This document shows, in pieces, positions 1-64,000 of a DNA stretch of 64,000 nucleotides. The notes below the pieces were generated by a model. That model made no database searches. It was not told the DNA's origin and was given only the letters and a program-made list of their open reading frames with translations. The stretch covers positions 43,764 to 107,763 of the forward strand of contig CABZLG010000001.1 in assembly GCA_902526535.1 (NCBI GenBank), given 5' to 3'. How positions within the stretch are numbered: position 1 is the first letter of the stretch; every line of letters begins with the position of its first letter. Source of the DNA: an uncultured SAR86 cluster bacterium. GTDB lineage: Bacteria; Pseudomonadota; Gammaproteobacteria; Magnimaribacterales; TMED112. Position numbers and translations under genes: made by a program.

Positions 1-261
1 ATGAACAGACTTAAAAGAGTCGTTGTGTTAAAAGAAAATTTCAATTTGAAATCAATTAATAATCTATCAGCGAAATTTCCAAATGTTTTTTTTGTAAAAG
101 ATATAGATCAAGAATTTGAAGAATTACTTTTAAATGCTGGCAAGAGTCCTTTTGAAAATCAATCTCTATTTTTATTAGATGATTTCTCTTTTGTAATGGA
201 AGAATTTAATAAAGAGCTTGATTTTAAAAAAGTTTTTGAGGATATAAAAACTTTATTATGA
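1..261 (+). CDS. Cytochrome oxidase assembly-associated protein, C-terminal part (probably partial)
   Basis: An 86-codon frame open from the first base of the window. The ATG at position 1 may be internal, so the true start could lie upstream. The C-terminal part (FLLDDFSFVMEEF, then FEDIKTLL) resembles the conserved end of the small thioredoxin-fold-like protein found just before the heme A synthase gene in many gammaproteobacterial cytochrome c oxidase operons. There the pattern is roughly FLVDPxGNLMMRY followed by a DLKRLL helix. It overlaps the next gene by 4 bases (ATGA). Its position fits a role in oxidase assembly, but that is inferred from context; no catalytic motif is visible. Confidence 0.55.
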   Translation: MNRLKRVVVLKENFNLKSINNLSAKFPNVFFVKDIDQEFEELLLNAGKSPFENQSLFLLDDFSFVMEEFNKELDFKKVFEDIKTLL

Positions 262-1241
262 ATATTTTTACAACAAAATTTTTATCATTTTTAGGTGTTT
301 TTCTTGCTTTTATCGTTATTGGTCTTGGGGCCTGGACTCGCTTAGCAGATGCTGGGCTTGGTTGTCCTGATTGGCCTGGATGTTATGGGTTTGTAACTTT
401 TCCAACAACTATTCAGGAAATAGAAATAGCAGAACAACTGTACCCAGACTCTCCTGTTGAAATTGATAAAATAATTCCTGAAGTAGTGCATAGGTATTTT
501 GCAGCTTCTCTCGGCCTTCTTGCAATTTTTCTACTTTTTATATCAATAAAGGAAAAAAAACATATTCTTACTTCATCCCTGTTGCTTGCAATAATCATAG
601 GACAAGGAATATTTGGTTATCTAACAGTAAGCTTAAAACTACACCCTCTAATAGTAACCACACATCTTTTTGGGGCAATGATTACTACATCAATTTTTCT
701 TATTATTTTTTTAAGATCGCTTAAACTTGAGCATAGCTTCCAAATTCTTAAAGCAAACAGACATTTAATAATGATTGGTTTTGTTTTAATTATTTTTCAA
801 ATTTTTTTAGGAGCATGGACATCAACAAATTATGCTGCAAGAGCGTGTTTAGATCTTCCTTACTGTCAGGGTGAATTAATACCAAACACAAATTTCAAAG
901 AAGCTTTCAACCTATTTCAAACTATTGGTCCTAATTATTTATTCGGACAAATGAGCAATGAAGCTAGGGTTGCTATTCATATTACACACAGAATTGGTGC
1001 AATAGTTGTATTTTTATACTCACTTTTTCTTATATTTAAATTGAAATCAAAAGAAACCTTACCTGTAATAGTCTCTTTTGCAGCTATTCTTTTTCTTCAA
1101 GTTTTCTTGGGTATTAATAATGTTTTGAGCCATTTACCTTTATGGAATGCTGTAGCTCATAATATTTTTGGCGTTATGTTGTTTCTGTGCATGATTGTTA
1201 TTATGTATTTAAGTTATAGAAAAGTTGATGCAGTTGAATAG
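258..1241 (+). CDS. ctaA: Heme A synthase (COX15/CtaA)
   Basis: Integral membrane monooxygenase that oxidises the C8 methyl of heme O to the formyl group of heme A, for aa3-type cytochrome c oxidase. The 327-residue protein has about eight hydrophobic segments in two related halves. The four heme-ligand histidines sit in typical contexts: VVHRYFAAS, TTHLFGA, ITHRIGA and AHNIFG. The N-terminal GAWTRLADAGLGCPDWPGC stretch is the family hallmark. The start overlaps the upstream stop as ATGA. It is followed by the heme O synthase gene with a 14-base overlap, so the two enzymes of the pathway are translationally coupled. Confidence 0.95.
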   Translation: MNIFTTKFLSFLGVFLAFIVIGLGAWTRLADAGLGCPDWPGCYGFVTFPTTIQEIEIAEQLYPDSPVEIDKIIPEVVHRYFAASLGLLAIFLLFISIKEKKHILTSSLLLAIIIGQGIFGYLTVSLKLHPLIVTTHLFGAMITTSIFLIIFLRSLKLEHSFQILKANRHLIMIGFVLIIFQIFLGAWTSTNYAARACLDLPYCQGELIPNTNFKEAFNLFQTIGPNYLFGQMSNEARVAIHITHRIGAIVVFLYSLFLIFKLKSKETLPVIVSFAAILFLQVFLGINNVLSHLPLWNAVAHNIFGVMLFLCMIVIMYLSYRKVDAVE

Positions 1242-2094
1242 TTATCTCGATCTTTGCAAACCAAAGATTGTCCTTCTTTTAACACTAACAGCATTAGTGG
1301 GGATGATGCTTTCAACAAATTTCTATAATGATGTCATCTCAGGCCTTGCGAGTTTACTTGGATTCGCATTTCTAGCAGCCTCATCAGCAGCTTTAAATCA
1401 AATTTTTGATAAAGAAACTGATAAAAATATGCAGAGGACAAAAAATAGACCTTTAGCATCAGGAAGCATCACTTTGTTTAATGCTTTAATCTTTACATCT
1501 ATACTTTTATTTCTGGGCTCATCTCTCATGCTCTATTTCTCTAATATTTTGACATTATTAATAACTACTTTTGGATTCATTTTTTATAGTCTGATTTATA
1601 CAATTTATTTGAAATGGGCAACCCCACAAAATATTGTTATAGGAGGATTATCAGGAGCGTTACCTCCATTAATAGGATGGACAGCCGTGACAAATGAAAT
1701 TTCATTACTACCACTAACACTTGTTTTGATTATTTTTCTTTGGACTCCTCCTCACTTTTGGCCTCTAGCAATAGATCGAATTGATGAATACAAAAAAGAA
1801 GGTGTTCCAATGATGCCAATTGCCAAAGGTGTGGCGAGAACAAAAATTGAAATGGTTATTTACGCTGTTCTACTATTTGGTGCGTCGCTTGCTCCATTTC
1901 TTTATGACCTTACCGGAATTTTTTATTTAGTTTCTACATCTTTATTGAATGTTTATTTTATTTATTTATGTGTTGCGTATCTTAATGATCGAGAAAATAT
2001 CCTTTCTATGAAAATTTTTAATTTTTCTGTTAAGTATATGTTTTTGTTTTTTTTAGCAACTTATATCGACTTCTTATTAATCCTTTATGTCTAA
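1228..2094 (+). CDS. ctaB: Protoheme IX farnesyltransferase (heme O synthase)
   Basis: UbiA-family prenyltransferase that adds a farnesyl group to heme B, making heme O, the substrate of the upstream heme A synthase. The 288-residue polytopic protein has the Mg-prenyl-diphosphate motif NQIFDKETDKNMQRTKNRPL near residues 55-75. A second aspartate-rich loop (AIDRIDEYKKEGVPMMP) sits near residues 185-200. The ATG at 1228 is preferred over the TTG at 1225. It lies inside the end of ctaA, and the stop overlaps the SCO gene by 8 bases. The pairing with ctaA and SCO points to cytochrome c oxidase rather than a bo3 quinol oxidase. The symbol cyoE is also used. Confidence 0.95.
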   Translation: MQLNSYLDLCKPKIVLLLTLTALVGMMLSTNFYNDVISGLASLLGFAFLAASSAALNQIFDKETDKNMQRTKNRPLASGSITLFNALIFTSILLFLGSSLMLYFSNILTLLITTFGFIFYSLIYTIYLKWATPQNIVIGGLSGALPPLIGWTAVTNEISLLPLTLVLIIFLWTPPHFWPLAIDRIDEYKKEGVPMMPIAKGVARTKIEMVIYAVLLFGASLAPFLYDLTGIFYLVSTSLLNVYFIYLCVAYLNDRENILSMKIFNFSVKYMFLFFLATYIDFLLILYV

Positions 2095-2710
2095 AAATAA
2101 ACTTACAATTTTATTATTTGCTATTGTTATTGCACTAACCTCTTATTCATTTTGGCGAATAAGTATACCGAGAGTGCTATCTATCGAAGAGATGAAGGTA
2201 AATGGCTTCTATAAGTATGGCGATTCACAAGAAGTTAGAGAATTTGCATTGAAGGATCATGATAATAATATTTTTACCAAAGAAAATTTACGAGAGCATG
2301 ACATAAACTTCATATATTTTGGATACACCACATGTCCAACTGAGTGTCCGGTAATGATGTCTGTGATGAGACAGCTTTTCGAAAAAATTGATACAGATGA
2401 CATTGCATTTTATTTAATAAGTTTTGATCCGGAAATTGATACTATTGAGAGGCTAAAGAAGTATGTAACTGCTTTTAATGACGATTTTATCGGAGTGTCT
2501 GGTGAACAGTCTGAAGTTTTGAAATTAGGCTACCAGCTCGGAATAGAAAAATTAGAACCCGTCCAAAATCATATGAGTCAAAGAGTAATTTCACATACTA
2601 ATCATTTAGTTCTAGTAGATAATGATGCAAATATCATGGGAATATTTAAGGGGCCATTTGATAGCAGAGCCATGTCATTAGTAACTAAGTCTTTGTTACA
2701 GACAAATTAA
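2087..2710 (+). CDS. SCO1/SenC family copper chaperone for cytochrome oxidase
   Basis: Membrane-anchored periplasmic thioredoxin-fold protein that helps build the CuA centre of cytochrome c oxidase subunit II. The 207-residue sequence has an N-terminal hydrophobic anchor (residues about 8-25). The copper-binding CxxxC is visible as TTCPTECP (Cys83 and Cys87), and the distal histidine ligand lies in SHTNHLVLVD near residue 170. The start overlaps ctaB by 8 bases. It ends the oxidase-assembly operon; a 71-base gap with a new promoter-like stretch follows. Confidence 0.93.
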   Translation: MSKNKLTILLFAIVIALTSYSFWRISIPRVLSIEEMKVNGFYKYGDSQEVREFALKDHDNNIFTKENLREHDINFIYFGYTTCPTECPVMMSVMRQLFEKIDTDDIAFYLISFDPEIDTIERLKKYVTAFNDDFIGVSGEQSEVLKLGYQLGIEKLEPVQNHMSQRVISHTNHLVLVDNDANIMGIFKGPFDSRAMSLVTKSLLQTN

Positions 2711-2728
2711 ATTCACAGTAAATTCACA
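2709..2728 (+). repeat. Direct repeat of AAATTCACA upstream of the secreted-protein gene
   Basis: AAATTCACA occurs at 2709-2717 and again at 2720-2728, 11 bases apart start to start (one helical turn). It lies about 55 bases before the ATG of the gene at 2782. A possible -10 (TATTAT, 2760-2765) follows. The spacing fits binding of a regulator to one DNA face, but no known operator is recognised. Confidence 0.4.
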
Positions 2729-2781
2729 TTAATAATCTAACAATCTTTAAAAATAGTTTTATTATTGAATAAGGAGGAAAT

Positions 2782-3498
2782 ATGAGAATTATTTATTTAT
2801 TTATTTTATCTTTTACTCTTTTTCCACTTTCGGCTGATGATCATAAAGTTATGCCTGGTGGTGAGGTAGGAGAATTTCACTACATAAAAGCAAAGAATCC
2901 ATTAGCAATTGTTGCAGCTACTGATAAGTTCATTGCTTCTGATTGCGGGCAAAAATGGCAAGCAAAATCAAGAGGGTTAGTGTTAATGCAGTTAGATGGC
3001 TCAGGCATGTCACACTTTTTTTATTCAGGCTTTGATGATTATGAAAGCATGAATGAAGCAATTCAATTAGCAAGCAGTTGTGCTGCAGGTCTTGAATTTG
3101 TCCAGGCAGTTGGCGACGCCTCATATGGAGAATATTATTTCAATAGAATTGGCGAACTTTCACTTCAAAAAGGTGATTGGACAAAAGATAGCGTTTTCAT
3201 GAAGTATGATCTTTTTGTTGATCCAACGAAAAGGGGCGATTATGTAAAGGCTTGGAGTTCATTAGTTGAAAGCCAAGAAACTCCGGGCGCATCAGGGCTT
3301 GTAACACATGTTACTGGTAACGGGCGTGTATCACATTTTGCATTTAATGGTGGCCCTTCGATGCCAGAATTGATGTCAGGATCGGAAGATACCTTTAGCA
3401 GCAAAGAGTTTCTGGAATTTGCAGCGGAAGTTGATGAATATAGAACTGTTGTTAATGTAATGATGGTTACTCCCATAAAAGCTTGGGTTAAAGAGTAA
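2782..3498 (+). CDS. Secreted protein of unknown function with an internal duplication
   Basis: Not recognised as a named family. The 238-residue protein starts with a signal peptide (hydrophobic to about residue 17, cleavage near SA-DD), so it is probably periplasmic. Two halves look related: GLVLMQLDGSGMSHFFYSG near residues 70-88 and GLVTHVTGNGRVSHFAFNGG near 173-192. Each is followed by an acidic or helical stretch and a hydrophobic strand. Two cysteines in the first half (ISDCGQKW and SSCAAG contexts) could form a disulfide. It has the clearest Shine-Dalgarno of the window (AAGGAGG, 2771-2777), its own upstream region and its own terminator, so it looks like a well-expressed single gene. 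No catalytic motif is seen. Confidence 0.8.
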   Translation: MRIIYLFILSFTLFPLSADDHKVMPGGEVGEFHYIKAKNPLAIVAATDKFIASDCGQKWQAKSRGLVLMQLDGSGMSHFFYSGFDDYESMNEAIQLASSCAAGLEFVQAVGDASYGEYYFNRIGELSLQKGDWTKDSVFMKYDLFVDPTKRGDYVKAWSSLVESQETPGASGLVTHVTGNGRVSHFAFNGGPSMPELMSGSEDTFSSKEFLEFAAEVDEYRTVVNVMMVTPIKAWVKE

Positions 3499-3503
3499 CT
3501 CTT

Positions 3504-3530
3504 AAAAGGTCCTGTTTAACAGGGCCTTTT
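3504..3530 (+). terminator. Rho-independent terminator after the secreted-protein gene
   Basis: AAAAGGTCCTG, loop TTTAA, CAGGGCCTTTT: a ten-pair stem with one G-U pair that runs into T residues. It overlaps the last bases of the convergent quinone-reductase gene, whose stop codon is at 3529-3531. The stem is symmetric enough to act in both directions. Confidence 0.8.
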
Positions 3531-4530
3531 ATTCATTTGTGAGAACTACTTTTCCTATTACACCTCTATTTCCAATAAGATTTATTGCTTCAACGGCTCT
3601 CTCCATTGGAAATGTTTTTGAAACTAGAGGTTTAATTTCACCATCTTTAAGCATTTGATTAATCTCATTCAGGTTTTTAGAATTTAAATCAGGCTCACGT
3701 CCAGTAAAAGAACCCCAAAAAACTCCAACTAATGAAGCCCCTTTCAAAAGTGAAAGATTTATAGGCAATTTAGGTATCTGTCCAGCTGCAAAACCAACCA
3801 CTAAATATCTTCCCTTCCAACCAATGGACCTAAATGCTGGTTCTGTGTAGCAGTCACCAATTGGGTCATAAATAATATCAAATCCACCTTTTAGACTTTT
3901 TGACTTTAGTTCTAATGATAGTGCTTTTGATTCATATTTATCTTTGGGGCCCTCTCCATATATAACAACATCAGCAGCACCATAATCATGACAAATTTGA
4001 GCCTTTTTTTCGTTGGATACACCAGCAACAACCCTTGCTCCTTTCGCAACTGCGATATCTACAGCAGCTAATCCCACGCCGCCAGATGCTCCTAATACAA
4101 GCAATTCATCGTCTTTCTTAAGTTCACCTCTTTGCATAAGCGCATGATAGCTGGTGCCATATGCCATTTGATATGATGCAGCCATTTCGAAAGATGTATC
4201 TTCTTCAATTGCAAAGGTCCCAAGTTCATGCATACAAATCTCTTCAGCAAAAGCTCCATAAGCAGACATAAAATAAACACGATCTCCTTCTTTGAATTTC
4301 GTTACATTTTTTCCGATTTTTTTTATTACACCAGATCCCTCATTCCCTGGTGCAAAAGGAAATTCAGGTTTAAATTGATAGAGGCCTTGAACAATTAAAT
4401 AGTCAGGGAAATTAAGTGCTGCAGCCTTAACTGATATTAGTACCTCATCATCTCGAGGCTCAGGAGAATCAATATTCTCCCAAACAAGATTTTCAACTGG
4501 ACCGAATTCTTTACAATGCAGAATTTTCAA
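3529..4530 (-). CDS. NADPH:quinone oxidoreductase family protein (zinc-free MDR)
   Basis: Medium-chain dehydrogenase/reductase of the quinone oxidoreductase branch, expected to reduce quinones or enones with NADPH in the cytoplasm. In the 333-residue protein the N-terminal GroES-like domain carries ALNFPDYLIVQGLYQFKPEFP and PGNEGSGVI. The Rossmann domain shows LGASGGVGLAAVDIAVAKGARV at about residue 145. The structural-zinc cysteine cluster of alcohol dehydrogenases is absent, as is usual for this branch. It is the last gene of the dsbB-pckA-gshA operon, and its start overlaps the gshA stop as ATGA. The exact substrate cannot be told. Confidence 0.88.
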   Translation of the reverse strand: MKILHCKEFGPVENLVWENIDSPEPRDDEVLISVKAAALNFPDYLIVQGLYQFKPEFPFAPGNEGSGVIKKIGKNVTKFKEGDRVYFMSAYGAFAEEICMHELGTFAIEEDTSFEMAASYQMAYGTSYHALMQRGELKKDDELLVLGASGGVGLAAVDIAVAKGARVVAGVSNEKKAQICHDYGAADVVIYGEGPKDKYESKALSLELKSKSLKGGFDIIYDPIGDCYTEPAFRSIGWKGRYLVVGFAAGQIPKLPINLSLLKGASLVGVFWGSFTGREPDLNSKNLNEINQMLKDGEIKPLVSKTFPMERAVEAINLIGNRGVIGKVVLTNE

Positions 4531-6014
4531 TTGATTTCCCCTCTATAATTTTCTAAAAAAGTTTCAAAATCTATCTTATCGTTATTTTGCTGAACTAAGT
4601 ATTCTTTTCTCGATGCTTTAGCCTCTAAGGACATCTTTTTTAAAAATTCTTTCGACAGATTTAAACTTTGTTTTTTTGATTTAGAGCTTATGAAATTCAC
4701 TATTGAATTATTTGATAAATCATCAACAATTTGCTTCGATAGTGGTGCTTCATTTCTTCTATAAAATTCCTTAAACATATTTTTATGGCTCTCTTTAAAA
4801 CCAATTGCATTTGATAGGCTTTCAAGTGATTCTAAAAATTCTTGTGTTAATACTTTAATACTTTTTTCTGCATCACCTTTTTCAAAACTGCAAATCAAAT
4901 TACAATCCTGACCAGATTCAGAGGCACGTCTTATATTTTCTTTGATCTTAATTTCTTCGATAGGATCAATCTTTTCGCTACCACATAAAATACAATATAT
5001 TGATAAAAGTTCTAGAAACTCAATTTCAATTTGAGAAATTCCAAAAGGTGTGTAAGGGTTCAAATCTATAGATCGTAACTCAAGATACTTTATTCCCCCC
5101 TTTTTTAACTGATTATATTGACGCTCATTTGTCGTAAATTCTCCCTTTGGTCTTATATGATTATAGAGTTCACTCTCCATTTGAATTGTCCCATTATTAA
5201 TTTGTTTTGGATTTGTTAGTTCGATTTCAATTTCTTTAAATCTTTTATTTGGAACATTTATGTAGTACTTAATTATTTCGAGATAATCTTTCAATGAATT
5301 GAAATTAATAAATTTCTGCTCTTGCTCCTCTGAGTAATATCCTAATTTACTCACCCTCAAAGATGTGGCTTTAGGTAAATAACAGTCTGTTCTATTAAGA
5401 AATTGTGCATTTATATCTCTATCCTTAATAAAAGATTTATGAGCAACAGGTGATGCCCCTATAACTCTCAAAACTTGAGGAAAGATACGAAGAAAATTTC
5501 TGCATGCGCAGAGATAGATCTCATCTTTGTTTCCACCAAGAGAATCAATAACCGAGCTTGAGAAAGATATATTAAAGTGAATGCCTGCTGTACTTTGCAT
5601 CTTATCTCCATATCTATTTCTTAAGCCCAACCTGTAAAGATAGGCTAATTTTGATTTATTTATATCACCTGAAGATGGAAGAGTAATGTACTTTTTTTTA
5701 AATTTTGGCGGCATTGAATAATTCCACAAAAAATCACCCTCAATTTGCTGCTCTAAATATAAATGAAGATTTTCTAAAAATTTTAACAATTCCAGATTAT
5801 CCTCAAAAGGTGGCGTAACAATTTCAAAGTGAGGCTCTGAATAATCAAGTGTGATGTACTTGTTAAAATGATGATTGCCTAGATTATCAGGAAATTTATT
5901 GCCTGAAATTTTGCCTTCTCTATCTGTTCGAAGATTTTCTTTTTCTAACCCTTTATATGTCTTTTTATCAGATGCTAAGAAAGCTTTAACTTTATTTCGG
6001 TTGATTGCAACCAT
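4527..6014 (-). CDS. gshA: Glutamate-cysteine ligase (gamma-glutamylcysteine synthetase)
   Basis: First, ATP-dependent step of glutathione synthesis: glutamate plus cysteine gives gamma-glutamylcysteine. The E. coli-type family is recognised from FEIVTPPFED, GLRNRYGDKMQSTAGIHFN (about residues 140-160), ASPVAHKSF, YLPKATSLRVSKLGY, ESELYNHIRPK and KYLELRSIDLNPYTPFG. I chose the ATG at 6014 (495 residues). An upstream in-frame start at 6050 would overlap pckA by 20 bases and add 12 residues without family similarity. The partner gshB is in the same window at 51.3 kb, so glutathione can be made fully. Confidence 0.93.
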   Translation of the reverse strand: MVAINRNKVKAFLASDKKTYKGLEKENLRTDREGKISGNKFPDNLGNHHFNKYITLDYSEPHFEIVTPPFEDNLELLKFLENLHLYLEQQIEGDFLWNYSMPPKFKKKYITLPSSGDINKSKLAYLYRLGLRNRYGDKMQSTAGIHFNISFSSSVIDSLGGNKDEIYLCACRNFLRIFPQVLRVIGASPVAHKSFIKDRDINAQFLNRTDCYLPKATSLRVSKLGYYSEEQEQKFINFNSLKDYLEIIKYYINVPNKRFKEIEIELTNPKQINNGTIQMESELYNHIRPKGEFTTNERQYNQLKKGGIKYLELRSIDLNPYTPFGISQIEIEFLELLSIYCILCGSEKIDPIEEIKIKENIRRASESGQDCNLICSFEKGDAEKSIKVLTQEFLESLESLSNAIGFKESHKNMFKEFYRRNEAPLSKQIVDDLSNNSIVNFISSKSKKQSLNLSKEFLKKMSLEAKASRKEYLVQQNNDKIDFETFLENYRGEIN

Positions 6015-6030
6015 GAAACAATAATACTTA

Positions 6031-7554
6031 TTATTTTGGACCAGAAGCAAGAATCTCTTCGCTTACTTCAAATTTTTTGATGTTATGTTTAAATCTTTGT
6101 GCCAATTTTTCTGCTTCATAGTCATACATATCTTTATTTTCCCATGCCTCTCTTGGGTTTAGATATTTTTCATCTACTCCAGATATTTTATTTGGAATTA
6201 TTAAATTTAAAGATTCCATATGATAAGTATCATTATGGTCAATGGCATTATCTTGTATTGCTGAGATAATTGCTCGAGTTACAGGAATAGGAAATCTTTT
6301 TCCTACTCCATATCCACCTCCTGTCCAGCCAGTATTTACAAGATAAACTTTTGTATCCATTTTTTCGATTCTTTTTATAAGCAAATCTGCATATACGCCA
6401 GCAGGTCTCGGAAAAAACGGGGCTCCAAAGCAAGTTGAAAAAGTGAAATCCATTGATTTTGTACTTCCTACTTCGGTAGAACCTACTTTAGCGGTATAGC
6501 CACTCAAGAAATGATAAGCAGCTGAAGTTTTATTTAGTATGCTCACTGGTGGTAATACTCCCGATAAATCACAAGTTAAAAAAATAATATTATCTGGTTC
6601 TATACCTTCATTTTCTGGAACGCTATTTTCAATAAATTCTCTTGGATAGCAGCATCTTGTATTCTCTGTATATTTATCACTATCATAGTCGGGGTTTCCT
6701 TGGGTGTCGGTATCAACATTTTCTAAAACAGTCCCAAACTTAATTGCATCCCAAATCAATGGTTCATTTTCTTTAGAAAGCTTTATGCACTTAGCATAAC
6801 AACCACCCTCAAAATTAAAGACTGTGCCATCGCCCCATCCATGCTCATCATCTCCAATAAGCGAACACTTAGGATCTGCCGATAGCGTTGTTTTGCCTGT
6901 TCCAGATAAACCAAAAAATAATGTTGTTCGTCCATCTGAGGTTTGATTTGCAGAGCAGTGCATAGGAAGTACATTTTTTTCAGGCAATAGAAAGTTTTGT
7001 ACAGCAAACATAGATTTCTTCATTTCACCAGCATATTTCATACCAGCAATCAAAACCTTTCTTTTATGAAAATTGATTATCACACAACCATCAGAATTTG
7101 TTTTATCAACTTCGGGGTCACAAATAAAATCAGGAGCCGAAAGTAACTGCCAAACTTCTTTATTCTCCGAGTTATATTTATCAGGAACAATAAAGATTAA
7201 TTTTGAAAAGAGAGAATGCCATGCTTTTTCACACTTTACTTCTACTGGAATATAGTGATCTGTATTTGAACCAACATGAATTTCTGTTTTGTAGTGTTTT
7301 TTGTTACTTAAATAATCGTAAACTTTGTCCCATAGATTATTAAAATCATCTGAATTAAAAGGCTGATTAACCTTACCCCATTCAATTTGATCCCTAGTAC
7401 TGACTTCTTCTACAATGAATCTATCTTTTGGACTTCTGCCTGTCCTACTTCCAGTTAAGGCAAGAAATGCGCCGTTGCTGGCAAGTTTTCCTTCATCATT
7501 AGCAACTGCTTCTTCAATAAGTTTTGAATTAGATAAAATTTGTTCTTTTGACAT
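6031..7554 (-). CDS. pckA: Phosphoenolpyruvate carboxykinase (ATP)
   Basis: Converts oxaloacetate and ATP to phosphoenolpyruvate and CO2, the entry to gluconeogenesis. The 507-residue protein has the PEPCK P-loop [14 protein letters not shown] at about residue 215 and the metal-binding [20 protein letters not shown] just after it. The N-terminal [17 protein letters not shown] and the C-terminal [17 protein letters not shown] are also typical of the ATP-dependent form. It sits 17 bases downstream of dsbB and 16 bases upstream of gshA in one minus-strand operon. Together with acs elsewhere in the window it would support growth on acetate or amino acids. Confidence 0.97.
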
Positions 7555-7571
7555 TAAAGGTAGCCCAATAT

Positions 7572-8075
7572 TTATTTACTCATATTTGTAAAAATTAAAA
7601 GGTATCTTAACAGTATTAATAAAATCATTGAAGCAAAATAGACTGTTGACCATTCGGCAATATTAAAAGACAAAAACGTCCAAACTTCTTCTGCACACTT
7701 GCTGCTACCAATGAAAATTTTTTGAATACCTTCAAAAAATGGATAAATATTAAATACAACATCAAAGGGCATGTCACATAAACCATCAGGCAGCTTATCC
7801 TTAGGCAAATTTTGTAAATATATTTGTCTACTTCCTGCTGACAGACCTATAGTTAAGGCTAAGACTCCAAGGATATCAAAAAAAGTTTTTAATATCGGCG
7901 TTAACATCTTAAACAGAAAAATTACAAAAATAGTTCGAGCTGCATAAGATTGAATTAAACATAGATTACACGGCTTAAGGCCCTCTATGTTTTCAAGATA
8001 ATATTGACTTAAAACAACAAATCCCGAGCAAAAAGTAATAAAAAAATCTAAATAGTTTTGAAAAAATGCTTTCAC
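7572..8075 (-). CDS. dsbB: Disulfide bond formation protein DsbB
   Basis: Inner-membrane quinone reductase that reoxidises DsbA. The 167 residues carry four hydrophobic segments. The first catalytic pair is CNLC near residues 37-40 in the first periplasmic loop. The second pair is the cysteine in GLCDMPFD and the one in [21 protein letters not shown], the DsbB signature. It uses a GTG start. A perfect TATAAT on the minus strand (8089-8084) ends 8 bases before the GTG, so the mRNA may be almost leaderless. The divergent neighbour is polA, and the partner DsbA is encoded 3.3 kb away. Confidence 0.95.
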
Positions 8076-8082
8076 AATTAAG

Positions 8083-8089
8083 TATTATA
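8083..8089. promoter_or_regulatory. Symmetric shared -10 element between dsbB and polA
   Basis: TATTATA reads as TATTAT on the plus strand (toward polA, ATG at 8099) and as TATAAT on the minus strand (toward dsbB, GTG at 8075). The whole intergenic gap is 23 bases. Transcripts starting 6-8 bases past the -10 would have leaders of only a few bases in both directions. The -35 regions are weak (TTGAAA at 8058-8063 on plus; TTGAAA at 8110-8105 on minus). Confidence 0.6.
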
Positions 8090-8098
8090 TATACTTCT

Positions 8099-10753
8099 AT
8101 GAAATTTCAACCGAACGTTATTCTAATAGATGGAACCTCATATATTTATCGAGCATTCCATGCTTTGCCACCTTTAACTACATCAACTGGTAAACCTACT
8201 GGAGCAACTAGAGGATTTGCAGCGATGTTGAATAAATTAATAAAAACGTATCCTGAAACACCAATGGTTATGGTCTTTGATGCAAAGGGAAAAAATTTTA
8301 GAAATGATTATTATGAAAAATATAAAGCAAATAGACCTCCCATGCCCAATGAACTTAGACATCAGATTGAGGATATAAAAAAATTATGTGGTTTGTTTAA
8401 TTTTACAGTTCAGGAAATTGAGGACGTTGAAGCAGATGATGTTATTGCTACTTTAGTCTCTAATCTTTCTGAAGATAAAATTTTAATATCTTCTCCAGAC
8501 AAAGATTTAACTCAGTTAGTTAGTAAAAATGTGATTCAACATAATTCAATGAGTGATATATTCTTCGATGAAAATGGCGTTAAAGAAAAATTTGGAGTTT
8601 TTCCAAATAAAGTGGCTGAATTGCTGGCTTTAGTAGGAGATAAATCAGATAACATCCCTGGAATTACAAAAGTGGGAGAAAAAACTGCCGCTAAATGGCT
8701 TAATGAATACGGAAGTTTGGATGAAGTTATAAAAAATGCTGAAAATCTCACAGGAAAAGTTGGTGAAAATCTTAGAGAGGAAAAAAATGTTCTACAGAGA
8801 AATTTCTTTTTGGTCAGCTTAAAAAGTGATATTAATTTAGAACTTCAAAAAAGTGACATCTCAACTCCAAAAGCTAATAGTAGTGGACTTCAAGAATTTT
8901 ATAAGGGTCTAGAATTCAATACATTTATTGAACATGAAGATAATAAAAGTGCAAGTGTAGAGTACAAGTCTGTAATATCTCTTGAGGAGCTGGAGAATCT
9001 TTCATCTCAATTTTATAACTGTGACTACTTTAGCTTTGATACTGAAACAACATCATTGGATGTAAATATTGCACAAATAGTTGGTTTTTCTTTTTGCTTT
9101 GAGTCTGGAAAAGCCTTTTACGTGCCATTAGAACACAATGAGAGCACAGATCTTTCAAAAGATATCGGAATAAAATGGCTAAAAGAAGTCCTTCCTAAAA
9201 ACTGTTCAAAGCTTATAGGGCAAAATTTAAAATATGATTTAGCAGTTCTTTCAAAAGAAGGAATTTATCTAGAGTCATTTCTTGCTGACACGATGCTTAT
9301 GTCATACGTATTAAATAGCACTGCATCAAGACACAACCTAGATGCACTTTCTGAGTATTATCTTAATTTTAAAACTATTAAATATGAGGATGTAATAGGA
9401 AAAGGAGCAAAGAAATACAAATCATTTGCTGATGTGCCAATTAAAGAAGCAACAAATTATGCCGCTGAAGATGCTGACATAACTTTGCGATTATATCAAA
9501 AGTTCTGTGATCTGCTTGATAAAGAAACTCAGGATATTTTAATAAATATGGAATATCCATTATTAATTGTTTTAATGCAAATGGAGAAAGATGGAGCACG
9601 TATAGACACCGGACATCTTAAAAAATTATCAAATAATTTTGGTGATCAACTTATGAAATTAGCAAAAAAAATACACGATATTTCTGGCTCTATCTTTAAT
9701 ATTGATTCACCAAAACAACTTAGCGAAATACTTTTTGAAAAATTAAAAATTGAAACAAAAGGTCTTAAAAAAACTAGTACTGGATATTATTCGACATCAG
9801 AGAATGTGTTGCAGAAATTGGCTACTGAAAATCCTATTGTTAAAGATATTCTTAACTACAGGTCATTAGCAAAATTGAAAAGTACTTATACAGATAAGTT
9901 GTCCGAGATTTGTGATGCCTCTTCCAGAGTTCATACGTCCTATCAGCAAGCAGTAACATCAACAGGAAGACTATCTTCTTCTGAACCTAATCTTCAAAAT
10001 ATACCCATTAGAACCCCAGAGGGAGTGACAATACGAGAAGCTTTTGTGGCTTCAGAGGGCAAAAAGATTCTAGCAATGGACTACTCACAAATAGAATTGA
10101 GACTGATGGCACATTATTCCAAAGATCAAATTATGCTAGATTCTTTTAAAAATAATGAGGATATTCACAAAAGAACAGCATCAGAGGTTTTCTCAGTTGA
10201 AATGGAAAATGTAACAGATGAAATGCGGAGAAGGGCAAAAACTATTAATTTTGGTTTGCTCTATGGAATGAGTGCTTTTGGTCTTTCAAATCAATTGTCC
10301 GTATCTAGGGCAGAAGCTGAAGAGTTCCTTCTAAATTATTTTGCTAAATATTCCTCCATAAAAATATTTATGAAAGATGTTATAGAACAAGCAAAAAAAG
10401 ATAAATACGTGTCTACTCTCTATGGCAGGAAAATTCATGTTCCTAATATTGAGTCATCAAATTATATGCTTAGACAAGCCTCAGAAAGAGCAGCAGTTAA
10501 TGGTCCTTTGCAAGGAAGTGCAGCGGATATTATCAAAAGAGCAATGATTAATATCTTTAAAGAATCTGGAAGGAATGAAAAGGGTGTAAAAATGATACTG
10601 CAAGTTCATGATGAGTTAGTATTCGAGGTTCCGGAAGATTATGATGAAAAAAATATTTCTTACTTAATTGATTTGATGGAAGAAAGTTCTTCGATTGATG
10701 TTCCACTTAAAGTTGAGTACGGCTTTGGCTCAAATTGGCGAGAGGCTCATTAG
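8099..10753 (+). CDS. polA: DNA polymerase I
   Basis: Repair and Okazaki-fragment polymerase with three domains in 884 residues. The 5' nuclease domain (about 1-280) has LIDGTSYIYRAFHA, EADDVIATL and GDKSDNIPGI. The 3'-5' proofreading domain (about 300-480) keeps its acidic residues in SFDTETTSLD and YAAEDADITLRL. The polymerase domain has motif A MDYSQIELRLMAHYS near residue 660, motif B RRRAKTINFGLLYGMS and motif C LQVHDELVFE. The ATG at 8099 begins the family-conserved N-terminus; an in-frame start at 8066 would cross the promoter region and add 11 unrelated residues. The end overlaps convergent engB by 4 bases. Confidence 0.98.
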   Translation: MKFQPNVILIDGTSYIYRAFHALPPLTTSTGKPTGATRGFAAMLNKLIKTYPETPMVMVFDAKGKNFRNDYYEKYKANRPPMPNELRHQIEDIKKLCGLFNFTVQEIEDVEADDVIATLVSNLSEDKILISSPDKDLTQLVSKNVIQHNSMSDIFFDENGVKEKFGVFPNKVAELLALVGDKSDNIPGITKVGEKTAAKWLNEYGSLDEVIKNAENLTGKVGENLREEKNVLQRNFFLVSLKSDINLELQKSDISTPKANSSGLQEFYKGLEFNTFIEHEDNKSASVEYKSVISLEELENLSSQFYNCDYFSFDTETTSLDVNIAQIVGFSFCFESGKAFYVPLEHNESTDLSKDIGIKWLKEVLPKNCSKLIGQNLKYDLAVLSKEGIYLESFLADTMLMSYVLNSTASRHNLDALSEYYLNFKTIKYEDVIGKGAKKYKSFADVPIKEATNYAAEDADITLRLYQKFCDLLDKETQDILINMEYPLLIVLMQMEKDGARIDTGHLKKLSNNFGDQLMKLAKKIHDISGSIFNIDSPKQLSEILFEKLKIETKGLKKTSTGYYSTSENVLQKLATENPIVKDILNYRSLAKLKSTYTDKLSEICDASSRVHTSYQQAVTSTGRLSSSEPNLQNIPIRTPEGVTIREAFVASEGKKILAMDYSQIELRLMAHYSKDQIMLDSFKNNEDIHKRTASEVFSVEMENVTDEMRRRAKTINFGLLYGMSAFGLSNQLSVSRAEAEEFLLNYFAKYSSIKIFMKDVIEQAKKDKYVSTLYGRKIHVPNIESSNYMLRQASERAAVNGPLQGSAADIIKRAMINIFKESGRNEKGVKMILQVHDELVFEVPEDYDEKNISYLIDLMEESSSIDVPLKVEYGFGSNWREAH

Positions 10754-11334
10754 ATTAGTTTATCGATTTTTTTTGCTAGGGTCGTTACCAATCCAATGTC
10801 TTTATTACTTAAAAGATAAAAGCTCTGAAAATTTTCTTCAAAGCTTTTTGAAACTTCGATTATTTGCTCATTCTTAAGCTTGTCTATTTTTGTAAGCACG
10901 ATATGAAATGGCAAATTGAGTTTGTTGAGATACTCAATCATTTGTATGTCAGTTTCTTTAATTTTCTTTGATTTATAGAAGGAATTTGAGTCAATAAATA
11001 GAAAAGCATATTTTAAATTTTCTCTTTCTTCAAAATATCTGGGTAATTCCTTCTGCCAAGACTTGATTTGAGATTTTGAAATATTTGCAAAACCGTATCC
11101 AGGAAAATCAACAATAAAATTATTATCTTTTTTAAAATAATTAAATAACTTTGTTTTCCCTGGTTTCTTACTGGTATAAGAAAGCTTTTTATTATTTGCC
11201 AATAAATTAATAGCAGAGGACTTGCCTGAGTTAGATGCTCCTACAAATGCAATTTCCTGACAATTTACACTTGGTATTTGTTCAAAAAATTCATAACTAG
11301 CAAAAAATTCTAAATTTATAGTATGACGGTCCAT
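10750..11334 (-). CDS. engB: Ribosome biogenesis GTPase EngB/YihA
   Basis: GTPase of the TrmE-Era-EngA-EngB group, required for large ribosomal subunit assembly. The 194 residues show G1 GASNSGKSSAINLL (residues about 31-44), G3 DFPGYG near 75-80, and G4 TKID near 145. Length and order match the family. It is transcribed alone on the minus strand. It is divergent from dsbA with a 34-base gap and convergent with polA with a 4-base overlap. Adjacency to polA is also found in E. coli (polA-spf-yihA), although no Spot 42 RNA gene can sit between them here. Confidence 0.95.
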   Translation of the reverse strand: MDRHTINLEFFASYEFFEQIPSVNCQEIAFVGASNSGKSSAINLLANNKKLSYTSKKPGKTKLFNYFKKDNNFIVDFPGYGFANISKSQIKSWQKELPRYFEERENLKYAFLFIDSNSFYKSKKIKETDIQMIEYLNKLNLPFHIVLTKIDKLKNEQIIEVSKSFEENFQSFYLLSNKDIGLVTTLAKKIDKLI

Positions 11335-11353
11335 ATTTCGAAAAAACTTGTTA

Positions 11354-11359
11354 TATAAT
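11354..11359 (+). promoter_or_regulatory. -10 box of dsbA, overlapping a minus-strand -10 for engB
   Basis: A perfect TATAAT ends 10 bases before the dsbA ATG (11369), leaving room for only a 2-4 base leader. On the minus strand the same bases give TATATA (11357-11352), a possible -10 for engB (ATG at 11334). No good -35 is seen in either direction. Confidence 0.5.
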
Positions 11360-11368
11360 CATTTTCGC

Positions 11369-11944
11369 ATGTTTAGATTGTTTTCAATAATTCTAGTTGC
11401 CTTTCCATTATTGGCTCAACCAAAGCTAAATGTCGACTATATTGAAATACCCGAAGGATTAGTCAAAGAAAAGGGTGTAACTGAAATCTTTTGGTACGGT
11501 TGTCCGGCTTGTTTAGAGTATGAAAATACTCTTAAAAAGATCAAAGAAATAGATCCAACTATTGAAGTAAACAAGATTCCTCAATTTAGACTTCCAGCAG
11601 CAAAAACCTATTACACCATTGAGGCGTTAAATCTTGGTGATGAAGTTCACGATAAAGTATTTAAAGACTGGCAACTAAAAAGAAAACCACTTGGTAGTGA
11701 TAAAGATGTAGAAAACTTTGCGAAAAGACATAATCTTGATGTTGAAAATTTCATGAGAGTTTACAACTCTTTTAGCATAAATATAAAAGCTAAAAATGCC
11801 ATAGTCGTTCCAAGAAAACTTATTGAAAATGGAATAGATTTCAAAGGCACACCAACTGTTGTAGTTAATGGTAAATATATTGTGACAAGACAAAGAAACG
11901 TGAGTAAAGAGATAGAGAATATAATCTTTCTTTTGAATAAGTAA
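11369..11944 (+). CDS. dsbA: Thiol:disulfide interchange protein DsbA
   Basis: Periplasmic oxidase that puts disulfides into exported proteins and is recycled by DsbB. The 191-residue protein has a signal peptide (MFRLFSIILVAFPLLA, cleavage about residue 16). The thioredoxin-fold active site is WYGCPACLEYE with CPAC near residues 43-46. The cis-proline region is visible as FKGTPTVVVNGKY. I chose the ATG at 11369. A TTG at 11348 would add 7 residues before the signal peptide and place the start upstream of the TATAAT. A likely client in the window is LptD. Confidence 0.92.
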   Translation: MFRLFSIILVAFPLLAQPKLNVDYIEIPEGLVKEKGVTEIFWYGCPACLEYENTLKKIKEIDPTIEVNKIPQFRLPAAKTYYTIEALNLGDEVHDKVFKDWQLKRKPLGSDKDVENFAKRHNLDVENFMRVYNSFSINIKAKNAIVVPRKLIENGIDFKGTPTVVVNGKYIVTRQRNVSKEIENIIFLLNK

Positions 11945-11980
11945 CTTGAAATAAAAAAATTTATATAAATAAAAGTATTA

Positions 11981-12376
11981 ATGAAAAATTTGATTTACCT
12001 TCCACTTTTAATATCAGGTCTTCTCTTTGCAGATGATTATGAAGATGAAGTAAGAGACAGACTTAATAAATATTCGGGAAGTACTATTGCTGTTGATAAT
12101 GGATCGCAAGAGGGTGAGGAAGTTATCTCAAGGAGTGGTAAGGAAGTTTACGATATTGGGTGTGCTGCATGCCATACTGCAGGCCTAGCCGGTTCTCCAT
12201 TATTAGGCGATCAATCTCAATGGGAACCTAGACTTGTGAAAGGCGTAGAGACATTAACAAATAATGCCTACAACGGCTACAATGCAATGCCTGCGAAAGG
12301 TCTTTGTATGGATTGCTCAAAAGAAGAAATAAGAGCTTCAGTAGATTACATGCTCGAGGCTTTAACAGTCGACTAG
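11981..12376 (+). CDS. Cytochrome c5-type monoheme protein
   Basis: Small periplasmic electron carrier of 131 residues with a signal peptide (to about residue 17, LLFA-DD). The heme site is CAACH (GCAACHTAG, about residues 61-65), and the distal methionine lies in YNAMPAKG. Two further cysteines directly after it (GLCMDCSKEE) are the disulfide typical of cytochrome c5. It follows dsbA by 36 bases, with TATATAAAT before the start. Expected partners are the oxidase whose assembly genes open the window. The stop overlaps a small convergent gene by 4 bases. Confidence 0.92.
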   Translation: MKNLIYLPLLISGLLFADDYEDEVRDRLNKYSGSTIAVDNGSQEGEEVISRSGKEVYDIGCAACHTAGLAGSPLLGDQSQWEPRLVKGVETLTNNAYNGYNAMPAKGLCMDCSKEEIRASVDYMLEALTVD

Positions 12377-12549
12377 ACTTTCTTTTCTAGCTCTTCAATT
12401 TTTTTTTCTAACTGATCAATTTTTGTAATTAGTTGTTCTAGCTCATCTTTTTTAACAAAACCAGAATCTTTCATAAATTTTTCAAGGGCAGGTTTTACCA
12501 TTTTTTCCATACCTTTTAAATCTTTACCCATTCCAAACGGATGAAACAT
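12373..12549 (-). CDS. Small coiled-coil protein, UbiK/BMFP-like
   Basis: A 58-codon gene easily missed because of its size. It starts with ATG at 12549 behind a strong Shine-Dalgarno (GGAGAGAG) and ends at 12373. The N-terminal half is amphipathic (MKDSGFVKKDELEQL around the middle). The C-terminal half, QLITKIDQLEKKIEELEKKV, is a leucine/isoleucine heptad coiled coil. The pattern FVKKDELxxxxxKIxxLEKKIEELE matches the C-terminal coiled coil of the BMFP/UbiK family (E. coli YqiC: LVSREEFD then a LEQRISELE coil). UbiK assists the soluble ubiquinone-synthesis complex, which fits ubiE, ubiB and coq7 in the window. The start overlaps the end of yigB by 26 bases. Family assignment is by pattern only. 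Confidence 0.72.
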   Translation of the reverse strand: MFHPFGMGKDLKGMEKMVKPALEKFMKDSGFVKKDELEQLITKIDQLEKKIEELEKKV

Positions 12550-13270
12550 TTTCTCTCTCCAAAATAAAATTTTTATTAATTAGATTGTAGACCTCTTTCC
12601 AATTTTTAGCTTGTAATTCACATGGAAAAATCTCAGTCCACTTTTCTCCCTCAGAATTAAACCATATGGTGTTAAAGTTACAATTTCTTGCACCTCCTAC
12701 ATCATTTATAGGGCAGTCTCCTATGTGTAAGACTTCATCAGCTTCGCATTTTGTAAATTCTAAAGCTTTCAAAAAATGATCTGGCGATGGCTTGTTGCTT
12801 TGAACATCTTTTGAATTAACAGAGAAATCAAATATATGATCTATACCAATAAGCTTCAGATCTGCATTTCCATTTGAAAGAGAAGCAACCTTTGTTTTTC
12901 TAAAGAGTCTTTCAATAATAATTTTTGCATCTTTGTAGAGTTGAACTTTATTTCTAGATTTAAAGAATTCATTAAAAGCTTCATTACTATAGTAAGTAGC
13001 TTCGCTTTCATCAGCTCCGACTTCTTCAAGAATGTGCTTAATAATTTCTTTTCTAAAAGTGGTTAAATCGAATTTTAAATGAGGTTTTTTTTCAACTAGA
13101 GTTACTCTAATTTCACTTATGCGCTTATCGTCATAGTCATTATATATTTCTGGAAATTTTGTGAATACAAAATCCCACATCGCTTTTTCTGCCTCAACAA
13201 TTACTTTGTTATTCGGCCACACAGTATTATCCAAATCTAATGTAATGAGTTTAATTTTCTTTCTTTGCAT
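12524..13270 (-). CDS. yigB: HAD-superfamily phosphatase, YigB-like
   Basis: Haloacid-dehalogenase hydrolase of 248 residues. Motif I is LITLDLDNTVWPN with the nucleophile Asp near residue 12. Motif II is the serine in VASLSNGNAD, the conserved lysine is in SNKPSPDHF, and motif IV is HIGDCPINDVGGA. In E. coli the gene order dapF-yigA-xerC-yigB is the same, and YigB is an FMN phosphatase, so that role is inferred by synteny. The ATG at 13270 gives the usual N-terminus and a 20-base overlap with xerC. Confidence 0.88.
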   Translation of the reverse strand: MQRKKIKLITLDLDNTVWPNNKVIVEAEKAMWDFVFTKFPEIYNDYDDKRISEIRVTLVEKKPHLKFDLTTFRKEIIKHILEEVGADESEATYYSNEAFNEFFKSRNKVQLYKDAKIIIERLFRKTKVASLSNGNADLKLIGIDHIFDFSVNSKDVQSNKPSPDHFLKALEFTKCEADEVLHIGDCPINDVGGARNCNFNTIWFNSEGEKWTEIFPCELQAKNWKEVYNLINKNFILERENVSSVWNG

Positions 13271-14132
13271 GAGGATGTGAGGCATCATAAATTTTTGCCA
13301 GTTGTTGGAAATTAAGTTTAGTATAAATCTGAGTTGTTGTGAGGCTGCTATGTCCCAACATTTCTTGAATCGATCTTAAGTCTCCACTTGATTCAAGGAG
13401 ATGAGATGCAAAACTATGTCTCAGCATATGCGGATGTACAGGTTGCATGCCTTGCGAAACTGAGATTTTATACAATCTTTGCTGGAAAGCTCTCACAGAA
13501 ATTCTATTACCATATTTATTAGTAAAAAAAGCATCAGTTTTGATTCCTTTGGTCTCTCTAAAACTAATCCAATCTTGAATTGCTATTTGCGCAAATTTGC
13601 CAACGGGTATTAGCCTCTCTTTTTTTCCTTTTCCATAAACTTTTACAAAAGAGTAATTTGACTCAAAAGAAGATAAATTTAATCCAACTGCTTCTGAAAC
13701 TCTTAATCCTGAAGAGTAGAGCAGTTCTAAAAAAGCTTTATCCCTGAAGTCTGACATTGTTTTAGGTTCAAATGAAAGTAGTTTTGCAACATCTTCCGGT
13801 GGCAAAGCCTTAGGCAAGGTTTCATTAAGTTTTGGACTTTGAATATTTTCAAAAACGTTCTCATCGATTTCTTCCATCTTTTTTAAATATCTAAAAAAAT
13901 TTCTTAAAGAAGAAAGATTTCTCAAGATAGAGCGATTACTGAGTCCTTTTTTTCTTAAATCAAAAATCCAGGAAGTTACATCTTGTTGCTCTAATGACTT
14001 TAAACTTATTTTGGTTTTAGATAAAAAGGCTAGAAATCTCTTAACATCTCTCTCATAGTTTGAAATTGTATGATTAGAGTAATTTTTTACTCTCAGAAAA
14101 GTTTTTAAATTTTCAAAAATATTCTCTTTCAT
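13251..14132 (-). CDS. xerC: Tyrosine recombinase XerC
   Basis: Site-specific recombinase that with XerD resolves chromosome dimers at dif. In the 293 residues the N-terminal SAM-like domain (1-100) has NYSNHTISNYERDVKRF. The catalytic residues are visible as R in SSGLRVSEAVGL, K in GKGKKERLIPVG, the HxxR box HPHMLRHSFASHLLESSGDL, the second H in MLGHSSLTTTQ, and the nucleophile Tyr in IYTKL. Position between dapF and yigB marks it as the housekeeping XerC rather than a phage integrase. The ATG at 14132 is preferred over the TTG at 14135. Confidence 0.95.
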   Translation of the reverse strand: MKENIFENLKTFLRVKNYSNHTISNYERDVKRFLAFLSKTKISLKSLEQQDVTSWIFDLRKKGLSNRSILRNLSSLRNFFRYLKKMEEIDENVFENIQSPKLNETLPKALPPEDVAKLLSFEPKTMSDFRDKAFLELLYSSGLRVSEAVGLNLSSFESNYSFVKVYGKGKKERLIPVGKFAQIAIQDWISFRETKGIKTDAFFTNKYGNRISVRAFQQRLYKISVSQGMQPVHPHMLRHSFASHLLESSGDLRSIQEMLGHSSLTTTQIYTKLNFQQLAKIYDASHPHAKKEN

Positions 14133-14805
14133 CAAATTTACTTTTATTAATTATTTCAGTGTTTGCTTCTGTGCATATTTTATTGTCATCTTTTTTATAG
14201 CAGATCATTTGACCCCCTCTAGAATTAAGAAAAATTTTATCTAACGAAGGATTCTTCCTAAAGATTACAAAAGCTGTTGCAGAACTTCCACTTCCACATG
14301 AAAGCGTTTCACCTACACCTGCTTCAAAAGTCCTTATCAGAAACTTATCACCAAAATTACGTTTATAGATATTTAAATTAAAATTATCTGAATTAAAGAA
14401 TTTCCCTGTTTTTTGATATTCATTTTCAAAGTCATCATCTATTAAATTTTCAGATTCCCAAACAATGTGATAATTGATTGTGTCGACATAAGTTAATCCA
14501 TCTAAAAGTTCCTTGTAATCATTAATTCTCACAGTGGCTTTAATATTTTTAGCTATTGGTTTATCTCCATTCAATAAGGCCTTTATACACCTTTTTCCAT
14601 TAATGCAGTTTAGCGCAGGTGTTCCATCTCGGTTAAAAATTTTTAAATCCATAAAAGATGTGTCATTTTGTTTATGTATTAGTAACTGGTCAAATTTAAG
14701 GTCTTTATTTTGATTTAGCTTTTTAAAAGAGCACTTCGTAATTTTTTCATCTTTAGTAATGATAAAGGAGTTGCCATTACAGTGCATTTTTACAAATTCA
14801 ATCAT
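14113..14805 (-). CDS. dapF: Diaminopimelate epimerase, divergent and shortened
   Basis: Would convert LL- to meso-diaminopimelate for lysine and peptidoglycan. At 230 residues it is clearly shorter than E. coli DapF (274). Both catalytic cysteines are present, in ALNCINGKRC (about residue 78) and TLSCGSGSSATA (about residue 183). Surrounding motifs have drifted: MHCNGNSFII instead of MHGLGNDF, NCINGKRC instead of QCGNGARC, and no clear GNPH (NYHIVWE instead). FDQLLI and EAGVGET remain. The start at 14805 matches the family N-terminus; the upstream in-frame start adds 12 lysine-rich residues. It overlaps xerC as in the E. coli order. Activity is likely but less certain than for a canonical DapF. 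Confidence 0.85.
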   Translation of the reverse strand: MIEFVKMHCNGNSFIITKDEKITKCSFKKLNQNKDLKFDQLLIHKQNDTSFMDLKIFNRDGTPALNCINGKRCIKALLNGDKPIAKNIKATVRINDYKELLDGLTYVDTINYHIVWESENLIDDDFENEYQKTGKFFNSDNFNLNIYKRNFGDKFLIRTFEAGVGETLSCGSGSSATAFVIFRKNPSLDKIFLNSRGGQMICYKKDDNKICTEANTEIINKSKFDEREYF

Positions 14806-14840
14806 ATAATTTTTTAATACTCGTTTATTTTTTAATTTCA

Positions 14841-14850
14841 ATTATATAAT
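14841..14850. promoter_or_regulatory. Palindromic ATTATATAAT: overlapping divergent -10 boxes of dapF and tkt
   Basis: A perfect 10-base palindrome giving TATAAT on the plus strand (14845-14850, toward tkt) and TATAAT on the minus strand (14846-14841, toward dapF). Expected leaders are about 17 bases for tkt (TTG at 14874) and about 28 bases for dapF (ATG at 14805). Confidence 0.5.
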
Positions 14851-14873
14851 TGACCTGAGGTTTTTTTCTTAAA

Positions 14874-16835
14874 TTGATCAAAAACAGGACCGTAAATGCA
14901 TTAAGATTTCTGTCTGTAGACAGTGTGGAGAGGGCTGCTTCAGGACATCCAGGAATGCCACTTGGTATGGCAGACATAGCAGAGGTTTTATGGCGGAAAC
15001 ACCTTAAGCATTCCCCAAATAATCCTAAATGGTTTGATAGAGATAGATTTGTCTTGTCAAATGGACATGGCTCTATGCTCCTATATAGTCTTTTGCATCT
15101 TACTGGTTATGACTTAACTATCGAAGATCTCAAAGATTTTAGACAACTAAAATCTAAAACTCCTGGCCACCCAGAATATGGAATCACATCAGGTGTTGAA
15201 ACTACAACAGGACCTCTTGGACAAGGGATTGCTAATGCTGTTGGGATGGCTTTAGCTGAGAAAATATTGGCTAATCTACTAAATAACGAAAAAATAAATG
15301 TTATTGATCATTTTACTTACTGCTTTTTAGGCGATGGATGTCTTATGGAAGGGATTTCACATGAGGCTATGTCTTTTGCTGGCGTACATGAGCTTAATAA
15401 ATTAATTTGCTTTTATGATTCAAATGGAATTTCTATAGATGGTGAAATAAGTGATTGGTACAAGGATGATATTTCATTAAGGTGTAAAGCATATAGATGG
15501 AATGTTATCGATAATGTAGATGGACATAATAGAGAAGAAATTGATAAAGCAATTTCTGACGCAAAAAAGTCAAAAAAACCAACTATGATTGTATGTAATA
15601 CACATATTGGCTATGGTGCAGGTGATAAGCAAGATTCTGAATCGTCTCACGGAGCTGCACTTGGACCTGAGATTGTAAAAGAGTTAAGAGAAAACTTAGA
15701 TTGGCCATTTTCTGAATTTGAAATCCCTCACGAAATTTATGCAGATTGGGATGCTTCAGACATAGGTCAAAAATATGAAGATGATTGGATTGAAAAAGTC
15801 CAAATCCTTAGATCAGAAAACCCTGAGCAAGGAGAACTTCTAGAAAGACTATTAAAAGCTAAGCTACCTGAGAAATTTGATTCTAACTTTAGTGCTTTTT
15901 TAGAGGAAATTTTGAAGCACAATGAACCAATAGCAACTAGAAAAGCTTCTCAGAAAGTTCTTGAATTCTTAAAGAAAAATTTGCCAGAATTGATTGGCGG
16001 CTCAGCTGATTTAAGTGGCTCAAATAATACTAATACAAGTATTTCAAGCCCAATTACCAGCTCCCAAAATGGAAATTATATTTATTATGGCGTCAGAGAG
16101 TTTGGTATGAATGCAATAATGAATGGCATCTCACTTCATGGAGGGCTTATTCCTTATGCAGGTACATTTCTAGTATTCATGGATTACGGAAGAAATGCTG
16201 TAAGAATGGCTGCATTGATGAGGATAAAAGTAATCTTTGTTTATTCTCATGACAGTGTTGCGCTTGGAGAGGATGGGCCTACACATCAACCGATTGAGCA
16301 TCTTACCACTTTAAGATCTACCCCAAACATGCACACCTGGAGAGCAGCTTCATTATTAGAAACAGCAGTTGCATGGAAATCAGCTATTCAAAGAAATGAT
16401 GGACCATCTTCTCTAATACTTACTAGACAGAATATAGACAATATTGAGAATAAAACTTTTGATGATGTGTCAAAGGGAGGATACTTTTTAAGAAAATTTG
16501 ATGATTCAAATATTCATCTTATAGCTACTGGGTCAGAGGTTTCTCTAGCACTTGAAGCCGCTGAAATCCTTGAAGAAGAAGGAATTAAATGTAATGTTGC
16601 TAGTGTTCCTTGTATTGAAGTGTTAGAAACTAACAAACAAATTTATGATGAAATTTTTACAGAAAGCAAAATTAATATTGCCATTGAGTGTAGTCATCCA
16701 AATTCTTGGTATGCACATACAAAGAATGTTATTGGAATTGAAGAATTTGGAGAATCGGGGAAAGGTCAGATATTAATGGAGCACTTTGGTTTCAACTCAA
16801 AAAAAATAGTAGAAAAAATTAAAAGTTTTTTATGA
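14874..16835 (+). CDS. tkt: Transketolase
   Basis: Thiamine-diphosphate enzyme of the pentose phosphate pathway that moves two-carbon units between sugar phosphates. The 653 residues include RAASGHPGMPLGMADIAEVLW near the N-terminus, the ThDP motif GDGCLMEGISHEAMSFAG (about residue 155), the substrate histidines in SNGHGSM and THIGYG, and the Pyr-domain stretch FVYSHDSVALGEDGPTHQPIEHL. The start is TTG at 14874, since no ATG lies near; a weak TGAGG is upstream. It heads a plus-strand carbon operon and overlaps pgk by 4 bases. Other pentose-pathway enzymes in the window are rpe and rpiA. Confidence 0.96.
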   Translation: MIKNRTVNALRFLSVDSVERAASGHPGMPLGMADIAEVLWRKHLKHSPNNPKWFDRDRFVLSNGHGSMLLYSLLHLTGYDLTIEDLKDFRQLKSKTPGHPEYGITSGVETTTGPLGQGIANAVGMALAEKILANLLNNEKINVIDHFTYCFLGDGCLMEGISHEAMSFAGVHELNKLICFYDSNGISIDGEISDWYKDDISLRCKAYRWNVIDNVDGHNREEIDKAISDAKKSKKPTMIVCNTHIGYGAGDKQDSESSHGAALGPEIVKELRENLDWPFSEFEIPHEIYADWDASDIGQKYEDDWIEKVQILRSENPEQGELLERLLKAKLPEKFDSNFSAFLEEILKHNEPIATRKASQKVLEFLKKNLPELIGGSADLSGSNNTNTSISSPITSSQNGNYIYYGVREFGMNAIMNGISLHGGLIPYAGTFLVFMDYGRNAVRMAALMRIKVIFVYSHDSVALGEDGPTHQPIEHLTTLRSTPNMHTWRAASLLETAVAWKSAIQRNDGPSSLILTRQNIDNIENKTFDDVSKGGYFLRKFDDSNIHLIATGSEVSLALEAAEILEEEGIKCNVASVPCIEVLETNKQIYDEIFTESKINIAIECSHPNSWYAHTKNVIGIEEFGESGKGQILMEHFGFNSKKIVEKIKSFL

Positions 16836-17944
16836 CAGATCTTCACTCCATCGATCTTAAAAGTAAGTATGTTGGGCTAAGAGTAGATTTAAATGTTCCT
16901 TTAGAAAGCGGAGAAGTATTGAGCCCTGACAGATTATCAGCTGTATTGCCAACAATTTTATATATTCTTGAACATACTGATAACATCTGTCTTATAAGTC
17001 ACCTCGGTCGTCCAAAAGAGGATGATTTTGATCCAAACCTCTCCTTGAAGCCTATTAAAGAGTGGTTTGAAAAAAGATTAAATAAAAAAATAGCCTTAGA
17101 GAATGAAATTAAAAAAAGTGAAGGTATAAGGATACTTGAAAATATTCGTTTTTTTAAAGGAGAAAATGAAAACTCTGAATACTTAGGACAAAAGCTTGCG
17201 GATATTTTTGATGTATACATTATGGATGCCTTTGCTACAGCTCACCGTAAATCTGCTTCAACTTATGGAGCTATAATAAAATCAAAAATTAAATCACCCG
17301 GATTTCTATTTAGTAACGAAGTCAGCAATTTAAAAGAAATTCTTAATAAACCAAATCAATTAGTAAGCATAATTGGAGGTTCTAAAGTTTCAACTAAGCT
17401 TGAAGTTGTTGAAAATTTACTTCAGAAATCTGAAAAAATTATTGTTGGAGGCGGCATTGCTAATACTTTTCTTAGAGCAGTTGGATATGAAATTGGAGTA
17501 TCAATTTATGAGGAAAATATGTTAAATAAATGCTCAAAAATGATTAAAAGTGGAAAAGTTTTGTTACCAGAAAAAGTTTATGTTGCAAGCTCTCCATCTG
17601 CTACAGAAGTAAATTTAGTTGATGTTGAAAAAGTACCAAAAGAAATGATGATTTTAGATTTAGAATTTAAGAGTCAACCTGTATCAAAATATTATAATTT
17701 CTTATGGAACGGCCCATTGGGTATTTTTGAGATTGATCTTTTTTCAAATGGAACAAAGCAACTGATTGATTTTTTAGCTCAACCAAATAGGAAAGTTGTT
17801 GCAGGTGGTGGGGAAACAATTTTTGCTATTAATAAGTTTTCTGATAAGAAAAATTTTCATTACGTATCCACAGCAGGCGGTGCTTTTTTAGAGTATTTAT
17901 CGGGCAAAAGCCTTCCCTCGGTTGAGGCATTGGAGTTAGAATAG
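16832..17944 (+). CDS. pgk: Phosphoglycerate kinase
   Basis: Glycolytic and gluconeogenic kinase interconverting 1,3-bisphosphoglycerate and 3-phosphoglycerate. The 370 residues (a little under the usual 385-400) include GLRVDLNVPLESG, LISHLGRPKE, ENIRFFKGEN, the IIGGSKVSTKLEVVENLL domain joint, LWNGPLGIFE, and the nucleotide-binding VVAGGGETIFAI followed by VSTAGGAFLEYLSG. The start ATGA overlaps the tkt stop. No gap or pyk gene lies next to it, unlike many tkt-gap-pgk operons. Confidence 0.96.
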   Translation: MTDLHSIDLKSKYVGLRVDLNVPLESGEVLSPDRLSAVLPTILYILEHTDNICLISHLGRPKEDDFDPNLSLKPIKEWFEKRLNKKIALENEIKKSEGIRILENIRFFKGENENSEYLGQKLADIFDVYIMDAFATAHRKSASTYGAIIKSKIKSPGFLFSNEVSNLKEILNKPNQLVSIIGGSKVSTKLEVVENLLQKSEKIIVGGGIANTFLRAVGYEIGVSIYEENMLNKCSKMIKSGKVLLPEKVYVASSPSATEVNLVDVEKVPKEMMILDLEFKSQPVSKYYNFLWNGPLGIFEIDLFSNGTKQLIDFLAQPNRKVVAGGGETIFAINKFSDKKNFHYVSTAGGAFLEYLSGKSLPSVEALELE

Positions 17945-17950
17945 CAAACA

Positions 17951-18964
17951 ATGAATTTTTCCAATTTAAATTCTATAGTGAACTATATTGTAGAAAATGG
18001 AAAAGGCATTCTTGCAGCAGATGAAAGCAATCCTACATGTAAGAAAAGGTTTGATACAATTTCTGTAGAATCAACAGAAGAAAATCGTAGAGATTATAGA
18101 CAGCTTTTATTTCAGGCTGAGGGCATGTTAAATAATATAGGAGGGGTAATTCTTTTTGATGAAACTATTAGACAAAGCACTAGTGATGGCACTGCCCTTG
18201 TAGATTTAATAAAACAAAAGAAAGCACTTCCAGGAATAAAAGTTGATAAAGGTCTTACTCCTTTTGAGAACTCAGATATAGAAAAAGTAACACAAGGTAT
18301 AGAGGATCTTGACTCTAGGTGTGAAGAATACTTCAAGATGGGTGCTCTTTTTACAAAATGGCGTGCAGTGATAAGCATTGGAAATAACTTCCCTTCACAA
18401 GGATGCATTGACGAAAATGCAAAACTTCTTGCTAGATATGCAAAGATAGTTCAAAACAATAACATGGTTCCTATAGTTGAGCCTGAAGTTCTAATGGATG
18501 GCAGTCATAATATTCAGGAATGTTATGACGCTACTTCTAGAACATTAAAATCGCTTTTTCAAAATCTTGAAAAAGAAAATGTCGATATACCAGGAACTAT
18601 ATTAAAACCAAATATGGTAACACCTGGATCGGATTATCAGGAAAAGATCAGTATTGAGACTGTTGCTAACGAAACCTTAAGGTGTCTACATGAGAGTGTT
18701 CCTGAAAACCTTCCTGCTATTACATTTCTTTCAGGTGGACAATCAGAAACTGTTTCAACAGAACACTTAGATGCAATGAATAAGATTGGAGGTTTTCCAT
18801 GGAAACTAAGTTTTTCATTTGGAAGAGCTTTACAAGCTGGAGCTTTACAAACCTGGTTAGGTAAATCAGAAAATGTTGATGCAGCACAAAGTGCATTTTC
18901 TCATAGGGCTTTAATGAATAAAAAAGCAGCACTTGGCCAATGGTCAATAAATTTAGAAATTTGA
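17951..18964 (+). CDS. Class I fructose-bisphosphate aldolase (animal/plant type)
   Basis: Schiff-base aldolase splitting or forming fructose-1,6-bisphosphate. The 337 residues match the eukaryote-type class I family almost throughout: GKGILAADESNPTCKKRF, TEENRRDYRQLLFQAE, IGGVILFDETIRQ, GIKVDKGLTPF, MGALFTKWRAVISIG, VPIVEPEVLMDGSH, the Schiff-base lysine in TILKPNMVTPG, and ITFLSGGQSE. It is not related to the E. coli FbaB (DhnA) or FbaA (zinc) types. It lies 6 bases after pgk, so the operon makes triose and hexose phosphates together. Bacterial class I aldolases of this kind occur in several marine and other bacteria. Confidence 0.95.
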   Translation: MNFSNLNSIVNYIVENGKGILAADESNPTCKKRFDTISVESTEENRRDYRQLLFQAEGMLNNIGGVILFDETIRQSTSDGTALVDLIKQKKALPGIKVDKGLTPFENSDIEKVTQGIEDLDSRCEEYFKMGALFTKWRAVISIGNNFPSQGCIDENAKLLARYAKIVQNNNMVPIVEPEVLMDGSHNIQECYDATSRTLKSLFQNLEKENVDIPGTILKPNMVTPGSDYQEKISIETVANETLRCLHESVPENLPAITFLSGGQSETVSTEHLDAMNKIGGFPWKLSFSFGRALQAGALQTWLGKSENVDAAQSAFSHRALMNKKAALGQWSINLEI

Positions 18965-18965
18965 T

Positions 18966-19502
18966 TTGAAAAAACTTGCAGTTTTTCTTTCTTCTGGGGA
19001 ACCTAATTTCCAAATAAAGTCAGATTTAGACCAAATAGCAAATTTTCTAGCTGAACAAAAAATATGTCTATTATATGGAGGGGGCAAGCTTGGCTTGATG
19101 GGTTATCTCTCTCAAAAAACAAAAAAGTATAATGGATATGTCGAGGGTGTAACAGTCGATATATTTGACAAAAAAAAATTTACCCCAGACTATATTGATT
19201 CTCTAGAAGTTGAAACAAATTTTTACGATAGGAAGAGAAAATTAAATGATCATTCAGATGCATTTCTTATTTTACCTGGTGGAATTGGAACAGCAGATGA
19301 ATTCTTTGATGTCTTAAACTTAGCTAGTCTTGGTTTAATAACAAAAAAAATTATTGTCTACAACAAAAATGATTGTTGGACAGATTTACTAACGTGGATA
19401 GATAAAGCTAAAAATATGGAAATGTTGCGTACTATTCCCAAAAATTTACTTATAGCTGAAAATATAGATGAGCTTATTTTTGCTTTAAAAAGTTATGTCT
19501 AA
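18966..19502 (+). CDS. LOG family protein (putative cytokinin riboside phosphoribohydrolase)
   Basis: Rossmann-like protein of 178 residues of the LOG (Lonely guy)/TIGR00730 family. Members hydrolyse nucleoside 5'-monophosphates to base plus ribose 5-phosphate; the physiological substrate in bacteria is unclear. Seen: LLYGGGKLGLMG near residue 37 and the signature PGGIGTADEFFDVL near residue 97. The start is TTG at 18966, one base after the fba stop. The 3' end overlaps acs by 8 bases. Ribose 5-phosphate release would fit its placement with transketolase, but that link is inference. Confidence 0.88.
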   Translation: MKKLAVFLSSGEPNFQIKSDLDQIANFLAEQKICLLYGGGKLGLMGYLSQKTKKYNGYVEGVTVDIFDKKKFTPDYIDSLEVETNFYDRKRKLNDHSDAFLILPGGIGTADEFFDVLNLASLGLITKKIIVYNKNDCWTDLLTWIDKAKNMEMLRTIPKNLLIAENIDELIFALKSYV

Positions 19503-21414
19503 GTTTGATATTAAGAATTTTGTAAACCCACATATAGCAAACCTTGAAGACTTTAATTCACAATATAAAGAGTCCATTCAAAATCCAAGTACCTTCTTTC
19601 TCAAAAAAGCTATTTCTTATATTTCTTGGTTTAAAGAGCCAAATATTGGACATAATGGAAACTTTGAAGAGCCAAAATGGTTTGAAGATGGAATACTTAA
19701 TATAAGTTATAACTGCATAGATAGACACGCAAAAAAAAATCCAGAGAAAATTGCAATCATTTGGCAAGGGGATCAAGAAAGTAACTCTAAAAAAATTTCT
19801 TATCAAGAACTTCTAGAAGAAGTTTCAAAATTAGCAAATGGTCTAAAGTCTTTAGGTGTTAAAAAAGGTGACAGAGTTTGCATTTATATGCCCATGATCC
19901 CTGAAGCAGCATATTCAATGTTTGCCTGCATGAGAATAGGGGCCATTCATTCAGTTGTTTTTGGGGGCTTCTCTCCAGAGGCAATTTCATCAAGAATTCT
20001 CGATGCTGATTGCGAATATGTGATTACTGCAAATGAGGGAATTAGAGGCGGCAAGACAATCCCACTTAAGTTCAGTGTAGATAAAGCATTAGAGAAATGT
20101 CCAAAAATTAAAAAAGTGATAGTTTTTCAATACACAAAAACGGATGTTACTTGGAATAGTAAATTAGATATTACTTATAGGGAATTAGTTGCTAATCAGC
20201 CGATACAATGTGAGTGTGCTGAGTTAAAAGCTGAAGACCCTTCATTCATACTTTATACTTCTGGTTCAACAGGAAAGCCTAAAGGAGTGCTGCATACAAC
20301 TGCAGGCTATCTTTTGGGTGCAAATCTTTCATTTAAATATATTTTTGGAATAAGAGATGATGATATACATTGGTGCACTGCAGATGTAGGTTGGATAACA
20401 GGTCATACTTATATTCTTTATGGACCTCTTTCAAATGGAATTACAACAGTAATGTTTGAAGGAGTCCCTACTTATCCTGATCCCTCAAGGTTTTGGAAGG
20501 TATGTGATAAACACAAAGTAAACATTTTTTATACTGCACCTACTGCAATAAGAGCACTCATTGCAAAGGGCGACAAGCATCTTGAAAGTACTTCTCGAGA
20601 TTCAATAAGAGTTCTAGGGACGGTTGGGGAGCCTATTAATCCTGATGTTTGGGAATGGTATTACCATGAGGTAGGCAAAAGTAATTGTGAAGTAGTAGAT
20701 ACTTGGTGGCAGACTGAAACAGGCTCAGTTTTGATATCACCTGTTGCAGGTGTTACTCCAAAAAAACCTGGTTCAGCAACTTTACCATTTTTTGGGGTAA
20801 AACCTTCGCTAGTTGATGGCAATGGAAAAGAGCTTGAAGGAGATGCAAAGGGAAATCTTTGCATAGATTCATCTTGGCCAAGTCAAATTAGAACTGTCTA
20901 TGGCGATCATAAACGAATGACTGATACATACTTTAGTCAATACAAAGGAAAGTATTTTACTGGTGATGGGGCTAAAAGAGATAAAGAGGGCTACTACTGG
21001 GTTACTGGAAGAGTTGATGATGTCTTAAATGTTTCCGGACATAGAATTGGAACTGCAGAAGTTGAGAGTGCAATCGTTAATCATGTAGATGTTGCTGAAG
21101 CAGCAGTTGTAGGGATAGAACACGACATAAAAGGTCAGGCAATTTATGCTTATGTAATTTTAAAGGATAATAATAAAGATAAAAAAATAATTAATGATGA
21201 AATTCTTGAAGAAGTCTCTAAAATAATAGGGAAGATTGCTAAGCCAGAGGCTATTCAATTTACAAGAGATTTGCCAAAGACTAGATCAGGAAAAATCATG
21301 AGAAGAATTTTAAGAAAAATAGCAAATAATGAATTTGAAAATTTAGGTGACACAACTACACTTGCAGATCCCTCAGTAGTTGAAGAGCTCATAAAAAATA
21401 AAAATGAAAGATAA
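19495..21414 (+). CDS. acs: Acetyl-CoA synthetase (AMP-forming)
   Basis: Activates acetate with ATP and CoA via acetyl-AMP. The 639 residues show the P-loop-like YTSGSTGKPKGVLHTT (about 255-270), VVDTWWQTETGS with the tryptophan that limits the acyl pocket to acetate-size acids, the hinge YWVTGRVDDVLNVSGHRIGTAEVES, and the C-terminal TRSGKIMRR whose lysine is the usual acetylation site. The N-terminal Acs segment (SWFKEPNIGHNGNFEEPKWFEDG) is typical. It sits between the LOG gene (8-base overlap) and an SDR (11-base overlap). With pckA it gives a route from acetate to sugars. Confidence 0.95.
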   Translation: MSKFDIKNFVNPHIANLEDFNSQYKESIQNPSTFFLKKAISYISWFKEPNIGHNGNFEEPKWFEDGILNISYNCIDRHAKKNPEKIAIIWQGDQESNSKKISYQELLEEVSKLANGLKSLGVKKGDRVCIYMPMIPEAAYSMFACMRIGAIHSVVFGGFSPEAISSRILDADCEYVITANEGIRGGKTIPLKFSVDKALEKCPKIKKVIVFQYTKTDVTWNSKLDITYRELVANQPIQCECAELKAEDPSFILYTSGSTGKPKGVLHTTAGYLLGANLSFKYIFGIRDDDIHWCTADVGWITGHTYILYGPLSNGITTVMFEGVPTYPDPSRFWKVCDKHKVNIFYTAPTAIRALIAKGDKHLESTSRDSIRVLGTVGEPINPDVWEWYYHEVGKSNCEVVDTWWQTETGSVLISPVAGVTPKKPGSATLPFFGVKPSLVDGNGKELEGDAKGNLCIDSSWPSQIRTVYGDHKRMTDTYFSQYKGKYFTGDGAKRDKEGYYWVTGRVDDVLNVSGHRIGTAEVESAIVNHVDVAEAAVVGIEHDIKGQAIYAYVILKDNNKDKKIINDEILEEVSKIIGKIAKPEAIQFTRDLPKTRSGKIMRRILRKIANNEFENLGDTTTLADPSVVEELIKNKNER

Positions 21415-22162
21415 CAAACTTGTTTTAATTTCTGGTTCAGGAAGAGGCCTTGGAGCATCTATTGCTGAATCGTTTGCAAACAAAGGATATAAGGTTGCTA
21501 TAAATTACTGTAAGAGTGAAAAACAAGCACACGAATTAGCAGATAAATTAGGCTCTGATGTAATAGCTTTTTATGGAGACGTTTCCTCTAAAGAAGATGT
21601 AGTTGAATTGAATAAGAATATTCGCGACACATTTAAAAAAGGTCCAGACATCTTGGTAAATAATGCTATGACTGAATATTTATTTAATGGTGATTTAAGA
21701 AAAAAAGCTCATGAAGTCACTTGGGGTGAGATTCAAAACCATCTTGATGTAACAATTAAGGGATCATTAAATTTGATACAAGAACTTTTCGATAATATGA
21801 AAAAAAATAATTTTGGAAGGATAATTAATGTTGGAACAAACTTATTTCAGAATCCAGTAGTTCCATATCATGATTATATTATTGCTAAATCTGGTTTATT
21901 AGGATTAACAAGAAGTTTTGCCAAAGATCTTGGTGAATTTGGTATAACGGTCAATATGGTATCTGGAGGTTTGCTTAAAGTTACTGACGCCAGTGCTGCA
22001 ACTCCAGATGAGGTTTTTGATGCAATTGCCTCAATGACTCCATTGCAGAGGGTTACTACAACTAAAGATTTCTCAGATGCATTAATATTTTTTGCTTCAG
22101 ATGAAGCAAGATCAATAACCGGTCAAAATCTTACAGTAGATGGAGGATTAACTTTTAATTAA
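21404..22162 (+). CDS. Short-chain dehydrogenase/reductase, FabG-like
   Basis: Cytoplasmic NAD(P)-dependent oxidoreductase of 252 residues. The cofactor motif is SGSGRGLGASIA at about residue 9, the structural NNA is in DILVNNAMTEY, the catalytic YxxxK is YIIAK, and the C-terminal ITGQNLTVDGGLTFN is typical of 3-oxoacyl-ACP reductase-like SDRs. At the position of the catalytic serine (13 residues before the tyrosine) there is a threonine, in NVGTNLFQ. It ends the tkt-pgk-fba-LOG-acs operon. The substrate is not predictable; an acyl-CoA-related role next to acs is a guess. Confidence 0.88.
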   Translation: MKDNKLVLISGSGRGLGASIAESFANKGYKVAINYCKSEKQAHELADKLGSDVIAFYGDVSSKEDVVELNKNIRDTFKKGPDILVNNAMTEYLFNGDLRKKAHEVTWGEIQNHLDVTIKGSLNLIQELFDNMKKNNFGRIINVGTNLFQNPVVPYHDYIIAKSGLLGLTRSFAKDLGEFGITVNMVSGGLLKVTDASAATPDEVFDAIASMTPLQRVTTTKDFSDALIFFASDEARSITGQNLTVDGGLTFN

Positions 22163-22204
22163 AAAAAGACCAGAATTCTGCCAAATATAAACGTTGTTAA
22201 ATGC

Positions 22205-22501
22205 CTAAGAGATTTGTCTAAGATTCTTAAACTTACAAGTCATGAAACCATTTTGATGATTAATCAAGAATGAGTCATTAATTACATTTTTAAAACTGAA
22301 GGAAATTTTATATGGTTTTTTTATAATGCAGCTCTTAGGGGTAATAATGTCACCTTTAAAATAAATATCATCTTTTAATTTAAAAATGATGTCTTCATTT
22401 TTCATAATAAAAATTTGATCTATATCCTTTACAGAAAAATGGTTGTCCGAGTACAACATTGAGCCAAAAAATAATAAAAATAATATTTTGATAGTTTTCA
22501 T
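22205..22501 (-). CDS. Small secreted protein of unknown function
   Basis: Unrecognised 98-residue protein with an N-terminal signal peptide (hydrophobic 3-16, probable cleavage near MLYS-DN). The mature part is lysine/isoleucine-rich and has two cysteines (SCIIKK and MTCKFKN) that could form a disulfide. A longer in-frame start at 22573 would put residues in front of the signal peptide, so the ATG at 22501 is preferred. It lies downstream of tatC on the same strand, separated by about 175 bases, and is convergent with the SDR gene. Confidence 0.6.
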   Translation of the reverse strand: MKTIKILFLLFFGSMLYSDNHFSVKDIDQIFIMKNEDIIFKLKDDIYFKGDIITPKSCIIKKPYKISFSFKNVINDSFLINHQNGFMTCKFKNLRQIS

Positions 22502-22676
22502 ATTTCCTATGTAGTGTATTGTTACAAAACTGTCACTTAAATGTAATATATATGTAACTATCTTTTTTGTCAATTAGATGATCAAAAATTAGTCAATTTT
22601 ATTTTGCTTATTCTTTCTAGAATACGTCTTCTTTTGGGGTTTTACCCTCATTTTGTACTTTGGTGTTTTTAGATCT
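22502..22676 (-). other. Spacer between tatC and the small secreted-protein gene
   Basis: About 175 bases of AT-rich sequence with no clear promoter or terminator. A 20-codon lysine-rich frame (22651-22589) lacks a ribosome binding site and is not called. A short GGG/CCC hairpin lies near 22636-22650. Confidence 0.4.
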
Positions 22677-23387
22677 TTAGCTATTAGATTTCTTTTTCTT
22701 TTCATTGCTTAATAATAAGCCTAATTCAAATAAAAAATACATAGGCACAGCAAGAAGTATTTGTGAAATTACATCTGGTGGAGTAAAAATCATGCCAAAA
22801 ACAAAACACAAAACAAGAACTATACCTCTGTATTCCTTAATTTTATTTTTATTAAGAATATTTAAAGAAATTAATATATTTACAATTAATGGAACTTGAA
22901 AAGCTGTTCCAAAAGCGAAGGAAAGCGTCAAAGCAAATGAGTAAAATCTAGAAATGTCAGTAGAAATTTCAAGATTACTTGGCCCAACTGTTGAAAAAAA
23001 TGCAAGTGCATTTGGAACAACTAAGAATAAGCAAAAAATAACTCCTATATAAAATAAAATAGTTGCTAAAAATGTTTTTGAAAAAATAGCTAGCTTTTCA
23101 GACTTATATAATCCAGGCGCCATGAAGCTTAAAATTTGCCAAATAAATATTGGAAGTGAGACTAAAAAAGCAATAAATAGTACAAGTTTCAAAGGAATCA
23201 AAAATGGCGAAGTTACTTCAATAGCAATTAGAGTCTTTTGATCTACTAAATCTAAGAAATGCAAAAAACCATCAAATAAATAATTTGTAAAAGGCAGCAA
23301 AACAATAAATGAAATTATAAAAATAGTAATTGAAAATAAAATTCTATTTCTTAATTCTCCAAAGTGAGATGAAAGACTACTGCTCAT
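22677..23387 (-). CDS. tatC: Sec-independent protein translocase TatC
   Basis: Polytopic receptor of the twin-arginine translocon, which exports folded proteins. The 236 residues have six hydrophobic segments. The family-defining N-terminus is SSHFGELRNRILFS, and the first periplasmic loop region includes FIAFLVSLPIFIWQILSFMAPGLYKSEK. The conserved periplasmic phenylalanine/proline stretch and FVFGMIFTPPDVISQILLA near the C-terminus are present. The ATG at 23387 overlaps the tatB stop; a TTG at 23399 is less likely. The tatABC order is normal. A probable client, PhoD, is encoded 3 kb away. Confidence 0.95.
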   Translation of the reverse strand: MSSSLSSHFGELRNRILFSITIFIISFIVLLPFTNYLFDGFLHFLDLVDQKTLIAIEVTSPFLIPLKLVLFIAFLVSLPIFIWQILSFMAPGLYKSEKLAIFSKTFLATILFYIGVIFCLFLVVPNALAFFSTVGPSNLEISTDISRFYSFALTLSFAFGTAFQVPLIVNILISLNILNKNKIKEYRGIVLVLCFVFGMIFTPPDVISQILLAVPMYFLFELGLLLSNEKKKKSNS

Positions 23388-23613
23388 CTTCTTTATCAAA
23401 CTCTTTCATTTTTTTTTCGTTAAAGACTTCTTGCTTTAATTCTTGATAATTAAACTCTCTCTCTAAGTCTTCTTTTGCATTATCAAATGTAGAGCGGATC
23501 TTAATAAAAGACTTCATTAGATCCCTTAAGTATTTTGATATTTTTTCTGGTTTTGCGGCAACAAAAAAAACCAGAATAATAATAAAAAGTTCAGGAATTC
23601 CTATCTGAATCAT
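23377..23613 (-). CDS. tatB: Sec-independent protein translocase TatB
   Basis: Single-membrane-span translocon component that forms the substrate receptor with TatC. Its 78 residues start with the typical hydrophobic helix [21 protein letters not shown], in which the usual GxxE(L) is kept as GIPEL and the hinge GP is replaced by AKP. An amphipathic, then acidic, tail follows. It is short compared with E. coli TatB (171 residues). It overlaps tatA by 23 bases and tatC by 11 bases. Confidence 0.9.
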
Positions 23614-23749
23614 TATCCTCTTTAATCTCTTTTTTGAAACCTTTCAAAGCTTTTCCTATATCACTTCCCAAAGTTCTTAATCTTTTAGTTCCAAAAACTA
23701 AGATTATTATTGCTAGAACAACAATTATCTGCAGCCAACCAATGGTCAT
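23591..23749 (-). CDS. tatA: Sec-independent protein translocase TatA
   Basis: A 52-residue gene below the usual size cut-off. It starts with ATG at 23749 behind GGAGAT and has TGA at 23591-23593. The sequence begins [20 protein letters not shown], a single membrane helix followed by the TatA hinge [22 protein letters not shown] (FG, basic residues, then the amphipathic helix with LGSDIGxAxKGFK). TatA forms the protein-conducting oligomer. Its start overlaps the ubiB stop as ATGA, giving an unbroken ubiE-ubiB-tatABC operon as in E. coli, minus ubiJ and tatD. Confidence 0.95.
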
Positions 23750-25137
23750 TTCATATCTCCATAGTTTTGATCAAATATTTCTTGTGTTTCCTCAAATCTT
23801 TTCACAATCATATATGTAAGTATATGTTTTTTTGATACAAGATACTTTACAAGTCCTTTAACACTATACTTATCTTTAAACCATGTTTTTAAGAACGGAT
23901 TTGCCACACTCCAAAAATCTAATTCAGGATAAATTTGTCTACCCATACCCTCGATATGAACTAAAGTTTTAATTAAAAGCAAAAAATCATTGTCTAAGTA
24001 AAGATTAAATGGTCTCATAGCTTCTAGAAGATTTAATAAAAGCTCACCAAATAAAATCTGAGACAGAGGTTTATCTAATAAATGTTCACAATTAATTCTT
24101 AAAATATTTTCTAATTCCTCAGTTTTTGTATCCTCACTCACCCAATTGGCAAAAATGAAAAGTTGAGCCAAAGAATAAAAATCTTTTTTTAGTAAAGAAG
24201 ATATCATCTGTGCAATTAATATTTGATTAGACTCAGATAATGAACCACATATGGCGTAATCAACTGCATAGTAAAAAGGTTTTTTTGGCGATGTTTTAGC
24301 AGCAAAAATATTTCCAGGATGCATATCAGCATGAAAAAAATTATCTTGAAAAACTTGTTTTAAAAAAATTTTTACCCCACTCTCTGCCAAAGCTTTAAGG
24401 TTTAACTTATATTTCTTTAACTCTTTAATATTTGTAACAGGAATTCCATCAATATATTCCATAACAATTATTTTTTTGGTCGTATATTTTTCTACAATCG
24501 CGGGCACATAAAGAAAACTACTATCTTGAAAATTCTCGTATGTCTTTTTTGCATTATTTGCTTCTAAACGAAAATCTAATTCATTATTAATAACTCTTTC
24601 GTAATCATTGATGATTTTCATTAAATCTATTCTTGGATACGATTTTATAAAAAACCTTAATATCCTAATTCCAAATTTTACGAGGTTAATATCTCTTAGA
24701 ATCTTTTCTTTAAGATCCGGCCTTTGAACTTTTACAACAAATTTCTTTTTATCCATAAAAAAAACATGTACCTGTGCAAGTGATGCTGACGAAAGTGGTG
24801 TTTTGTCCATGTTATTTAGAATATTTTTAGATTTTTTCCCCAGTTCATTTTCAATGGTTTTTTTAATGTAATTAAACGATACTGCTTCACAATCATCAGT
24901 AAGCTTATTTAACTCTTTGGAGAGTTTTTTTGACACTAAATCTGTTCTAGTAGAGAGTAATTGGCCTAATTTTATATAGACTGGTCCAAAATCTTCTAAA
25001 ATCTCTTTAAAATTTTGTTCTGGATTTTTTTTATTTATAAATGGTACTAATAGAAAGTTGTATCTAATTCCAAATGTAGAAAATATTCCAGATGCCCGTA
25101 CTTTGAATAATATATAAAAAAGTCTTAAAACGTTCAT
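23746..25137 (-). CDS. ubiB: Ubiquinone biosynthesis ATPase/kinase-like protein UbiB
   Basis: Atypical kinase-fold (ABC1/ADCK) protein needed for ubiquinone synthesis. The 463 residues compare with 546 in E. coli. Seen: the family KxGQ motif in [11 protein letters not shown] (about 55-65), the alanine-rich loop SSASLAQVH, the ATP-site lysine in FVVKVQRPD, the catalytic-loop stretch [13 protein letters not shown] (about 270-282), and the metal-binding Asp in [12 protein letters not shown]. The last motif reads D-Y-A where the family has DxG. The two C-terminal membrane helices of E. coli UbiB are missing; the protein ends soon after FLKTWFKDK. The usual ubiJ gene between ubiE and ubiB is absent. 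Confidence 0.92.
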
Positions 25138-25883
25138 TTAATACCAGAATGAATACATACTATTCCGTTTGTTAGATCTTCAAATAAAACTTTTGAAAAT
25201 TTATTTTTTTTCAACATTGATTTCAGTTCTTTCTGATTTTCATGAGTTCTAATTGATTTAACTAAATACTCATAACTTTTTTTATCATCTGAGACTAATT
25301 TACCAATTGTTGGAATAATTTTGTAACTATAAAAATCATATAGTTTTGAAAAAGCCACATTATTAACTTTTGAAAACTCAAGAATTCTTAAAGAACCACC
25401 TTTTTTTAATATTCTATAAATCTCTTTTAATGACCTATCCTTATCTGAAAAGTTTCTAAATCCAAATGAAATTAAGACATGATCAAAAAAATTATTCTCG
25501 AATGGCAAAGACTCAGCCTCACTTATTGCAAATTTAGATTTATTTATAAAACCTTCGTCCGCAGCTCGCTCCTTTGCTTTAAGTATCATCTCCTTATTCT
25601 GATCAACTAACCAAATATTTGATGAAGGGGAATGTTCATAAATTAATTTAGCGATATCTCCTGTGCCTGAAGCTAAGTCAAGAATTTTAGATTTATCTTT
25701 GATATTTGTGTTTTTTACAAATTGCTTCTTCCAAGCCCTGTGAAGACCAAAGGACATTAAATCATTCATCAGGTCATAATTATCAGCAACTTGAGAGAAG
25801 ATTTTATTTACTCCCTTCGTTTTTGTTTTTTTTTCAACCTTCTCGTCTCCAAAAAATACTTTTTGATTATCTTTACTGGTCAT
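25134..25883 (-). CDS. ubiE: Ubiquinone/menaquinone C-methyltransferase UbiE
   Basis: SAM-dependent methyltransferase acting on the demethoxy-quinol ring. The 249 residues contain the UbiE signature NDLMSFGLHRAWKKQFV (about 38-54), the SAM motif LDLASGTGDIAKLIYE (about 70-85) and RILKKGGSLRILEFSK with a family-typical FYSYKIIPTIGKLVSDD. It is the first gene of the ubiE-ubiB-tatABC operon and overlaps ubiB by ATGA. The promoter must lie in the 30-base gap to orn or inside orn; TATACT on the minus strand (25912-25907) is a candidate -10. Confidence 0.95.
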   Translation of the reverse strand: MTSKDNQKVFFGDEKVEKKTKTKGVNKIFSQVADNYDLMNDLMSFGLHRAWKKQFVKNTNIKDKSKILDLASGTGDIAKLIYEHSPSSNIWLVDQNKEMILKAKERAADEGFINKSKFAISEAESLPFENNFFDHVLISFGFRNFSDKDRSLKEIYRILKKGGSLRILEFSKVNNVAFSKLYDFYSYKIIPTIGKLVSDDKKSYEYLVKSIRTHENQKELKSMLKKNKFSKVLFEDLTNGIVCIHSGIK

Positions 25884-25884
25884 A

Positions 25885-25912
25885 TAGAATTATTGTTTGA
25901 ATAGAGAGTATA
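25885..25912. promoter_or_regulatory. Face-to-face -10 candidates between ubiE and orn
   Basis: In the 30-base divergent gap, TAGAAT (25885-25890, plus) lies before orn (ATG at 25914), and TATACT (25912-25907, minus) lies before ubiE (ATG at 25883). Each would give a leader of about 17 bases. A GAGAG Shine-Dalgarno-like stretch precedes orn. Confidence 0.4.
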
Positions 25913-25913
25913 A

Positions 25914-26450
25914 ATGACAAATACAAATTTTCTAGCTTGGGTAGATTTAGAAATGACAGGTTTAGACCCTGAAAAACACCATATCATTGAAATTGGAAGT
26001 CTGATTACTGATGAGAATTTGAATATAGTTGAGGAAGGTCCAAATATTGCAATTTCGCAACAACAAGATGTTCTTGATTTAATGGATGAGTGGAATGTGA
26101 ACCAACATTCTAAAACTGGATTAATTGAGTTAATTAAAAAAAGTGAAGTAAATATAAAAGAAGCAGAACTTAAAACACTTGAATTTTTTAAAAAACATTT
26201 AAAACAACACTCCTCGCCCCTTTGTGGTAGTAGTATTTCTCATGATAGACGTTTCTTAATCAAATATATGCCAAAACTTGCAAACCATTTCCATTACAGA
26301 CATATAGATGTAACTTCTTTTAAAGAGTCACTAAAAAGATGGGATAAAGATTTTATAGAGTATAAGAAAAAAGCATCTCATAGGGCTATGGATGACATAA
26401 GAGAATCTGTAGAAGAGCTAAGGTATTACAAAGAAAAATATATTAAATAA
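25914..26450 (+). CDS. orn: Oligoribonuclease
   Basis: DEDD-family 3'-5' exonuclease that degrades 2-5 nt RNAs and also pGpG, the breakdown product of c-di-GMP. The 178 residues have WVDLEMTGLDPEKHHIIEIGSL at the N-terminus (Asp11, Glu13), CGSSISHDRRFL in the middle and SHRAMDDIRESVEELRYY at the end (His, Asp of ExoIII). Length matches the family. It is a single gene and overlaps the convergent phoD by 8 bases. It could finish c-di-GMP turnover started by the EAL protein encoded at 58 kb. Confidence 0.96.
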   Translation: MTNTNFLAWVDLEMTGLDPEKHHIIEIGSLITDENLNIVEEGPNIAISQQQDVLDLMDEWNVNQHSKTGLIELIKKSEVNIKEAELKTLEFFKKHLKQHSSPLCGSSISHDRRFLIKYMPKLANHFHYRHIDVTSFKESLKRWDKDFIEYKKKASHRAMDDIRESVEELRYYKEKYIK

Positions 26451-28032
26451 TTTTCTTCTTGTGATTTAGTTCAAATGTTTTTAGAACAAATCTTTCATAA
26501 GTTTTATTTTTAACAGTATCAACACCTACAAATGAGACTTGCCCGGAGTATTGGTTTAGCTTAAGTGTTAAGTAACCTCTATTTCTTAAATTTGTCCAAA
26601 CTAAATCTTTATTAATTTTTGTTACAGCTTTTTCAAGTGGTCTGACATCAAGTCCTCGGAATTCCTCGGATCCACCTGGCGCAGAAACTGATGGTGTGCC
26701 AAACTCAACTCCCTTAAATGTTCCAGAATTATCAGAAATATTTCCAGCCCAACAATTATGAGTATCACCTGCTAGAAAAATATTGTTTGATGAAGTATTT
26801 ATAGAATTTAAAAATCTTTCTCTATCTGCTGGATAGCCGTCCCATGCGTCTGTGTTATAAGGCAAATTTAAATTATTAATATATTTCAGAAATGTTGCTT
26901 GTGTTGAGAGATTATCAAGCATTTCAGATGGAAGAGGTGGTAATACAACTTTAGAAATTAAAACTTGTTGACCAAAAACATTCCAAAAAAATTTCTTCTT
27001 AGTTTCTTTAGCTATAAACCCTAGTTGTTCTCTACCTATAAGACTACGCTTTTCATTGTTAAGATCATTTAGAAACTTATTTTTATCAAATTTCCCATCA
27101 TTAATGTAGCTTGCATAACTAACTTGTTTATCTCTATTACTTAGTCTTGTATCGAGAATGATTAAATTTATCAAGTTGCCAATCTCAAAATTTCTCCAAC
27201 CTCTTTCTTTTGAATATTTTTCTCTGATAGGCATCCATTCATAATATGCTTTTAACGCTGTTCTTTTTCTTAAATCAAATTTACCTTCAATTTTTTGATG
27301 ATTTTCTGCACCATATTTCCATGCATCATTCGTTACTTCGTGATCATCCCAGATGGGAACCATAGGACGTGATTGATGTAATTTTTGAAGATTTTTGTCA
27401 GTTTTATACTGTGCGTGTCTGAGTCTATAGTCATGAAGAGTAAGAATTTCTTTTTCAGGGATTGGGATTCGCCCTAATTTATCTGCATCTTGTGTAGCAT
27501 AACCACCATTTTCATATTCGTAAATGTAATCCCCAAGATGTATGTTGAGATCAATGCTTTTATCTTCTGCTGCATCTTTATAAACATTAAAAAAACCTGC
27601 AGGGTGATTAGAGCAGCTAAAAATCGCAAGCTTATATTCTTTAACGTTTCCTTTTGGAAGTGTTGATGTTATACCAATTGGTGAATACGTATCAGTACAA
27701 ATAAAGCGAAAGTAAAACTTAGTTCCTGGAGGAAATTTAGCAAGATTTACATCAGCTTTGACTGTAAAATCTTTCTTTCTGTTTGTATGAAGAGTTCCAG
27801 TTGATGAGATTTTTGAAAAATCTTTATTTTTTGATATCTGGTAAATTACTTTTTGTGACGAATCAAAGTTTTCTGGTGTAACTCTAGTCCAAATAATTAC
27901 CTTGCTATTTGTTGGATCACCACTTGCTACACCATGTAAAAATTTTACTTTGTTAATCTTTTTTTGAACAGCAGCTAGTGCTGGCATAAAGAATAAAAGA
28001 GATAATGATTTAAGAAATGATCGTCTATTCAT
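26443..28032 (-). CDS. phoD: Alkaline phosphatase PhoD, Tat-exported
   Basis: Periplasmic Ca/Fe-type phosphodiesterase/phosphomonoesterase releasing phosphate from organic esters. The 529 residues start with a textbook twin-arginine signal (NRRSFLKSLSLLFFMPALA). The PhoD N-domain (HGVASGDPTNSKVIIWTRVTP) and metallophosphatase residues follow: FSCSNHPAGF, HLGDYIYEYENGGYA, PIWDDHEVTNDAW and LAGDTHNCWAG. It is encoded 3 kb from tatABC and in the same window as a PiT phosphate permease, which suggests phosphate scavenging. No Pho box was recognised upstream. Confidence 0.95.
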   Translation of the reverse strand: MNRRSFLKSLSLLFFMPALAAVQKKINKVKFLHGVASGDPTNSKVIIWTRVTPENFDSSQKVIYQISKNKDFSKISSTGTLHTNRKKDFTVKADVNLAKFPPGTKFYFRFICTDTYSPIGITSTLPKGNVKEYKLAIFSCSNHPAGFFNVYKDAAEDKSIDLNIHLGDYIYEYENGGYATQDADKLGRIPIPEKEILTLHDYRLRHAQYKTDKNLQKLHQSRPMVPIWDDHEVTNDAWKYGAENHQKIEGKFDLRKRTALKAYYEWMPIREKYSKERGWRNFEIGNLINLIILDTRLSNRDKQVSYASYINDGKFDKNKFLNDLNNEKRSLIGREQLGFIAKETKKKFFWNVFGQQVLISKVVLPPLPSEMLDNLSTQATFLKYINNLNLPYNTDAWDGYPADRERFLNSINTSSNNIFLAGDTHNCWAGNISDNSGTFKGVEFGTPSVSAPGGSEEFRGLDVRPLEKAVTKINKDLVWTNLRNRGYLTLKLNQYSGQVSFVGVDTVKNKTYERFVLKTFELNHKKKII

Positions 28033-28043
28033 AATATAAATTT

Positions 28044-28367
28044 TTATTTTGTCTTATCAGGCACTATATTCATAGGGAATTGAGCTAGATTCTTTGAATC
28101 AGCTTTAGAAATTTTTGACTTACCGATTTCGTTAACAACATCAATTCTGACAATTGAGTTTATAGGTAAAAGAGTTTTTTGCACATCTGAAAATTCAGCT
28201 TTTAATTTTTCTTCAGACGTGTCTACAACTAAATTATTTTTTGTATCAAAAATATAGCCCTCAATTTCAAGAAAAGCGTAAAAATCACTTTGGTATATAT
28301 TTTTTGCGTAAATTTCGTATACTTCTCCAACTTGAAAAAATTTAATTTTGTAAATTTTTTGTTTCAC
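28044..28367 (-). CDS. DUF1820 family protein
   Basis: A 107-residue cytoplasmic protein of the uncharacterised DUF1820 family. Family features are IYKIKFFQVGEVYEIYAK at the start, YQSDFYAFLEIEGYIF, and the VVDTSEEKLKAEF block followed by PINSIVRIDVV. It starts with GTG at 28367, only 12 bases from the divergent miaB ATG. Members are found near miaB in other gammaproteobacteria (Pseudomonas has the same neighbourhood). The function is unknown. It lies 11 bases upstream of phoD on the same strand, so the two may be co-transcribed. Confidence 0.85.
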   Translation of the reverse strand: MKQKIYKIKFFQVGEVYEIYAKNIYQSDFYAFLEIEGYIFDTKNNLVVDTSEEKLKAEFSDVQKTLLPINSIVRIDVVNEIGKSKISKADSKNLAQFPMNIVPDKTK

Positions 28368-28373
28368 TATAAT
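28368..28373 (+). promoter_or_regulatory. TATAAT -10 of miaB, predicting a leaderless mRNA
   Basis: A perfect TATAAT ends 6 bases before the miaB ATG (28380), so transcription should start at or beside the A of the start codon. For the divergent DUF1820 gene (GTG at 28367) a minus-strand TATAAT is found at 28396-28391, inside the miaB coding sequence. Confidence 0.6.
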
Positions 28374-28379
28374 AAGAAT

Positions 28380-29705
28380 ATGCCAAAAAAATTATACATC
28401 AAAACACATGGCTGTCAGATGAATGAGTACGATTCAGAAAAGATGGCAAAGATACTAAAACAAGAAGCAAATTTTGAGATCACAAATTCAGAACATGAGG
28501 CAGATCTTATCGTTTTGAATACTTGCTCTATTCGTGAGAAAGCTCAAGAAAGAGTATTTCATCAGATTGGTAGATGGAGAAAGATTAAAAATAAAAAGCC
28601 AGGTCTCAAAATAGCAGTTGGTGGATGTGTTGCATCACAAGAGGGCGATAAAATTATAAAAAGAGCACCAGAGGTTGATATTGTTTTTGGCCCACAATCA
28701 CTCCATCGTTTACCGGAGCTTTACAAAAAGAAAGAAAAAGCAAAAAAAGCTCAAATTGACATATCTTTTCCAAAATTAGAAAAATTTTCTCATATGCCTG
28801 CTCCAGATAAAGGAGAACCATCATCCTTTGTTTCAATAATGGAAGGGTGTAATAAATATTGCTCCTTTTGTGTGGTGCCGATGACAAGAGGCCATGAAGT
28901 ATCAAGAACTGTTGAGGATATTCTTAGTGAGGTGAAGCTCTTATCTAAAAAGGGAACAGCTGAAATTCATTATTTAGGACAAAACGTTAATAACTTTAAA
29001 GGAACATATAGAGGTCAAGTTTCTTCACTTGCAAATCTTATTGAGTTAACTGGAAAAATCGATGGCATAAAAAGAATTCGATTTACTACGAGTCATCCAC
29101 ACGAATTTAAAGATGATCTTGTTGAGGCTTATGCAAATGTTCCTCAATTGGTAAGCCATGTACATCTTCCAATTCAAAGTGGCTCTGATCGTATACTCAA
29201 ACTTATGAGAAGAAGATACGACACAAATAAGTACTTAAAATTAGTTGAAAAAATTAAAAAAATAAGACCTGAAATACGTTTCTCATCAGATTTTATTGTT
29301 GGTTTTCCTGGTGAAACTGAAGAAGATTTTTTGGCCACTATGAATATAGTTAAAAAAATAAAATTTGATACTTCATACAGCTTTATATACAGTCAAAGAC
29401 CAAATACGCCTGCATCTCAAATGGAAGATAATGTGCCAGATAAAGTCAAAAAAGACAGGCTAGATTTATTACAAGAAAGATTAAATCATATATCTTTTGG
29501 TTATAGTAGAAAGCTAGTAGGTACAAAGCAGAATTGCCTAGTTATGGGAGTATCCAAAAAAGATCCTGGCCAGCTTCAAGCAAGAACAATCTGTGATAGA
29601 GTGGTAAATTTTCAGTCAGATGACTATGATTTAATCGGGCAATTGGTTAATATTCAGGTTAATGAAGCATTGCCTAACTCACTTAGAGGCGTAATAAATA
29701 ATTAA
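28380..29705 (+). CDS. miaB: tRNA-2-methylthio-N6-dimethylallyladenosine synthase MiaB
   Basis: Radical-SAM methylthiotransferase modifying A37 of tRNAs. The 441 residues have the N-terminal MTTase domain (KKLYIKTHGCQMNEYDS, NTCSIREKAQERVF, GGCVASQEG, three cluster cysteines), the radical-SAM CxxxCxxC in EGCNKYCSFCVVP (about 155-167) and a C-terminal TRAM domain. An in-frame start at 28290 exists but would run back through the DUF1820 gene. The ATG at 28380 gives the family N-terminus. It heads the miaB-phoH-ybeY-corC-lnt-ldt operon. Confidence 0.97.
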   Translation: MPKKLYIKTHGCQMNEYDSEKMAKILKQEANFEITNSEHEADLIVLNTCSIREKAQERVFHQIGRWRKIKNKKPGLKIAVGGCVASQEGDKIIKRAPEVDIVFGPQSLHRLPELYKKKEKAKKAQIDISFPKLEKFSHMPAPDKGEPSSFVSIMEGCNKYCSFCVVPMTRGHEVSRTVEDILSEVKLLSKKGTAEIHYLGQNVNNFKGTYRGQVSSLANLIELTGKIDGIKRIRFTTSHPHEFKDDLVEAYANVPQLVSHVHLPIQSGSDRILKLMRRRYDTNKYLKLVEKIKKIRPEIRFSSDFIVGFPGETEEDFLATMNIVKKIKFDTSYSFIYSQRPNTPASQMEDNVPDKVKKDRLDLLQERLNHISFGYSRKLVGTKQNCLVMGVSKKDPGQLQARTICDRVVNFQSDDYDLIGQLVNIQVNEALPNSLRGVINN

Positions 29706-29709
29706 ATAC

Positions 29710-30657
29710 TTGTATAGTCAACAACTAAATTTTTCAAACCTAAGTCCAGATAGATTAATTCTACTTTGCGGAGAATTTAATAAAAATTTAAAACAAATTG
29801 AAAAAGCCCTTCGTATTAAAGTTCTTCAAAACGGGACAGAATTTGAATTAAAAGGAAAAAAAGAAGATGTTGGTATAGGAGTCTCTGCATTATTTAGTCT
29901 GAAAGAAAAATTGGAAACCAATTCAATAATAACCCCAGATGTTGTTCATCTAAGTTTACATTCAGCAAAATTTGAAGATAAAGAAAACGAAGAATCAAAC
30001 TCGTCAAAGATTAAAACTCCTCGCACACTTGTGTCTCCTAGAGGAAAAAATCAAATTGCATATCTGGATAATATTAAAAAAAGTGATTTAACTTTTGGAA
30101 TAGGGCCATCAGGTACGGGAAAAACTTTTTTAGCAGTTGCATGTGCGGTGGACGATTTAATAAACGAGAAAATAAGAAAAATTGTTTTAGTCAGGCCAGC
30201 TGTCGAGGCCGGAGAGAAGCTCGGTTTTCTACCAGGAGATTTGTCCTCAAAAATTGATCCATATCTTAGACCTTTATACGATGCTTTGCATGATATGTTA
30301 GGAGCAGAAAGAGTAACTAGGTTAGTTGAAAGAGATGTAATAGAAATTGCTCCTCTTGCTTATATGAGAGGCAGAACATTGAGAGAAGCTTTCATAATTA
30401 TGGATGAGGGCCAGAACACAACGATTGAGCAGATGAAGATGTTTCTTACAAGGTTAGGTTTTGGATCTAAAGCTGTTGTAAATGGAGATTTAAGTCAAAT
30501 TGATTTACCTAAAAATATTACATCTGGTCTCAAACACTCTATAGAAGTTCTTAAGAATGTTGATTCGATAAAATTTACAAAATTTGGTGCAAGAGACGTT
30601 GTAAGACATTCCTTAGTTCAAGAAATTGTTCAAGCATATGATAATTTCGAAGAATAA
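29710..30657 (+). CDS. ybeZ: PhoH-like ATPase (YbeZ)
   Basis: Cytoplasmic P-loop ATPase linked to RNA metabolism and partner of the YbeY endonuclease. The 315 residues show Walker A GIGPSGTGKTFLAVA (about 131-145), RPAVEAGEKLGFLPGDLS, Walker B-like AFIIMDEGQNTT and VVNGDLSQIDLP. The start is TTG at 29710, four bases after the miaB stop; the N-terminus then aligns with E. coli YbeZ. It overlaps ybeY, matching the functional pairing. Confidence 0.94.
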   Translation: MYSQQLNFSNLSPDRLILLCGEFNKNLKQIEKALRIKVLQNGTEFELKGKKEDVGIGVSALFSLKEKLETNSIITPDVVHLSLHSAKFEDKENEESNSSKIKTPRTLVSPRGKNQIAYLDNIKKSDLTFGIGPSGTGKTFLAVACAVDDLINEKIRKIVLVRPAVEAGEKLGFLPGDLSSKIDPYLRPLYDALHDMLGAERVTRLVERDVIEIAPLAYMRGRTLREAFIIMDEGQNTTIEQMKMFLTRLGFGSKAVVNGDLSQIDLPKNITSGLKHSIEVLKNVDSIKFTKFGARDVVRHSLVQEIVQAYDNFEE

Positions 30658-31102
30658 TTTTAAATTTGAAATATTCAATTTACCGACAAAATTGAATAAT
30701 AATAAGAAAGCTATTACCGAAGCACTTGATCTATTCATTACATTTTTTGATATAAATAGATTAAATGTTGAAGTTAGTTTTTGCTCTCAAGAGGATATTC
30801 AAAAAATTAACTATAAATTTAGAAAAATAAATAAACCTACAAATGTTCTCTCTTTTCCAAGTGAGAAGCTAGATCAGCTAGATATGAATTGTGAGGGAGA
30901 AATACTTATTTGTAATGATTTATTATTAGAGGAATCACTTGCCCAAAATAAAAATCATTTAGATCATTTTTTACATCTACTAATACACTCTCTTCTACAT
31001 TTAAATGGTTATGGGCATGATAATGAAAATGATGCTATATTAATGGAAGAAAAAGAAATTAAGTTTTTGTCACAAATTGGAATATCTGATCCTTATAAAT
31101 AA
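30638..31102 (+). CDS. ybeY: Endoribonuclease YbeY
   Basis: Metal-dependent RNase for 16S rRNA 3' maturation and ribosome quality control. The 154 residues carry the H-x3-H-x5-H zinc site in HLLIHSLLHLNGYGHD (about 113-128) and the family INKPTNVLSFPSE stretch. The ATG at 30638 lies 20 bases inside ybeZ; a TTG at 30626 is a less likely alternative. The stop shares its last base with the corC ATG. Confidence 0.93.
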   Translation: MIISKNNFKFEIFNLPTKLNNNKKAITEALDLFITFFDINRLNVEVSFCSQEDIQKINYKFRKINKPTNVLSFPSEKLDQLDMNCEGEILICNDLLLEESLAQNKNHLDHFLHLLIHSLLHLNGYGHDNENDAILMEEKEIKFLSQIGISDPYK

Positions 31103-31899
31103 TGTCTGAAGAGCCCTCGCAGAGAAGATTTTTATCTTTTTTTTCAAATCTGTTTTCTAAAGAAAAAACTAATTCTAATAAAACAATAGAAACACCAGAC
31201 GATGAACAGATTGAAGAACTTATACAAAATGTACTTAAAATTAAAGATGCTATAGTCAGAGAAATTATGATTCCAAAAGTAAATATTTCTTATATAAATG
31301 AAAATAGCAACATGCAGGAAGTTTACAAAACTATTCAAGATACAAGACATTCAAGATACCCTGTTTTTGATAGCTCATCAGAAAAAGCTGTTGGGGTACT
31401 TCACGTAAAAGATTTAATTGATGAAGAAATAAGTGATAAAAAATTTCGAATTAAAGACTTATTAAGAGAGGTCAAATATGTTCCAGAGACACAATCAGTT
31501 ACATCTCTTCTTGAGGACTTCAAAAAAGATAGAGCTCATCTGGCTATGGTTTTAGATGAATATGGAATGTTGGCAGGACTAATTACTATTGAGGATATTC
31601 TTGAAGAAATTGTTGGTGAAATTGAAGATGAGTTTTATGAAGAAAAAACAGATGAGATTATTAAAATTAACCAAAATGAGTTTATAGTTTCTGCAACTTT
31701 GGATATAGAAAAATTTGAAGAATTTTTTGAAATTAACCTGAGTTCTGAAGAGGTAGAATCTATTGGAGGCTTTGCCTTGAGGAAATTTGGGCATCTTCCA
31801 AAAGTAGGTGAAACTTTTGAAGACTATGATCTTAGATTTACTGTTACATCTGCGGATCAAAGAAAAATAAAAAAAATAACAGTTCGAAAAATTGATTAA
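31102..31899 (+). CDS. corC: CBS-domain protein CorC/YbeX
   Basis: A 265-residue cytoplasmic protein associated with Mg/Co efflux and with ribosome biogenesis phenotypes in E. coli. Two CBS motifs cover about residues 55-185 (IMIPKVNISYI, VFDSSSEKAVGVLHVKDLI, AMVLDEYGMLAGLITIEDILEEIVGEIEDE). A C-terminal CorC_HlyC domain follows (VESIGGFALRKFGHLPKVGE). No membrane domain, as in E. coli CorC. It overlaps lnt by 8 bases. Confidence 0.94.
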   Translation: MSEEPSQRRFLSFFSNLFSKEKTNSNKTIETPDDEQIEELIQNVLKIKDAIVREIMIPKVNISYINENSNMQEVYKTIQDTRHSRYPVFDSSSEKAVGVLHVKDLIDEEISDKKFRIKDLLREVKYVPETQSVTSLLEDFKKDRAHLAMVLDEYGMLAGLITIEDILEEIVGEIEDEFYEEKTDEIIKINQNEFIVSATLDIEKFEEFFEINLSSEEVESIGGFALRKFGHLPKVGETFEDYDLRFTVTSADQRKIKKITVRKID

Positions 31900-33148
31900 A
31901 GCATTTTTTCGAGGTTTTGTAATTGGTTTAATATTTTGGTCTCTTTCAATAAATTGGATCTTTGATGCAATAAATTTTTATGGTGCAGGATATTTTTTAA
32001 GTTTTTTTATTACCACCCTTTTAATTCTTTACTTATCTTTTTATTTTGGCTTTTTTACTCTTTCAGTAAGATTTTTTGAAGGGAATAAATTTTTTGTGCT
32101 ACTGGTACCATCTTTAATTTTCATTCTGGAATGGATTCGTTCATGGATGATATCAGGATTTCCATGGTTAAATATTGGGATTTTTTCAGTTCCTATTAAT
32201 TTCACAGGATATCTTCCTTTAATAGGTGTATCTGGAACATCATTTATTTTTGGCTTAATAATTGTCTTAGCCCTAAAGATCAGTGCTTTAAGAATTGGAA
32301 CTATATTTTTGTTATTACTAGTTGGTTTTTTAAGTCCAAATAAGAATTTATTTCTTGATGAAAGTTCTAAACGATTAAAAATTGCAGTTGTTCAACCAGT
32401 AGAAAATAACTACAAAATTTTAAACAACCTAACTTTGCAGGCAAAAAAAGATGGAGCTGAGGTAATAATATGGCCTGAGGCCGTAAGTAGCTATCAAAAT
32501 TTTCAAGTAAGAACGGAATTTGCGGATGTTGATATTATTGGTGGTTTCTTTGTTCAACAGGATGAAAGTATTTTTACCTCAATCGTAAATACTTCAACGG
32601 ATGATAGATATGATAAAAGAAACTTAGTACCTTTTGGAGAATTTCAGCCTTTCAATAATTTACTAAAAAACTTCAGTGAATTTTTTAATATCCCTAACTC
32701 ATCACTAACAAGAGGAGAAAAATCTCAAAAAAAGGTTTTTGTTCAACAAGTTCCCTTCTCTGGTTTAATTTGTTGGGAATTATCTTTCAATGATACTTTT
32801 GTTGATAGAACTCGGAATTCAGCATTTATCATTCATATAAGTAATGACAGCTGGTATGGAAAAAATATGCCAGCACAACATCTACTTCATGCAAAAGCAC
32901 GTGCAATTGAGTCTCAAAAATGGGTTGTTAGATCTACTACAGATGGTATTTCAGAGATTATTTCACCTTTTAATCAGAGAAAATTATCAAAAAACATTCC
33001 AAAAGGTATCAGGGGTTTTAAAACAGAAACTATCTCTACTAATATGAAAAATACAACATATCTAATTTTTGGAGATTATCCATTACTCATCTTCTCATTT
33101 ATTATTATCCTATTAGCTTTAATTGATAAAAAAAGAAATGAAAAATAA
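31892..33148 (+). CDS. lnt: Apolipoprotein N-acyltransferase, short form
   Basis: Inner-membrane enzyme adding the third acyl chain to lipoproteins. At 418 residues it is about 90 shorter than E. coli Lnt. It begins directly with FVIGLIFWSLSINWIFDAI, which matches a segment preceded by extra helices in E. coli, so the first membrane segment(s) appear to be missing. The nitrilase-like domain keeps the triad: Glu in IWPEAVSS, Lys in YDKRNLVPFGEF, and Cys in GLICWELSF. The start is TTG at 31892. The 3' end overlaps the transpeptidase gene by 11 bases. Confidence 0.93.
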   Translation: MIKAFFRGFVIGLIFWSLSINWIFDAINFYGAGYFLSFFITTLLILYLSFYFGFFTLSVRFFEGNKFFVLLVPSLIFILEWIRSWMISGFPWLNIGIFSVPINFTGYLPLIGVSGTSFIFGLIIVLALKISALRIGTIFLLLLVGFLSPNKNLFLDESSKRLKIAVVQPVENNYKILNNLTLQAKKDGAEVIIWPEAVSSYQNFQVRTEFADVDIIGGFFVQQDESIFTSIVNTSTDDRYDKRNLVPFGEFQPFNNLLKNFSEFFNIPNSSLTRGEKSQKKVFVQQVPFSGLICWELSFNDTFVDRTRNSAFIIHISNDSWYGKNMPAQHLLHAKARAIESQKWVVRSTTDGISEIISPFNQRKLSKNIPKGIRGFKTETISTNMKNTTYLIFGDYPLLIFSFIIILLALIDKKRNEK

Positions 33149-33668
33149 TATCTTGGTTTTATTAATCATGTCCTTCCTGATGAAATCAACAGAGATTGAA
33201 ATTTCTATTACCGAGCAAAAATTATTTTTGCTTAATAACAAATCCGTTGTAAAAACCTATTTAATATCTTCTTCAAAGTACGGAGAAGGATCAAAAGTTA
33301 ACTCGTTTAAAACACCACTTGGGAAACATATTATCAAAAGAAAAATTGGAAAGGACATTCCATTAGGGGCAAGATTTATTGGAAGGAGCTTTTCAGGTGA
33401 AATTTATCCTATATATGATTCTGATCCAGTACTTGTGGAAGATGATGTGGTTCAGTCAAGGATTCTTTGGCTTGATGGATTAGAGGATGGGATCAACAAA
33501 GGTGAGGGTGTAGATTCTTATAGCAGGTATATTTACATACATGGAACACCAGAGGAATGGCTATTAGGAGTAAAAGCTTCAAAAGGCTGCATAAGAATGT
33601 CAAATGAAGATGTTATTGAGTTATTTAACCTTGTAGAGGAGGGAATACCAGTAACAATTAATAAATAG
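33138..33668 (+). CDS. L,D-transpeptidase (YkuD domain)
   Basis: Exported cross-linking or lipoprotein-attaching enzyme of 176 residues. The signal-like N-terminus is NNILVLLIMSFLMKS. The YkuD catalytic motif is present: IYIHGTPEEWLLG, then KASKGCIRMSNEDVIEL with the nucleophile Cys near residue 150. The family-typical KTPLGKHIIKRKIG precedes it. ATG at 33138 is preferred over TTG at 33123. It ends the miaB operon. It may make 3-3 peptidoglycan links or tether a lipoprotein; the sequence cannot tell. Confidence 0.9.
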   Translation: MKNNILVLLIMSFLMKSTEIEISITEQKLFLLNNKSVVKTYLISSSKYGEGSKVNSFKTPLGKHIIKRKIGKDIPLGARFIGRSFSGEIYPIYDSDPVLVEDDVVQSRILWLDGLEDGINKGEGVDSYSRYIYIHGTPEEWLLGVKASKGCIRMSNEDVIELFNLVEEGIPVTINK

Positions 33669-33710
33669 CTATTATTTTATAAAATAAGCATCATTTATTT
33701 ATAATAAATA

Positions 33711-33738
33711 TTGATATTACATAATAAATATGTATTAT
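33711..33738 (+). promoter_or_regulatory. Promoter candidate for the structured RNA at 33745
   Basis: TTGATA at 33711-33716, a 16-base spacer, and TATTAT at 33733-33738, with a TG just before it. The predicted start is about 33744-33747, directly before the first hairpin. It is one of the few places in the window where both boxes of a sigma-70 promoter are visible. Confidence 0.55.
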
Positions 33739-33744
33739 ATTACT

Positions 33745-33806
33745 TAAGTCAGTCTCTCCTCTCCCCCAAAGACTGACAACTCGGGGCTTCGGCCCCAAAC
33801 TTTTTT
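33745..33806 (+). ncRNA. Candidate small RNA or structured leader with C-rich loop and terminator-like end
   Basis: Two hairpins in about 60 bases, unusually GC-rich for this window. Hairpin 1: GTCAGTCT (33748-33755) pairs perfectly with AGACTGAC (33770-33777) around a 14-base loop CTCCTCTCCCCCAA. The loop is complementary to purine-rich Shine-Dalgarno sequences. Hairpin 2: GGGGC (33783-33787), TTCG, GCCCC (33792-33796), followed by AAAC and six T (33801-33806). The U-run is four bases from the stem, so it is a non-ideal terminator. A promoter candidate precedes it. The ATG of a tiny membrane-peptide gene begins 5 bases after the T-run, so this may be an independent sRNA, an attenuated leader, or both. 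No known family is recognised. Confidence 0.6.
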
Positions 33807-33810
33807 GAGA

Positions 33811-33918
33811 ATGAAAGATTACTTCTACAACTTATTCACTTTTTGTAAAGATTACCCGGTCTGGACTGCAGCTTTTTTTTCAATTGGTTATTTAATCGGA
33901 GAGATTTACTTAGTCTAA
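33811..33918 (+). CDS. Tiny membrane protein 1 (35 residues), unknown
   Basis: ATG at 33811, TAA at 33916-33918. The peptide begins MKDYFYNLFTFCKDYPVW and continues with one hydrophobic helix (TAAFFSIGYLIGEIYLV). A GAG lies 1-3 bases from the ATG, so there is no convincing ribosome binding site. It starts 5 bases after the T-run of the preceding RNA hairpin. A second tiny membrane-peptide gene follows after a single base. Small size, single helix, a tandem partner and a structured leader recall type I toxin peptides or small respiratory/transport subunits, but no family is recognised and a chance frame cannot be excluded. Confidence 0.5.
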   Translation: MKDYFYNLFTFCKDYPVWTAAFFSIGYLIGEIYLV

Positions 33919-33919
33919 G

Positions 33920-34021
33920 ATGGAAAAGTATTTTAATAACATAATTAATAAGTTTTCAGACTCCATAGAGTTAGCTACTCTATGTCTAATTTTTGTAGTA
34001 TTAATTGTAGGCATTTCCTAG
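33920..34021 (+). CDS. Tiny membrane protein 2 (33 residues), unknown
   Basis: ATG at 33920, TAG at 34019-34021. The first half is amphipathic (MEKYFNNIINKFSDS); the second half is one hydrophobic helix (IELATLCLIFVVLIVGIS). The start is one base after the stop of the preceding tiny gene, suggesting coupling. GGAG at 33898-33901 is about 18 bases upstream, further than usual. Both peptides have an N-terminal aromatic/basic amphipathic stretch and one helix. The layout resembles a two-peptide membrane module. Function unknown. Confidence 0.5.
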   Translation: MEKYFNNIINKFSDSIELATLCLIFVVLIVGIS

Positions 34022-34052
34022 ATACTTCTGTATACTTTTTTCGGTGTGAAAT

Positions 34053-34592
34053 ATGAAAATTAAAATCATTGCAACAATTTTTTTATATCTTTTTTCAAGC
34101 AGTGTTCTTTCCGCATGTGAAGGTCTTCTAGATGAGGAAGTAAAAATTCTAAATGAAAAAAAATATCAAAATCTTTGTGAGTATTCTGGTAAAACTATTC
34201 TTGTAGTTAATACTGCGAGCAAATGTGGATTTACTTACCAATATGAAGAGCTTGAACAACTACAAAGACGTTTTAAAAAAGATAACTTCACTGTTTTAGG
34301 GTTCCCATCAAGAAATTTTCTTTATCAAGAATTCACCGATGAAGAAGAAGTTGCAGAATTTTGTAAGTCAACTTTTGATATTACATTTCCTCTTTTCTCA
34401 ATAACAAATGTAAACGCGGTAAATACACATCCTTTCTTTGAAAAGTTATTCGAAATTACACAAAAAAGACCTACTTGGAACTTTCATAAATTTTTAATTA
34501 CTAGTAAAGGAGAGGTGAAAAGTTTTTCTCATAGGATAAATCCTTCAGATCCGCAGATAGTTGAAGCAATTCAGCAATCTATAGACTCATAA
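34053..34592 (+). CDS. Periplasmic glutathione peroxidase-like protein
   Basis: Thioredoxin-fold peroxidase of 179 residues with a signal peptide ending in VLSAC (Cys22). That site could be a lipobox, or this cysteine could pair with Cys42 in NLCEYSG. The peroxidatic cysteine is in NTASKCGFTYQYEEL. The WNFHKFLI motif supplies the catalytic Trp and Asn. The usual GFPCNQF is GFPSRNF here, so the resolving cysteine and the catalytic glutamine are replaced, as in an exported GPx subfamily with GFPS. Reductant is therefore uncertain. TATACT (34031-34036) lies before the ATG. The 3' end overlaps convergent rpiA by 22 bases. Confidence 0.88.
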   Translation: MKIKIIATIFLYLFSSSVLSACEGLLDEEVKILNEKKYQNLCEYSGKTILVVNTASKCGFTYQYEELEQLQRRFKKDNFTVLGFPSRNFLYQEFTDEEEVAEFCKSTFDITFPLFSITNVNAVNTHPFFEKLFEITQKRPTWNFHKFLITSKGEVKSFSHRINPSDPQIVEAIQQSIDS

Positions 34593-35233
34593 TACGTATC
34601 TCTACCTATCTTTATTGAGGTAGGCTTGTTTCTTGCAAATATACCTACTTCTACAATGCCAGGAACAGATATGAGTTCTACCTCCATTTTTTCTGGATCA
34701 GAAATTAACATCCCATGTATGTCTAGAATAATATTTCCACTATCAGATAAAAAACTTCTCTTTGTTATTTTTTCACCCATATTTTCTAAATTTCTTCTTA
34801 CTGAATGTTCTGCAAATGGAAGCACTTCTATTGGTAAAGGAAATGTACCAAGAGTTTCAACTTCTTTAGAGTCATCAGCTATACATATAAATTTTTTTGA
34901 AGCTGCAGCTAGTATTTTTTCTTTAGTGTGTGCCCCTCCACCGCCTTTAATAAGATAATAATTTTTATCTATCTCATCTGCTCCATCAATGTAGTAATCT
35001 AATAAAAAATTCTCTGGTGCTCCTTGTGAAACTTTAAATTGTAGATTCTCCAATAACTCTGTTGATTCATTTGAGCTTGAAAAAATATTGTTTATTCTGT
35101 GTTTAAAATTTGAAAGAAATTCGTTTATAAAAATGGTTGTTGTGGACCCTGTCCCAATACCTATATTTATTTTACCATTTGAACTATTTATCTCGTCAAA
35201 TGCGCCTTCGGCTGCAAAAAATTTCTTATTCAT
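34571..35233 (-). CDS. rpiA: Ribose-5-phosphate isomerase A
   Basis: Interconverts ribose 5-phosphate and ribulose 5-phosphate. The 220 residues show the phosphate loop NIGIGTGSTTTIFI (about 22-35), the catalytic-region YIDGADEIDKNYYLIKGGGGAHTKEKI (about 78-104) and ADDSKEVETLG with a lysine, all typical. It overlaps the upstream fau gene by 8 bases and ends the long lptD operon or a sub-operon started at the 6S RNA promoter. Rpe and transketolase are also encoded in the window. Confidence 0.96.
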   Translation of the reverse strand: MNKKFFAAEGAFDEINSSNGKINIGIGTGSTTTIFINEFLSNFKHRINNIFSSSNESTELLENLQFKVSQGAPENFLLDYYIDGADEIDKNYYLIKGGGGAHTKEKILAAASKKFICIADDSKEVETLGTFPLPIEVLPFAEHSVRRNLENMGEKITKRSFLSDSGNIILDIHGMLISDPEKMEVELISVPGIVEVGIFARNKPTSIKIGRDTYYESIDC

Positions 35234-35765
35234 AGATTTCTATTTCAGTAAAAATTTTATCTAATTTAACATCATGCTTTTCTTGAAAGTTTAGATTTGT
35301 TTTTTGCATTTCAAAACCTACTCCCCATAAAACAGGTCCTTTTCTTCCACTCTTAATATTAACAAAAGTTTTGTCATAGAACCCTTTACCTCTTCCAATC
35401 CTATAAAGTTTCTCATTGAAACCAACAAGTGGAACTAAAATGATATCTAATTCAAATATATTTACCTCTGTTTTAGATTTTGGTTCTAATATTCCATAAG
35501 TGCCAACTAAAACTCCTTTTGATATATTTCCATAGCCTAAAAATTTATCTTTTATAAAGGGGATATAAACTTTTTTATCTTTTGGTATTACAAGTTTGGG
35601 TTCAAATTTGATAGGCATAAACAAACCAATTTTCTTAGCTTTCTGAAACAGCTCTTGCTTATCTAGAAGTTTTTGAATTAGATGTGTTTTTTCAATTATT
35701 TCATATTGCGAAAATGAAAGGAGTTTATTTTGAATTTCTGATCTTATTTCATTTTTAACAGACAT
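35226..35765 (-). CDS. fau: 5-formyltetrahydrofolate cyclo-ligase (YgfA/Fau)
   Basis: ATP-dependent conversion of 5-formyl-THF to 5,10-methenyl-THF. The 179 residues have FMPIKFEPKLVIPK and the family signature VPLVGFNEKLYRIGRGKGFYDK near residue 115. Two starts are in frame. The ATG at 35774 would lie inside the 6S RNA, whose 3' end is at 35766, so the ATG at 35765, the first base after the RNA, is preferred. The 6S RNA-fau arrangement is the same as in E. coli (ssrS-ygfA). Confidence 0.93.
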   Translation of the reverse strand: MSVKNEIRSEIQNKLLSFSQYEIIEKTHLIQKLLDKQELFQKAKKIGLFMPIKFEPKLVIPKDKKVYIPFIKDKFLGYGNISKGVLVGTYGILEPKSKTEVNIFELDIILVPLVGFNEKLYRIGRGKGFYDKTFVNIKSGRKGPVLWGVGFEMQKTNLNFQEKHDVKLDKIFTEIEIYE

Positions 35766-35923
35766 CTGAATCATTGTTTCCAGTCACCCTGAACCCTTAG
35801 GTCAGGTGGGTAGCTCTTATTTATAGTAAGGCTTCCTCTAAAGTAACGCACAGCTATAAAAAATCTGCTTCCCTTAATTTACATTATCGGTTCTAGAGTA
35901 AATTCTGAAAAACTATGATTCAG
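35766..35923 (-). ncRNA. ssrS: 6S RNA
   Basis: RNA that binds RNA polymerase with sigma-70 and mimics an open promoter. On the minus strand the 5' end CTGAATCAT (35923-35915) pairs with the 3' end ATGATTCAG (35774-35766). Conserved blocks match E. coli 6S RNA in order: GAACCGATA (E. coli GAGCCGAUA), GAGGAAGCCTTA (GAGAAGCCUUA), and the 3' arm CACCTGACCTAAGGGTTCAGGG (positions 35805-35784) like CACCUUGAACCAAGGGUUCAAGGG. Position between zapA and fau is the usual gammaproteobacterial one. The length of about 158 nt is shorter than the 184 nt of E. coli. The ends are judged from the closing stem. Confidence 0.95.
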
Positions 35924-35957
35924 ACAATTAAATATTAAACATTTTTTGCAAATGTAT

Positions 35958-36245
35958 CTATTGGTTTATAAATAATTTTATTTTATTTGTTAAGTCGTCT
36001 AAAGCTCTTTCATTTATTTCACTTTCAGAGGAAAGATCTTCATTTTTTAATTCATATTCGATGGCAAATCTAAGAGCAATTTGCACTAATGCATGATCAA
36101 GCTTTTCTTCAGGAGCATTAATTTCCTCAAGAAGTTTTTCAATCTTTTTTTTCGCCTTTCCAAAGGGTATAAATTCATCAGCCGGTATACTAAACGAAAA
36201 AGTTCTTTCGCCTAATTTAATGTCTACTCTTTGTTCGTCATTCAT
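35958..36245 (-). CDS. zapA: Cell division protein ZapA
   Basis: Small FtsZ-ring stabiliser of 95 residues. The N-terminal beta part has VDIKLGERTFSFSIPADE; the C-terminal part is a long helix (HALVQIALRFAIEYELKN) that forms the tetrameric coiled coil. It overlaps the upstream SDR gene by 4 bases (ATGA). The 6S RNA follows 34 bases downstream, an arrangement conserved in gammaproteobacteria. Confidence 0.92.
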   Translation of the reverse strand: MNDEQRVDIKLGERTFSFSIPADEFIPFGKAKKKIEKLLEEINAPEEKLDHALVQIALRFAIEYELKNEDLSSESEINERALDDLTNKIKLFINQ

Positions 36246-36973
36246 CCTAAAGACTTTCCACCATCAACATTAATATTTCTTCCTGTCATATATGTATTTT
36301 TTGTGACTAAATAATCAACCATCAATACAATATCTTTTACCGACCCCATTCGCCTAAGTGGTACTTTTTTTAATATTTCTTCCTTCTTTTCTTCATCTGG
36401 CTCATTTCCGACATCCCATAAAATAACACCTGGTGCTACTGAATTTACTAACACCTCAGGTGCTAATTCAGATGCAAGTGATTTCGTCATATTCAATAAC
36501 CCTGCCTTTGCAGCAGCATAGGTAACATACTTTGCTAAGCCTGATTCAGCATAAATATCTGTAATATTGACTATCGAGCCTGTATTTTTCTTTAACCTTC
36601 CTCCTAAAAATTTGCATATGAACATTGGTGCCTTTAGGTTTGAGGATAAAAGTGCACTCCAGTCTTCTTCTTCAATTTCAGATATTTCTTTTGGATAAAA
36701 TGTTGAAGCATTATTTATGATTGCTTTTAAATTTGGTGAGATTTCTAGTACCTTTTTACATAAAACTTCTACTGAAGCATGATCATCAAGGTCTGCCTTT
36801 ATAATTTCGAATGAATTCTTTCTCATCGAATTAAGTTTCTGCTTAAGCTCAATAGCTTCTTTTTCAGAATTCCTGTAGTGAATGATTACATTCCAATTAT
36901 TATGATGAAAGTGTTCAGCAATAGCTTTGCCTATTCTCTGGGCACCACCTGTAATAAAAATCCAATCACTCAT
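36242..36973 (-). CDS. SDR pteridine reductase-like protein (FolM-like)
   Basis: Short-chain reductase of 243 residues. The cofactor motif TGGAQRIGKAIA has the arginine typical of pteridine reductases (TGxxxRxG). The region IINNASTFYPKEI and the catalytic YAAAK in YVTYAAAKAGLLNMT follow, and the C-terminus is MTGRNINVDGGKSLG. A dihydropterin or dihydrofolate reductase role (FolM/PTR1) is the best guess. The ATG at 36973 gives the common N-terminus and overlaps cca by 8 bases. Confidence 0.83.
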   Translation of the reverse strand: MSDWIFITGGAQRIGKAIAEHFHHNNWNVIIHYRNSEKEAIELKQKLNSMRKNSFEIIKADLDDHASVEVLCKKVLEISPNLKAIINNASTFYPKEISEIEEEDWSALLSSNLKAPMFICKFLGGRLKKNTGSIVNITDIYAESGLAKYVTYAAAKAGLLNMTKSLASELAPEVLVNSVAPGVILWDVGNEPDEEKKEEILKKVPLRRMGSVKDIVLMVDYLVTKNTYMTGRNINVDGGKSLG

Positions 36974-37976
36974 ATCTCTCAATTATATTAATTATTTTTT
37001 TCTTTTTAATTTTTTCAATTTCATCATGTTTATGTGATGTTAAGTCAGTAAAATCTATTTTTGTAATTTCATCTATAACATTGCAACAATATTTACTCTT
37101 ATCATCAAAATATTTGATGATATCTTTAAAAATTACTCTTTTTTTATCATTTAAAAATGATGAAAAGAAAAGAAATTTATCATCAGCACTACAACTTTTG
37201 TTAAATTGTTGAATTTGTTTCCATATTTCTAGATATTGAAGAAATTTTTTTGGCATATATTTTTTTAGCTTTAAACAGAAATTATATTTATTAGCTTGAT
37301 TAATTTGAGAAAGAGCAATTTCAGGTCTTTGATCAATTATTTTTGGTATTTTAACTAACTTAGAAAACCAAGGTTCTTGAAGATTAAAGTTTTTAATCAC
37401 TTTTAAAAATCTTGAGAAATCAAAATTTAGTGCCTTCAGAGTTTCTTCCCAAACTCTTTCACCACTTAAATAATGCAGCTCCCCAGATTGCGAAATTTTT
37501 TGCAAACCTTTTTTGGTACTTGTGTGGATTTGAAAATCACTAAATTTGGCATAAAATCTCGCAAGTCTTAAAGCTCTTAGAGAGTCTTCAAAAAAACTTT
37601 CAGATACATGTCTTAGAACTTTTTTCTTTAAATCATTTACACCTCCAAACGGATCAATCAAATCCCCACTTTCATTCTGTGCAATTGCATTTATAGTTAA
37701 ATCTCTTCTCTGTAAGTCTTCTTCAAGAGAGATAGTTTTATCAAAAATAAATTGAAAATCTCCATGCTTCCTTCCTACTTTTTTTTCTTTTCTTCCTAAT
37801 GCGTAAGCCTCTTTAGTCTTAGGATGTAAGAATACAGGAAAATCCTTACCTACCTTTTTAAAACCATGTGAAAACATCTCCTCTGGTGAAGAGCCAATTA
37901 CAACCCAATCTGTCTCACCAGGTATAAATCCTAATAATTCATCTCTAATTGCTCCACCAACTTTATATATCTTCAT
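36966..37976 (-). CDS. cca: CCA tRNA nucleotidyltransferase (class II), lacking an HD domain
   Basis: Adds or repairs the 3' CCA of tRNAs. The 336 residues start with MKIYKVGGAIRDELLGF and the nucleotidyltransferase acidic pair in GETDWVVIGS (family DxD pattern kept as E-x-D). Then come EDLQRRDLTINAIA, IDPFGGVNDLKKKVLRHV and the neck motif SLRALRLARFYAKF. E. coli Cca is about 412 residues with a C-terminal HD phosphohydrolase domain; here the C-terminal part is short and has no HD motif. Overlaps apaH by 4 bases. Confidence 0.93.
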   Translation of the reverse strand: MKIYKVGGAIRDELLGFIPGETDWVVIGSSPEEMFSHGFKKVGKDFPVFLHPKTKEAYALGRKEKKVGRKHGDFQFIFDKTISLEEDLQRRDLTINAIAQNESGDLIDPFGGVNDLKKKVLRHVSESFFEDSLRALRLARFYAKFSDFQIHTSTKKGLQKISQSGELHYLSGERVWEETLKALNFDFSRFLKVIKNFNLQEPWFSKLVKIPKIIDQRPEIALSQINQANKYNFCLKLKKYMPKKFLQYLEIWKQIQQFNKSCSADDKFLFFSSFLNDKKRVIFKDIIKYFDDKSKYCCNVIDEITKIDFTDLTSHKHDEIEKIKKKKIINIIERYE

Positions 37977-38791
37977 TTCTGAGAGTCTACTGTAATAATT
38001 GATCTATCGTTAATATTGATTGCGGCTAAGGAGCCACCCCAAACGCATCCTAGATCAACTCCTTTTATTTTATTATTATTTGTGACACCTTTCAGTGCAG
38101 CCCAATGGCCAAACACAATGCTATCAACTTCTTTTAAAGTCTTATGTTTATAATTGAACCAAGGTTGATATTTTTGCTTTGGTGATTCCTTAATTTTGGT
38201 ATTTAAGTCTAATTTATTTTCTTTAGTTATGAATCTCATTCTGGTGAAAGCATTTACAAGGTATCTTCTCCTATTTTTTTTATTAGTTGATTTAGAAATT
38301 GCCTTCCTTCTATCACCATACATTTGATCAAGAAACTTTTCAGGGTTAGATCTTAAGGAAGAGGTTAGTTCTTCATTTGCAGCTTTTACATCCTTAATAG
38401 ACCAAGTGGGCAGAACACCTGCATGTACAACAAGTGTTTTTTTTGTTTCATTTGAGAGCACTTTGGCAAAAGGGAAATTTAAAAAATAATCTAGAATTTC
38501 AACAGATTTATTCTTGCTTATAATTTTTGTCATAGTATCTTTTTTATCATTATGTTTACGCACTCCTGCTAGAATTGCCATTAGATGCAAATCATGGTTA
38601 CCAAGTACACTCTTTACTTTATTTTCTAAAACATAATCAACTATCTTTTCAGATTCTGGACCTCTATTTACAAGATCACCTACACAGAAGAATTTATTTT
38701 CCTTATTTGGGTCTATAAGTTTTAGTAAATTTTTAAATTCTTTGTAACAACCCTGAATGTCACCTATTACAAATTTAGATTTGTTGTTCAT
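37973..38791 (-). CDS. apaH: Bis(5'-nucleosyl)-tetraphosphatase, symmetrical (ApaH)
   Basis: Metallophosphatase splitting Ap4A into two ADP; it also acts as an RNA decapping enzyme for Np4 caps. The 272 residues show the metal motifs FVIGDIQGCYKEF, FCVGDLVNRGPES and VLGNHDLHLMA at the N-terminus, and VVHAGVLPTWS and FGHWAALKG later. It follows rsmA directly (17-base overlap). The apaG gene that normally sits between rsmA and apaH is missing. Confidence 0.96.
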   Translation of the reverse strand: MNNKSKFVIGDIQGCYKEFKNLLKLIDPNKENKFFCVGDLVNRGPESEKIVDYVLENKVKSVLGNHDLHLMAILAGVRKHNDKKDTMTKIISKNKSVEILDYFLNFPFAKVLSNETKKTLVVHAGVLPTWSIKDVKAANEELTSSLRSNPEKFLDQMYGDRRKAISKSTNKKNRRRYLVNAFTRMRFITKENKLDLNTKIKESPKQKYQPWFNYKHKTLKEVDSIVFGHWAALKGVTNNNKIKGVDLGCVWGGSLAAININDRSIITVDSQK

Positions 38792-39536
38792 AAGCCCTTA
38801 GTATTTCAAAAAAATCTTCCAAGACAAGCTCCTCAGGACGTTTATTAATATCAAACGAAAAACCATCCATTTCCAGATTTAATGCTTTTAATCCAGCCTT
38901 AATTTTTTTTCTCGGGTTCGCGAAACACTTCGTTAAAACCATTTTAAAATTTTGATAATTTAGTTCTCTATCTTTATTATTTTTAACTAATCTGATTAGT
39001 GTTGAAGTCACTTTTGGTTTTGGATGAAATGCCTCAGGTGGAATATCAAATATTCCATGAATTGTGCCAAAATATTCAGTTATTAAAGAAAGTTTATTTT
39101 GCTTCTCTTTTTTTGAAATGAATCTCTCTGCCATTTCCTTTTGAACGAGAAAAATACATTCAAGAAAAATAAAGTCTTCTTCTAAAATCTTTAAAATAAT
39201 TTGGGATGAAATGTTATAAGGCAGATTGCCAAAGACTATAAGACTTTTTGAGGAAAATTTATGTAAATCAACTGCCAGAATATCTGCATTTATAAACTCC
39301 ATATTATTATTATCAGAAAACTTATTATTTAAGATGCTATTTAATTTACTATCTACTTCAAAGCCCCTAAATTTTTTATTTGTACTGGCTAAGTAATTTG
39401 TAAGAGCGCCATCACCAGGCCCTATTTCAATAATTTCAGTAGCATTTGGCAGATTGGCACATGTAAGGATTTTTTCAATGAAAGTGTTATCTCTTAAAAA
39501 GTTTTGGCCAAGAGATTTTTTAGGCTTTATTTTCAT
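38775..39536 (-). CDS. rsmA: 16S rRNA dimethyladenosine transferase RsmA (KsgA)
   Basis: SAM-dependent enzyme that dimethylates A1518 and A1519 of 16S rRNA. The 253 residues contain KKSLGQNFLRD at the N-terminus, the SAM motif IIEIGPGDGALTNYLA, VFGNLPYNISSQII (the NLPY catalytic motif, about 101-106) and PPEAFHPKPKVTSTLIRL. Overlaps pdxA by 17 bases and apaH by 17 bases. Confidence 0.97.
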   Translation of the reverse strand: MKIKPKKSLGQNFLRDNTFIEKILTCANLPNATEIIEIGPGDGALTNYLASTNKKFRGFEVDSKLNSILNNKFSDNNNMEFINADILAVDLHKFSSKSLIVFGNLPYNISSQIILKILEEDFIFLECIFLVQKEMAERFISKKEKQNKLSLITEYFGTIHGIFDIPPEAFHPKPKVTSTLIRLVKNNKDRELNYQNFKMVLTKCFANPRKKIKAGLKALNLEMDGFSFDINKRPEELVLEDFFEILRAYEQQI

Positions 39537-40488
39537 TCAAAGCAATTTTTATCGATTTTATCATGCTGCTAGGGTCTGCTTTAAAATCTGATGCTATATC
39601 TTCAGCTGTCCCATGATCAACCGAGACACGCATAAAAGGTAGTCCAATAGTAATATTTACAGTGCCATGAAAATCTAGTGTTTTAATTACTGGCAAAGCT
39701 TGATCGTGATACATAGAAAGATATCCATCACATTTTGATGAAACAAAAGCGGTATCCGCCGGCAAAGGTCCAATCAGATTAAATTTGTTACTTAGCTTGT
39801 GAACGCTAGGCTGAATAATATTTTTATCTTCTTGACCATATTCGCCACTTTCACCTGCATGTGGATTTAATCCCAAAATACCCATCAAAGGATTTTGGAT
39901 ATTAAAGAGTTCTCTTAATCCCTTTTCTAAAAGGCTTATTTTATTGATTAATAGTTTTTCAGTAATAGTGTTTGAAACCTCTTTAAGAGGTATATGAGTA
40001 GTTGCAACCCCAATTTTAAGCTGATTATTTGCTAACAACATCAAAACATCACTACAAGAAAATTTATTCTTTAAGTATTCGGTGTGTCCTTGAAAATTTT
40101 TAATTTTGGAAGAAATAATACTTTTATTAATAGGGCCTGTAACAAGATTGAATTTATTATCAAATGCCAAATCCGATGCAATATTAATGCAGTCGATAAC
40201 ATAATCTGCATTATTTTCATCTGATTTTCCTACTTCATAGTTTGGACAATTCTGAACATTAATAAAATTAATCTTATTCGATTTAGTATCTTTGATATTT
40301 GTTAGTTCGTTGAACTCAAAACTATATTTGAGTTGGCTATTTATAAAATCTAAAACACTTAATGAACTTACAACAACAATTTTTTCAAAAATTTCTTTCG
40401 AATTTATTTTAGATAAGGCCTTTAAAAAAATTTCAGGTCCAATACCCGCAGGATCACCCAAAGAAACGATAATTTTTTTATTTATCAA
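39520..40488 (-). CDS. pdxA: 4-hydroxythreonine-4-phosphate dehydrogenase PdxA
   Basis: NAD-dependent step of the DXP-dependent pyridoxal phosphate pathway. The 322 residues begin VSLGDPAGIGPEIFLKAL. Metal-binding histidines are seen in FQGHTEYL and MYHDQALPVIKTL, with GLNPHAGESGEYGQED and VSVDHGTAEDIASD also typical. Overlaps surA by 4 bases and rsmA by 17 bases, in the same order as in E. coli. Confidence 0.96.
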   Translation of the reverse strand: MINKKIIVSLGDPAGIGPEIFLKALSKINSKEIFEKIVVVSSLSVLDFINSQLKYSFEFNELTNIKDTKSNKINFINVQNCPNYEVGKSDENNADYVIDCINIASDLAFDNKFNLVTGPINKSIISSKIKNFQGHTEYLKNKFSCSDVLMLLANNQLKIGVATTHIPLKEVSNTITEKLLINKISLLEKGLRELFNIQNPLMGILGLNPHAGESGEYGQEDKNIIQPSVHKLSNKFNLIGPLPADTAFVSSKCDGYLSMYHDQALPVIKTLDFHGTVNITIGLPFMRVSVDHGTAEDIASDFKADPSSMIKSIKIALNENKA

Positions 40489-41729
40489 TAGTCCTTTATT
40501 TCAATGAACGCTTCAGCTCGAAGTTCTTGTAAATCTGATTCAAGTTCTTCCTCAAATTTTCTGCTGTATAGATAATTAAATGCTTGATCTGCAATTCTTT
40601 CATTTGTCTTGTCTTCAATTCTAGTACCAATAACTTCTAAAATATGCCATCCAAAGTCTGAACGAAAAGGAAGAGAAACCTCATTGAGATCAGATCTCAT
40701 CATTACTTCTTCAAAGGCCTCTGTGTACTTTCCTTTACCTGCCCAACCCAGCTTTCCACCTTCCTGTTTTGAGCCAGGATCATCACTAAACTCTGCTGCC
40801 AATTGATCAAAATCTTCGCCAGCAAGTAATCTTTCTCTTATAGAAATCATTAATTCTTCAGATTCATCATCTGGTCTTACTCTGTTAGGAATGAGAAGTA
40901 TATGTCTAACTTCCCATTCTTTTTCAAAAGAAACTGCTGGACCTCTTTTATCATTAAGGTAAAGAATATGTGAGCCTGCACCACTTTTTATAACTTCTGA
41001 AACTTCTCCAATCTTAAGTTTTTCAAGAGTATTCTGAAATAATTCTGGGAAACCAGTTATCTTTCTCCAACCTAAATCTCCCTTATTTTGATCTTCAGAA
41101 AAATTTTCTGATAGCTCTATGAAATTTTTCCCACTATCAACAGATTCAACAACTTCGTTATAAACATCATCAATGTTTTTCTGAGAATTTGTTCTTATTA
41201 AAATTTGCCTAACATTTAGTTCTGGTCCTAACTGTGTTTTAGCTTCTTCTGTATTAAGAAAATTTACTAACTCTTCTTGAGTTATAGATATTCTATTTTG
41301 AACCCTTCCTTGTTGTACCCTGTTAATTTTTAATGATCTTTTGATTTCATCTCTGACAAGCTCATAGGAATCACCCTCATCTTCAATCGATTGAATAAAT
41401 TCTTCAATTGTTAACTCATTTTGCTGAGCAACTCTTTTGACGGTAACATTAAGTTCTTCATCACTTATCTTTATACCTGCTTTGTCAGCAATCTGTAGTT
41501 GAAGTTCCTCAATTATCAGAGCTTCAACTATTTCATTTCTTAAATCCTCTTCAGACGGTACTCTCGCTCCTGAAATAGCAGCTTCTTTCTTAAAATTATT
41601 AATTTTAAGTTGAATATCTGATTCAAGAACAACCCCATCATTAACAATCACTGCAATCCTATCAACCGTCTGACTGTAAGCACCAGCAGATAGTGAAAGT
41701 ACAAAAATTAATTTAATTAAATAATCCAT
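40485..41729 (-). CDS. surA: Periplasmic chaperone/peptidyl-prolyl isomerase SurA
   Basis: Outer-membrane protein chaperone, especially for LptD. The 414 residues have a signal peptide (LIKLIFVLSLSAGAYS), an N-terminal chaperone domain (IAVIVNDGVVLESDI, VEALIIEELQLQIAD) and two parvulin domains. The first is about residues 165-265 (VRQILIRT to GAGSHILYL). The second is about 275-375 (VRHILLIP, EGGKLGWAGKGKYTEAFEEVMM, FGWHILEVI). ATG at 41729 is chosen; TTG at 41735 is the alternative. The start overlaps the lptD stop, so client and chaperone are co-expressed. Confidence 0.96.
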   Translation of the reverse strand: MDYLIKLIFVLSLSAGAYSQTVDRIAVIVNDGVVLESDIQLKINNFKKEAAISGARVPSEEDLRNEIVEALIIEELQLQIADKAGIKISDEELNVTVKRVAQQNELTIEEFIQSIEDEGDSYELVRDEIKRSLKINRVQQGRVQNRISITQEELVNFLNTEEAKTQLGPELNVRQILIRTNSQKNIDDVYNEVVESVDSGKNFIELSENFSEDQNKGDLGWRKITGFPELFQNTLEKLKIGEVSEVIKSGAGSHILYLNDKRGPAVSFEKEWEVRHILLIPNRVRPDDESEELMISIRERLLAGEDFDQLAAEFSDDPGSKQEGGKLGWAGKGKYTEAFEEVMMRSDLNEVSLPFRSDFGWHILEVIGTRIEDKTNERIADQAFNYLYSRKFEEELESDLQELRAEAFIEIKDY

Positions 41730-43590
41730 TTTCAATAATATTTTCTAATGGGTTCAAAATATTTGAAAGCCCTATCAGTTCAAATTCAAAGCTAAGGTTA
41801 TTTTTTACCTGAGGATTAGTCAAATTTATTATCTGCATATAAGACAAATTTACGTTGTTAGGATCTATATATGGAAAAAATCTAGCTCGTTCAAGACTTA
41901 ATCTTAATTTCAAACAATCAACAAACCATTCTCCACCAATAACACTTTCATTAATTAATTCATTTTCTTGTGAATATTGAGCTCTAGTGAATAAAGTTAT
42001 ATCACCAAATTTTTGTTTTGCTTTTAAAACATAATTATTTATTCCAGATAAGGGAAAACTTGCCATAGCAAATTCATTTTTTTCTAATGAAAATAAACCC
42101 TCTTGGTTTGAATATTTTAATCCAAACCGTAGCCCCATAAATTTTTCTTTTTCAACACTATAGTTTCCATTTGTAAAATAAGAAAAGTTTCCAGAGTTTT
42201 TTTGAATCTTAAAAAAAATTGGTTTCTTTTCATAAAACTTTTTGAAAATCATGCTTTCATCTGAAAAGTTATAGTCCTCATATAAGTTTGTTGATACAGA
42301 GTAATCAAAATTGTTCATTGATCCTGAGTGAAAAATAAATAATTTATTTTGATTAGGCCCTCTATCTTTCCCTGACCAAGGCTGTAAAGATATATTAGAT
42401 TCTGGAGTAGGCATTCTTGGATAGGAATCAAGTATGGGAACTTCTGATTGATCTTCATACGAAGAAACAATCACACCTAGTTTGAGTCCTTTAATTTCAC
42501 GAAAAGAAAAATTCTGCCTGAAAGCAAAGTCATTTTTTTGGATGCCTTCAATTGTTTTGTCCTTAAAAGAGTAGTCTCTTATCTGTACAAGAAAATCAGT
42601 ATCAATTTTTATCTTAATGTTTTGATATTTATTAGAAGCTCTAAGTTCTGTAAAAAAACGCTCAACATTGTCGTAAACAGAATAGGGCAACTGAAAGATT
42701 TTGTTAGATTTGTCTTTAAATTTTGCAAATTCTGTTACTAAATCTATACGAAATTGACCTATATCAAAAAATAAATTACTTGTTACATAATCTTTTCTAT
42801 GTGAAACAGGTCTAGCAATACCTAGCTGTTTGAAGTCATCACTTCCAAAACTCATAAATAAATTATCAAGCTCATAAGATAAATTTATGGATTGCCTCAG
42901 ATCTAAACTTCTTCTACTTGCGTCTAGATATCTATATCCATAGTTTTGTATTAATGATTGACCTGAAAAATCAGAATAATTCACTCCAAATGTTATATTT
43001 TCCCCAATTAAAGAGTTTCCAATTAGTTTGTACACCCAAGAGCCATCATTATCATTCAGAGCTAAGCTTGTAAATTTATAATTATTGTCATCATCCTTGT
43101 GCTGGTATTTAAATGAAGCACCAAACTTAGATTTTGTGTAAACAGGTTCTAAGACAAATGAACTATTTTCATATTTTCTTTGAAATTTATAACTAATATC
43201 TATTTCATTATCTGTTAATCCAAGAGAGGGTACTGAAATAGAATCTTTATCATCGTAATTTACCTCATTTACCCAAAATATTGGAATATCAAATAAAGTA
43301 ACTTTTGCTTTTTTTAGTTGGATGCTTTTATCTTTTTTAAGAGAAGCTTCATCTGCTGAAAATTTCCATACAGCATCTTTATCACATGTATATATTTCAA
43401 CATCAGTTAAAACTGTTTCATTATTTTTAAGTTCTGCACTCTTAAAACCCAATGAGGTTTTTTCATCAAGTTTGATTTCACCATCAGCTAACTTTATTTG
43501 TGAGTTTTTGTCTTCATCAGAACACTCAGCCCATAAAAAACTTTGATACGTTAATGTAAATAACAATAATAGTTTTTTAAATTTGTTCAT
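41713..43590 (-). CDS. lptD: LPS-assembly protein LptD, with reduced N-terminal domain
   Basis: Outer-membrane beta-barrel that, with LptE, inserts lipopolysaccharide. The 625 residues compare with 784 in E. coli. The signal peptide ends LWA-EC. The conserved stretch VEIYTCDKDAVWKFSADE with KVTLFDIPIFW begins at about residue 64, whereas in E. coli the matching cysteine is near 173, so most of the periplasmic jelly-roll domain is lacking. Three cysteines remain: Cys23, Cys69 and one near 557 (EWFVDCLKLRL), where E. coli has an adjacent pair. The rest is alternating beta-barrel sequence. TATAAT on the minus strand (43605-43600) ends 9 bases before the ATG. Confidence 0.93.
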   Translation of the reverse strand: MNKFKKLLLLFTLTYQSFLWAECSDEDKNSQIKLADGEIKLDEKTSLGFKSAELKNNETVLTDVEIYTCDKDAVWKFSADEASLKKDKSIQLKKAKVTLFDIPIFWVNEVNYDDKDSISVPSLGLTDNEIDISYKFQRKYENSSFVLEPVYTKSKFGASFKYQHKDDDNNYKFTSLALNDNDGSWVYKLIGNSLIGENITFGVNYSDFSGQSLIQNYGYRYLDASRRSLDLRQSINLSYELDNLFMSFGSDDFKQLGIARPVSHRKDYVTSNLFFDIGQFRIDLVTEFAKFKDKSNKIFQLPYSVYDNVERFFTELRASNKYQNIKIKIDTDFLVQIRDYSFKDKTIEGIQKNDFAFRQNFSFREIKGLKLGVIVSSYEDQSEVPILDSYPRMPTPESNISLQPWSGKDRGPNQNKLFIFHSGSMNNFDYSVSTNLYEDYNFSDESMIFKKFYEKKPIFFKIQKNSGNFSYFTNGNYSVEKEKFMGLRFGLKYSNQEGLFSLEKNEFAMASFPLSGINNYVLKAKQKFGDITLFTRAQYSQENELINESVIGGEWFVDCLKLRLSLERARFFPYIDPNNVNLSYMQIINLTNPQVKNNLSFEFELIGLSNILNPLENIIENGLFN

Positions 43591-43598
43591 ATGCCTGT

Positions 43599-43605
43599 TA
43601 TTATA
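43599..43605. promoter_or_regulatory. Symmetric shared -10 element between lptD and SDR-amgK-murU
   Basis: TATTATA, the same seven bases as between dsbB and polA. It reads TATAAT toward lptD (ATG at 43590, leader only about 2-4 bases) and TATTAT toward the SDR gene (ATG at 43632, leader about 20 bases). The gap between the two genes is 41 bases. Confidence 0.6.
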
Positions 43606-43631
43606 GGACTTTTAAAATGTAAAAAAGTTTT

Positions 43632-44489
43632 ATGAGTTTGAAAGATAAAGTGATTTTTATGACCGGCGGAAGCAGAGGTATAGGTCTGTCTATAGCATTA
43701 AAAGCAGCAGCCGATGGAGCGAAAATTGCGATTGCGGCAAAAACTGCTGATCCACACCCTAAACTTCCTGGAACAATATTTACTGCAGTTGAAGAGATTG
43801 AAGCAGCAGGAGGACATGGATTGCCTATTCAATGTGATATTAGAGATGAACATAATGTACATGAATCAGTAAAGAAAGCTGTAGATCATTTTGGTGGAAT
43901 TGACATTTGCATTAATAATGCGTCTGCAATAAGCCTTACACCAACATTGGATACAGATATGAAAAGATATGATCTTATGCATAACATCAATGGCAGAGGC
44001 ACATTCCTTACGAGTAAGGCATGCATACCACACCTTCTTAAATCAGATAATCCACACATTTTGAATATTTCACCGCCTTTGGATATGAATCCAATATGGT
44101 TCCAGGGTCATGTTGCCTACACAATGGCTAAATACAATATGAGCCTGTGTGTTTTAGGTATGGCAGCTGAATACAAAGGACAAATTGCAGTAAATGCTCT
44201 CTGGCCGAGAACGGCCATTAGGACAGCAGCAGTAAAAAATGTACTAGGAGGAGATGAAATGATGAAAAAATCAAGAGATCCAAAGATAATGGCTGATGCT
44301 GCCCATATAATTCTAAATAAAGACAAAGATAAATTTTCAGGCAATTTCGTTTTAGATGACTCTTTGCTAGCCGAACATGGCGAAACAGACTTTAGTAAAT
44401 ACGCTGATTATCCATTCGCAGAACTAATACCAGATTTTTTTGTACCCGAAGATGCTTATCCAGTTCCTCAGGTAGTAAAAGATAGTTGA
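43632..44489 (+). CDS. SDR oxidoreductase, HSDL2-like
   Basis: A 285-residue short-chain dehydrogenase. The cofactor motif is MTGGSRGIGLSIALKAAADGA. The distinctive NISPPLDMNPIWFQGHVAYTMAKYNMS segment, with catalytic Tyr and Lys, is the hallmark of the hydroxysteroid-dehydrogenase-like 2 group (bacterial relatives include citronellol-catabolism-type SDRs). The C-terminus is DFSKYADYPFAELIPDFFVPE. Substrate unknown, perhaps a fatty or isoprenoid alcohol or acyl compound. It overlaps the amgK start by 4 bases and is divergent from lptD. Confidence 0.88.
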   Translation: MSLKDKVIFMTGGSRGIGLSIALKAAADGAKIAIAAKTADPHPKLPGTIFTAVEEIEAAGGHGLPIQCDIRDEHNVHESVKKAVDHFGGIDICINNASAISLTPTLDTDMKRYDLMHNINGRGTFLTSKACIPHLLKSDNPHILNISPPLDMNPIWFQGHVAYTMAKYNMSLCVLGMAAEYKGQIAVNALWPRTAIRTAAVKNVLGGDEMMKKSRDPKIMADAAHIILNKDKDKFSGNFVLDDSLLAEHGETDFSKYADYPFAELIPDFFVPEDAYPVPQVVKDS

Positions 44490-45400
44490 AAAAAGACTTA
44501 AAAGAAGCAATCAGTTGGTTAGAAAAAATTCTAGGTAACCATTCATTTCAGATTAGCCCACTCAGACAAGAAGCAAGCGAAAGAAGTTACTACAGAATAA
44601 AAGTAAATAATAATAGCTATGTTTTAATGAATAATTTTGGCCCTAAAGAAAACGCAGCTAACTTTATTAAGATACAAAAAATATTAAAAGATGAAAAAGT
44701 AAATGTTCCAGATATCTTTGGTTTTTCAGATGAATTGGATTATTTACTTCTTGAAGATTTAGGAGATATTACACTTGATGAATATGATGAATTATCTGAG
44801 GAAGATTTTTTGAAGTGTGCTTCAGTTGAATTAGAAAAAATTAGATCAATTCCAAACTTCTCTATTGAAGAAAATATATCACTAGAATCACATTATTCTC
44901 AAACTAAGGATTTCTTAAATTTTTTTTATGATAAAAAAATAACCATTTCTTCCGAAGAACAATTAGTAATAAAAGAATTAAGAAATTCAATTTCAGGGAA
45001 GCTAGTACAACAAGCTATTGTGCCTACTCATTTTGACTATGAAAGAAGGAACATGCTTTTTTATAAAGATAAAATTCATATCATAGACTTCCAAGATCTT
45101 AAATCTGGTCCAATTAGTATGGATGCTGCATCATTAATTTTTGAACATAAATTTAATTATTCAGATGAATTAGTCAATAAATTTTCTAAGAGATTAGTTG
45201 GTGAGGATTCACAAAAAGAAATTTTTGTCGCTCTTGCTCATCGTTCAATGAGGATTATTGGAACATTCAGCAAATACTTTAAGGAAGGTAAGCTTTTGAA
45301 TCGTCAAAAAGATATAACTTTGTTTGTTGAAAGGCTCTTATTAGCTCTAAAATATTTAAATGAAAAAGATGCATTAAGGATTGTTGAGAAATTAATATGA
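44486..45400 (+). CDS. amgK: N-acetylmuramate/N-acetylglucosamine kinase AmgK-like
   Basis: Anomeric sugar kinase of the aminoglycoside-phosphotransferase fold in the MurNAc recycling pathway. The 304 residues include PLRQEASERSYYRIKV, LLLEDLGDITLDEY, the catalytic-loop HFDYERRNMLFYKD (about 178-191) and the metal-binding IIDFQDLKSGP. The start is a TTG overlapping the SDR stop (TTGA). In Pseudomonas amgK-murU lies divergent from lptD-surA, exactly as here, which supports the assignment. Product: MurNAc-alpha-1-phosphate. Confidence 0.9.
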   Translation: MKKDLKEAISWLEKILGNHSFQISPLRQEASERSYYRIKVNNNSYVLMNNFGPKENAANFIKIQKILKDEKVNVPDIFGFSDELDYLLLEDLGDITLDEYDELSEEDFLKCASVELEKIRSIPNFSIEENISLESHYSQTKDFLNFFYDKKITISSEEQLVIKELRNSISGKLVQQAIVPTHFDYERRNMLFYKDKIHIIDFQDLKSGPISMDAASLIFEHKFNYSDELVNKFSKRLVGEDSQKEIFVALAHRSMRIIGTFSKYFKEGKLLNRQKDITLFVERLLLALKYLNEKDALRIVEKLI

Positions 45401-46035
45401 AAGCAATGATTCTTGCTGCAGGTTTTGGTAAAAGGCTTGGACAGTTAACAAAAAATACACCGAAACCTCTCATTCAAGTGAAAGGAAAAGCTTTGATTGA
45501 CTATCATTTAGATAAACTTATCAAATCAGGTTTTGAGCTGGTGGTAATAAATCTTCACTATCTTGGCGAACAAATAGAAGAACATTTAACCTCAAAATTC
45601 TCTGGAAAAATTGAAATCATATTTAGCCATGAGAAAGAAATTTTAGGTACGTGTGGCGGCATTTTAAATTCAATCAATCATTTTGGAAATGATGACTTCT
45701 TAGTGTTAAATGCTGATATTTATAGTGACATTGATTATAAGTATTTTAAAAAATTTAAAGCACCAACAATTTTTGCAGTAAGAAATAATAAAAATGGAGA
45801 TTTTTCAGTTAAAAATGAAAAAGTTATTGTTCATGGAGAAAAAAATTTCACCTGGACGGGGTTTAGCATAATTAATTCTTCTTTTTTTCAAGGAATGGAA
45901 ACTAAATACTCTCACTATTGGGAAGACTTAATGATGCATTTAGCTGCTGAGCAGAGAGTCTTTGCAGATATTCCAAATATAAATTGGTATGATGTTGGTA
46001 TTAAAGATACCCTTGATTATTTAAATAGTGAATAA
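45397..46035 (+). CDS. murU: MurNAc-alpha-1-phosphate uridylyltransferase MurU
   Basis: Nucleotidyltransferase of 212 residues turning MurNAc-1-P and UTP into UDP-MurNAc, so that recycled wall sugar bypasses de novo synthesis and MurA. The signature [21 protein letters not shown] at the N-terminus is followed by [11 protein letters not shown] and [11 protein letters not shown], with the metal-binding Asp. Overlaps amgK as ATGA and rpe by 8 bases. Confidence 0.92.
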
Positions 46036-46687
46036 AGTAATTGCTCCCTCTATTTTATCAGCAGACTTTGCTCGGCTAGGTGAGGAAGTAAATGCAGTTT
46101 TAGATTGTGGTGCAGATTGGATACATTTTGATGTGATGGATAATCATTATGTCCCTAACCTTACTATTGGCCCTATGGTTTGTAAGTCTTTAAGAGATTT
46201 TGGAATAAAAGATTTTATTGATGTGCATCTTATGGTGGAGCCAGTTGACGATTTAGTAAAAAAATTCGCTAAAGCTGGCGCTGATCTGATTTCATTTCAC
46301 CCTGAAGCTAGTAATCATGTTGACAGAACGCTGGGAAAGATAAAAGACGCAGGCTGTAAGTCTGGTTTGGTTTTAAATCCAGCTAGCCCCTTATCATTAA
46401 TAGAAGATCTTTTAGAGGAGGTTGACCTAATTCTGTTGATGTCAGTAAATCCAGGTTTTGGTGGGCAAAAATTCATTTCCAGAACCCTTCCAAAAATTAA
46501 AAAGCTCAGATCTTTGATCGATCAAACTGGCAAAGATATAAGGCTTGAGGTTGATGGAGGTATAAGTGAAGAAAATGTAAAAGAAATTTCTGATGCTGGT
46601 GCAGATACATTTGTAATGGGTTCTGCAATTTTTAATTCTGATGATTATAAAAAAACAATTTCTGCCGTTCGTAATCTTATTGCTTAG
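46028..46687 (+). CDS. rpe: Ribulose-phosphate 3-epimerase
   Basis: Interconverts ribulose 5-phosphate and xylulose 5-phosphate. The 219-residue TIM barrel shows [57 protein letters not shown] and [12 protein letters not shown], with the catalytic aspartates and metal histidines. GTG start inside the end of murU. The 3' end overlaps the next gene by 47 bases. Confidence 0.97.
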
Positions 46688-47051
46688 CTTCTTTCTGCCT
46701 TCAGAAAAAATCAAGATAAATAATTCTGTATTAGAGGTTGTAATAGCTGATACCAAGCAATCAAGAAATCAAGGCCTAATGTTTATTGACTCCTTAGATG
46801 AAAATATGGGTATGTTTTTTATATGGTCAGAGTCTTCAAAAAAATGTATGTGGATGAGAAATACAAAAATTCCTTTATCAGTTGCTTTTATTGATGAAAA
46901 CTTTCTTATTAGAGAGATTAAAGAACTAAAACCATTAAACTTAGATTCTGTTTGTTCAAAATCAGGGTCAATAAAATATGCCTTGGAGGTAAATCAGGGG
47001 TGGTTTGCTGAAAAAAATATAAAAATTTTTAACAAAATTATTGTTGAATAG
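46641..47051 (+). CDS. DUF192 family exported protein
   Basis: A 136-residue protein with a signal-like N-terminus ([15 protein letters not shown]) and the DUF192 core: [38 protein letters not shown] and [12 protein letters not shown]. The family has no firm function; the domain fold is known and members are often exported. The only good ATG is at 46641, well inside rpe (47-base overlap), unusually long for this window. It abuts the convergent coq7 stop with no gap. Confidence 0.85.
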
Positions 47052-47654
47052 TTAAATATACCTACTTAAGGTTGTCATTGATTTTGCGGTGATTTTCATT
47101 AATCCTTTTACAACTGTAGGAAGCTCTTCTCCCCCATGATCTTTGGCCTCTTTGCCATGCTCTTCCTCTTCATCAATCATTTTTTTGAGAATTTCACGAC
47201 TTTTTTTATCGCTTGGAGACATTTCATCAAGATGCCCCTCTAAGTGTTTAACAACTTGTTTTTCTGTTTCTTCTATGAAGCCCAAACTCTTTTCGTCGCC
47301 AAAAAAGGCTGCTATTGATCCTAGTGTAAAAGAACCAGCATAGTAAAATGGGTCTAAGAGTGACTTTCTGCCTCCAAGTTCCTTTAATCTTTTATCACAC
47401 CACTTTAAATGTCTAAATTCTTCTTCACCTGCTTTAAGAAGATGTTTTTTTACTTTCTTCGATTTCGCGAAGAATGCTTGTCCTCTATATAGTGCTTGAG
47501 CTGCAACCTCACCTGATGCATTGACCCGCATAAGTGATATGGAGTGTTTCTTTTCATCTTCAGAAAGAGATTCATCTGGCTCCCCCCTCTCTTTATGATT
47601 CATAATTTTTAAAAAATGATTGAATTCTCCAGCAATCTTTTCTTCAAGACTCAT
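47052..47654 (-). CDS. coq7: Demethoxyubiquinone hydroxylase (Coq7/UbiF type)
   Basis: Di-iron monooxygenase for the last hydroxylation of ubiquinone synthesis. The 200 residues show the ferritin-like ligands: Glu in NASGEVAAQALY, ExxH in AGEEEFRHLKWC, Glu in EETEKQVVKHLEGHL, and ExxH in MIDEEEEHGKEAKDHGG. Also typical is LLDPFYYAGSFTLGSIAAFFGD. The Coq7 form, rather than the flavoprotein UbiF, is used here. ATG at 47654 overlaps purD by 11 bases, so it closes the fis-purH-purD-coq7 operon. Confidence 0.93.
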   Translation of the reverse strand: MSLEEKIAGEFNHFLKIMNHKERGEPDESLSEDEKKHSISLMRVNASGEVAAQALYRGQAFFAKSKKVKKHLLKAGEEEFRHLKWCDKRLKELGGRKSLLDPFYYAGSFTLGSIAAFFGDEKSLGFIEETEKQVVKHLEGHLDEMSPSDKKSREILKKMIDEEEEHGKEAKDHGGEELPTVVKGLMKITAKSMTTLSRYI

Positions 47655-48900
47655 AAATATCACCTATATCTTTTCTATAAACCATATCATTAAATTTTAT
47701 ATTGTTTATGTTTGTATAAATAATTTTTTTACAAGATTCTAAGTCTGGCGCTTTTGCGTTTAGGCTAAAAACTCTTCCACCACTAGTAAGTAGCTCTCCA
47801 TTATAATCTTTTGTACCTGCATGAAAAAGTTTCACTTTATCCAACTCTGAAATTTCAATATGCTGATCTTTTTTATAACTCCCAGGATATCCGCCTGATG
47901 CTATTACCACCCCCATAGAGCTCTGTTTACCCCAAGAAATATTTTTTAGATCATCTGAAAGTGCATCCAATAATACTTTTAGTAAATCAGAATCTAATTG
48001 AAGCATTAAACACTGAGTTTCTGGGTCGCCTAATCTACAATTATATTCAAGTACTTTAGGCTGATTATCCTTGACCATAAGACCAAAATACATAAAACCA
48101 TAAAAATCTATTTTCGCATTTCTCAATCCATTCATAGTTGGCTCAACAATTTGTTTATTTATATTTTTTAAAAGCTCATCATTCATAAATGGTGATGGAC
48201 TCATACAGCCCATTCCACCTGTATTTGGCCCACTATTACCGTCTAAAAGTGGCTTGTAGTCGACACTAGTCTCAAAAGGGTAAAATCTATAAGGTGTCAT
48301 TATTCCCATGTAACTAAGCTCTGTACCAAATAAACATTCTTCAATTAACACTTTATTTCCAGCATCACCAAACTTATTTTTTTCCATAATGTCTTCAATC
48401 CATTGCATTGCCTCACCAAGTTTTTTTGATACTAAAACTCCCTTACCTGCTGCTAATCCATCAGCCTTAAGAACAATTGGAAATTCGACTGTCTCAAGAT
48501 GACGTTTAGCTAATTTTGAATCAGAAAAGAAATTAGCAGCACCTGTAGGAATATTATTTTCAAACATAAATTTTTTTGAAAATATTTTAGAGCCCTCAAG
48601 TTGGGCTCCTTCTTTTGTTGGTCCAAACACTTGTACACTCGAATTTTGAAAATAGTCATTGATACCATTCACAAGGGGATCTTCAGGACCAACTACAATT
48701 AATTCAATATTTTCACTGTTAACAAGTTCTTCTAATGCAGAAAAATTATTTACGTCTATTTTTTTGTTATAACATTTTGATTCCTTAGCTGTTCCTCCAT
48801 TTCCAGGAGCAACAAAAATTTTGCCAACTTTTTTAGATTTGGATAATTTCCATGCTAATGCATGCTCTCTACCACCTTGACCAACAACTAAAACATTCAT
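47644..48900 (-). CDS. purD: Phosphoribosylamine-glycine ligase PurD
   Basis: ATP-grasp enzyme making GAR in purine synthesis. The 418 residues begin VLVVGQGGREHALAWKLSKS. Seen later: VVGPEDPLVNGI, FPIVLKADGLAAGKGVLVSK (about 133-152), GPNTGGMGCMSPSPF and LEYNCRLGDPETQ. It directly follows purH (stop and start adjacent) as in Pseudomonas. Confidence 0.97.
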   Translation of the reverse strand: MNVLVVGQGGREHALAWKLSKSKKVGKIFVAPGNGGTAKESKCYNKKIDVNNFSALEELVNSENIELIVVGPEDPLVNGINDYFQNSSVQVFGPTKEGAQLEGSKIFSKKFMFENNIPTGAANFFSDSKLAKRHLETVEFPIVLKADGLAAGKGVLVSKKLGEAMQWIEDIMEKNKFGDAGNKVLIEECLFGTELSYMGIMTPYRFYPFETSVDYKPLLDGNSGPNTGGMGCMSPSPFMNDELLKNINKQIVEPTMNGLRNAKIDFYGFMYFGLMVKDNQPKVLEYNCRLGDPETQCLMLQLDSDLLKVLLDALSDDLKNISWGKQSSMGVVIASGGYPGSYKKDQHIEISELDKVKLFHAGTKDYNGELLTSGGRVFSLNAKAPDLESCKKIIYTNINNIKFNDMVYRKDIGDIYES

Positions 48901-50373
48901 CTAATGCTTAAAGTGCCTATAACCTGTCATAATCATTGAAATACCGTGTTCATCAGCTGCTGCAATTACCTCGTCATCCTTTACCGAACCACCAGGCTGA
49001 ATAATATGTTTTACCCCTTCACTGGCAGCTATATCAATATTATCCCTGAAGGGAAAAAATGCATCAGAAGCTAAAACACAATTTTGCACATTAAGTTTTT
49101 CTTCCTCAGCTTTCATAAACGCGATTTTGGTACTGATAACTCTACTCATTTGACCAGCGCCAATACCTAAAGTCATTTCATCTTTAGCGATTACAATAGC
49201 ATTGGATTTTACATGCTTAGCAACTTTCATTGCGAATAATAAATCATTAATATCATTATTTTCAGGTTTTACTTTTGTATTTGACTCTAGTTTAATTTTC
49301 TCAAAATTCAGATTGTCACCGGTTTGCTCTAAATAAACTCCTGAATCAAATTTATAGCTCTTGGTAAAATGTTCTAATTTATTGCCTTTTAGTACTCTTA
49401 TGTTCTTCTTGTTTTTTAGAAGATTAATTGATTCTTGATCAAAATCTGGGGCAATAAGCACTTCTACAAATTGATTAGCTATGATGGTAGAGATTACTTT
49501 ACTATCTGCCTTCTGATTTAATGCAATTACTCCACCAAATGCAGAGGTTGGATCTGTCGAAAAAGCTTTTTTATAAGCATTTTCTAAATCCGTATCTGAT
49601 GCTACTCCACACGGATTTGTGTGTTTCACAATACATACTGAAGGCTTATCAAATTCATTTACACAATTCCATGCTGCCATCGCATCTGCCACATTATTGT
49701 AAGAAATTTGTTTTCCTTGAAGTGGGTTTAAAAAGTCGATTGGTGAAGTAGTTTCAATCTTTAATTTAGCTGATTGATGTGGATTTTCACCATATCTTAA
49801 ATTTATTTCTCTAGTATCTTTTAACCAACTTGATATATCTGAGTCATAAAGATTTGTTTTATTAAAAACATGTGATGCTAGCTTCTTTGATTGCACCTCA
49901 CTAATTCCGTTTAGATTTATTTTACTGTAATTTTCCGGGCCTGCTACTGCTACAGTGTATTTAAAGTTCTTTGCGGCAGCTCTCAACATTGCTGGGCCAC
50001 CTATGTCAATTTTTTCTATTATTTCTTCATTAGAGGAACCCTTTTGCACCTCTTCTCTAAAGGGATAAAGATTTACAACAACAAGATCTATTTTCTTAGC
50101 ACCCATTTTTTTTAATTCTTCAAAGTCTTTCTCACCTCTTGCTAAAATCCCGGCATGAATTTTAGGATGTAGAGTTTTAACTCTTCCATCAAATATTTCA
50201 GAAAAACCTGTGTAATCTTCAACCTCAGTTACTCTAATATTATTTTCTTTTAGATATTTTGATGTGCCCCCAGAAGAGATTATTTCTACATTGTTATCAA
50301 CGAGTTTTTCAGCAAGCTCAAGGATTCCATGTTTATCATAAACACTTATAAGAGCTGTTTTAATTTTAATCAC
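48901..50373 (-). CDS. purH: Bifunctional AICAR transformylase/IMP cyclohydrolase PurH
   Basis: Final two steps of IMP synthesis. The 490 residues comprise the N-terminal cyclohydrolase (ALISVYDKHGILELAEKL, SSGGTSKYL, VEDYTGFSEIFDGRVKTLHPKIHAGIL) and the C-terminal transformylase (LRYGENPHQSAKL, KHTNPCGVA, SDAFFPFRDNID, IQPGGSVKDDEV). A little shorter than E. coli (529). GTG start overlapping the fis TAG by one base. Confidence 0.97.
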   Translation of the reverse strand: MIKIKTALISVYDKHGILELAEKLVDNNVEIISSGGTSKYLKENNIRVTEVEDYTGFSEIFDGRVKTLHPKIHAGILARGEKDFEELKKMGAKKIDLVVVNLYPFREEVQKGSSNEEIIEKIDIGGPAMLRAAAKNFKYTVAVAGPENYSKINLNGISEVQSKKLASHVFNKTNLYDSDISSWLKDTREINLRYGENPHQSAKLKIETTSPIDFLNPLQGKQISYNNVADAMAAWNCVNEFDKPSVCIVKHTNPCGVASDTDLENAYKKAFSTDPTSAFGGVIALNQKADSKVISTIIANQFVEVLIAPDFDQESINLLKNKKNIRVLKGNKLEHFTKSYKFDSGVYLEQTGDNLNFEKIKLESNTKVKPENNDINDLLFAMKVAKHVKSNAIVIAKDEMTLGIGAGQMSRVISTKIAFMKAEEEKLNVQNCVLASDAFFPFRDNIDIAASEGVKHIIQPGGSVKDDEVIAAADEHGISMIMTGYRHFKH

Positions 50374-50624
50374 TACAACAAACCATATTTAGCAAGTTTT
50401 TTTCTTAAAGTACCTCTATTAAGACCCAAAATTTTACTTGCTTCTGATTGATTACCTCTACACTTCTTCATTACCACCTCGAGAAGTGGTGGTTCAATCT
50501 GGCTTAAAGTTAAGTCGTAAAGTTCTATCGGATTTTCACCATCAAGATTTCGGTAGTATCTTTTAATGGCCCTTTTGACTTCACCTCTTAAACTCCTTTT
50601 ATCAGTATTAAACTTGCTAGACAT
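50373..50624 (-). CDS. fis: DNA-binding protein Fis
   Basis: Nucleoid protein and global regulator. The 83-residue protein has a C-terminal helix-turn-helix, MKKCRGNQSEASKILGLNRG followed by TLRKKLAKYGLL, nearly canonical. The dimerisation core is LYDLTLSQIEPPLLEVV. The ATG at 50624 is chosen; an upstream in-frame start (50675) would run through the divergent promoter. The gene order fis-purH-purD is that of Pseudomonas. A weak -10 (TATATC, 50636-50631) just before the ATG suggests a very short leader. Confidence 0.94.
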   Translation of the reverse strand: MSSKFNTDKRSLRGEVKRAIKRYYRNLDGENPIELYDLTLSQIEPPLLEVVMKKCRGNQSEASKILGLNRGTLRKKLAKYGLL

Positions 50625-50632
50625 CAAAATGA

Positions 50633-50659
50633 TATAATTTCTGTTCTCTATGAGAACAG
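50633..50659. promoter_or_regulatory. fis-rsmE divergent promoter with a 19-base palindrome
   Basis: TATAAT (50633-50638, plus) lies 11 bases before the rsmE ATG (50650). Immediately after it, CTGTTCTCTATGAGAACAG (50641-50659) is a perfect inverted repeat of 8 bases per arm around TAT. It covers the expected rsmE start site and the first codons. A repressor operator is the obvious reading; the half-site does not match a box I know. Confidence 0.5.
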
Positions 50660-51336
50660 CATCAATATTCCTCAAAAAAAAGATGAATACTGATATTGCT
50701 CATTTTTTAGACAATAGTCAAATACATTATTTAAAAAAAGTAATGAAAATTAAAGATGACGAAAAGTTTTATACGTTCGATGGAAATGGCTTAAGAGGAC
50801 TATGTATACTGACCTCTGACTCAAAGCTAAAAGTTTTAGATATAAATGAAGAAGAGAGAAAATACCATTCTTGTGTAATTATTCCTCTTTTAAAGAAAGC
50901 AAGATTTGAATATGCCCTTCAAAAATGTGTAGAGTTAGGTATAAAAAATATCGTTACTTATATATCTTATAAAGCTCGAGATAAATATGATTTTTCAAAA
51001 GAGCTTACTAGACAATATAGATATAAGGAAATTATAAAATCAGCATTTCTTCAGTCTGAAAACTATTATTTACCTGATATTGAAATGTCAGAATTTCTTT
51101 TTGATATTGATTTTGAGAATTTCAAAAATCCGATTTTCCTGGATCAGAATGTAAGCTTAAATTTAAATGGAGATGAGAGTGTTGATGCAATTGTTGTAGG
51201 GGGTGAATTTGGCTACCATGAAAAAGAAATTGAATTTTTAGAAAAACAAAAAAACATAAGAAGTTTTAGGGTAAGTTCTAATATACTAAGAGTTGAGACT
51301 GCGCCTGTTGTTGCTCTTGCTAAATTAAATTATTAA
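50650..51336 (+). CDS. rsmE: 16S rRNA m3U1498 methyltransferase RsmE
   Basis: SPOUT-family methyltransferase of 228 residues. The N-terminal PUA-like part runs from MRTASIFL through SQIHYLKKVMKIKDDEKFYTFDGNG. The SPOUT knot is visible as VVGGEFGYHEKEIEFL and SSNILRVETAPVVAL near the C-terminus. The ATG at 50650 gives the conserved MR start and implies a leader of only about 5 bases from the TATAAT upstream. The neighbours gshB and ruvX match the E. coli order, with yqgE missing. Confidence 0.94.
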   Translation: MRTASIFLKKKMNTDIAHFLDNSQIHYLKKVMKIKDDEKFYTFDGNGLRGLCILTSDSKLKVLDINEEERKYHSCVIIPLLKKARFEYALQKCVELGIKNIVTYISYKARDKYDFSKELTRQYRYKEIIKSAFLQSENYYLPDIEMSEFLFDIDFENFKNPIFLDQNVSLNLNGDESVDAIVVGGEFGYHEKEIEFLEKQKNIRSFRVSSNILRVETAPVVALAKLNY

Positions 51337-52266
51337 ATGAAAGTAGCCTTTATAATCAACGATTTTGACTCAATGAATCTTGAGAAAGATACATCAGTTT
51401 TTCTCATGAATGAAGCTTTTAAACGAGGCTATGATGTTTTTTCTTTCGGTGTTAATGATGTTACTTACAAATTAAACAATCTTTTTGCGAAATGCGAAAA
51501 AGTAAATTTTCCTGATCCGAGTTTGCTTTCATTCACAAAAGAAAATGCTGATTTACAGGATCTTGATCAATTTGATTATGTAATTAATAGAGTAACCCCA
51601 CCTTTTAATAAAGAATATCTGTATTTAACACAGTTGTTAGACCTTGCAGATATTAAATGCATTAATCCAGCACAAGCTTTAAGAGAAGAAAATGAAAAGC
51701 TTGTCATCTTGAACTTCCCAGAAATCATACCAGTCACAAAAGTTACAAATTCCCTTGATGAAATAAAAGATATGTTTAAAGAAGGATGTAAAAAAATTGT
51801 TATAAAACCACTTGATGGAATGGGTGGTAAATCTATCTTTAGTTTAAGTGAGTTTGACAAAAATATAAATGTGATTTGGGAGACGATTACTCAAAACGGA
51901 AGGAAACATGTAATGCTACAAGAGTATATCGAAGAGGCTAATAAAGGAGATACAAGAATTATTTTTATAAATTATGAAATGCTTGAAAAGAAAGTTGTAA
52001 GAGTCCCATCAAGTGATGACTTTAGAGGAAATTTAGCAGTTGGAGCTAAATATAAAGTTGAAGATACAACAGAGTTTGATAAAAAAATTGCGAAACAAAT
52101 TATTCCCTTTTTAAAAGAGAGAAATATTTACTTTGCTGGTGCGGATTTTCTTGGAGAAAAGCTCTCTGAAATAAATATTACTTCTCCAACATGCTTACAA
52201 GAAATTAATAAAAGTACTGATTTAAATCCTAGCAAGATTTTCTGGGACAATATTGGAAATGAATAA
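51337..52266 (+). CDS. gshB: Glutathione synthetase
   Basis: ATP-grasp ligase adding glycine to gamma-glutamylcysteine. The 309 residues include NRVTPPFNKEYLYLTQLLD, INPAQALREENEKLVILNFPE, KPLDGMGGKSIF (ATP-grasp loop, about 163-174), FRGNLAVGAKYKVE and LQEINKSTDLNPSK. The start is the first base after the rsmE stop. Works with gshA encoded at 4.5-6.0 kb. Confidence 0.95.
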   Translation: MKVAFIINDFDSMNLEKDTSVFLMNEAFKRGYDVFSFGVNDVTYKLNNLFAKCEKVNFPDPSLLSFTKENADLQDLDQFDYVINRVTPPFNKEYLYLTQLLDLADIKCINPAQALREENEKLVILNFPEIIPVTKVTNSLDEIKDMFKEGCKKIVIKPLDGMGGKSIFSLSEFDKNINVIWETITQNGRKHVMLQEYIEEANKGDTRIIFINYEMLEKKVVRVPSSDDFRGNLAVGAKYKVEDTTEFDKKIAKQIIPFLKERNIYFAGADFLGEKLSEINITSPTCLQEINKSTDLNPSKIFWDNIGNE

Positions 52267-52645
52267 AAATCACAATATGTTTCTTTGTTTTGATTTTGGT
52301 GTAAAGAAAATAGGAATTTGTTTTGGAGAAACAATAGCGGGAAGTTCTACTCCCCTGCCGTTAATTAAAAATAATGATGAGTTGATGAAGAAAATCAAAG
52401 CATATGTTGATGAATGGGATCCAGATGCATTTTTAATTGGATGTCCTTCGAAACCATCTAAAGATTTTTTTAAACAACTTAATATTTTTAAGAAGAATCT
52501 AAGAAATGAATTTAAATTAGATGTATTCCAATGTAATGAAGATTTTACAAGTCAAATAATTTCATCAGAATTTAAAAATAAAGAATATGATTCATTATCA
52601 GCACAAAAAATATTTGAAAGTTGGGTAAACATTAAAAGTGAGTAA
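52259..52645 (+). CDS. ruvX: Holliday junction resolvase-like RuvX/YqgF
   Basis: RNase H-fold protein of about 128 residues implicated in 16S rRNA 5' processing. Seen: FLCFDFGVKKIGICFGE near the N-terminus with the first Asp, DAFLIGCPSKPS (usually VVGLPLNMDG-like), and QCNEDFTSQIIS where the family has DER in the TS region. The motifs are more divergent than usual: the DER is reduced to NED. Start could be ATG 52259 or 52277; the first overlaps gshB by 8 bases. The position after gshB supports the call. Confidence 0.82.
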   Translation: MNKNHNMFLCFDFGVKKIGICFGETIAGSSTPLPLIKNNDELMKKIKAYVDEWDPDAFLIGCPSKPSKDFFKQLNIFKKNLRNEFKLDVFQCNEDFTSQIISSEFKNKEYDSLSAQKIFESWVNIKSE

Positions 52646-54374
52646 ATCTATTCCAAGAGAATTTATAGATAAATTAATTGAGATGTCGGATATAGTTGGG
52701 ATAATTGGAACTTATGTTGATTTACGTCAATCATCTGGACAATACAGGAGTAAATGTCCTTTTCATGATGGTGACAACATAACCACATTTTCTGTAAGCC
52801 CACAAAAAGGGATATATCATTGCTTTAAGTGCAATGAAGGAGGAAATGTGATAAGTTTCCTCATGAAATACCTATCACTGGATTTTATTGAAGCAGTTGA
52901 AAAACTAGCAGAAATAAATCACATTGAAATTCCAAGAACAGCAATTAAGCAAGGTCCTGATAATAGTAAATTTTTTGAAATAAATAATTTAGTTGCAAAA
53001 GAATACTTCAGTTATCTAAAGAGTGAACCTTTATCAGTAGAGTACCTAAAAAATAGAGGTCTTACTGGTGAGACCGCAAAAGATTTTTTAATTGGTTTTG
53101 CTCCTAAAGTGCAATCGAAATTGATAGAAAAGCTTAGAGAAGAGTTTGATGATGAATTGTTGATAAAAAGCGGTTCTTTTGGCAAGGGAGAAAATGGTTT
53201 ATATCCGTTTTTTAGAAATCGAATAACTTTTCCAATTTTAAATACTAAAGAAAATGTTATTGGGTTTGGCGGTAGGTCGATAGATGAACAAATGCCTAAG
53301 TATCTTAATTCTAAAGAAAGTAATTTTTTTCAAAAGAAACGAGAACTGTATGGCTTCAATAAAGCTAGGCAAGATAAAAAGTTAGATTATTTTCTTGTGA
53401 CAGAGGGCTACATGGATGTAATTATGCTAAATCAAAACGGAATAAATAATGCTGTTGCCTCTTTAGGTACTGCTTTTTCTTTATATCATCTTGAAAATCT
53501 CTTTAAGTTTAAGAACAAGATAATTTTTTGTTTTGACTCAGATGAGGCTGGTCTCAAAGCTGCGTGGAGATCACTCAATCAATGTATTAATAAAATTTAT
53601 GCTGACAGGACAATTAGATTTCTTTTTTTACCAGTTGACGAGGATCCAGATTCTTTTGTATTAAAAAATGGTAAAAAAGAATTTTTAAAAAAAGCTGAAA
53701 ATGCGATGGTGTTGGAAAATTTTGTATTTCAATATTTAAAAAGAGGTAAAAATTTACAATCACCAGAAGATATAAGATTAATTTCATATGAAGTACAAAA
53801 TTTAATAAAGAATATAGAAGCAGATTTATTGAAAGAGACTTTACTAAATAAAATTTGTAAAGAATTGGGGGTAAGTAAAGAAGCTCTAGTTTCTACAAAG
53901 AGAAGCATCCCAAAATTAAATTCTAAAACAGTACAGCAATCCTCTGAGGCTAAGGCTGACAAATCATTTCTATTATTCGTTTATATCTATTCAAATTTTA
54001 AAGATTTAATCGCAGAGAAAGGCGCACTTAATTTTGTGAGTAATTCTGAAGATGATGCATTGGCTTCTTTAAAAAAAGTTATTAATTCAATTTCAAATGG
54101 TAGCAGTCAGCATACTGAGTCAACACTTTACACTGAAGCAGAGATGTTAAATCTTAAATTAAGTGAAGATGATGCATTACAGGAGTTTCAAAGAGTTTCT
54201 GATGATATTCAACTTAAATATGACAAAAATTTCCTCAATGAAATGAAAAAAATGGCAAAAGATAGAAAATTAAGTGTTGAAAGGAAAGAAAATCTGCAAA
54301 AAACTATAAATTTGAGTGATAATATCTCAACTCAGGAAGAGGAGCTGATTAAATTCCTAAATGACTATGGTTGA
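52638..54374 (+). CDS. dnaG: DNA primase
   Basis: Synthesises RNA primers at the replication fork. The 578 residues have an N-terminal CHC2 zinc finger (KCPFHDGDNITTFSVSP then YHCFKCNEGG), the RNA polymerase/TOPRIM core (VIGFGGRSIDEQMPKYLNSKES, FLVTEGYMDVIMLNQNGI, FCFDSDEAGLKAAWRSLN and VDEDPDSF) and a C-terminal helicase-binding region. GTG start overlapping ruvX by 8 bases. The usual rpsU gene upstream is not here; dnaG-rpoD is kept. Confidence 0.97.
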   Translation: MSKSIPREFIDKLIEMSDIVGIIGTYVDLRQSSGQYRSKCPFHDGDNITTFSVSPQKGIYHCFKCNEGGNVISFLMKYLSLDFIEAVEKLAEINHIEIPRTAIKQGPDNSKFFEINNLVAKEYFSYLKSEPLSVEYLKNRGLTGETAKDFLIGFAPKVQSKLIEKLREEFDDELLIKSGSFGKGENGLYPFFRNRITFPILNTKENVIGFGGRSIDEQMPKYLNSKESNFFQKKRELYGFNKARQDKKLDYFLVTEGYMDVIMLNQNGINNAVASLGTAFSLYHLENLFKFKNKIIFCFDSDEAGLKAAWRSLNQCINKIYADRTIRFLFLPVDEDPDSFVLKNGKKEFLKKAENAMVLENFVFQYLKRGKNLQSPEDIRLISYEVQNLIKNIEADLLKETLLNKICKELGVSKEALVSTKRSIPKLNSKTVQQSSEAKADKSFLLFVYIYSNFKDLIAEKGALNFVSNSEDDALASLKKVINSISNGSSQHTESTLYTEAEMLNLKLSEDDALQEFQRVSDDIQLKYDKNFLNEMKKMAKDRKLSVERKENLQKTINLSDNISTQEEELIKFLNDYG

Positions 54375-54404
54375 AAATAGTTTATTTAGAGGTATATAAA
54401 ATAA

Positions 54405-56228
54405 ATGTCTGAAAAAATTAATCCAGAAGAAAAAAATGCAGCAAATGATATAGCTCAGTTAATTCAGTTAGGCCGTGATCAAGGTTTTTTAACTCACGCA
54501 GATATAAATGATACTTTGCCTGAGGGATCAACAGACGAAGAAAATTTTCCTGAAATCTTGCAAGCTCTTAAAGATATGGGGATTAAAGTCTTTGAAGAAA
54601 CTCCTGATCAAGATGAATTAATGCTTGGAGAAGATGAAGACACCGATGATCTAGCTGCAGAAGATGCAGTTGCAGCTCTTTCTCAAACCGAAATTGAATC
54701 AGGAAGAACGACTGATCCAGTACGAATGTATATGAGAGAAATGGGGAGTGTAGACCTCTTGACCAAAACAGGGGAAATTGATATTGCCAAAAGAATTGAA
54801 AAAGCTATGAAGGAAGTTCTTTCATTATGCGCTGAGTATCCTCTGTGCATTGAATATATCCTGGATTTTTATGAAAGGATTAAGAAGGAAGAAAAGAAAA
54901 CACAAGATTTGATTTCTGGTTTTATGTTGGATGAACCTGAAGGCGAAATAGTAGAAGAAGAGTTTAATGATCAAAATCAACAAAAGGAGGTGATTGAAGA
55001 TGATGAGAATGAAGAATCTTCAGCAATATCTTTTGAAGAGTGTACAAATGTAATAAAAAAAATAAAAAGAAACCACAACACTTATGTCAAATCGTTAAAT
55101 AATGCCAAACTTGATTCTAAAGCTCAAAAAGCTCTGGACAAACTAAAGGAAGAATTCCAAAAAATTAAGTTCAATTCCAAAGTTTTCGATACTCTGGTTA
55201 TAATTCCGGCTGAGAGAAAAGCACAAGTTGGAGCTTTTGAAAAAGAACTTAAAAAAATGCTTGTTAAAAATGTGGGCCTCCCAAATAAAGAGGCAAGAAC
55301 TTTGATTGAAGAAAATCTTATAAACATTCGGCTTCTGACTAAACTATCCAAAGATAAAAAAATCAAGAAAAAGATTGAAGCTATAAAACCTACATTTATC
55401 AGGATTCAAAAAGACCTTATCAAAATCGATGAAAATAATTTAATGCCTGTAACACAAATTTTGTCGCTTAATAAAAGAATTAACAAAGCTTACAGAGGTT
55501 TGCTAAGAGCCAAAAAAGAAATGATAGAGGCGAATTTAAGATTAGTTATTTCAATAGCAAAAAAATATACAAATAGAGGACTGCAGTTTTTAGATCTTAT
55601 TCAAGAGGGCAATATTGGGCTCATGAAAGCAGTTGATAAGTTTGAATACAGAAGAGGATATAAATTTTCGACTTATGCAACCTGGTGGATAAGACAAGCG
55701 ATAACTAGGTCAATTGCTGACCAAGCAAGAACTATTAGAATTCCTGTCCATATGATAGAAACAATAAATAAATTAAATAGACTCTCTAGGCAAATGATGC
55801 AAGAAATTGGGAGAGAACCTACTCCTGAAGAGATGTCAAAGAGGTTAGATATCCCAGAAGATAAAATGAGAAAGGTAATGAAAATTGCAAAAGAGCCAAT
55901 TTCAATGGAAACACCAATCGGTGATGATGAAGATTCAAATCTTGGTGATTTTCTTGAAGATAGCTCAATCAACTCACCCATAGATGATGCTTCCATTAGA
56001 GGTCTTAAAGACGCTACAGATGAAATACTAGGATCATTAACAGCGAGAGAGGCAAAAGTCCTAAGAATGAGATTCGGTATTGGAATGAATAATGATCATA
56101 CTCTTGAAGAGGTCGGAAAACAATTTGATGTGACCAGAGAGAGAATAAGACAAATTGAAGCTAAAGCACTTAGAAAACTACGCCATCCATCTCGTTCTGA
56201 TGTTTTAAAAAGTTTCTTGCATGAATAA
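54405..56228 (+). CDS. rpoD: RNA polymerase sigma factor RpoD (sigma-70)
   Basis: Primary sigma factor of 607 residues. Region 1.1 is acidic (1-80). Region 1.2 is [33 protein letters not shown] non-conserved region with much charge spans about 150-330. Region 2 is [22 protein letters not shown] followed by [24 protein letters not shown]. Region 3 is [18 protein letters not shown]. Region 4 has the helix-turn-helix [30 protein letters not shown]. It recognises the TATAAT-like boxes described in this window and is the partner target of the 6S RNA. It sits 30 bases after dnaG. Confidence 0.98.
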
Positions 56229-56275
56229 AACTTTAAGATACTATTAAATCTGGCATTTAACTCTTAAAAAGCATT

Positions 56276-57556
56276 GTGGAATTCATAATTGAGAATTTTT
56301 ATCTAATTATTGCATCGGCATTAATTTTCGGTTTCTTTATGGCCTATGGTATTGGGGCAAATGATGTGGCGAATGCTATGGGTACTTCTGTTGGAAGTAG
56401 GGCTTTAACTCTAACGCAAGCTTTGGTCATAGCAGCTATTTTTGAATTTCTAGGTGCATATTTAGCTGGAGCTGAAGTTACAACAACAATTAAAGAAAAT
56501 ATCGTATCTCCTAGTAATTTTGATGCAAATCCCTCGATATTTGTTTTAGGGATGCTTTCTAGTCTGCTAGCAGCAGGGGCATGGTTATTATTAGCAACTA
56601 TTTTTGGATTACCTGTATCCACAACACATGCAATAATCGGGGCAATAGCAGGTTTTTCAGTATTCTATTTAGGATGGTCATCAGTCAGCTGGGGATATAT
56701 CGGGAGCATTACAATATCATGGCTAATCACTCCTTTACTTGCAGCGTTATTATCCGGACTTCTATACTACAGTGCAAAGAAATTAATTATTAAATCAGAT
56801 ACTCCAATCGAATCAGGAAGAAGATATATACCAATGTATGCTGGTCTTGTTGGTTTCATTATATCTGCTATTACACTTAATAAGAGTCTAAAAAATACTG
56901 ATGTTCCTGAATTAATAACTTCAACCTTTGGCGGATCTGATTTATTAGTAGTAAATGTTTTTGTTTCGTTATCTGTCGCTCTGATTTGCTATGCGATTTC
57001 AAGATTAATTTTATCGCATTATATTTCTACTACACCAAATCCAGATGTTGAAGGAAAGTTTGCTATTTTAATGATTTTTACAGCTTGTTCTATTGCATTT
57101 GCTCACGGTTCAAATGATGTTGCAAATGCTGTAGGCCCAATGGCTGCAGTTATTTCCACGATTGAAAACTTAGGCTCTATCGAAGCTAGTTCTACTGTAC
57201 CAGAATGGGTGCTTTTGACTGGAGCTATTGGTATTGTTTTAGGTATGCTCACATTAGGCTTTAGAGTTATTAGAACAGTCGGTGAGAAAATTACAGAATT
57301 GAAGCCTAGCAAAGGTTTTGCAGCAGAAATGTCTACAGCTATTGTAGTTCTTTTAGGAAGTATTTCTGGAATTCCCCTTTCTACAACCCATACATTAGTG
57401 GGTGCTGTTATAGGGATAGGAATATTTAGTAAAAATGAGGTGAATTATAGATCTGTTTTACAAATCTTAGGTTCGTGGTTTGTTACAATTCCCGGAGGTG
57501 CAATTTTAGCAATAATGTTCTTTGTTATACTCAAAAATCTTTTTGGAGTTGTGTAA
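56276..57556 (+). CDS. Inorganic phosphate transporter, PiT family
   Basis: Cation-coupled phosphate permease of 426 residues with 10-12 hydrophobic segments in two inverted repeats. The PiT signatures are YGIGANDVANAMGTSVGSRALT (about 24-45) and its counterpart AFAHGSNDVANAVGPMAAVI (about 275-294), each followed by PVSTTHAIIGAI and PLSTTHTLVGAV. GTG start at 56276, with a 47-base gap after rpoD and no clear promoter. It overlaps the next gene by one base (TAATG). PiT systems are often low-affinity or PhoU/DUF47-paired; no DUF47 gene is adjacent here. Confidence 0.93.
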   Translation: MEFIIENFYLIIASALIFGFFMAYGIGANDVANAMGTSVGSRALTLTQALVIAAIFEFLGAYLAGAEVTTTIKENIVSPSNFDANPSIFVLGMLSSLLAAGAWLLLATIFGLPVSTTHAIIGAIAGFSVFYLGWSSVSWGYIGSITISWLITPLLAALLSGLLYYSAKKLIIKSDTPIESGRRYIPMYAGLVGFIISAITLNKSLKNTDVPELITSTFGGSDLLVVNVFVSLSVALICYAISRLILSHYISTTPNPDVEGKFAILMIFTACSIAFAHGSNDVANAVGPMAAVISTIENLGSIEASSTVPEWVLLTGAIGIVLGMLTLGFRVIRTVGEKITELKPSKGFAAEMSTAIVVLLGSISGIPLSTTHTLVGAVIGIGIFSKNEVNYRSVLQILGSWFVTIPGGAILAIMFFVILKNLFGVV

Positions 57557-58044
57557 TGGGTTTCGAATACTGGATAGAACTAGTTAACAAAGTCGTAAAT
57601 ATTATTACAGGACCAGCAGTTATTTTTAGTGTGTGGTTTCTTGTAGCTCAAATAAGAACACAGATTAAAGTGGGGAAAGCTGCTTCTAGACAATCTATTG
57701 CAGAAGCTCATCAAGAGGTAACTCTCGCTGGTCTTGATCCTCTTTTAATGAAAGCCAAAAAAAAATTAATTCAGAAAAAAGAGTTAGATATTGAAGAGGA
57801 AGTTGCTCTAAGAATTCATATGACAGCAATATTGAGGGCAAGAGAAAATCATTTTTATCAACATCAAATGGGAATGCTAGATATTGAAGAGTGGAAAACT
57901 ATGAGAAAAGCATTAGGAACACTTTTTATTGATAATCAGTTAAATTTAGATATTTGGAATAAAAGTAAATCTACTTTTAATCCAGATTTTGTGAAAATAG
58001 TTGATGAAGAAATACAAATGAGAAAAGATACATTTAAAAAATGA
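57556..58044 (+). CDS. Uncharacterised membrane-anchored protein
   Basis: Not recognised. The 162 residues start with a short amphipathic stretch and one membrane helix (about 14-33, IITGPAVIFSVWFLVAQI). A cytoplasmic-looking helical region rich in Lys, Glu and Gln follows (KVGKAASRQSIAEAHQEVTLAGLDP, ILRARENHFYQHQMGMLD). It sits between the phosphate permease (1-base overlap) and the EAL gene (4-base overlap), so it is co-expressed with both. The arrangement of one helix and a helical domain with conserved-looking aromatic residues is seen in many unnamed bacterial proteins. No function is assigned. Confidence 0.7.
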   Translation: MGFEYWIELVNKVVNIITGPAVIFSVWFLVAQIRTQIKVGKAASRQSIAEAHQEVTLAGLDPLLMKAKKKLIQKKELDIEEEVALRIHMTAILRARENHFYQHQMGMLDIEEWKTMRKALGTLFIDNQLNLDIWNKSKSTFNPDFVKIVDEEIQMRKDTFKK

Positions 58045-59132
58045 CAAACAAAGAAGAGAATTTAAAGTTTTTATCACAGTCTTTGAAGATGCATCAAAGA
58101 CCTTTCATTATTACCTCTACTTCTGGTGAAGTGCTTTGGCTTAATAATGCGAGTAAATATATATTTTCATTGAAAGATAATGACAAACCAAATCTTTTAT
58201 TCATTGATGAGAAAGATCTTGAGAAAGCGCAATTTGACTCAGAGATAGCTGATTCATTCGATGTATTTATGAAAATAAATCTTAGAAAGAAAGACTTTGT
58301 AATGAGAGTTCTATTGCATGTAATTCCTGTCGATGATCAAAAATATTTCCTTATTGAAATTGTTTCAAATTCAAAAGAAAACCTATTTGCATTAAAGACT
58401 GTCTTGTCTTGTTTGGAACACGACAGAATTGGCATGAATTATCAAAAACAATACAGACTTACAGGCAATAAAGAGCTTACAGGGATAGAGGCTTTAATAA
58501 GATTCTATGATGAAAATAATAAAGTTATTCCGAATGATAAGGTCATACCATTTATTGAGGGAGAAAATGTTTTTTCACTAGTAGTTATATCTTCAATGGA
58601 TATCGTAAAAGAGTATTTCGATGCTAGAAAAGAAAAAGGATTAGAGGATGTCACATTATTCTTTAATGTTTCAGCACATACAATTTTACATAAAGATTTT
58701 CTTACAATATTTAAAGACTTTATACAAAGGCTAGATATTAAACCCGGTGATTTTGGGATAGAGGTTACTGAAACGGCTGAGCTAAACAATCTATCAATAG
58801 CATCATTAAGGCTTTCTAGCATAAAAAATTTAGGAGTATCAATAGCACTTGATGATTTTGGTGCTGGATACTCAGCTTTAAGGTATCTTAAGGATCTGCC
58901 AGTTGATGTTCTAAAATTAGATAAAAGTTTCACATTTGAATTAGAGGAAACTCATAATCAAAGTCTAGTTCAAATAGCAAAATTAATGGCAGATTCACTA
59001 TCTATGGAATTCATTTGTGAAGGACTAGAAGAGGAGTGGCAATTAAAAAGGGCTATAAGCTTGGGATGTGAGATGGGACAAGGTTACTATCTTCATAAGC
59101 CATGTTCATTAGAAGACCTGAATAATGAGTGA
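58041..59132 (+). CDS. EAL-domain c-di-GMP phosphodiesterase with PAS-like N-terminus
   Basis: Hydrolyses c-di-GMP to pGpG. In 363 residues a PAS-like fold covers about 15-115 (RPFIITSTSGEVLWLNNASKYIF). The EAL domain covers about 125-360, with its key residues kept: GIEALIRF, FFNVSAHTIL, GIEVTETAEL, LDDFGAGYSALRYLKDLPVDVLKLDKSF, the CEGLEEEWQL glutamates and QGYYLHKP. Catalysis is therefore expected. It has no membrane segment. It overlaps the GGDEF gene by 8 bases, so the cyclase and the phosphodiesterase are made from one transcript. Confidence 0.93.
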   Translation: MTNKEENLKFLSQSLKMHQRPFIITSTSGEVLWLNNASKYIFSLKDNDKPNLLFIDEKDLEKAQFDSEIADSFDVFMKINLRKKDFVMRVLLHVIPVDDQKYFLIEIVSNSKENLFALKTVLSCLEHDRIGMNYQKQYRLTGNKELTGIEALIRFYDENNKVIPNDKVIPFIEGENVFSLVVISSMDIVKEYFDARKEKGLEDVTLFFNVSAHTILHKDFLTIFKDFIQRLDIKPGDFGIEVTETAELNNLSIASLRLSSIKNLGVSIALDDFGAGYSALRYLKDLPVDVLKLDKSFTFELEETHNQSLVQIAKLMADSLSMEFICEGLEEEWQLKRAISLGCEMGQGYYLHKPCSLEDLNNE

Positions 59133-60564
59133 TAAAAAAGAAAGAATATTACTTACTCAAATTAAACAAGACTTCACTACACCTGTAGATGCTGTTTCAG
59201 ACTATATAAATCTAATTATTGATTCTAGCGATATATATGATGAGGAAATAAGTGATGAATTTGATAACATCAAAAAATCAGCAATAACACTTAGACTTAA
59301 TTTTATTGATGCATTTAAAGAATATGCAGAACAAAAAAATAAATCCATAAAAAACGATGAAGAGGCCTCGGTTCTTAGACATGATTTACGAACGCCTTTA
59401 AATGGAATAATTGGCTACAGTGAAATTCTTATTGAAGATTACGAAGACGATATTAGCGATAACCATAAAGAAGATCTTGGCAATATCATAAATCTCGCAA
59501 AAGAGGTGGAGAATGCTATTTCTAACTTTGTAGATTTCTTAAAAGGAGGGTCAAAGGTTGATTTATCAAAACAAGATAATGAAGGAAGTGCGGAGAGTCT
59601 ATTTAGTTCTTTAGGAAAAATTGAAGCAGAAATAAAGATTAATGATGAAATTAAAAAATCAAAAATTTTAATTGTTGACGACATCAAAACAAACTGTGAT
59701 GTACTTCAAAGAAGATTAGAATCTTCAGGATTTAAAACCGAGGTAGCGATGTCTGGTAAGGAAGCATTAGCGGCAGTTGGTAAAAAAAATTATGACCTTG
59801 TACTTCTTGATGTGCTGATGCCAGAAATCAACGGATTAGAAGTTCTTATAAAGGTAAGAGAAAACTTTGATCTAGATAAACTTCCAATAATAATGGTTTC
59901 ATCATTTGATGATGTTGAAAGCATTTCTAAGTGTTTGCAGCTAGGAGCTAATGAGTATCTGCCAAAACCGCTTAATTCAACAATATTACTTGCTAAGGTT
60001 GCAGCTACCCTTGAAAGGAAAATGTTAAGAGAAAGAGAAAAAGAGCTACTTTCAGAGTTACATCACCAAGCAATAACAGATGAGATGACAGGAATTCCAA
60101 ATAGAAGATTTGTATTTGAAGAGCTTGAGAAAAATTTTGATGAAATAAAGAAAGAAAATAAGGAAAACTTTGCGGTTGTAATATTTGATATTGATCATTT
60201 CAAAAATGTAAATGATACCTATGGCCATGCTGCCGGTGACGAAATTATCAAAAAGGTATGTGATTTAGCAAAAGAAAATATTGAGAGTCCAAGTATTTTT
60301 GGCAGAATTGGTGGTGAGGAGTTTTTGGCAATAATTTATAACAGTTCAACGAATTATTTGCATGATTTATGTGAAAAAATTCGTCAGGTGGTTGAGAAAG
60401 AAACAACTTTATTCGATAATCAAAAAATAAAGGTTACTATCAGTGGTGGTGGAGCCTTTACAAGTGAAAGCCTAAATATTTCTGATTTGATAAATAAAGC
60501 TGATGAAAGGCTTTATCTTTCAAAGAAGAATGGGCGGAATAAATTTTATTTAAAAGAGGATTAA
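59125..60564 (+). CDS. Diguanylate cyclase with DHp-like segment, receiver and GGDEF domains
   Basis: Makes c-di-GMP from two GTP. In 479 residues a helical N-terminus (1-75) is followed by a HisKA/DHp segment with an intact H-box (LRHDLRTPLNGIIGYSEIL, His86). No HATPase domain follows; instead there is a receiver (about 185-300, DD pair and phospho-acceptor Asp229 in LLDVLMPEING, Lys in YLPKPL), then a GGDEF domain with DHFKNVNDTYGHAAGDE and the active GGEEF at 396-400. The inhibitory RxxD site is not present before it. The H-box is nearly that of the hybrid kinase encoded at 60.9-63.9 kb. Gene order EAL-GGDEF-REC is one operon. Confidence 0.93.
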   Translation: MSDKKERILLTQIKQDFTTPVDAVSDYINLIIDSSDIYDEEISDEFDNIKKSAITLRLNFIDAFKEYAEQKNKSIKNDEEASVLRHDLRTPLNGIIGYSEILIEDYEDDISDNHKEDLGNIINLAKEVENAISNFVDFLKGGSKVDLSKQDNEGSAESLFSSLGKIEAEIKINDEIKKSKILIVDDIKTNCDVLQRRLESSGFKTEVAMSGKEALAAVGKKNYDLVLLDVLMPEINGLEVLIKVRENFDLDKLPIIMVSSFDDVESISKCLQLGANEYLPKPLNSTILLAKVAATLERKMLREREKELLSELHHQAITDEMTGIPNRRFVFEELEKNFDEIKKENKENFAVVIFDIDHFKNVNDTYGHAAGDEIIKKVCDLAKENIESPSIFGRIGGEEFLAIIYNSSTNYLHDLCEKIRQVVEKETTLFDNQKIKVTISGGGAFTSESLNISDLINKADERLYLSKKNGRNKFYLKED

Positions 60565-60566
60565 CG

Positions 60567-60926
60567 ATGGCTTACATATTAATTGTTGAAGATAATGAAA
60601 TGAATCGAGATATGCTTGGAAGAAGGCTTGAACGAAGAGGTTATGAAATTAAGTTTGCTCTTGATGGCCAAGAAGGATTAGATATGATGAAATCAACAAA
60701 GCCTGATTTGGTTCTAATGGATATGGGGCTGCCTGTTTTAGATGGCTGGCAAGCAACTACTCAAGCAAAAGAAGATTCAGAACTAAAAGATATACCAATA
60801 ATTGCTCTGACAGCTCATGCTCTTGAAACAGACAGACAAAAAGCTCTTGCAGCTGGTGCTGATGACTTCGATACAAAGCCTGTTGATATAAAAAGACTTT
60901 TAGAAAAGATAGGAAAATTTATTTAG
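60567..60926 (+). CDS. Stand-alone response-regulator receiver (DivK/CheY-like)
   Basis: A 119-residue single receiver domain: acidic pair in VEDNEMNRDM, phospho-acceptor Asp52 in LVLMDMGLPVLDG, switch Thr in IIALTAHAL, and Lys in FDTKPVD. There is no output domain, so it would act by protein contact or as a phosphotransfer step. The closest look is to the receivers fused to hybrid kinases and to DivK. It follows the GGDEF gene by 2 bases, and its last 8 bases overlap the convergent hybrid-kinase gene. Confidence 0.94.
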   Translation: MAYILIVEDNEMNRDMLGRRLERRGYEIKFALDGQEGLDMMKSTKPDLVLMDMGLPVLDGWQATTQAKEDSELKDIPIIALTAHALETDRQKALAAGADDFDTKPVDIKRLLEKIGKFI

Positions 60927-63918
60927 TTTTAAGTATCTGATTCACTTCTTTAACAAGCGATTCAACTTTTGATTCTTTTTTAACTATCCCCTCGGTATAT
61001 TTACTCAGCATTTTTTCTTCCACTGCAGTTATGTCTTTTCCAGAAAAGACAACAATTGGTATTTTCATTCCCTCTGTTCTTGACCTTTCAATAAACTCAA
61101 ACCCATCCATGCGAGGCATGTCTAAATCTAAAACAATTAAATCAGGTTTTTCTTTTACCCTCTCTAAAGCATCTTCACCATTTTTTGCATCTATTGACAT
61201 ATAACCTTCATTGTTAAGGATTTTTGTTAACAGATCCCTAGTGTTCTCATCATCATCAACTACAAGAACTTTTTGATCTTTTTCAGTTATATATCTCTTC
61301 ACAATATTTAGGAAGAAAGTTCTATCTATAGGTTTTTTCATGTAATCATCAGCACCAAGTGAAGAAGCAAGACTTTCCTCATTAAGTACTGAAGTAATAA
61401 CTACAGGAACATCTTTAAGGTTTTTATCATTTTTGATCTCTTTAAGAACAGACCAACCATCTCTACCAGGCATTAAAACATCAAGGAGAATAAGCTTTGG
61501 CTTAAATTTTCTTGCTTGATCAACACCCTCATCGCCATCAAAAGCACTATAAACTGTATGACCTTCCTTCCTTATTGCTCTTTTTACAACATCATGTGTT
61601 GCTTTATCATCATCAACTAAAAGGATGTACTCATCACCTTCTTTTAATTCTGGATTCTCAATTTCTGTTTCCTCATCGATATTTTCTTCTTCTGATTCTT
61701 TTGGAACGAAAATTGAGAAGGTACTTCCTTTTCCAACTTCGCTTGAAACTTCGACACCTCCTCCCATCATTTCTGCAAAATGTTTTGAAATTGACAGACC
61801 AAGACCTGTTCCACCATATTTTGCGCTGGTCGACCTTTCAGCTTGAGTATAAGTATCAAAAAGTTTACCTAATTGTTCCTCCGTCATTCCTATACCAGTA
61901 TCTTTAATATCAAAGTTAATATATTCTTTTCCTTCTATTTCCTTTTGATCAATTACTAATGCAACTTGGCCATTTTCTGTAAATTTAAATGCATTACTTA
62001 AGAAGTTAACAATACATTGCCTTAACTTTGTCTCATCACTTGTCATTTCTCCTTTAACATTATTTTTAATGATGAATTCATTATTATTTTTTGTAGCAAG
62101 AGGACCAGAAACATCTTTGATAGTTTCGATCATGGTATCAATTGAGAATGGAGTGAAGTACATATCCATTTTTCCCGCCTCAATTTTGGATAAATCAAGA
62201 ACGTTGTTTATTAGTGACAGTAAATGCTTACTTGAGTTGGTAATTCTCTTTAGGTCTGGGATCATATCGTCATTGCCAAGGTCTTCACAATCTTCAAGAA
62301 GCATTTCACTGTAACCAATAATCGCATTAAGTGGTGTTCTCAATTCATGACTCATATTTGCAAAGAATCGAGATTTTGCACTACTTGCCTCTCTAGCTTC
62401 ATCTCTAGCAGTGGCCATTTCTTTTGTTTTTAAATCTATAAGTGCATTTACCTCATCAGACATCCTTGAGAAAGCAATTTCCATCATTTCAACAGAGGCT
62501 TCTTCAGCGTTCTCATCTGAAGTTTCTGATACAAGCTTTTTCATGTTGGTAATATCTTTTGTGATAAGACTTTTCGCGTCACCCTCTAATTTACCGGCAA
62601 GACCACTCATTTTTTTAATTATCACTTCGTCTCTTTGTTTTCTTCTCTCAGCTCTGTCTTTGCGAACCTCATCCATTTCAAGAAGATGATTTCTATACCT
62701 CCCTAAAGCATTTGATAATTGTCCAACTTCGTTTGTTTCTGAAGATAAAAAGCCTTTATTTTGTGGTATCTGTTTCGTTGTGTCTCCTTTTGTAAGTGCT
62801 TCTAAAACTTCAATTGCTTTTGCAATTCTTGCGAAAGCACCGTCTTGAATCCACCATATTGCCAACACTATTAATATGATTACAGCAAAAGTAAAAATGA
62901 TAGAATTCAGTGTCGAGTCTCTTAATTCTTTGAGATCATCTGCAACGTTTTTTATCACAAAGAAAAGGGCTGTATTTGGGTTAACTGTTGATGCAACTGG
63001 TACAGAAGTCAGAGATAAACCTAGAGCTTCAAAATTCCTACTATCAAGATTATTTAAACCATTTTCAAGAATATCTGTTTTAACATGGTTAAAACTATAA
63101 GAAGAAACACCTATTGATTCATCAACGGAAAGTTCATCTGAGTATACAGCATCAATAATCTGATCATTTGAAACTATACCTGTTCGAACACCCAAATCAC
63201 TTTCGAAAATTGTCATGGACTGTCTTAAATCTCTTCCAATAATGACTGAGCCTAATAATTGGCCTGTACTGACACCAAATTCGTTACTCATATATACAGG
63301 AAATCCAACTATTTGATGAAGATTAGTATTGCCATCTGGTTCTTGAGCAAAAATTACTTCATTAGTTACACTTAACCTATTTTTAATCTTCCCTAAGAAA
63401 GCTGCGACTGAATTATCCCTTAGAAAATTTATTTTATTATTTGAATCACATACATCTATCGAATTTCCAACATCAGCCCAATCAAAAGCATATAAACATG
63501 TAAGTTCTCTATTTTCTTCGTTATAGATTTTAATGAAACTAATATTTCCTAAATCTACTTCATCCAGAAACATTTCATCGATCATAATGAAAAGATCACC
63601 TTCAATCTCTTGATCGAGTGCTTCTATTAGCGGGTTAGAATACTCAAATCCCTCAAAACCTATGTCAACAAATAAAGGAATTTCAGAGTATGGATTCCAA
63701 TATTGTTGACCCTTTTCTCCAGCACTGCCCCATGAGTTCAAATTTGAAAAACTATTATCAATCGACTGCACCCAAGCAGATTCAACAATACTTGTATATT
63801 GGCTATTTGCAGATTTCGTTTGAATATTTTGGTTTTGAACATTCATGTAAAGAAGAATGCCAGCAATGATAATATTACCGATAAGTCCAAATATTAGAAT
63901 CTGGGTACGAACAAGCAT
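60919..63918 (-). CDS. Membrane hybrid histidine kinase with two receiver domains
   Basis: A 999-residue sensor. A membrane helix (about 7-25) is followed by a large periplasmic sensor region (26-335) of unknown type and a second helix (about 337-357, IIFTFAVIILIVLAIWWIQ). HAMP covers about 358-415, then a long charged helical linker (420-510). HisKA has His524 in MSHELRTPLNAIIGYSEML. HATPase has the N-box NFLSNAFKFTENG, then DTGIGM and GGTGLGLSIS. Receiver 1 has Asp813 (LLDVLMPGRDG) and receiver 2 has Asp931 (VLDLDMPRMDGF). It is convergent with the EAL-GGDEF-REC operon and probably feeds phosphate to it. No Shine-Dalgarno is seen before the ATG at 63918. Confidence 0.93.
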   Translation of the reverse strand: MLVRTQILIFGLIGNIIIAGILLYMNVQNQNIQTKSANSQYTSIVESAWVQSIDNSFSNLNSWGSAGEKGQQYWNPYSEIPLFVDIGFEGFEYSNPLIEALDQEIEGDLFIMIDEMFLDEVDLGNISFIKIYNEENRELTCLYAFDWADVGNSIDVCDSNNKINFLRDNSVAAFLGKIKNRLSVTNEVIFAQEPDGNTNLHQIVGFPVYMSNEFGVSTGQLLGSVIIGRDLRQSMTIFESDLGVRTGIVSNDQIIDAVYSDELSVDESIGVSSYSFNHVKTDILENGLNNLDSRNFEALGLSLTSVPVASTVNPNTALFFVIKNVADDLKELRDSTLNSIIFTFAVIILIVLAIWWIQDGAFARIAKAIEVLEALTKGDTTKQIPQNKGFLSSETNEVGQLSNALGRYRNHLLEMDEVRKDRAERRKQRDEVIIKKMSGLAGKLEGDAKSLITKDITNMKKLVSETSDENAEEASVEMMEIAFSRMSDEVNALIDLKTKEMATARDEAREASSAKSRFFANMSHELRTPLNAIIGYSEMLLEDCEDLGNDDMIPDLKRITNSSKHLLSLINNVLDLSKIEAGKMDMYFTPFSIDTMIETIKDVSGPLATKNNNEFIIKNNVKGEMTSDETKLRQCIVNFLSNAFKFTENGQVALVIDQKEIEGKEYINFDIKDTGIGMTEEQLGKLFDTYTQAERSTSAKYGGTGLGLSISKHFAEMMGGGVEVSSEVGKGSTFSIFVPKESEEENIDEETEIENPELKEGDEYILLVDDDKATHDVVKRAIRKEGHTVYSAFDGDEGVDQARKFKPKLILLDVLMPGRDGWSVLKEIKNDKNLKDVPVVITSVLNEESLASSLGADDYMKKPIDRTFFLNIVKRYITEKDQKVLVVDDDENTRDLLTKILNNEGYMSIDAKNGEDALERVKEKPDLIVLDLDMPRMDGFEFIERSRTEGMKIPIVVFSGKDITAVEEKMLSKYTEGIVKKESKVESLVKEVNQILKTK

Positions 63919-63926
63919 TTTTTGTA

Positions 63927-63998
63927 TTAATCAGCTAATTTAAAGGTGAATCTTGCTGTAACACCTTCAACCCTAACAGCTATTCCATTTAGCACGTA
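63927..63998 (-). CDS. C-terminal end of an unknown gene (partial)
   Basis: A minus-strand reading frame enters from the window edge and ends at TAA 63929-63927, 9 bases before the kinase start. The visible 23 residues (VLNGIAVRVEGVTARFTFKLAD) look like alternating beta strands. Too short to assign. If it is a gene, it is co-transcribed with the hybrid kinase and may encode its ligand-binding partner or another envelope protein. Confidence 0.4.
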   Translation of the reverse strand, partial: YVLNGIAVRVEGVTARFTFKLAD

Positions 63999-64000
63999 TG

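Follow-up and report, generated by a model that had tools for sequence, protein, structure and literature searches.

A window of 64,000 nt from the 771-kb draft genome of an uncultured member of SAR86, a widespread and abundant surface-ocean group with reduced genomes, carries an L,D-transpeptidase gene followed on the same strand by gpx, which encodes a glutathione peroxidase (Table 1). The 384-nt gap between these two open reading frames (ORFs) contains a promoter-like sequence, two RNA hairpins and two very short reading frames. gpx is the downstream gene of the same unit as the RNA and the peptides.

Table 1. Features of the L,D-transpeptidase to gpx region, in window coordinates
Feature	Position	Strand	Evidence or remark
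L,D-transpeptidase (YkuD) gene	33123..33668	+	Pfam PF03734, E 7.8e-21; upstream, context
Sigma-70-like promoter, TTGATA - 16 - TATTAT	33711..33738	+	Consensus scan
Hairpin 1: stem GTCAGTCT/AGACTGAC, loop CTCCTCTCCCCCAA (33756-33769)	33748..33777	+	Fold, covariation
Hairpin 2, UUCG loop (33783-33796), U-tract (33801-33806)	33783..33806	+	Terminator scan
Peptide 1, 35 aa, lineage-specific membrane peptide	33811..33918	+	ORF; intact in 6/20 genus loci
Peptide 2, 33 aa, conserved membrane peptide, core EL..L..IF..L..GIS	33920..34021	+	20/20 genus loci
gpx: glutathione peroxidase (GSHPx), N-terminal signal-like segment	34053..34592	+	Pfam PF00255, E 1.7e-28

The preliminary description of this DNA drew attention to the two short frames, and its account of their layout holds: each runs from an ATG to a stop codon, they lie one base apart, each encodes one hydrophobic stretch, and the start signals are weak, with GAGA directly before the first ATG; GGAGAG occurs ∼16 nt before the second, inside peptide 1. 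In AT-rich DNA a pair of such short ORFs is unremarkable alone, and the case for their being real rests on conservation. All 20 genus loci have peptide 2, with a pooled pN/pS of 0.07 from 20 within-cluster pairs that are not independent of one another (120 synonymous and 26 nonsynonymous differences). It is under strong purifying selection, and the suggestion of a small membrane protein is thereby supported for peptide 2, a real conserved gene. A similar membrane peptide of ∼28 aa is present in a sister family (f3), in the order RNA, peptide, gpx. Peptide 1 is intact in 6 of the 20 genus loci and absent in 12, with a pN/pS of 0.29-0.33 relative to its two nearest relatives. Upstream of peptide 2 in loci L009 and L013 there is what we read as a C-terminal remnant of peptide 1 (YLIGEV...) with no usable start codon, which suggests loss of peptide 1. 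Disruption by indels or stops, or a dN/dS near 1, had been named as grounds for dismissing both frames; peptide 2 shows none of these, and the picture for peptide 1 is mixed (intact, absent or, in two loci, a remnant). No peptide tested reaches the cut-off of any Pfam family.

The two small ORFs look ordinary; the RNA ahead of them is unusual and deeply conserved. The leader had rightly been called structured: positions 33748-33806 fold as two hairpins with a minimum free energy of -21.6 kcal/mol (z -3.06 against dinucleotide shuffles). It is also the best-conserved part of the locus, a point that was overlooked. The 16-mer GTCTCTCCTCTCCCCC is present exactly in 20 of the 21 genus genomes, the sole exception being a genome that is 60% complete (G018), and exactly in none of 40 other genomes searched, and the gpx protein adjoining the RNA in the genus genomes that carry it is only 61-94% identical to that of the window. 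The first 16 columns of the genus RNA alignment are nearly all invariant, stem 1 is paired in every cell, and the outer pairs of stem 2 covary. The loop is C-rich, exposed and conserved, and its stem is conserved too, a trait of C-rich-loop regulatory small RNAs (sRNAs), which form a functional class and not a homology family. Hairpin 2 and its U-tract were scored as an intrinsic terminator in the window, probably a leaky one; several genus members, G006 for instance, have a weak U-tract or lack one, so termination there may be inefficient or absent. A scan of the window with Rfam 15 returned no family at the gathering score, and below-threshold scans of eight loci and of window positions 33600-34100 showed nothing credible at the element. 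Elsewhere in the window (35759-35929, minus strand), a probable 6S RNA lies between a ZapA-like gene and a 5-formyltetrahydrofolate cyclo-ligase gene (39 bits, E 1.7e-6, below the Rfam gathering score of 46.4), and loci L009 and L005 have similar sub-threshold 6S RNA matches.

The conserved blocks of the 20-genome genus alignment are the -35 region, the -10 region and then the sequence onward from the first base of stem 1, and conservation is among the highest in the -35 region and the flank preceding it. Conservation resuming at the first base of stem 1 is the pattern expected if the transcript starts with hairpin 1. The L,D-transpeptidase gene and gpx are directly adjacent, without RNA or peptide, in five oriented loci of two further families (f2 and f4). 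The gene upstream of the RNA in the sister family is divergent in both loci read for it (with a Pfam assignment for one), leaving the RNA promoter as the only evident promoter for the peptide-gpx unit, so that read-through appears to drive the peptide and gpx there. The sister-family arrangement bears on the explanation that the leader is merely the terminator of the L,D-transpeptidase transcript and that the peptides are spurious ORFs or a type I toxin pair, the latter having been raised in the preliminary description. Hairpin 2 does score as an intrinsic terminator, and the peptides are small and hydrophobic, as type I toxins are. Against this, a terminator would not include hairpin 1 and its loop, and the promoter-RNA-peptide-gpx order persists in the sister family with no L,D-transpeptidase found upstream, for which reason a terminator of that gene alone was rejected. 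Peptide 2, present throughout the genus at low pN/pS, ordered with gpx and resembled by the sister-family peptide, leaves the toxin proposal unsupported. The conserved RNA lies upstream of the peptides on their own strand. We regard this explanation as largely refuted already and extremely improbable.

The RNA extends beyond the genus. The genus RNA model gives weak matches in the sister family (about 20-25 bits), ∼150-200 nt upstream of gpx, and each of the 20 stretches fetched there has two hairpins, the first of them C-rich, then a 28- to 33-residue membrane peptide and then gpx. Of the order's 203 genomes, 136 have matches to the sister-family model at E up to 0.01, often with two places in one genome; chance probably accounts for some of the weakest matches. 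Among 15 further sister-family places read, 13 are stand-alone copies without peptide or gpx, consisting of a promoter-like sequence, hairpin 1 and a terminator-like hairpin 2, followed by a convergent gene (encoding an exonuclease C-terminal domain in the one tested). The loop of hairpin 1 in these copies is much the same, and the stems differ by paired changes. The other two places are the RNA copy at gpx (L146) and a third RNA copy followed by a broken peptide frame, away from gpx (L140, G173:C10). A sixteenth place (L154) has no C-rich loop and was counted as a false match. Since stand-alone copies occur without a peptide, the leader is not merely a translation-controlling 5' UTR; it is real and structured, and in sister genomes it also occurs as a putative stand-alone RNA gene.

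A joint alignment of 49 RNAs has 94.7% of cells paired and 13 of 15 stem pairs changed on both sides, with 100 double-change cells (shuffles, 26; slid controls, no more than 13). The loop core is nearly fixed across these RNAs while the stem pairs covary, outer pairs of hairpin 2 included. This alignment was fitted to the model and so leans towards structure; covariation in an unfitted sister-family alignment was not above shuffles, and two rows with changed stems were seen to be misaligned in it. A gapped pattern with 20 fixed bases built from the element, searched in 84,980 genomes, returned 75 stretches, 69 of them in SAR86, gammaproteobacterial or proteobacterial assemblies, and six (L255, L256, L266, L271, L283 and L288) were judged to be chance matches. 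The RNA is followed by a membrane peptide and then gpx in 63 of the 75, the other 12 being two with a peptide and no gpx match, one stand-alone copy, three cut by the locus end and six due to chance. A class-wide search of 369 genomes with the joint model gave matches in 34 (E up to 0.003), three of the 34 belonging to this order. Matches outside the order were treated as chance because the 27 loci examined lacked polA and gpx, with engB close by in one. A single viral-contig match was also taken as chance, as it lies on a GC-rich contig without a second hairpin.

The frequency with which the RNA directly precedes the peptide-gpx unit would suit an element acting only in cis, that is, a 5' leader or attenuator setting peptide and glutathione peroxidase output, for example, if its loop bound the 5' arm of hairpin 2 or the region where the peptide starts. 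The loop can pair with this arm in two families (-8.0 and -8.8), and that of the window can pair with the GGAGAG before peptide 2 (-10.8 kcal/mol). However, the latter pairing falls to between -3.7 and -7.2 in the four further genus members checked, and such weak and variable pairing does not explain a nearly fixed loop. The stand-alone copies, which have neither peptide nor gpx, likewise speak against an exclusively cis role, and we consider it unlikely.

The best predicted partner of the loop is the mRNA of proteorhodopsin. In two genus genomes of 1.0 Mb each, 434 of 699 orthologue pairs have agreeing starts; among these 434, proteorhodopsin ranks first, with the best conserved loop pairing. 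The predicted site in the genus (TMED112-like SAR86) is the proteorhodopsin ribosome-binding site. Across 16 genus leaders the mean duplex energy is -14.4 kcal/mol, which is matched by 3 of 200 permuted loops. Affinity for the loop places nine leaders checked in the top 0.5-2.9% of genes, compared with the top 4-26% for affinity to the anti-Shine-Dalgarno sequence, and the sequence of the G-rich motif differs among the nine. Purine-rich ribosome-binding sites of strongly expressed genes could yield part of the genus signal. Sister-family leaders were examined next, this family not having been used in choosing proteorhodopsin. The motif GGGGGAG is present 39-46 nt before the start codon in 11 of 11 leaders fetched, and the mean duplex with the sister-family loop is -21.1 kcal/mol, with none of 200 permuted loops as good. 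Two leaders from a deeper genus of this family (g10) and those of f4 have other purine-rich sites with weaker or similar pairing, and two of the three f2 leaders read pair well and one does not, the percentile background in that comparison being a genus genome and not a sister-family genome. Several sister-family leaders (L460-L470) have a hairpin beginning at GGGGGAG, the complementary arms of which differ between species.

Genome-wide searches show no general enrichment of loop-complementary sites. There is no excess of 11-mers complementary to the loop in 21 genomes (66 non-self matches versus 106 for the reversed control), strong conserved duplexes in the two genus genomes are not above permuted loops (19 versus 21 ± 6 at -10 kcal/mol), and GGGGGAG is only mildly commoner than its reverse in 13 genomes (353 versus 300), with no genome-wide excess. 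The recurrent GTGGAGAGGAG match was rejected as a target: in all four loci read it falls within a coding frame, which is the same gene in three of them. Four of the 20 RNA-carrying genus genomes (G006, G011, G014 and G017) have no proteorhodopsin match, so proteorhodopsin cannot be the sole target. Stem covariation around a fixed loop would also suit a hairpin in which the C/U-rich loop is bound by a protein and not by an mRNA. That alternative does not predict the loop complement in proteorhodopsin leaders of two families, and we think it decidedly improbable. Proteorhodopsin stands as a specific, testable and unproven predicted target of the loop.

We consider it probable that the element represents an sRNA family that also serves as leader to the peptide-gpx operon, with a C-rich loop for which proteorhodopsin is the best predicted target. 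RNA conservation, covariation, promoter- and terminator-like signals, stand-alone copies, peptide coding and complementarity to proteorhodopsin leaders are all computed features. From these we infer short-RNA release, read-through, pairing in trans and the sign of regulation. The promoter would give rise to a short RNA starting at about position 33747, most transcripts being expected to end at hairpin 2 to yield an sRNA of ∼60 nt and the remainder reading through to provide the mRNA of the small membrane peptide (here two) and glutathione peroxidase. The exposed C/U-rich loop CUCCUCUCCCCC is predicted to pair with G-rich sites in mRNA 5' regions without Hfq or ProQ, the foremost of these sites being in proteorhodopsin mRNA, at the ribosome-binding site in the genus and at the GGGGGAG motif in the sister family. 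Hfq was found in none of 61 genomes and ProQ in none of 41, with controls working. More tentatively, SAR86 bacteria without detected Hfq or ProQ may control proteorhodopsin by an sRNA that is also the peptide-gpx leader, linking peroxide defence to light-driven proton pumping through a pairing kept across two target-site designs in two families; we hold this to be possible.

A conserved Hfq-free sRNA with a base-by-base predicted target in proteorhodopsin mRNA turns the question of how the pump is regulated into a test of two short sequences, and the locus adds a conserved membrane protein of ∼28 aa tied to glutathione peroxidase. Literature searches on SAR86 sRNAs, Hfq and proteorhodopsin regulation listed no paper describing this RNA, as judged by titles and the beginnings of abstracts. 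Shi et al. in 2009 reportedly defined groups of ocean small RNAs, and the SAR86 RNA could already be among these.

In genus g7 of family f4, all seven loci read have a hairpin of similar form (GUCAGCA stem, CUCUCCCC loop) in the gap between polA and engB. This second conserved hairpin RNA of the polA-engB gap was seen at L150-L153, L184-L189 and L219, and L190 has a different pyrimidine-rich hairpin in the gap. In the window only 20-30 nt separate polA from engB, with no such RNA between them, and assignment to the polA-locus sRNAs (Spot 42, ErsA and sX13) was rejected on location. The hairpin in g7 makes a relocated polA-locus RNA possible. ErsA and Spot 42 are not known to resemble the SAR86 RNA in sequence. 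The Helicobacter RNA HPnc5490, also compared below, was later named RepG.

ErsA and Spot 42 resemble the SAR86 RNA in that the polA locus is the site of the candidate copy in one SAR86 family (excerpts of PMC8575079 and PMC3771888), and Spot 42 requires Hfq (PMC3771888, excerpt). As described in the same partial text, sX13 of Xanthomonas has C-rich apical loops, is Hfq-independent and acts on G-rich targets near start codons; it is a 115-nt RNA with three C-rich hairpins, confined to Xanthomonadaceae and encoded just downstream of polA (PMC3771888). It shares with the SAR86 RNA the C-rich loop and, through the related-looking RNA of the other SAR86 family, a position by polA, whereas the SAR86 RNA has one C-rich hairpin and is mostly located elsewhere. 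HPnc5490 represses tlpB and has a UCCCCCU loop, a sequence also contained in the sister-family loop; unlike the SAR86 RNA, it has no operon role described in the excerpted source (PMC3771888). GsrN of Caulobacter binds the G-tract of the katG leader with the C-rich loop of its 5' hairpin and thereby activates katG; the loop is its most conserved part, and the RNA is linked to peroxide defence (PMC5869019, in excerpt). The SAR86 RNA is alike in features, not in shown sequence relation, having a nearly fixed C-rich 5' loop predicted to pair with a G-tract and being encoded with glutathione peroxidase. GsrN is alphaproteobacterial, belongs to the general stress response and, in the part of the source covered, is a separate gene, whereas the SAR86 RNA is also the leader of a peptide-gpx unit (PMC5869019).
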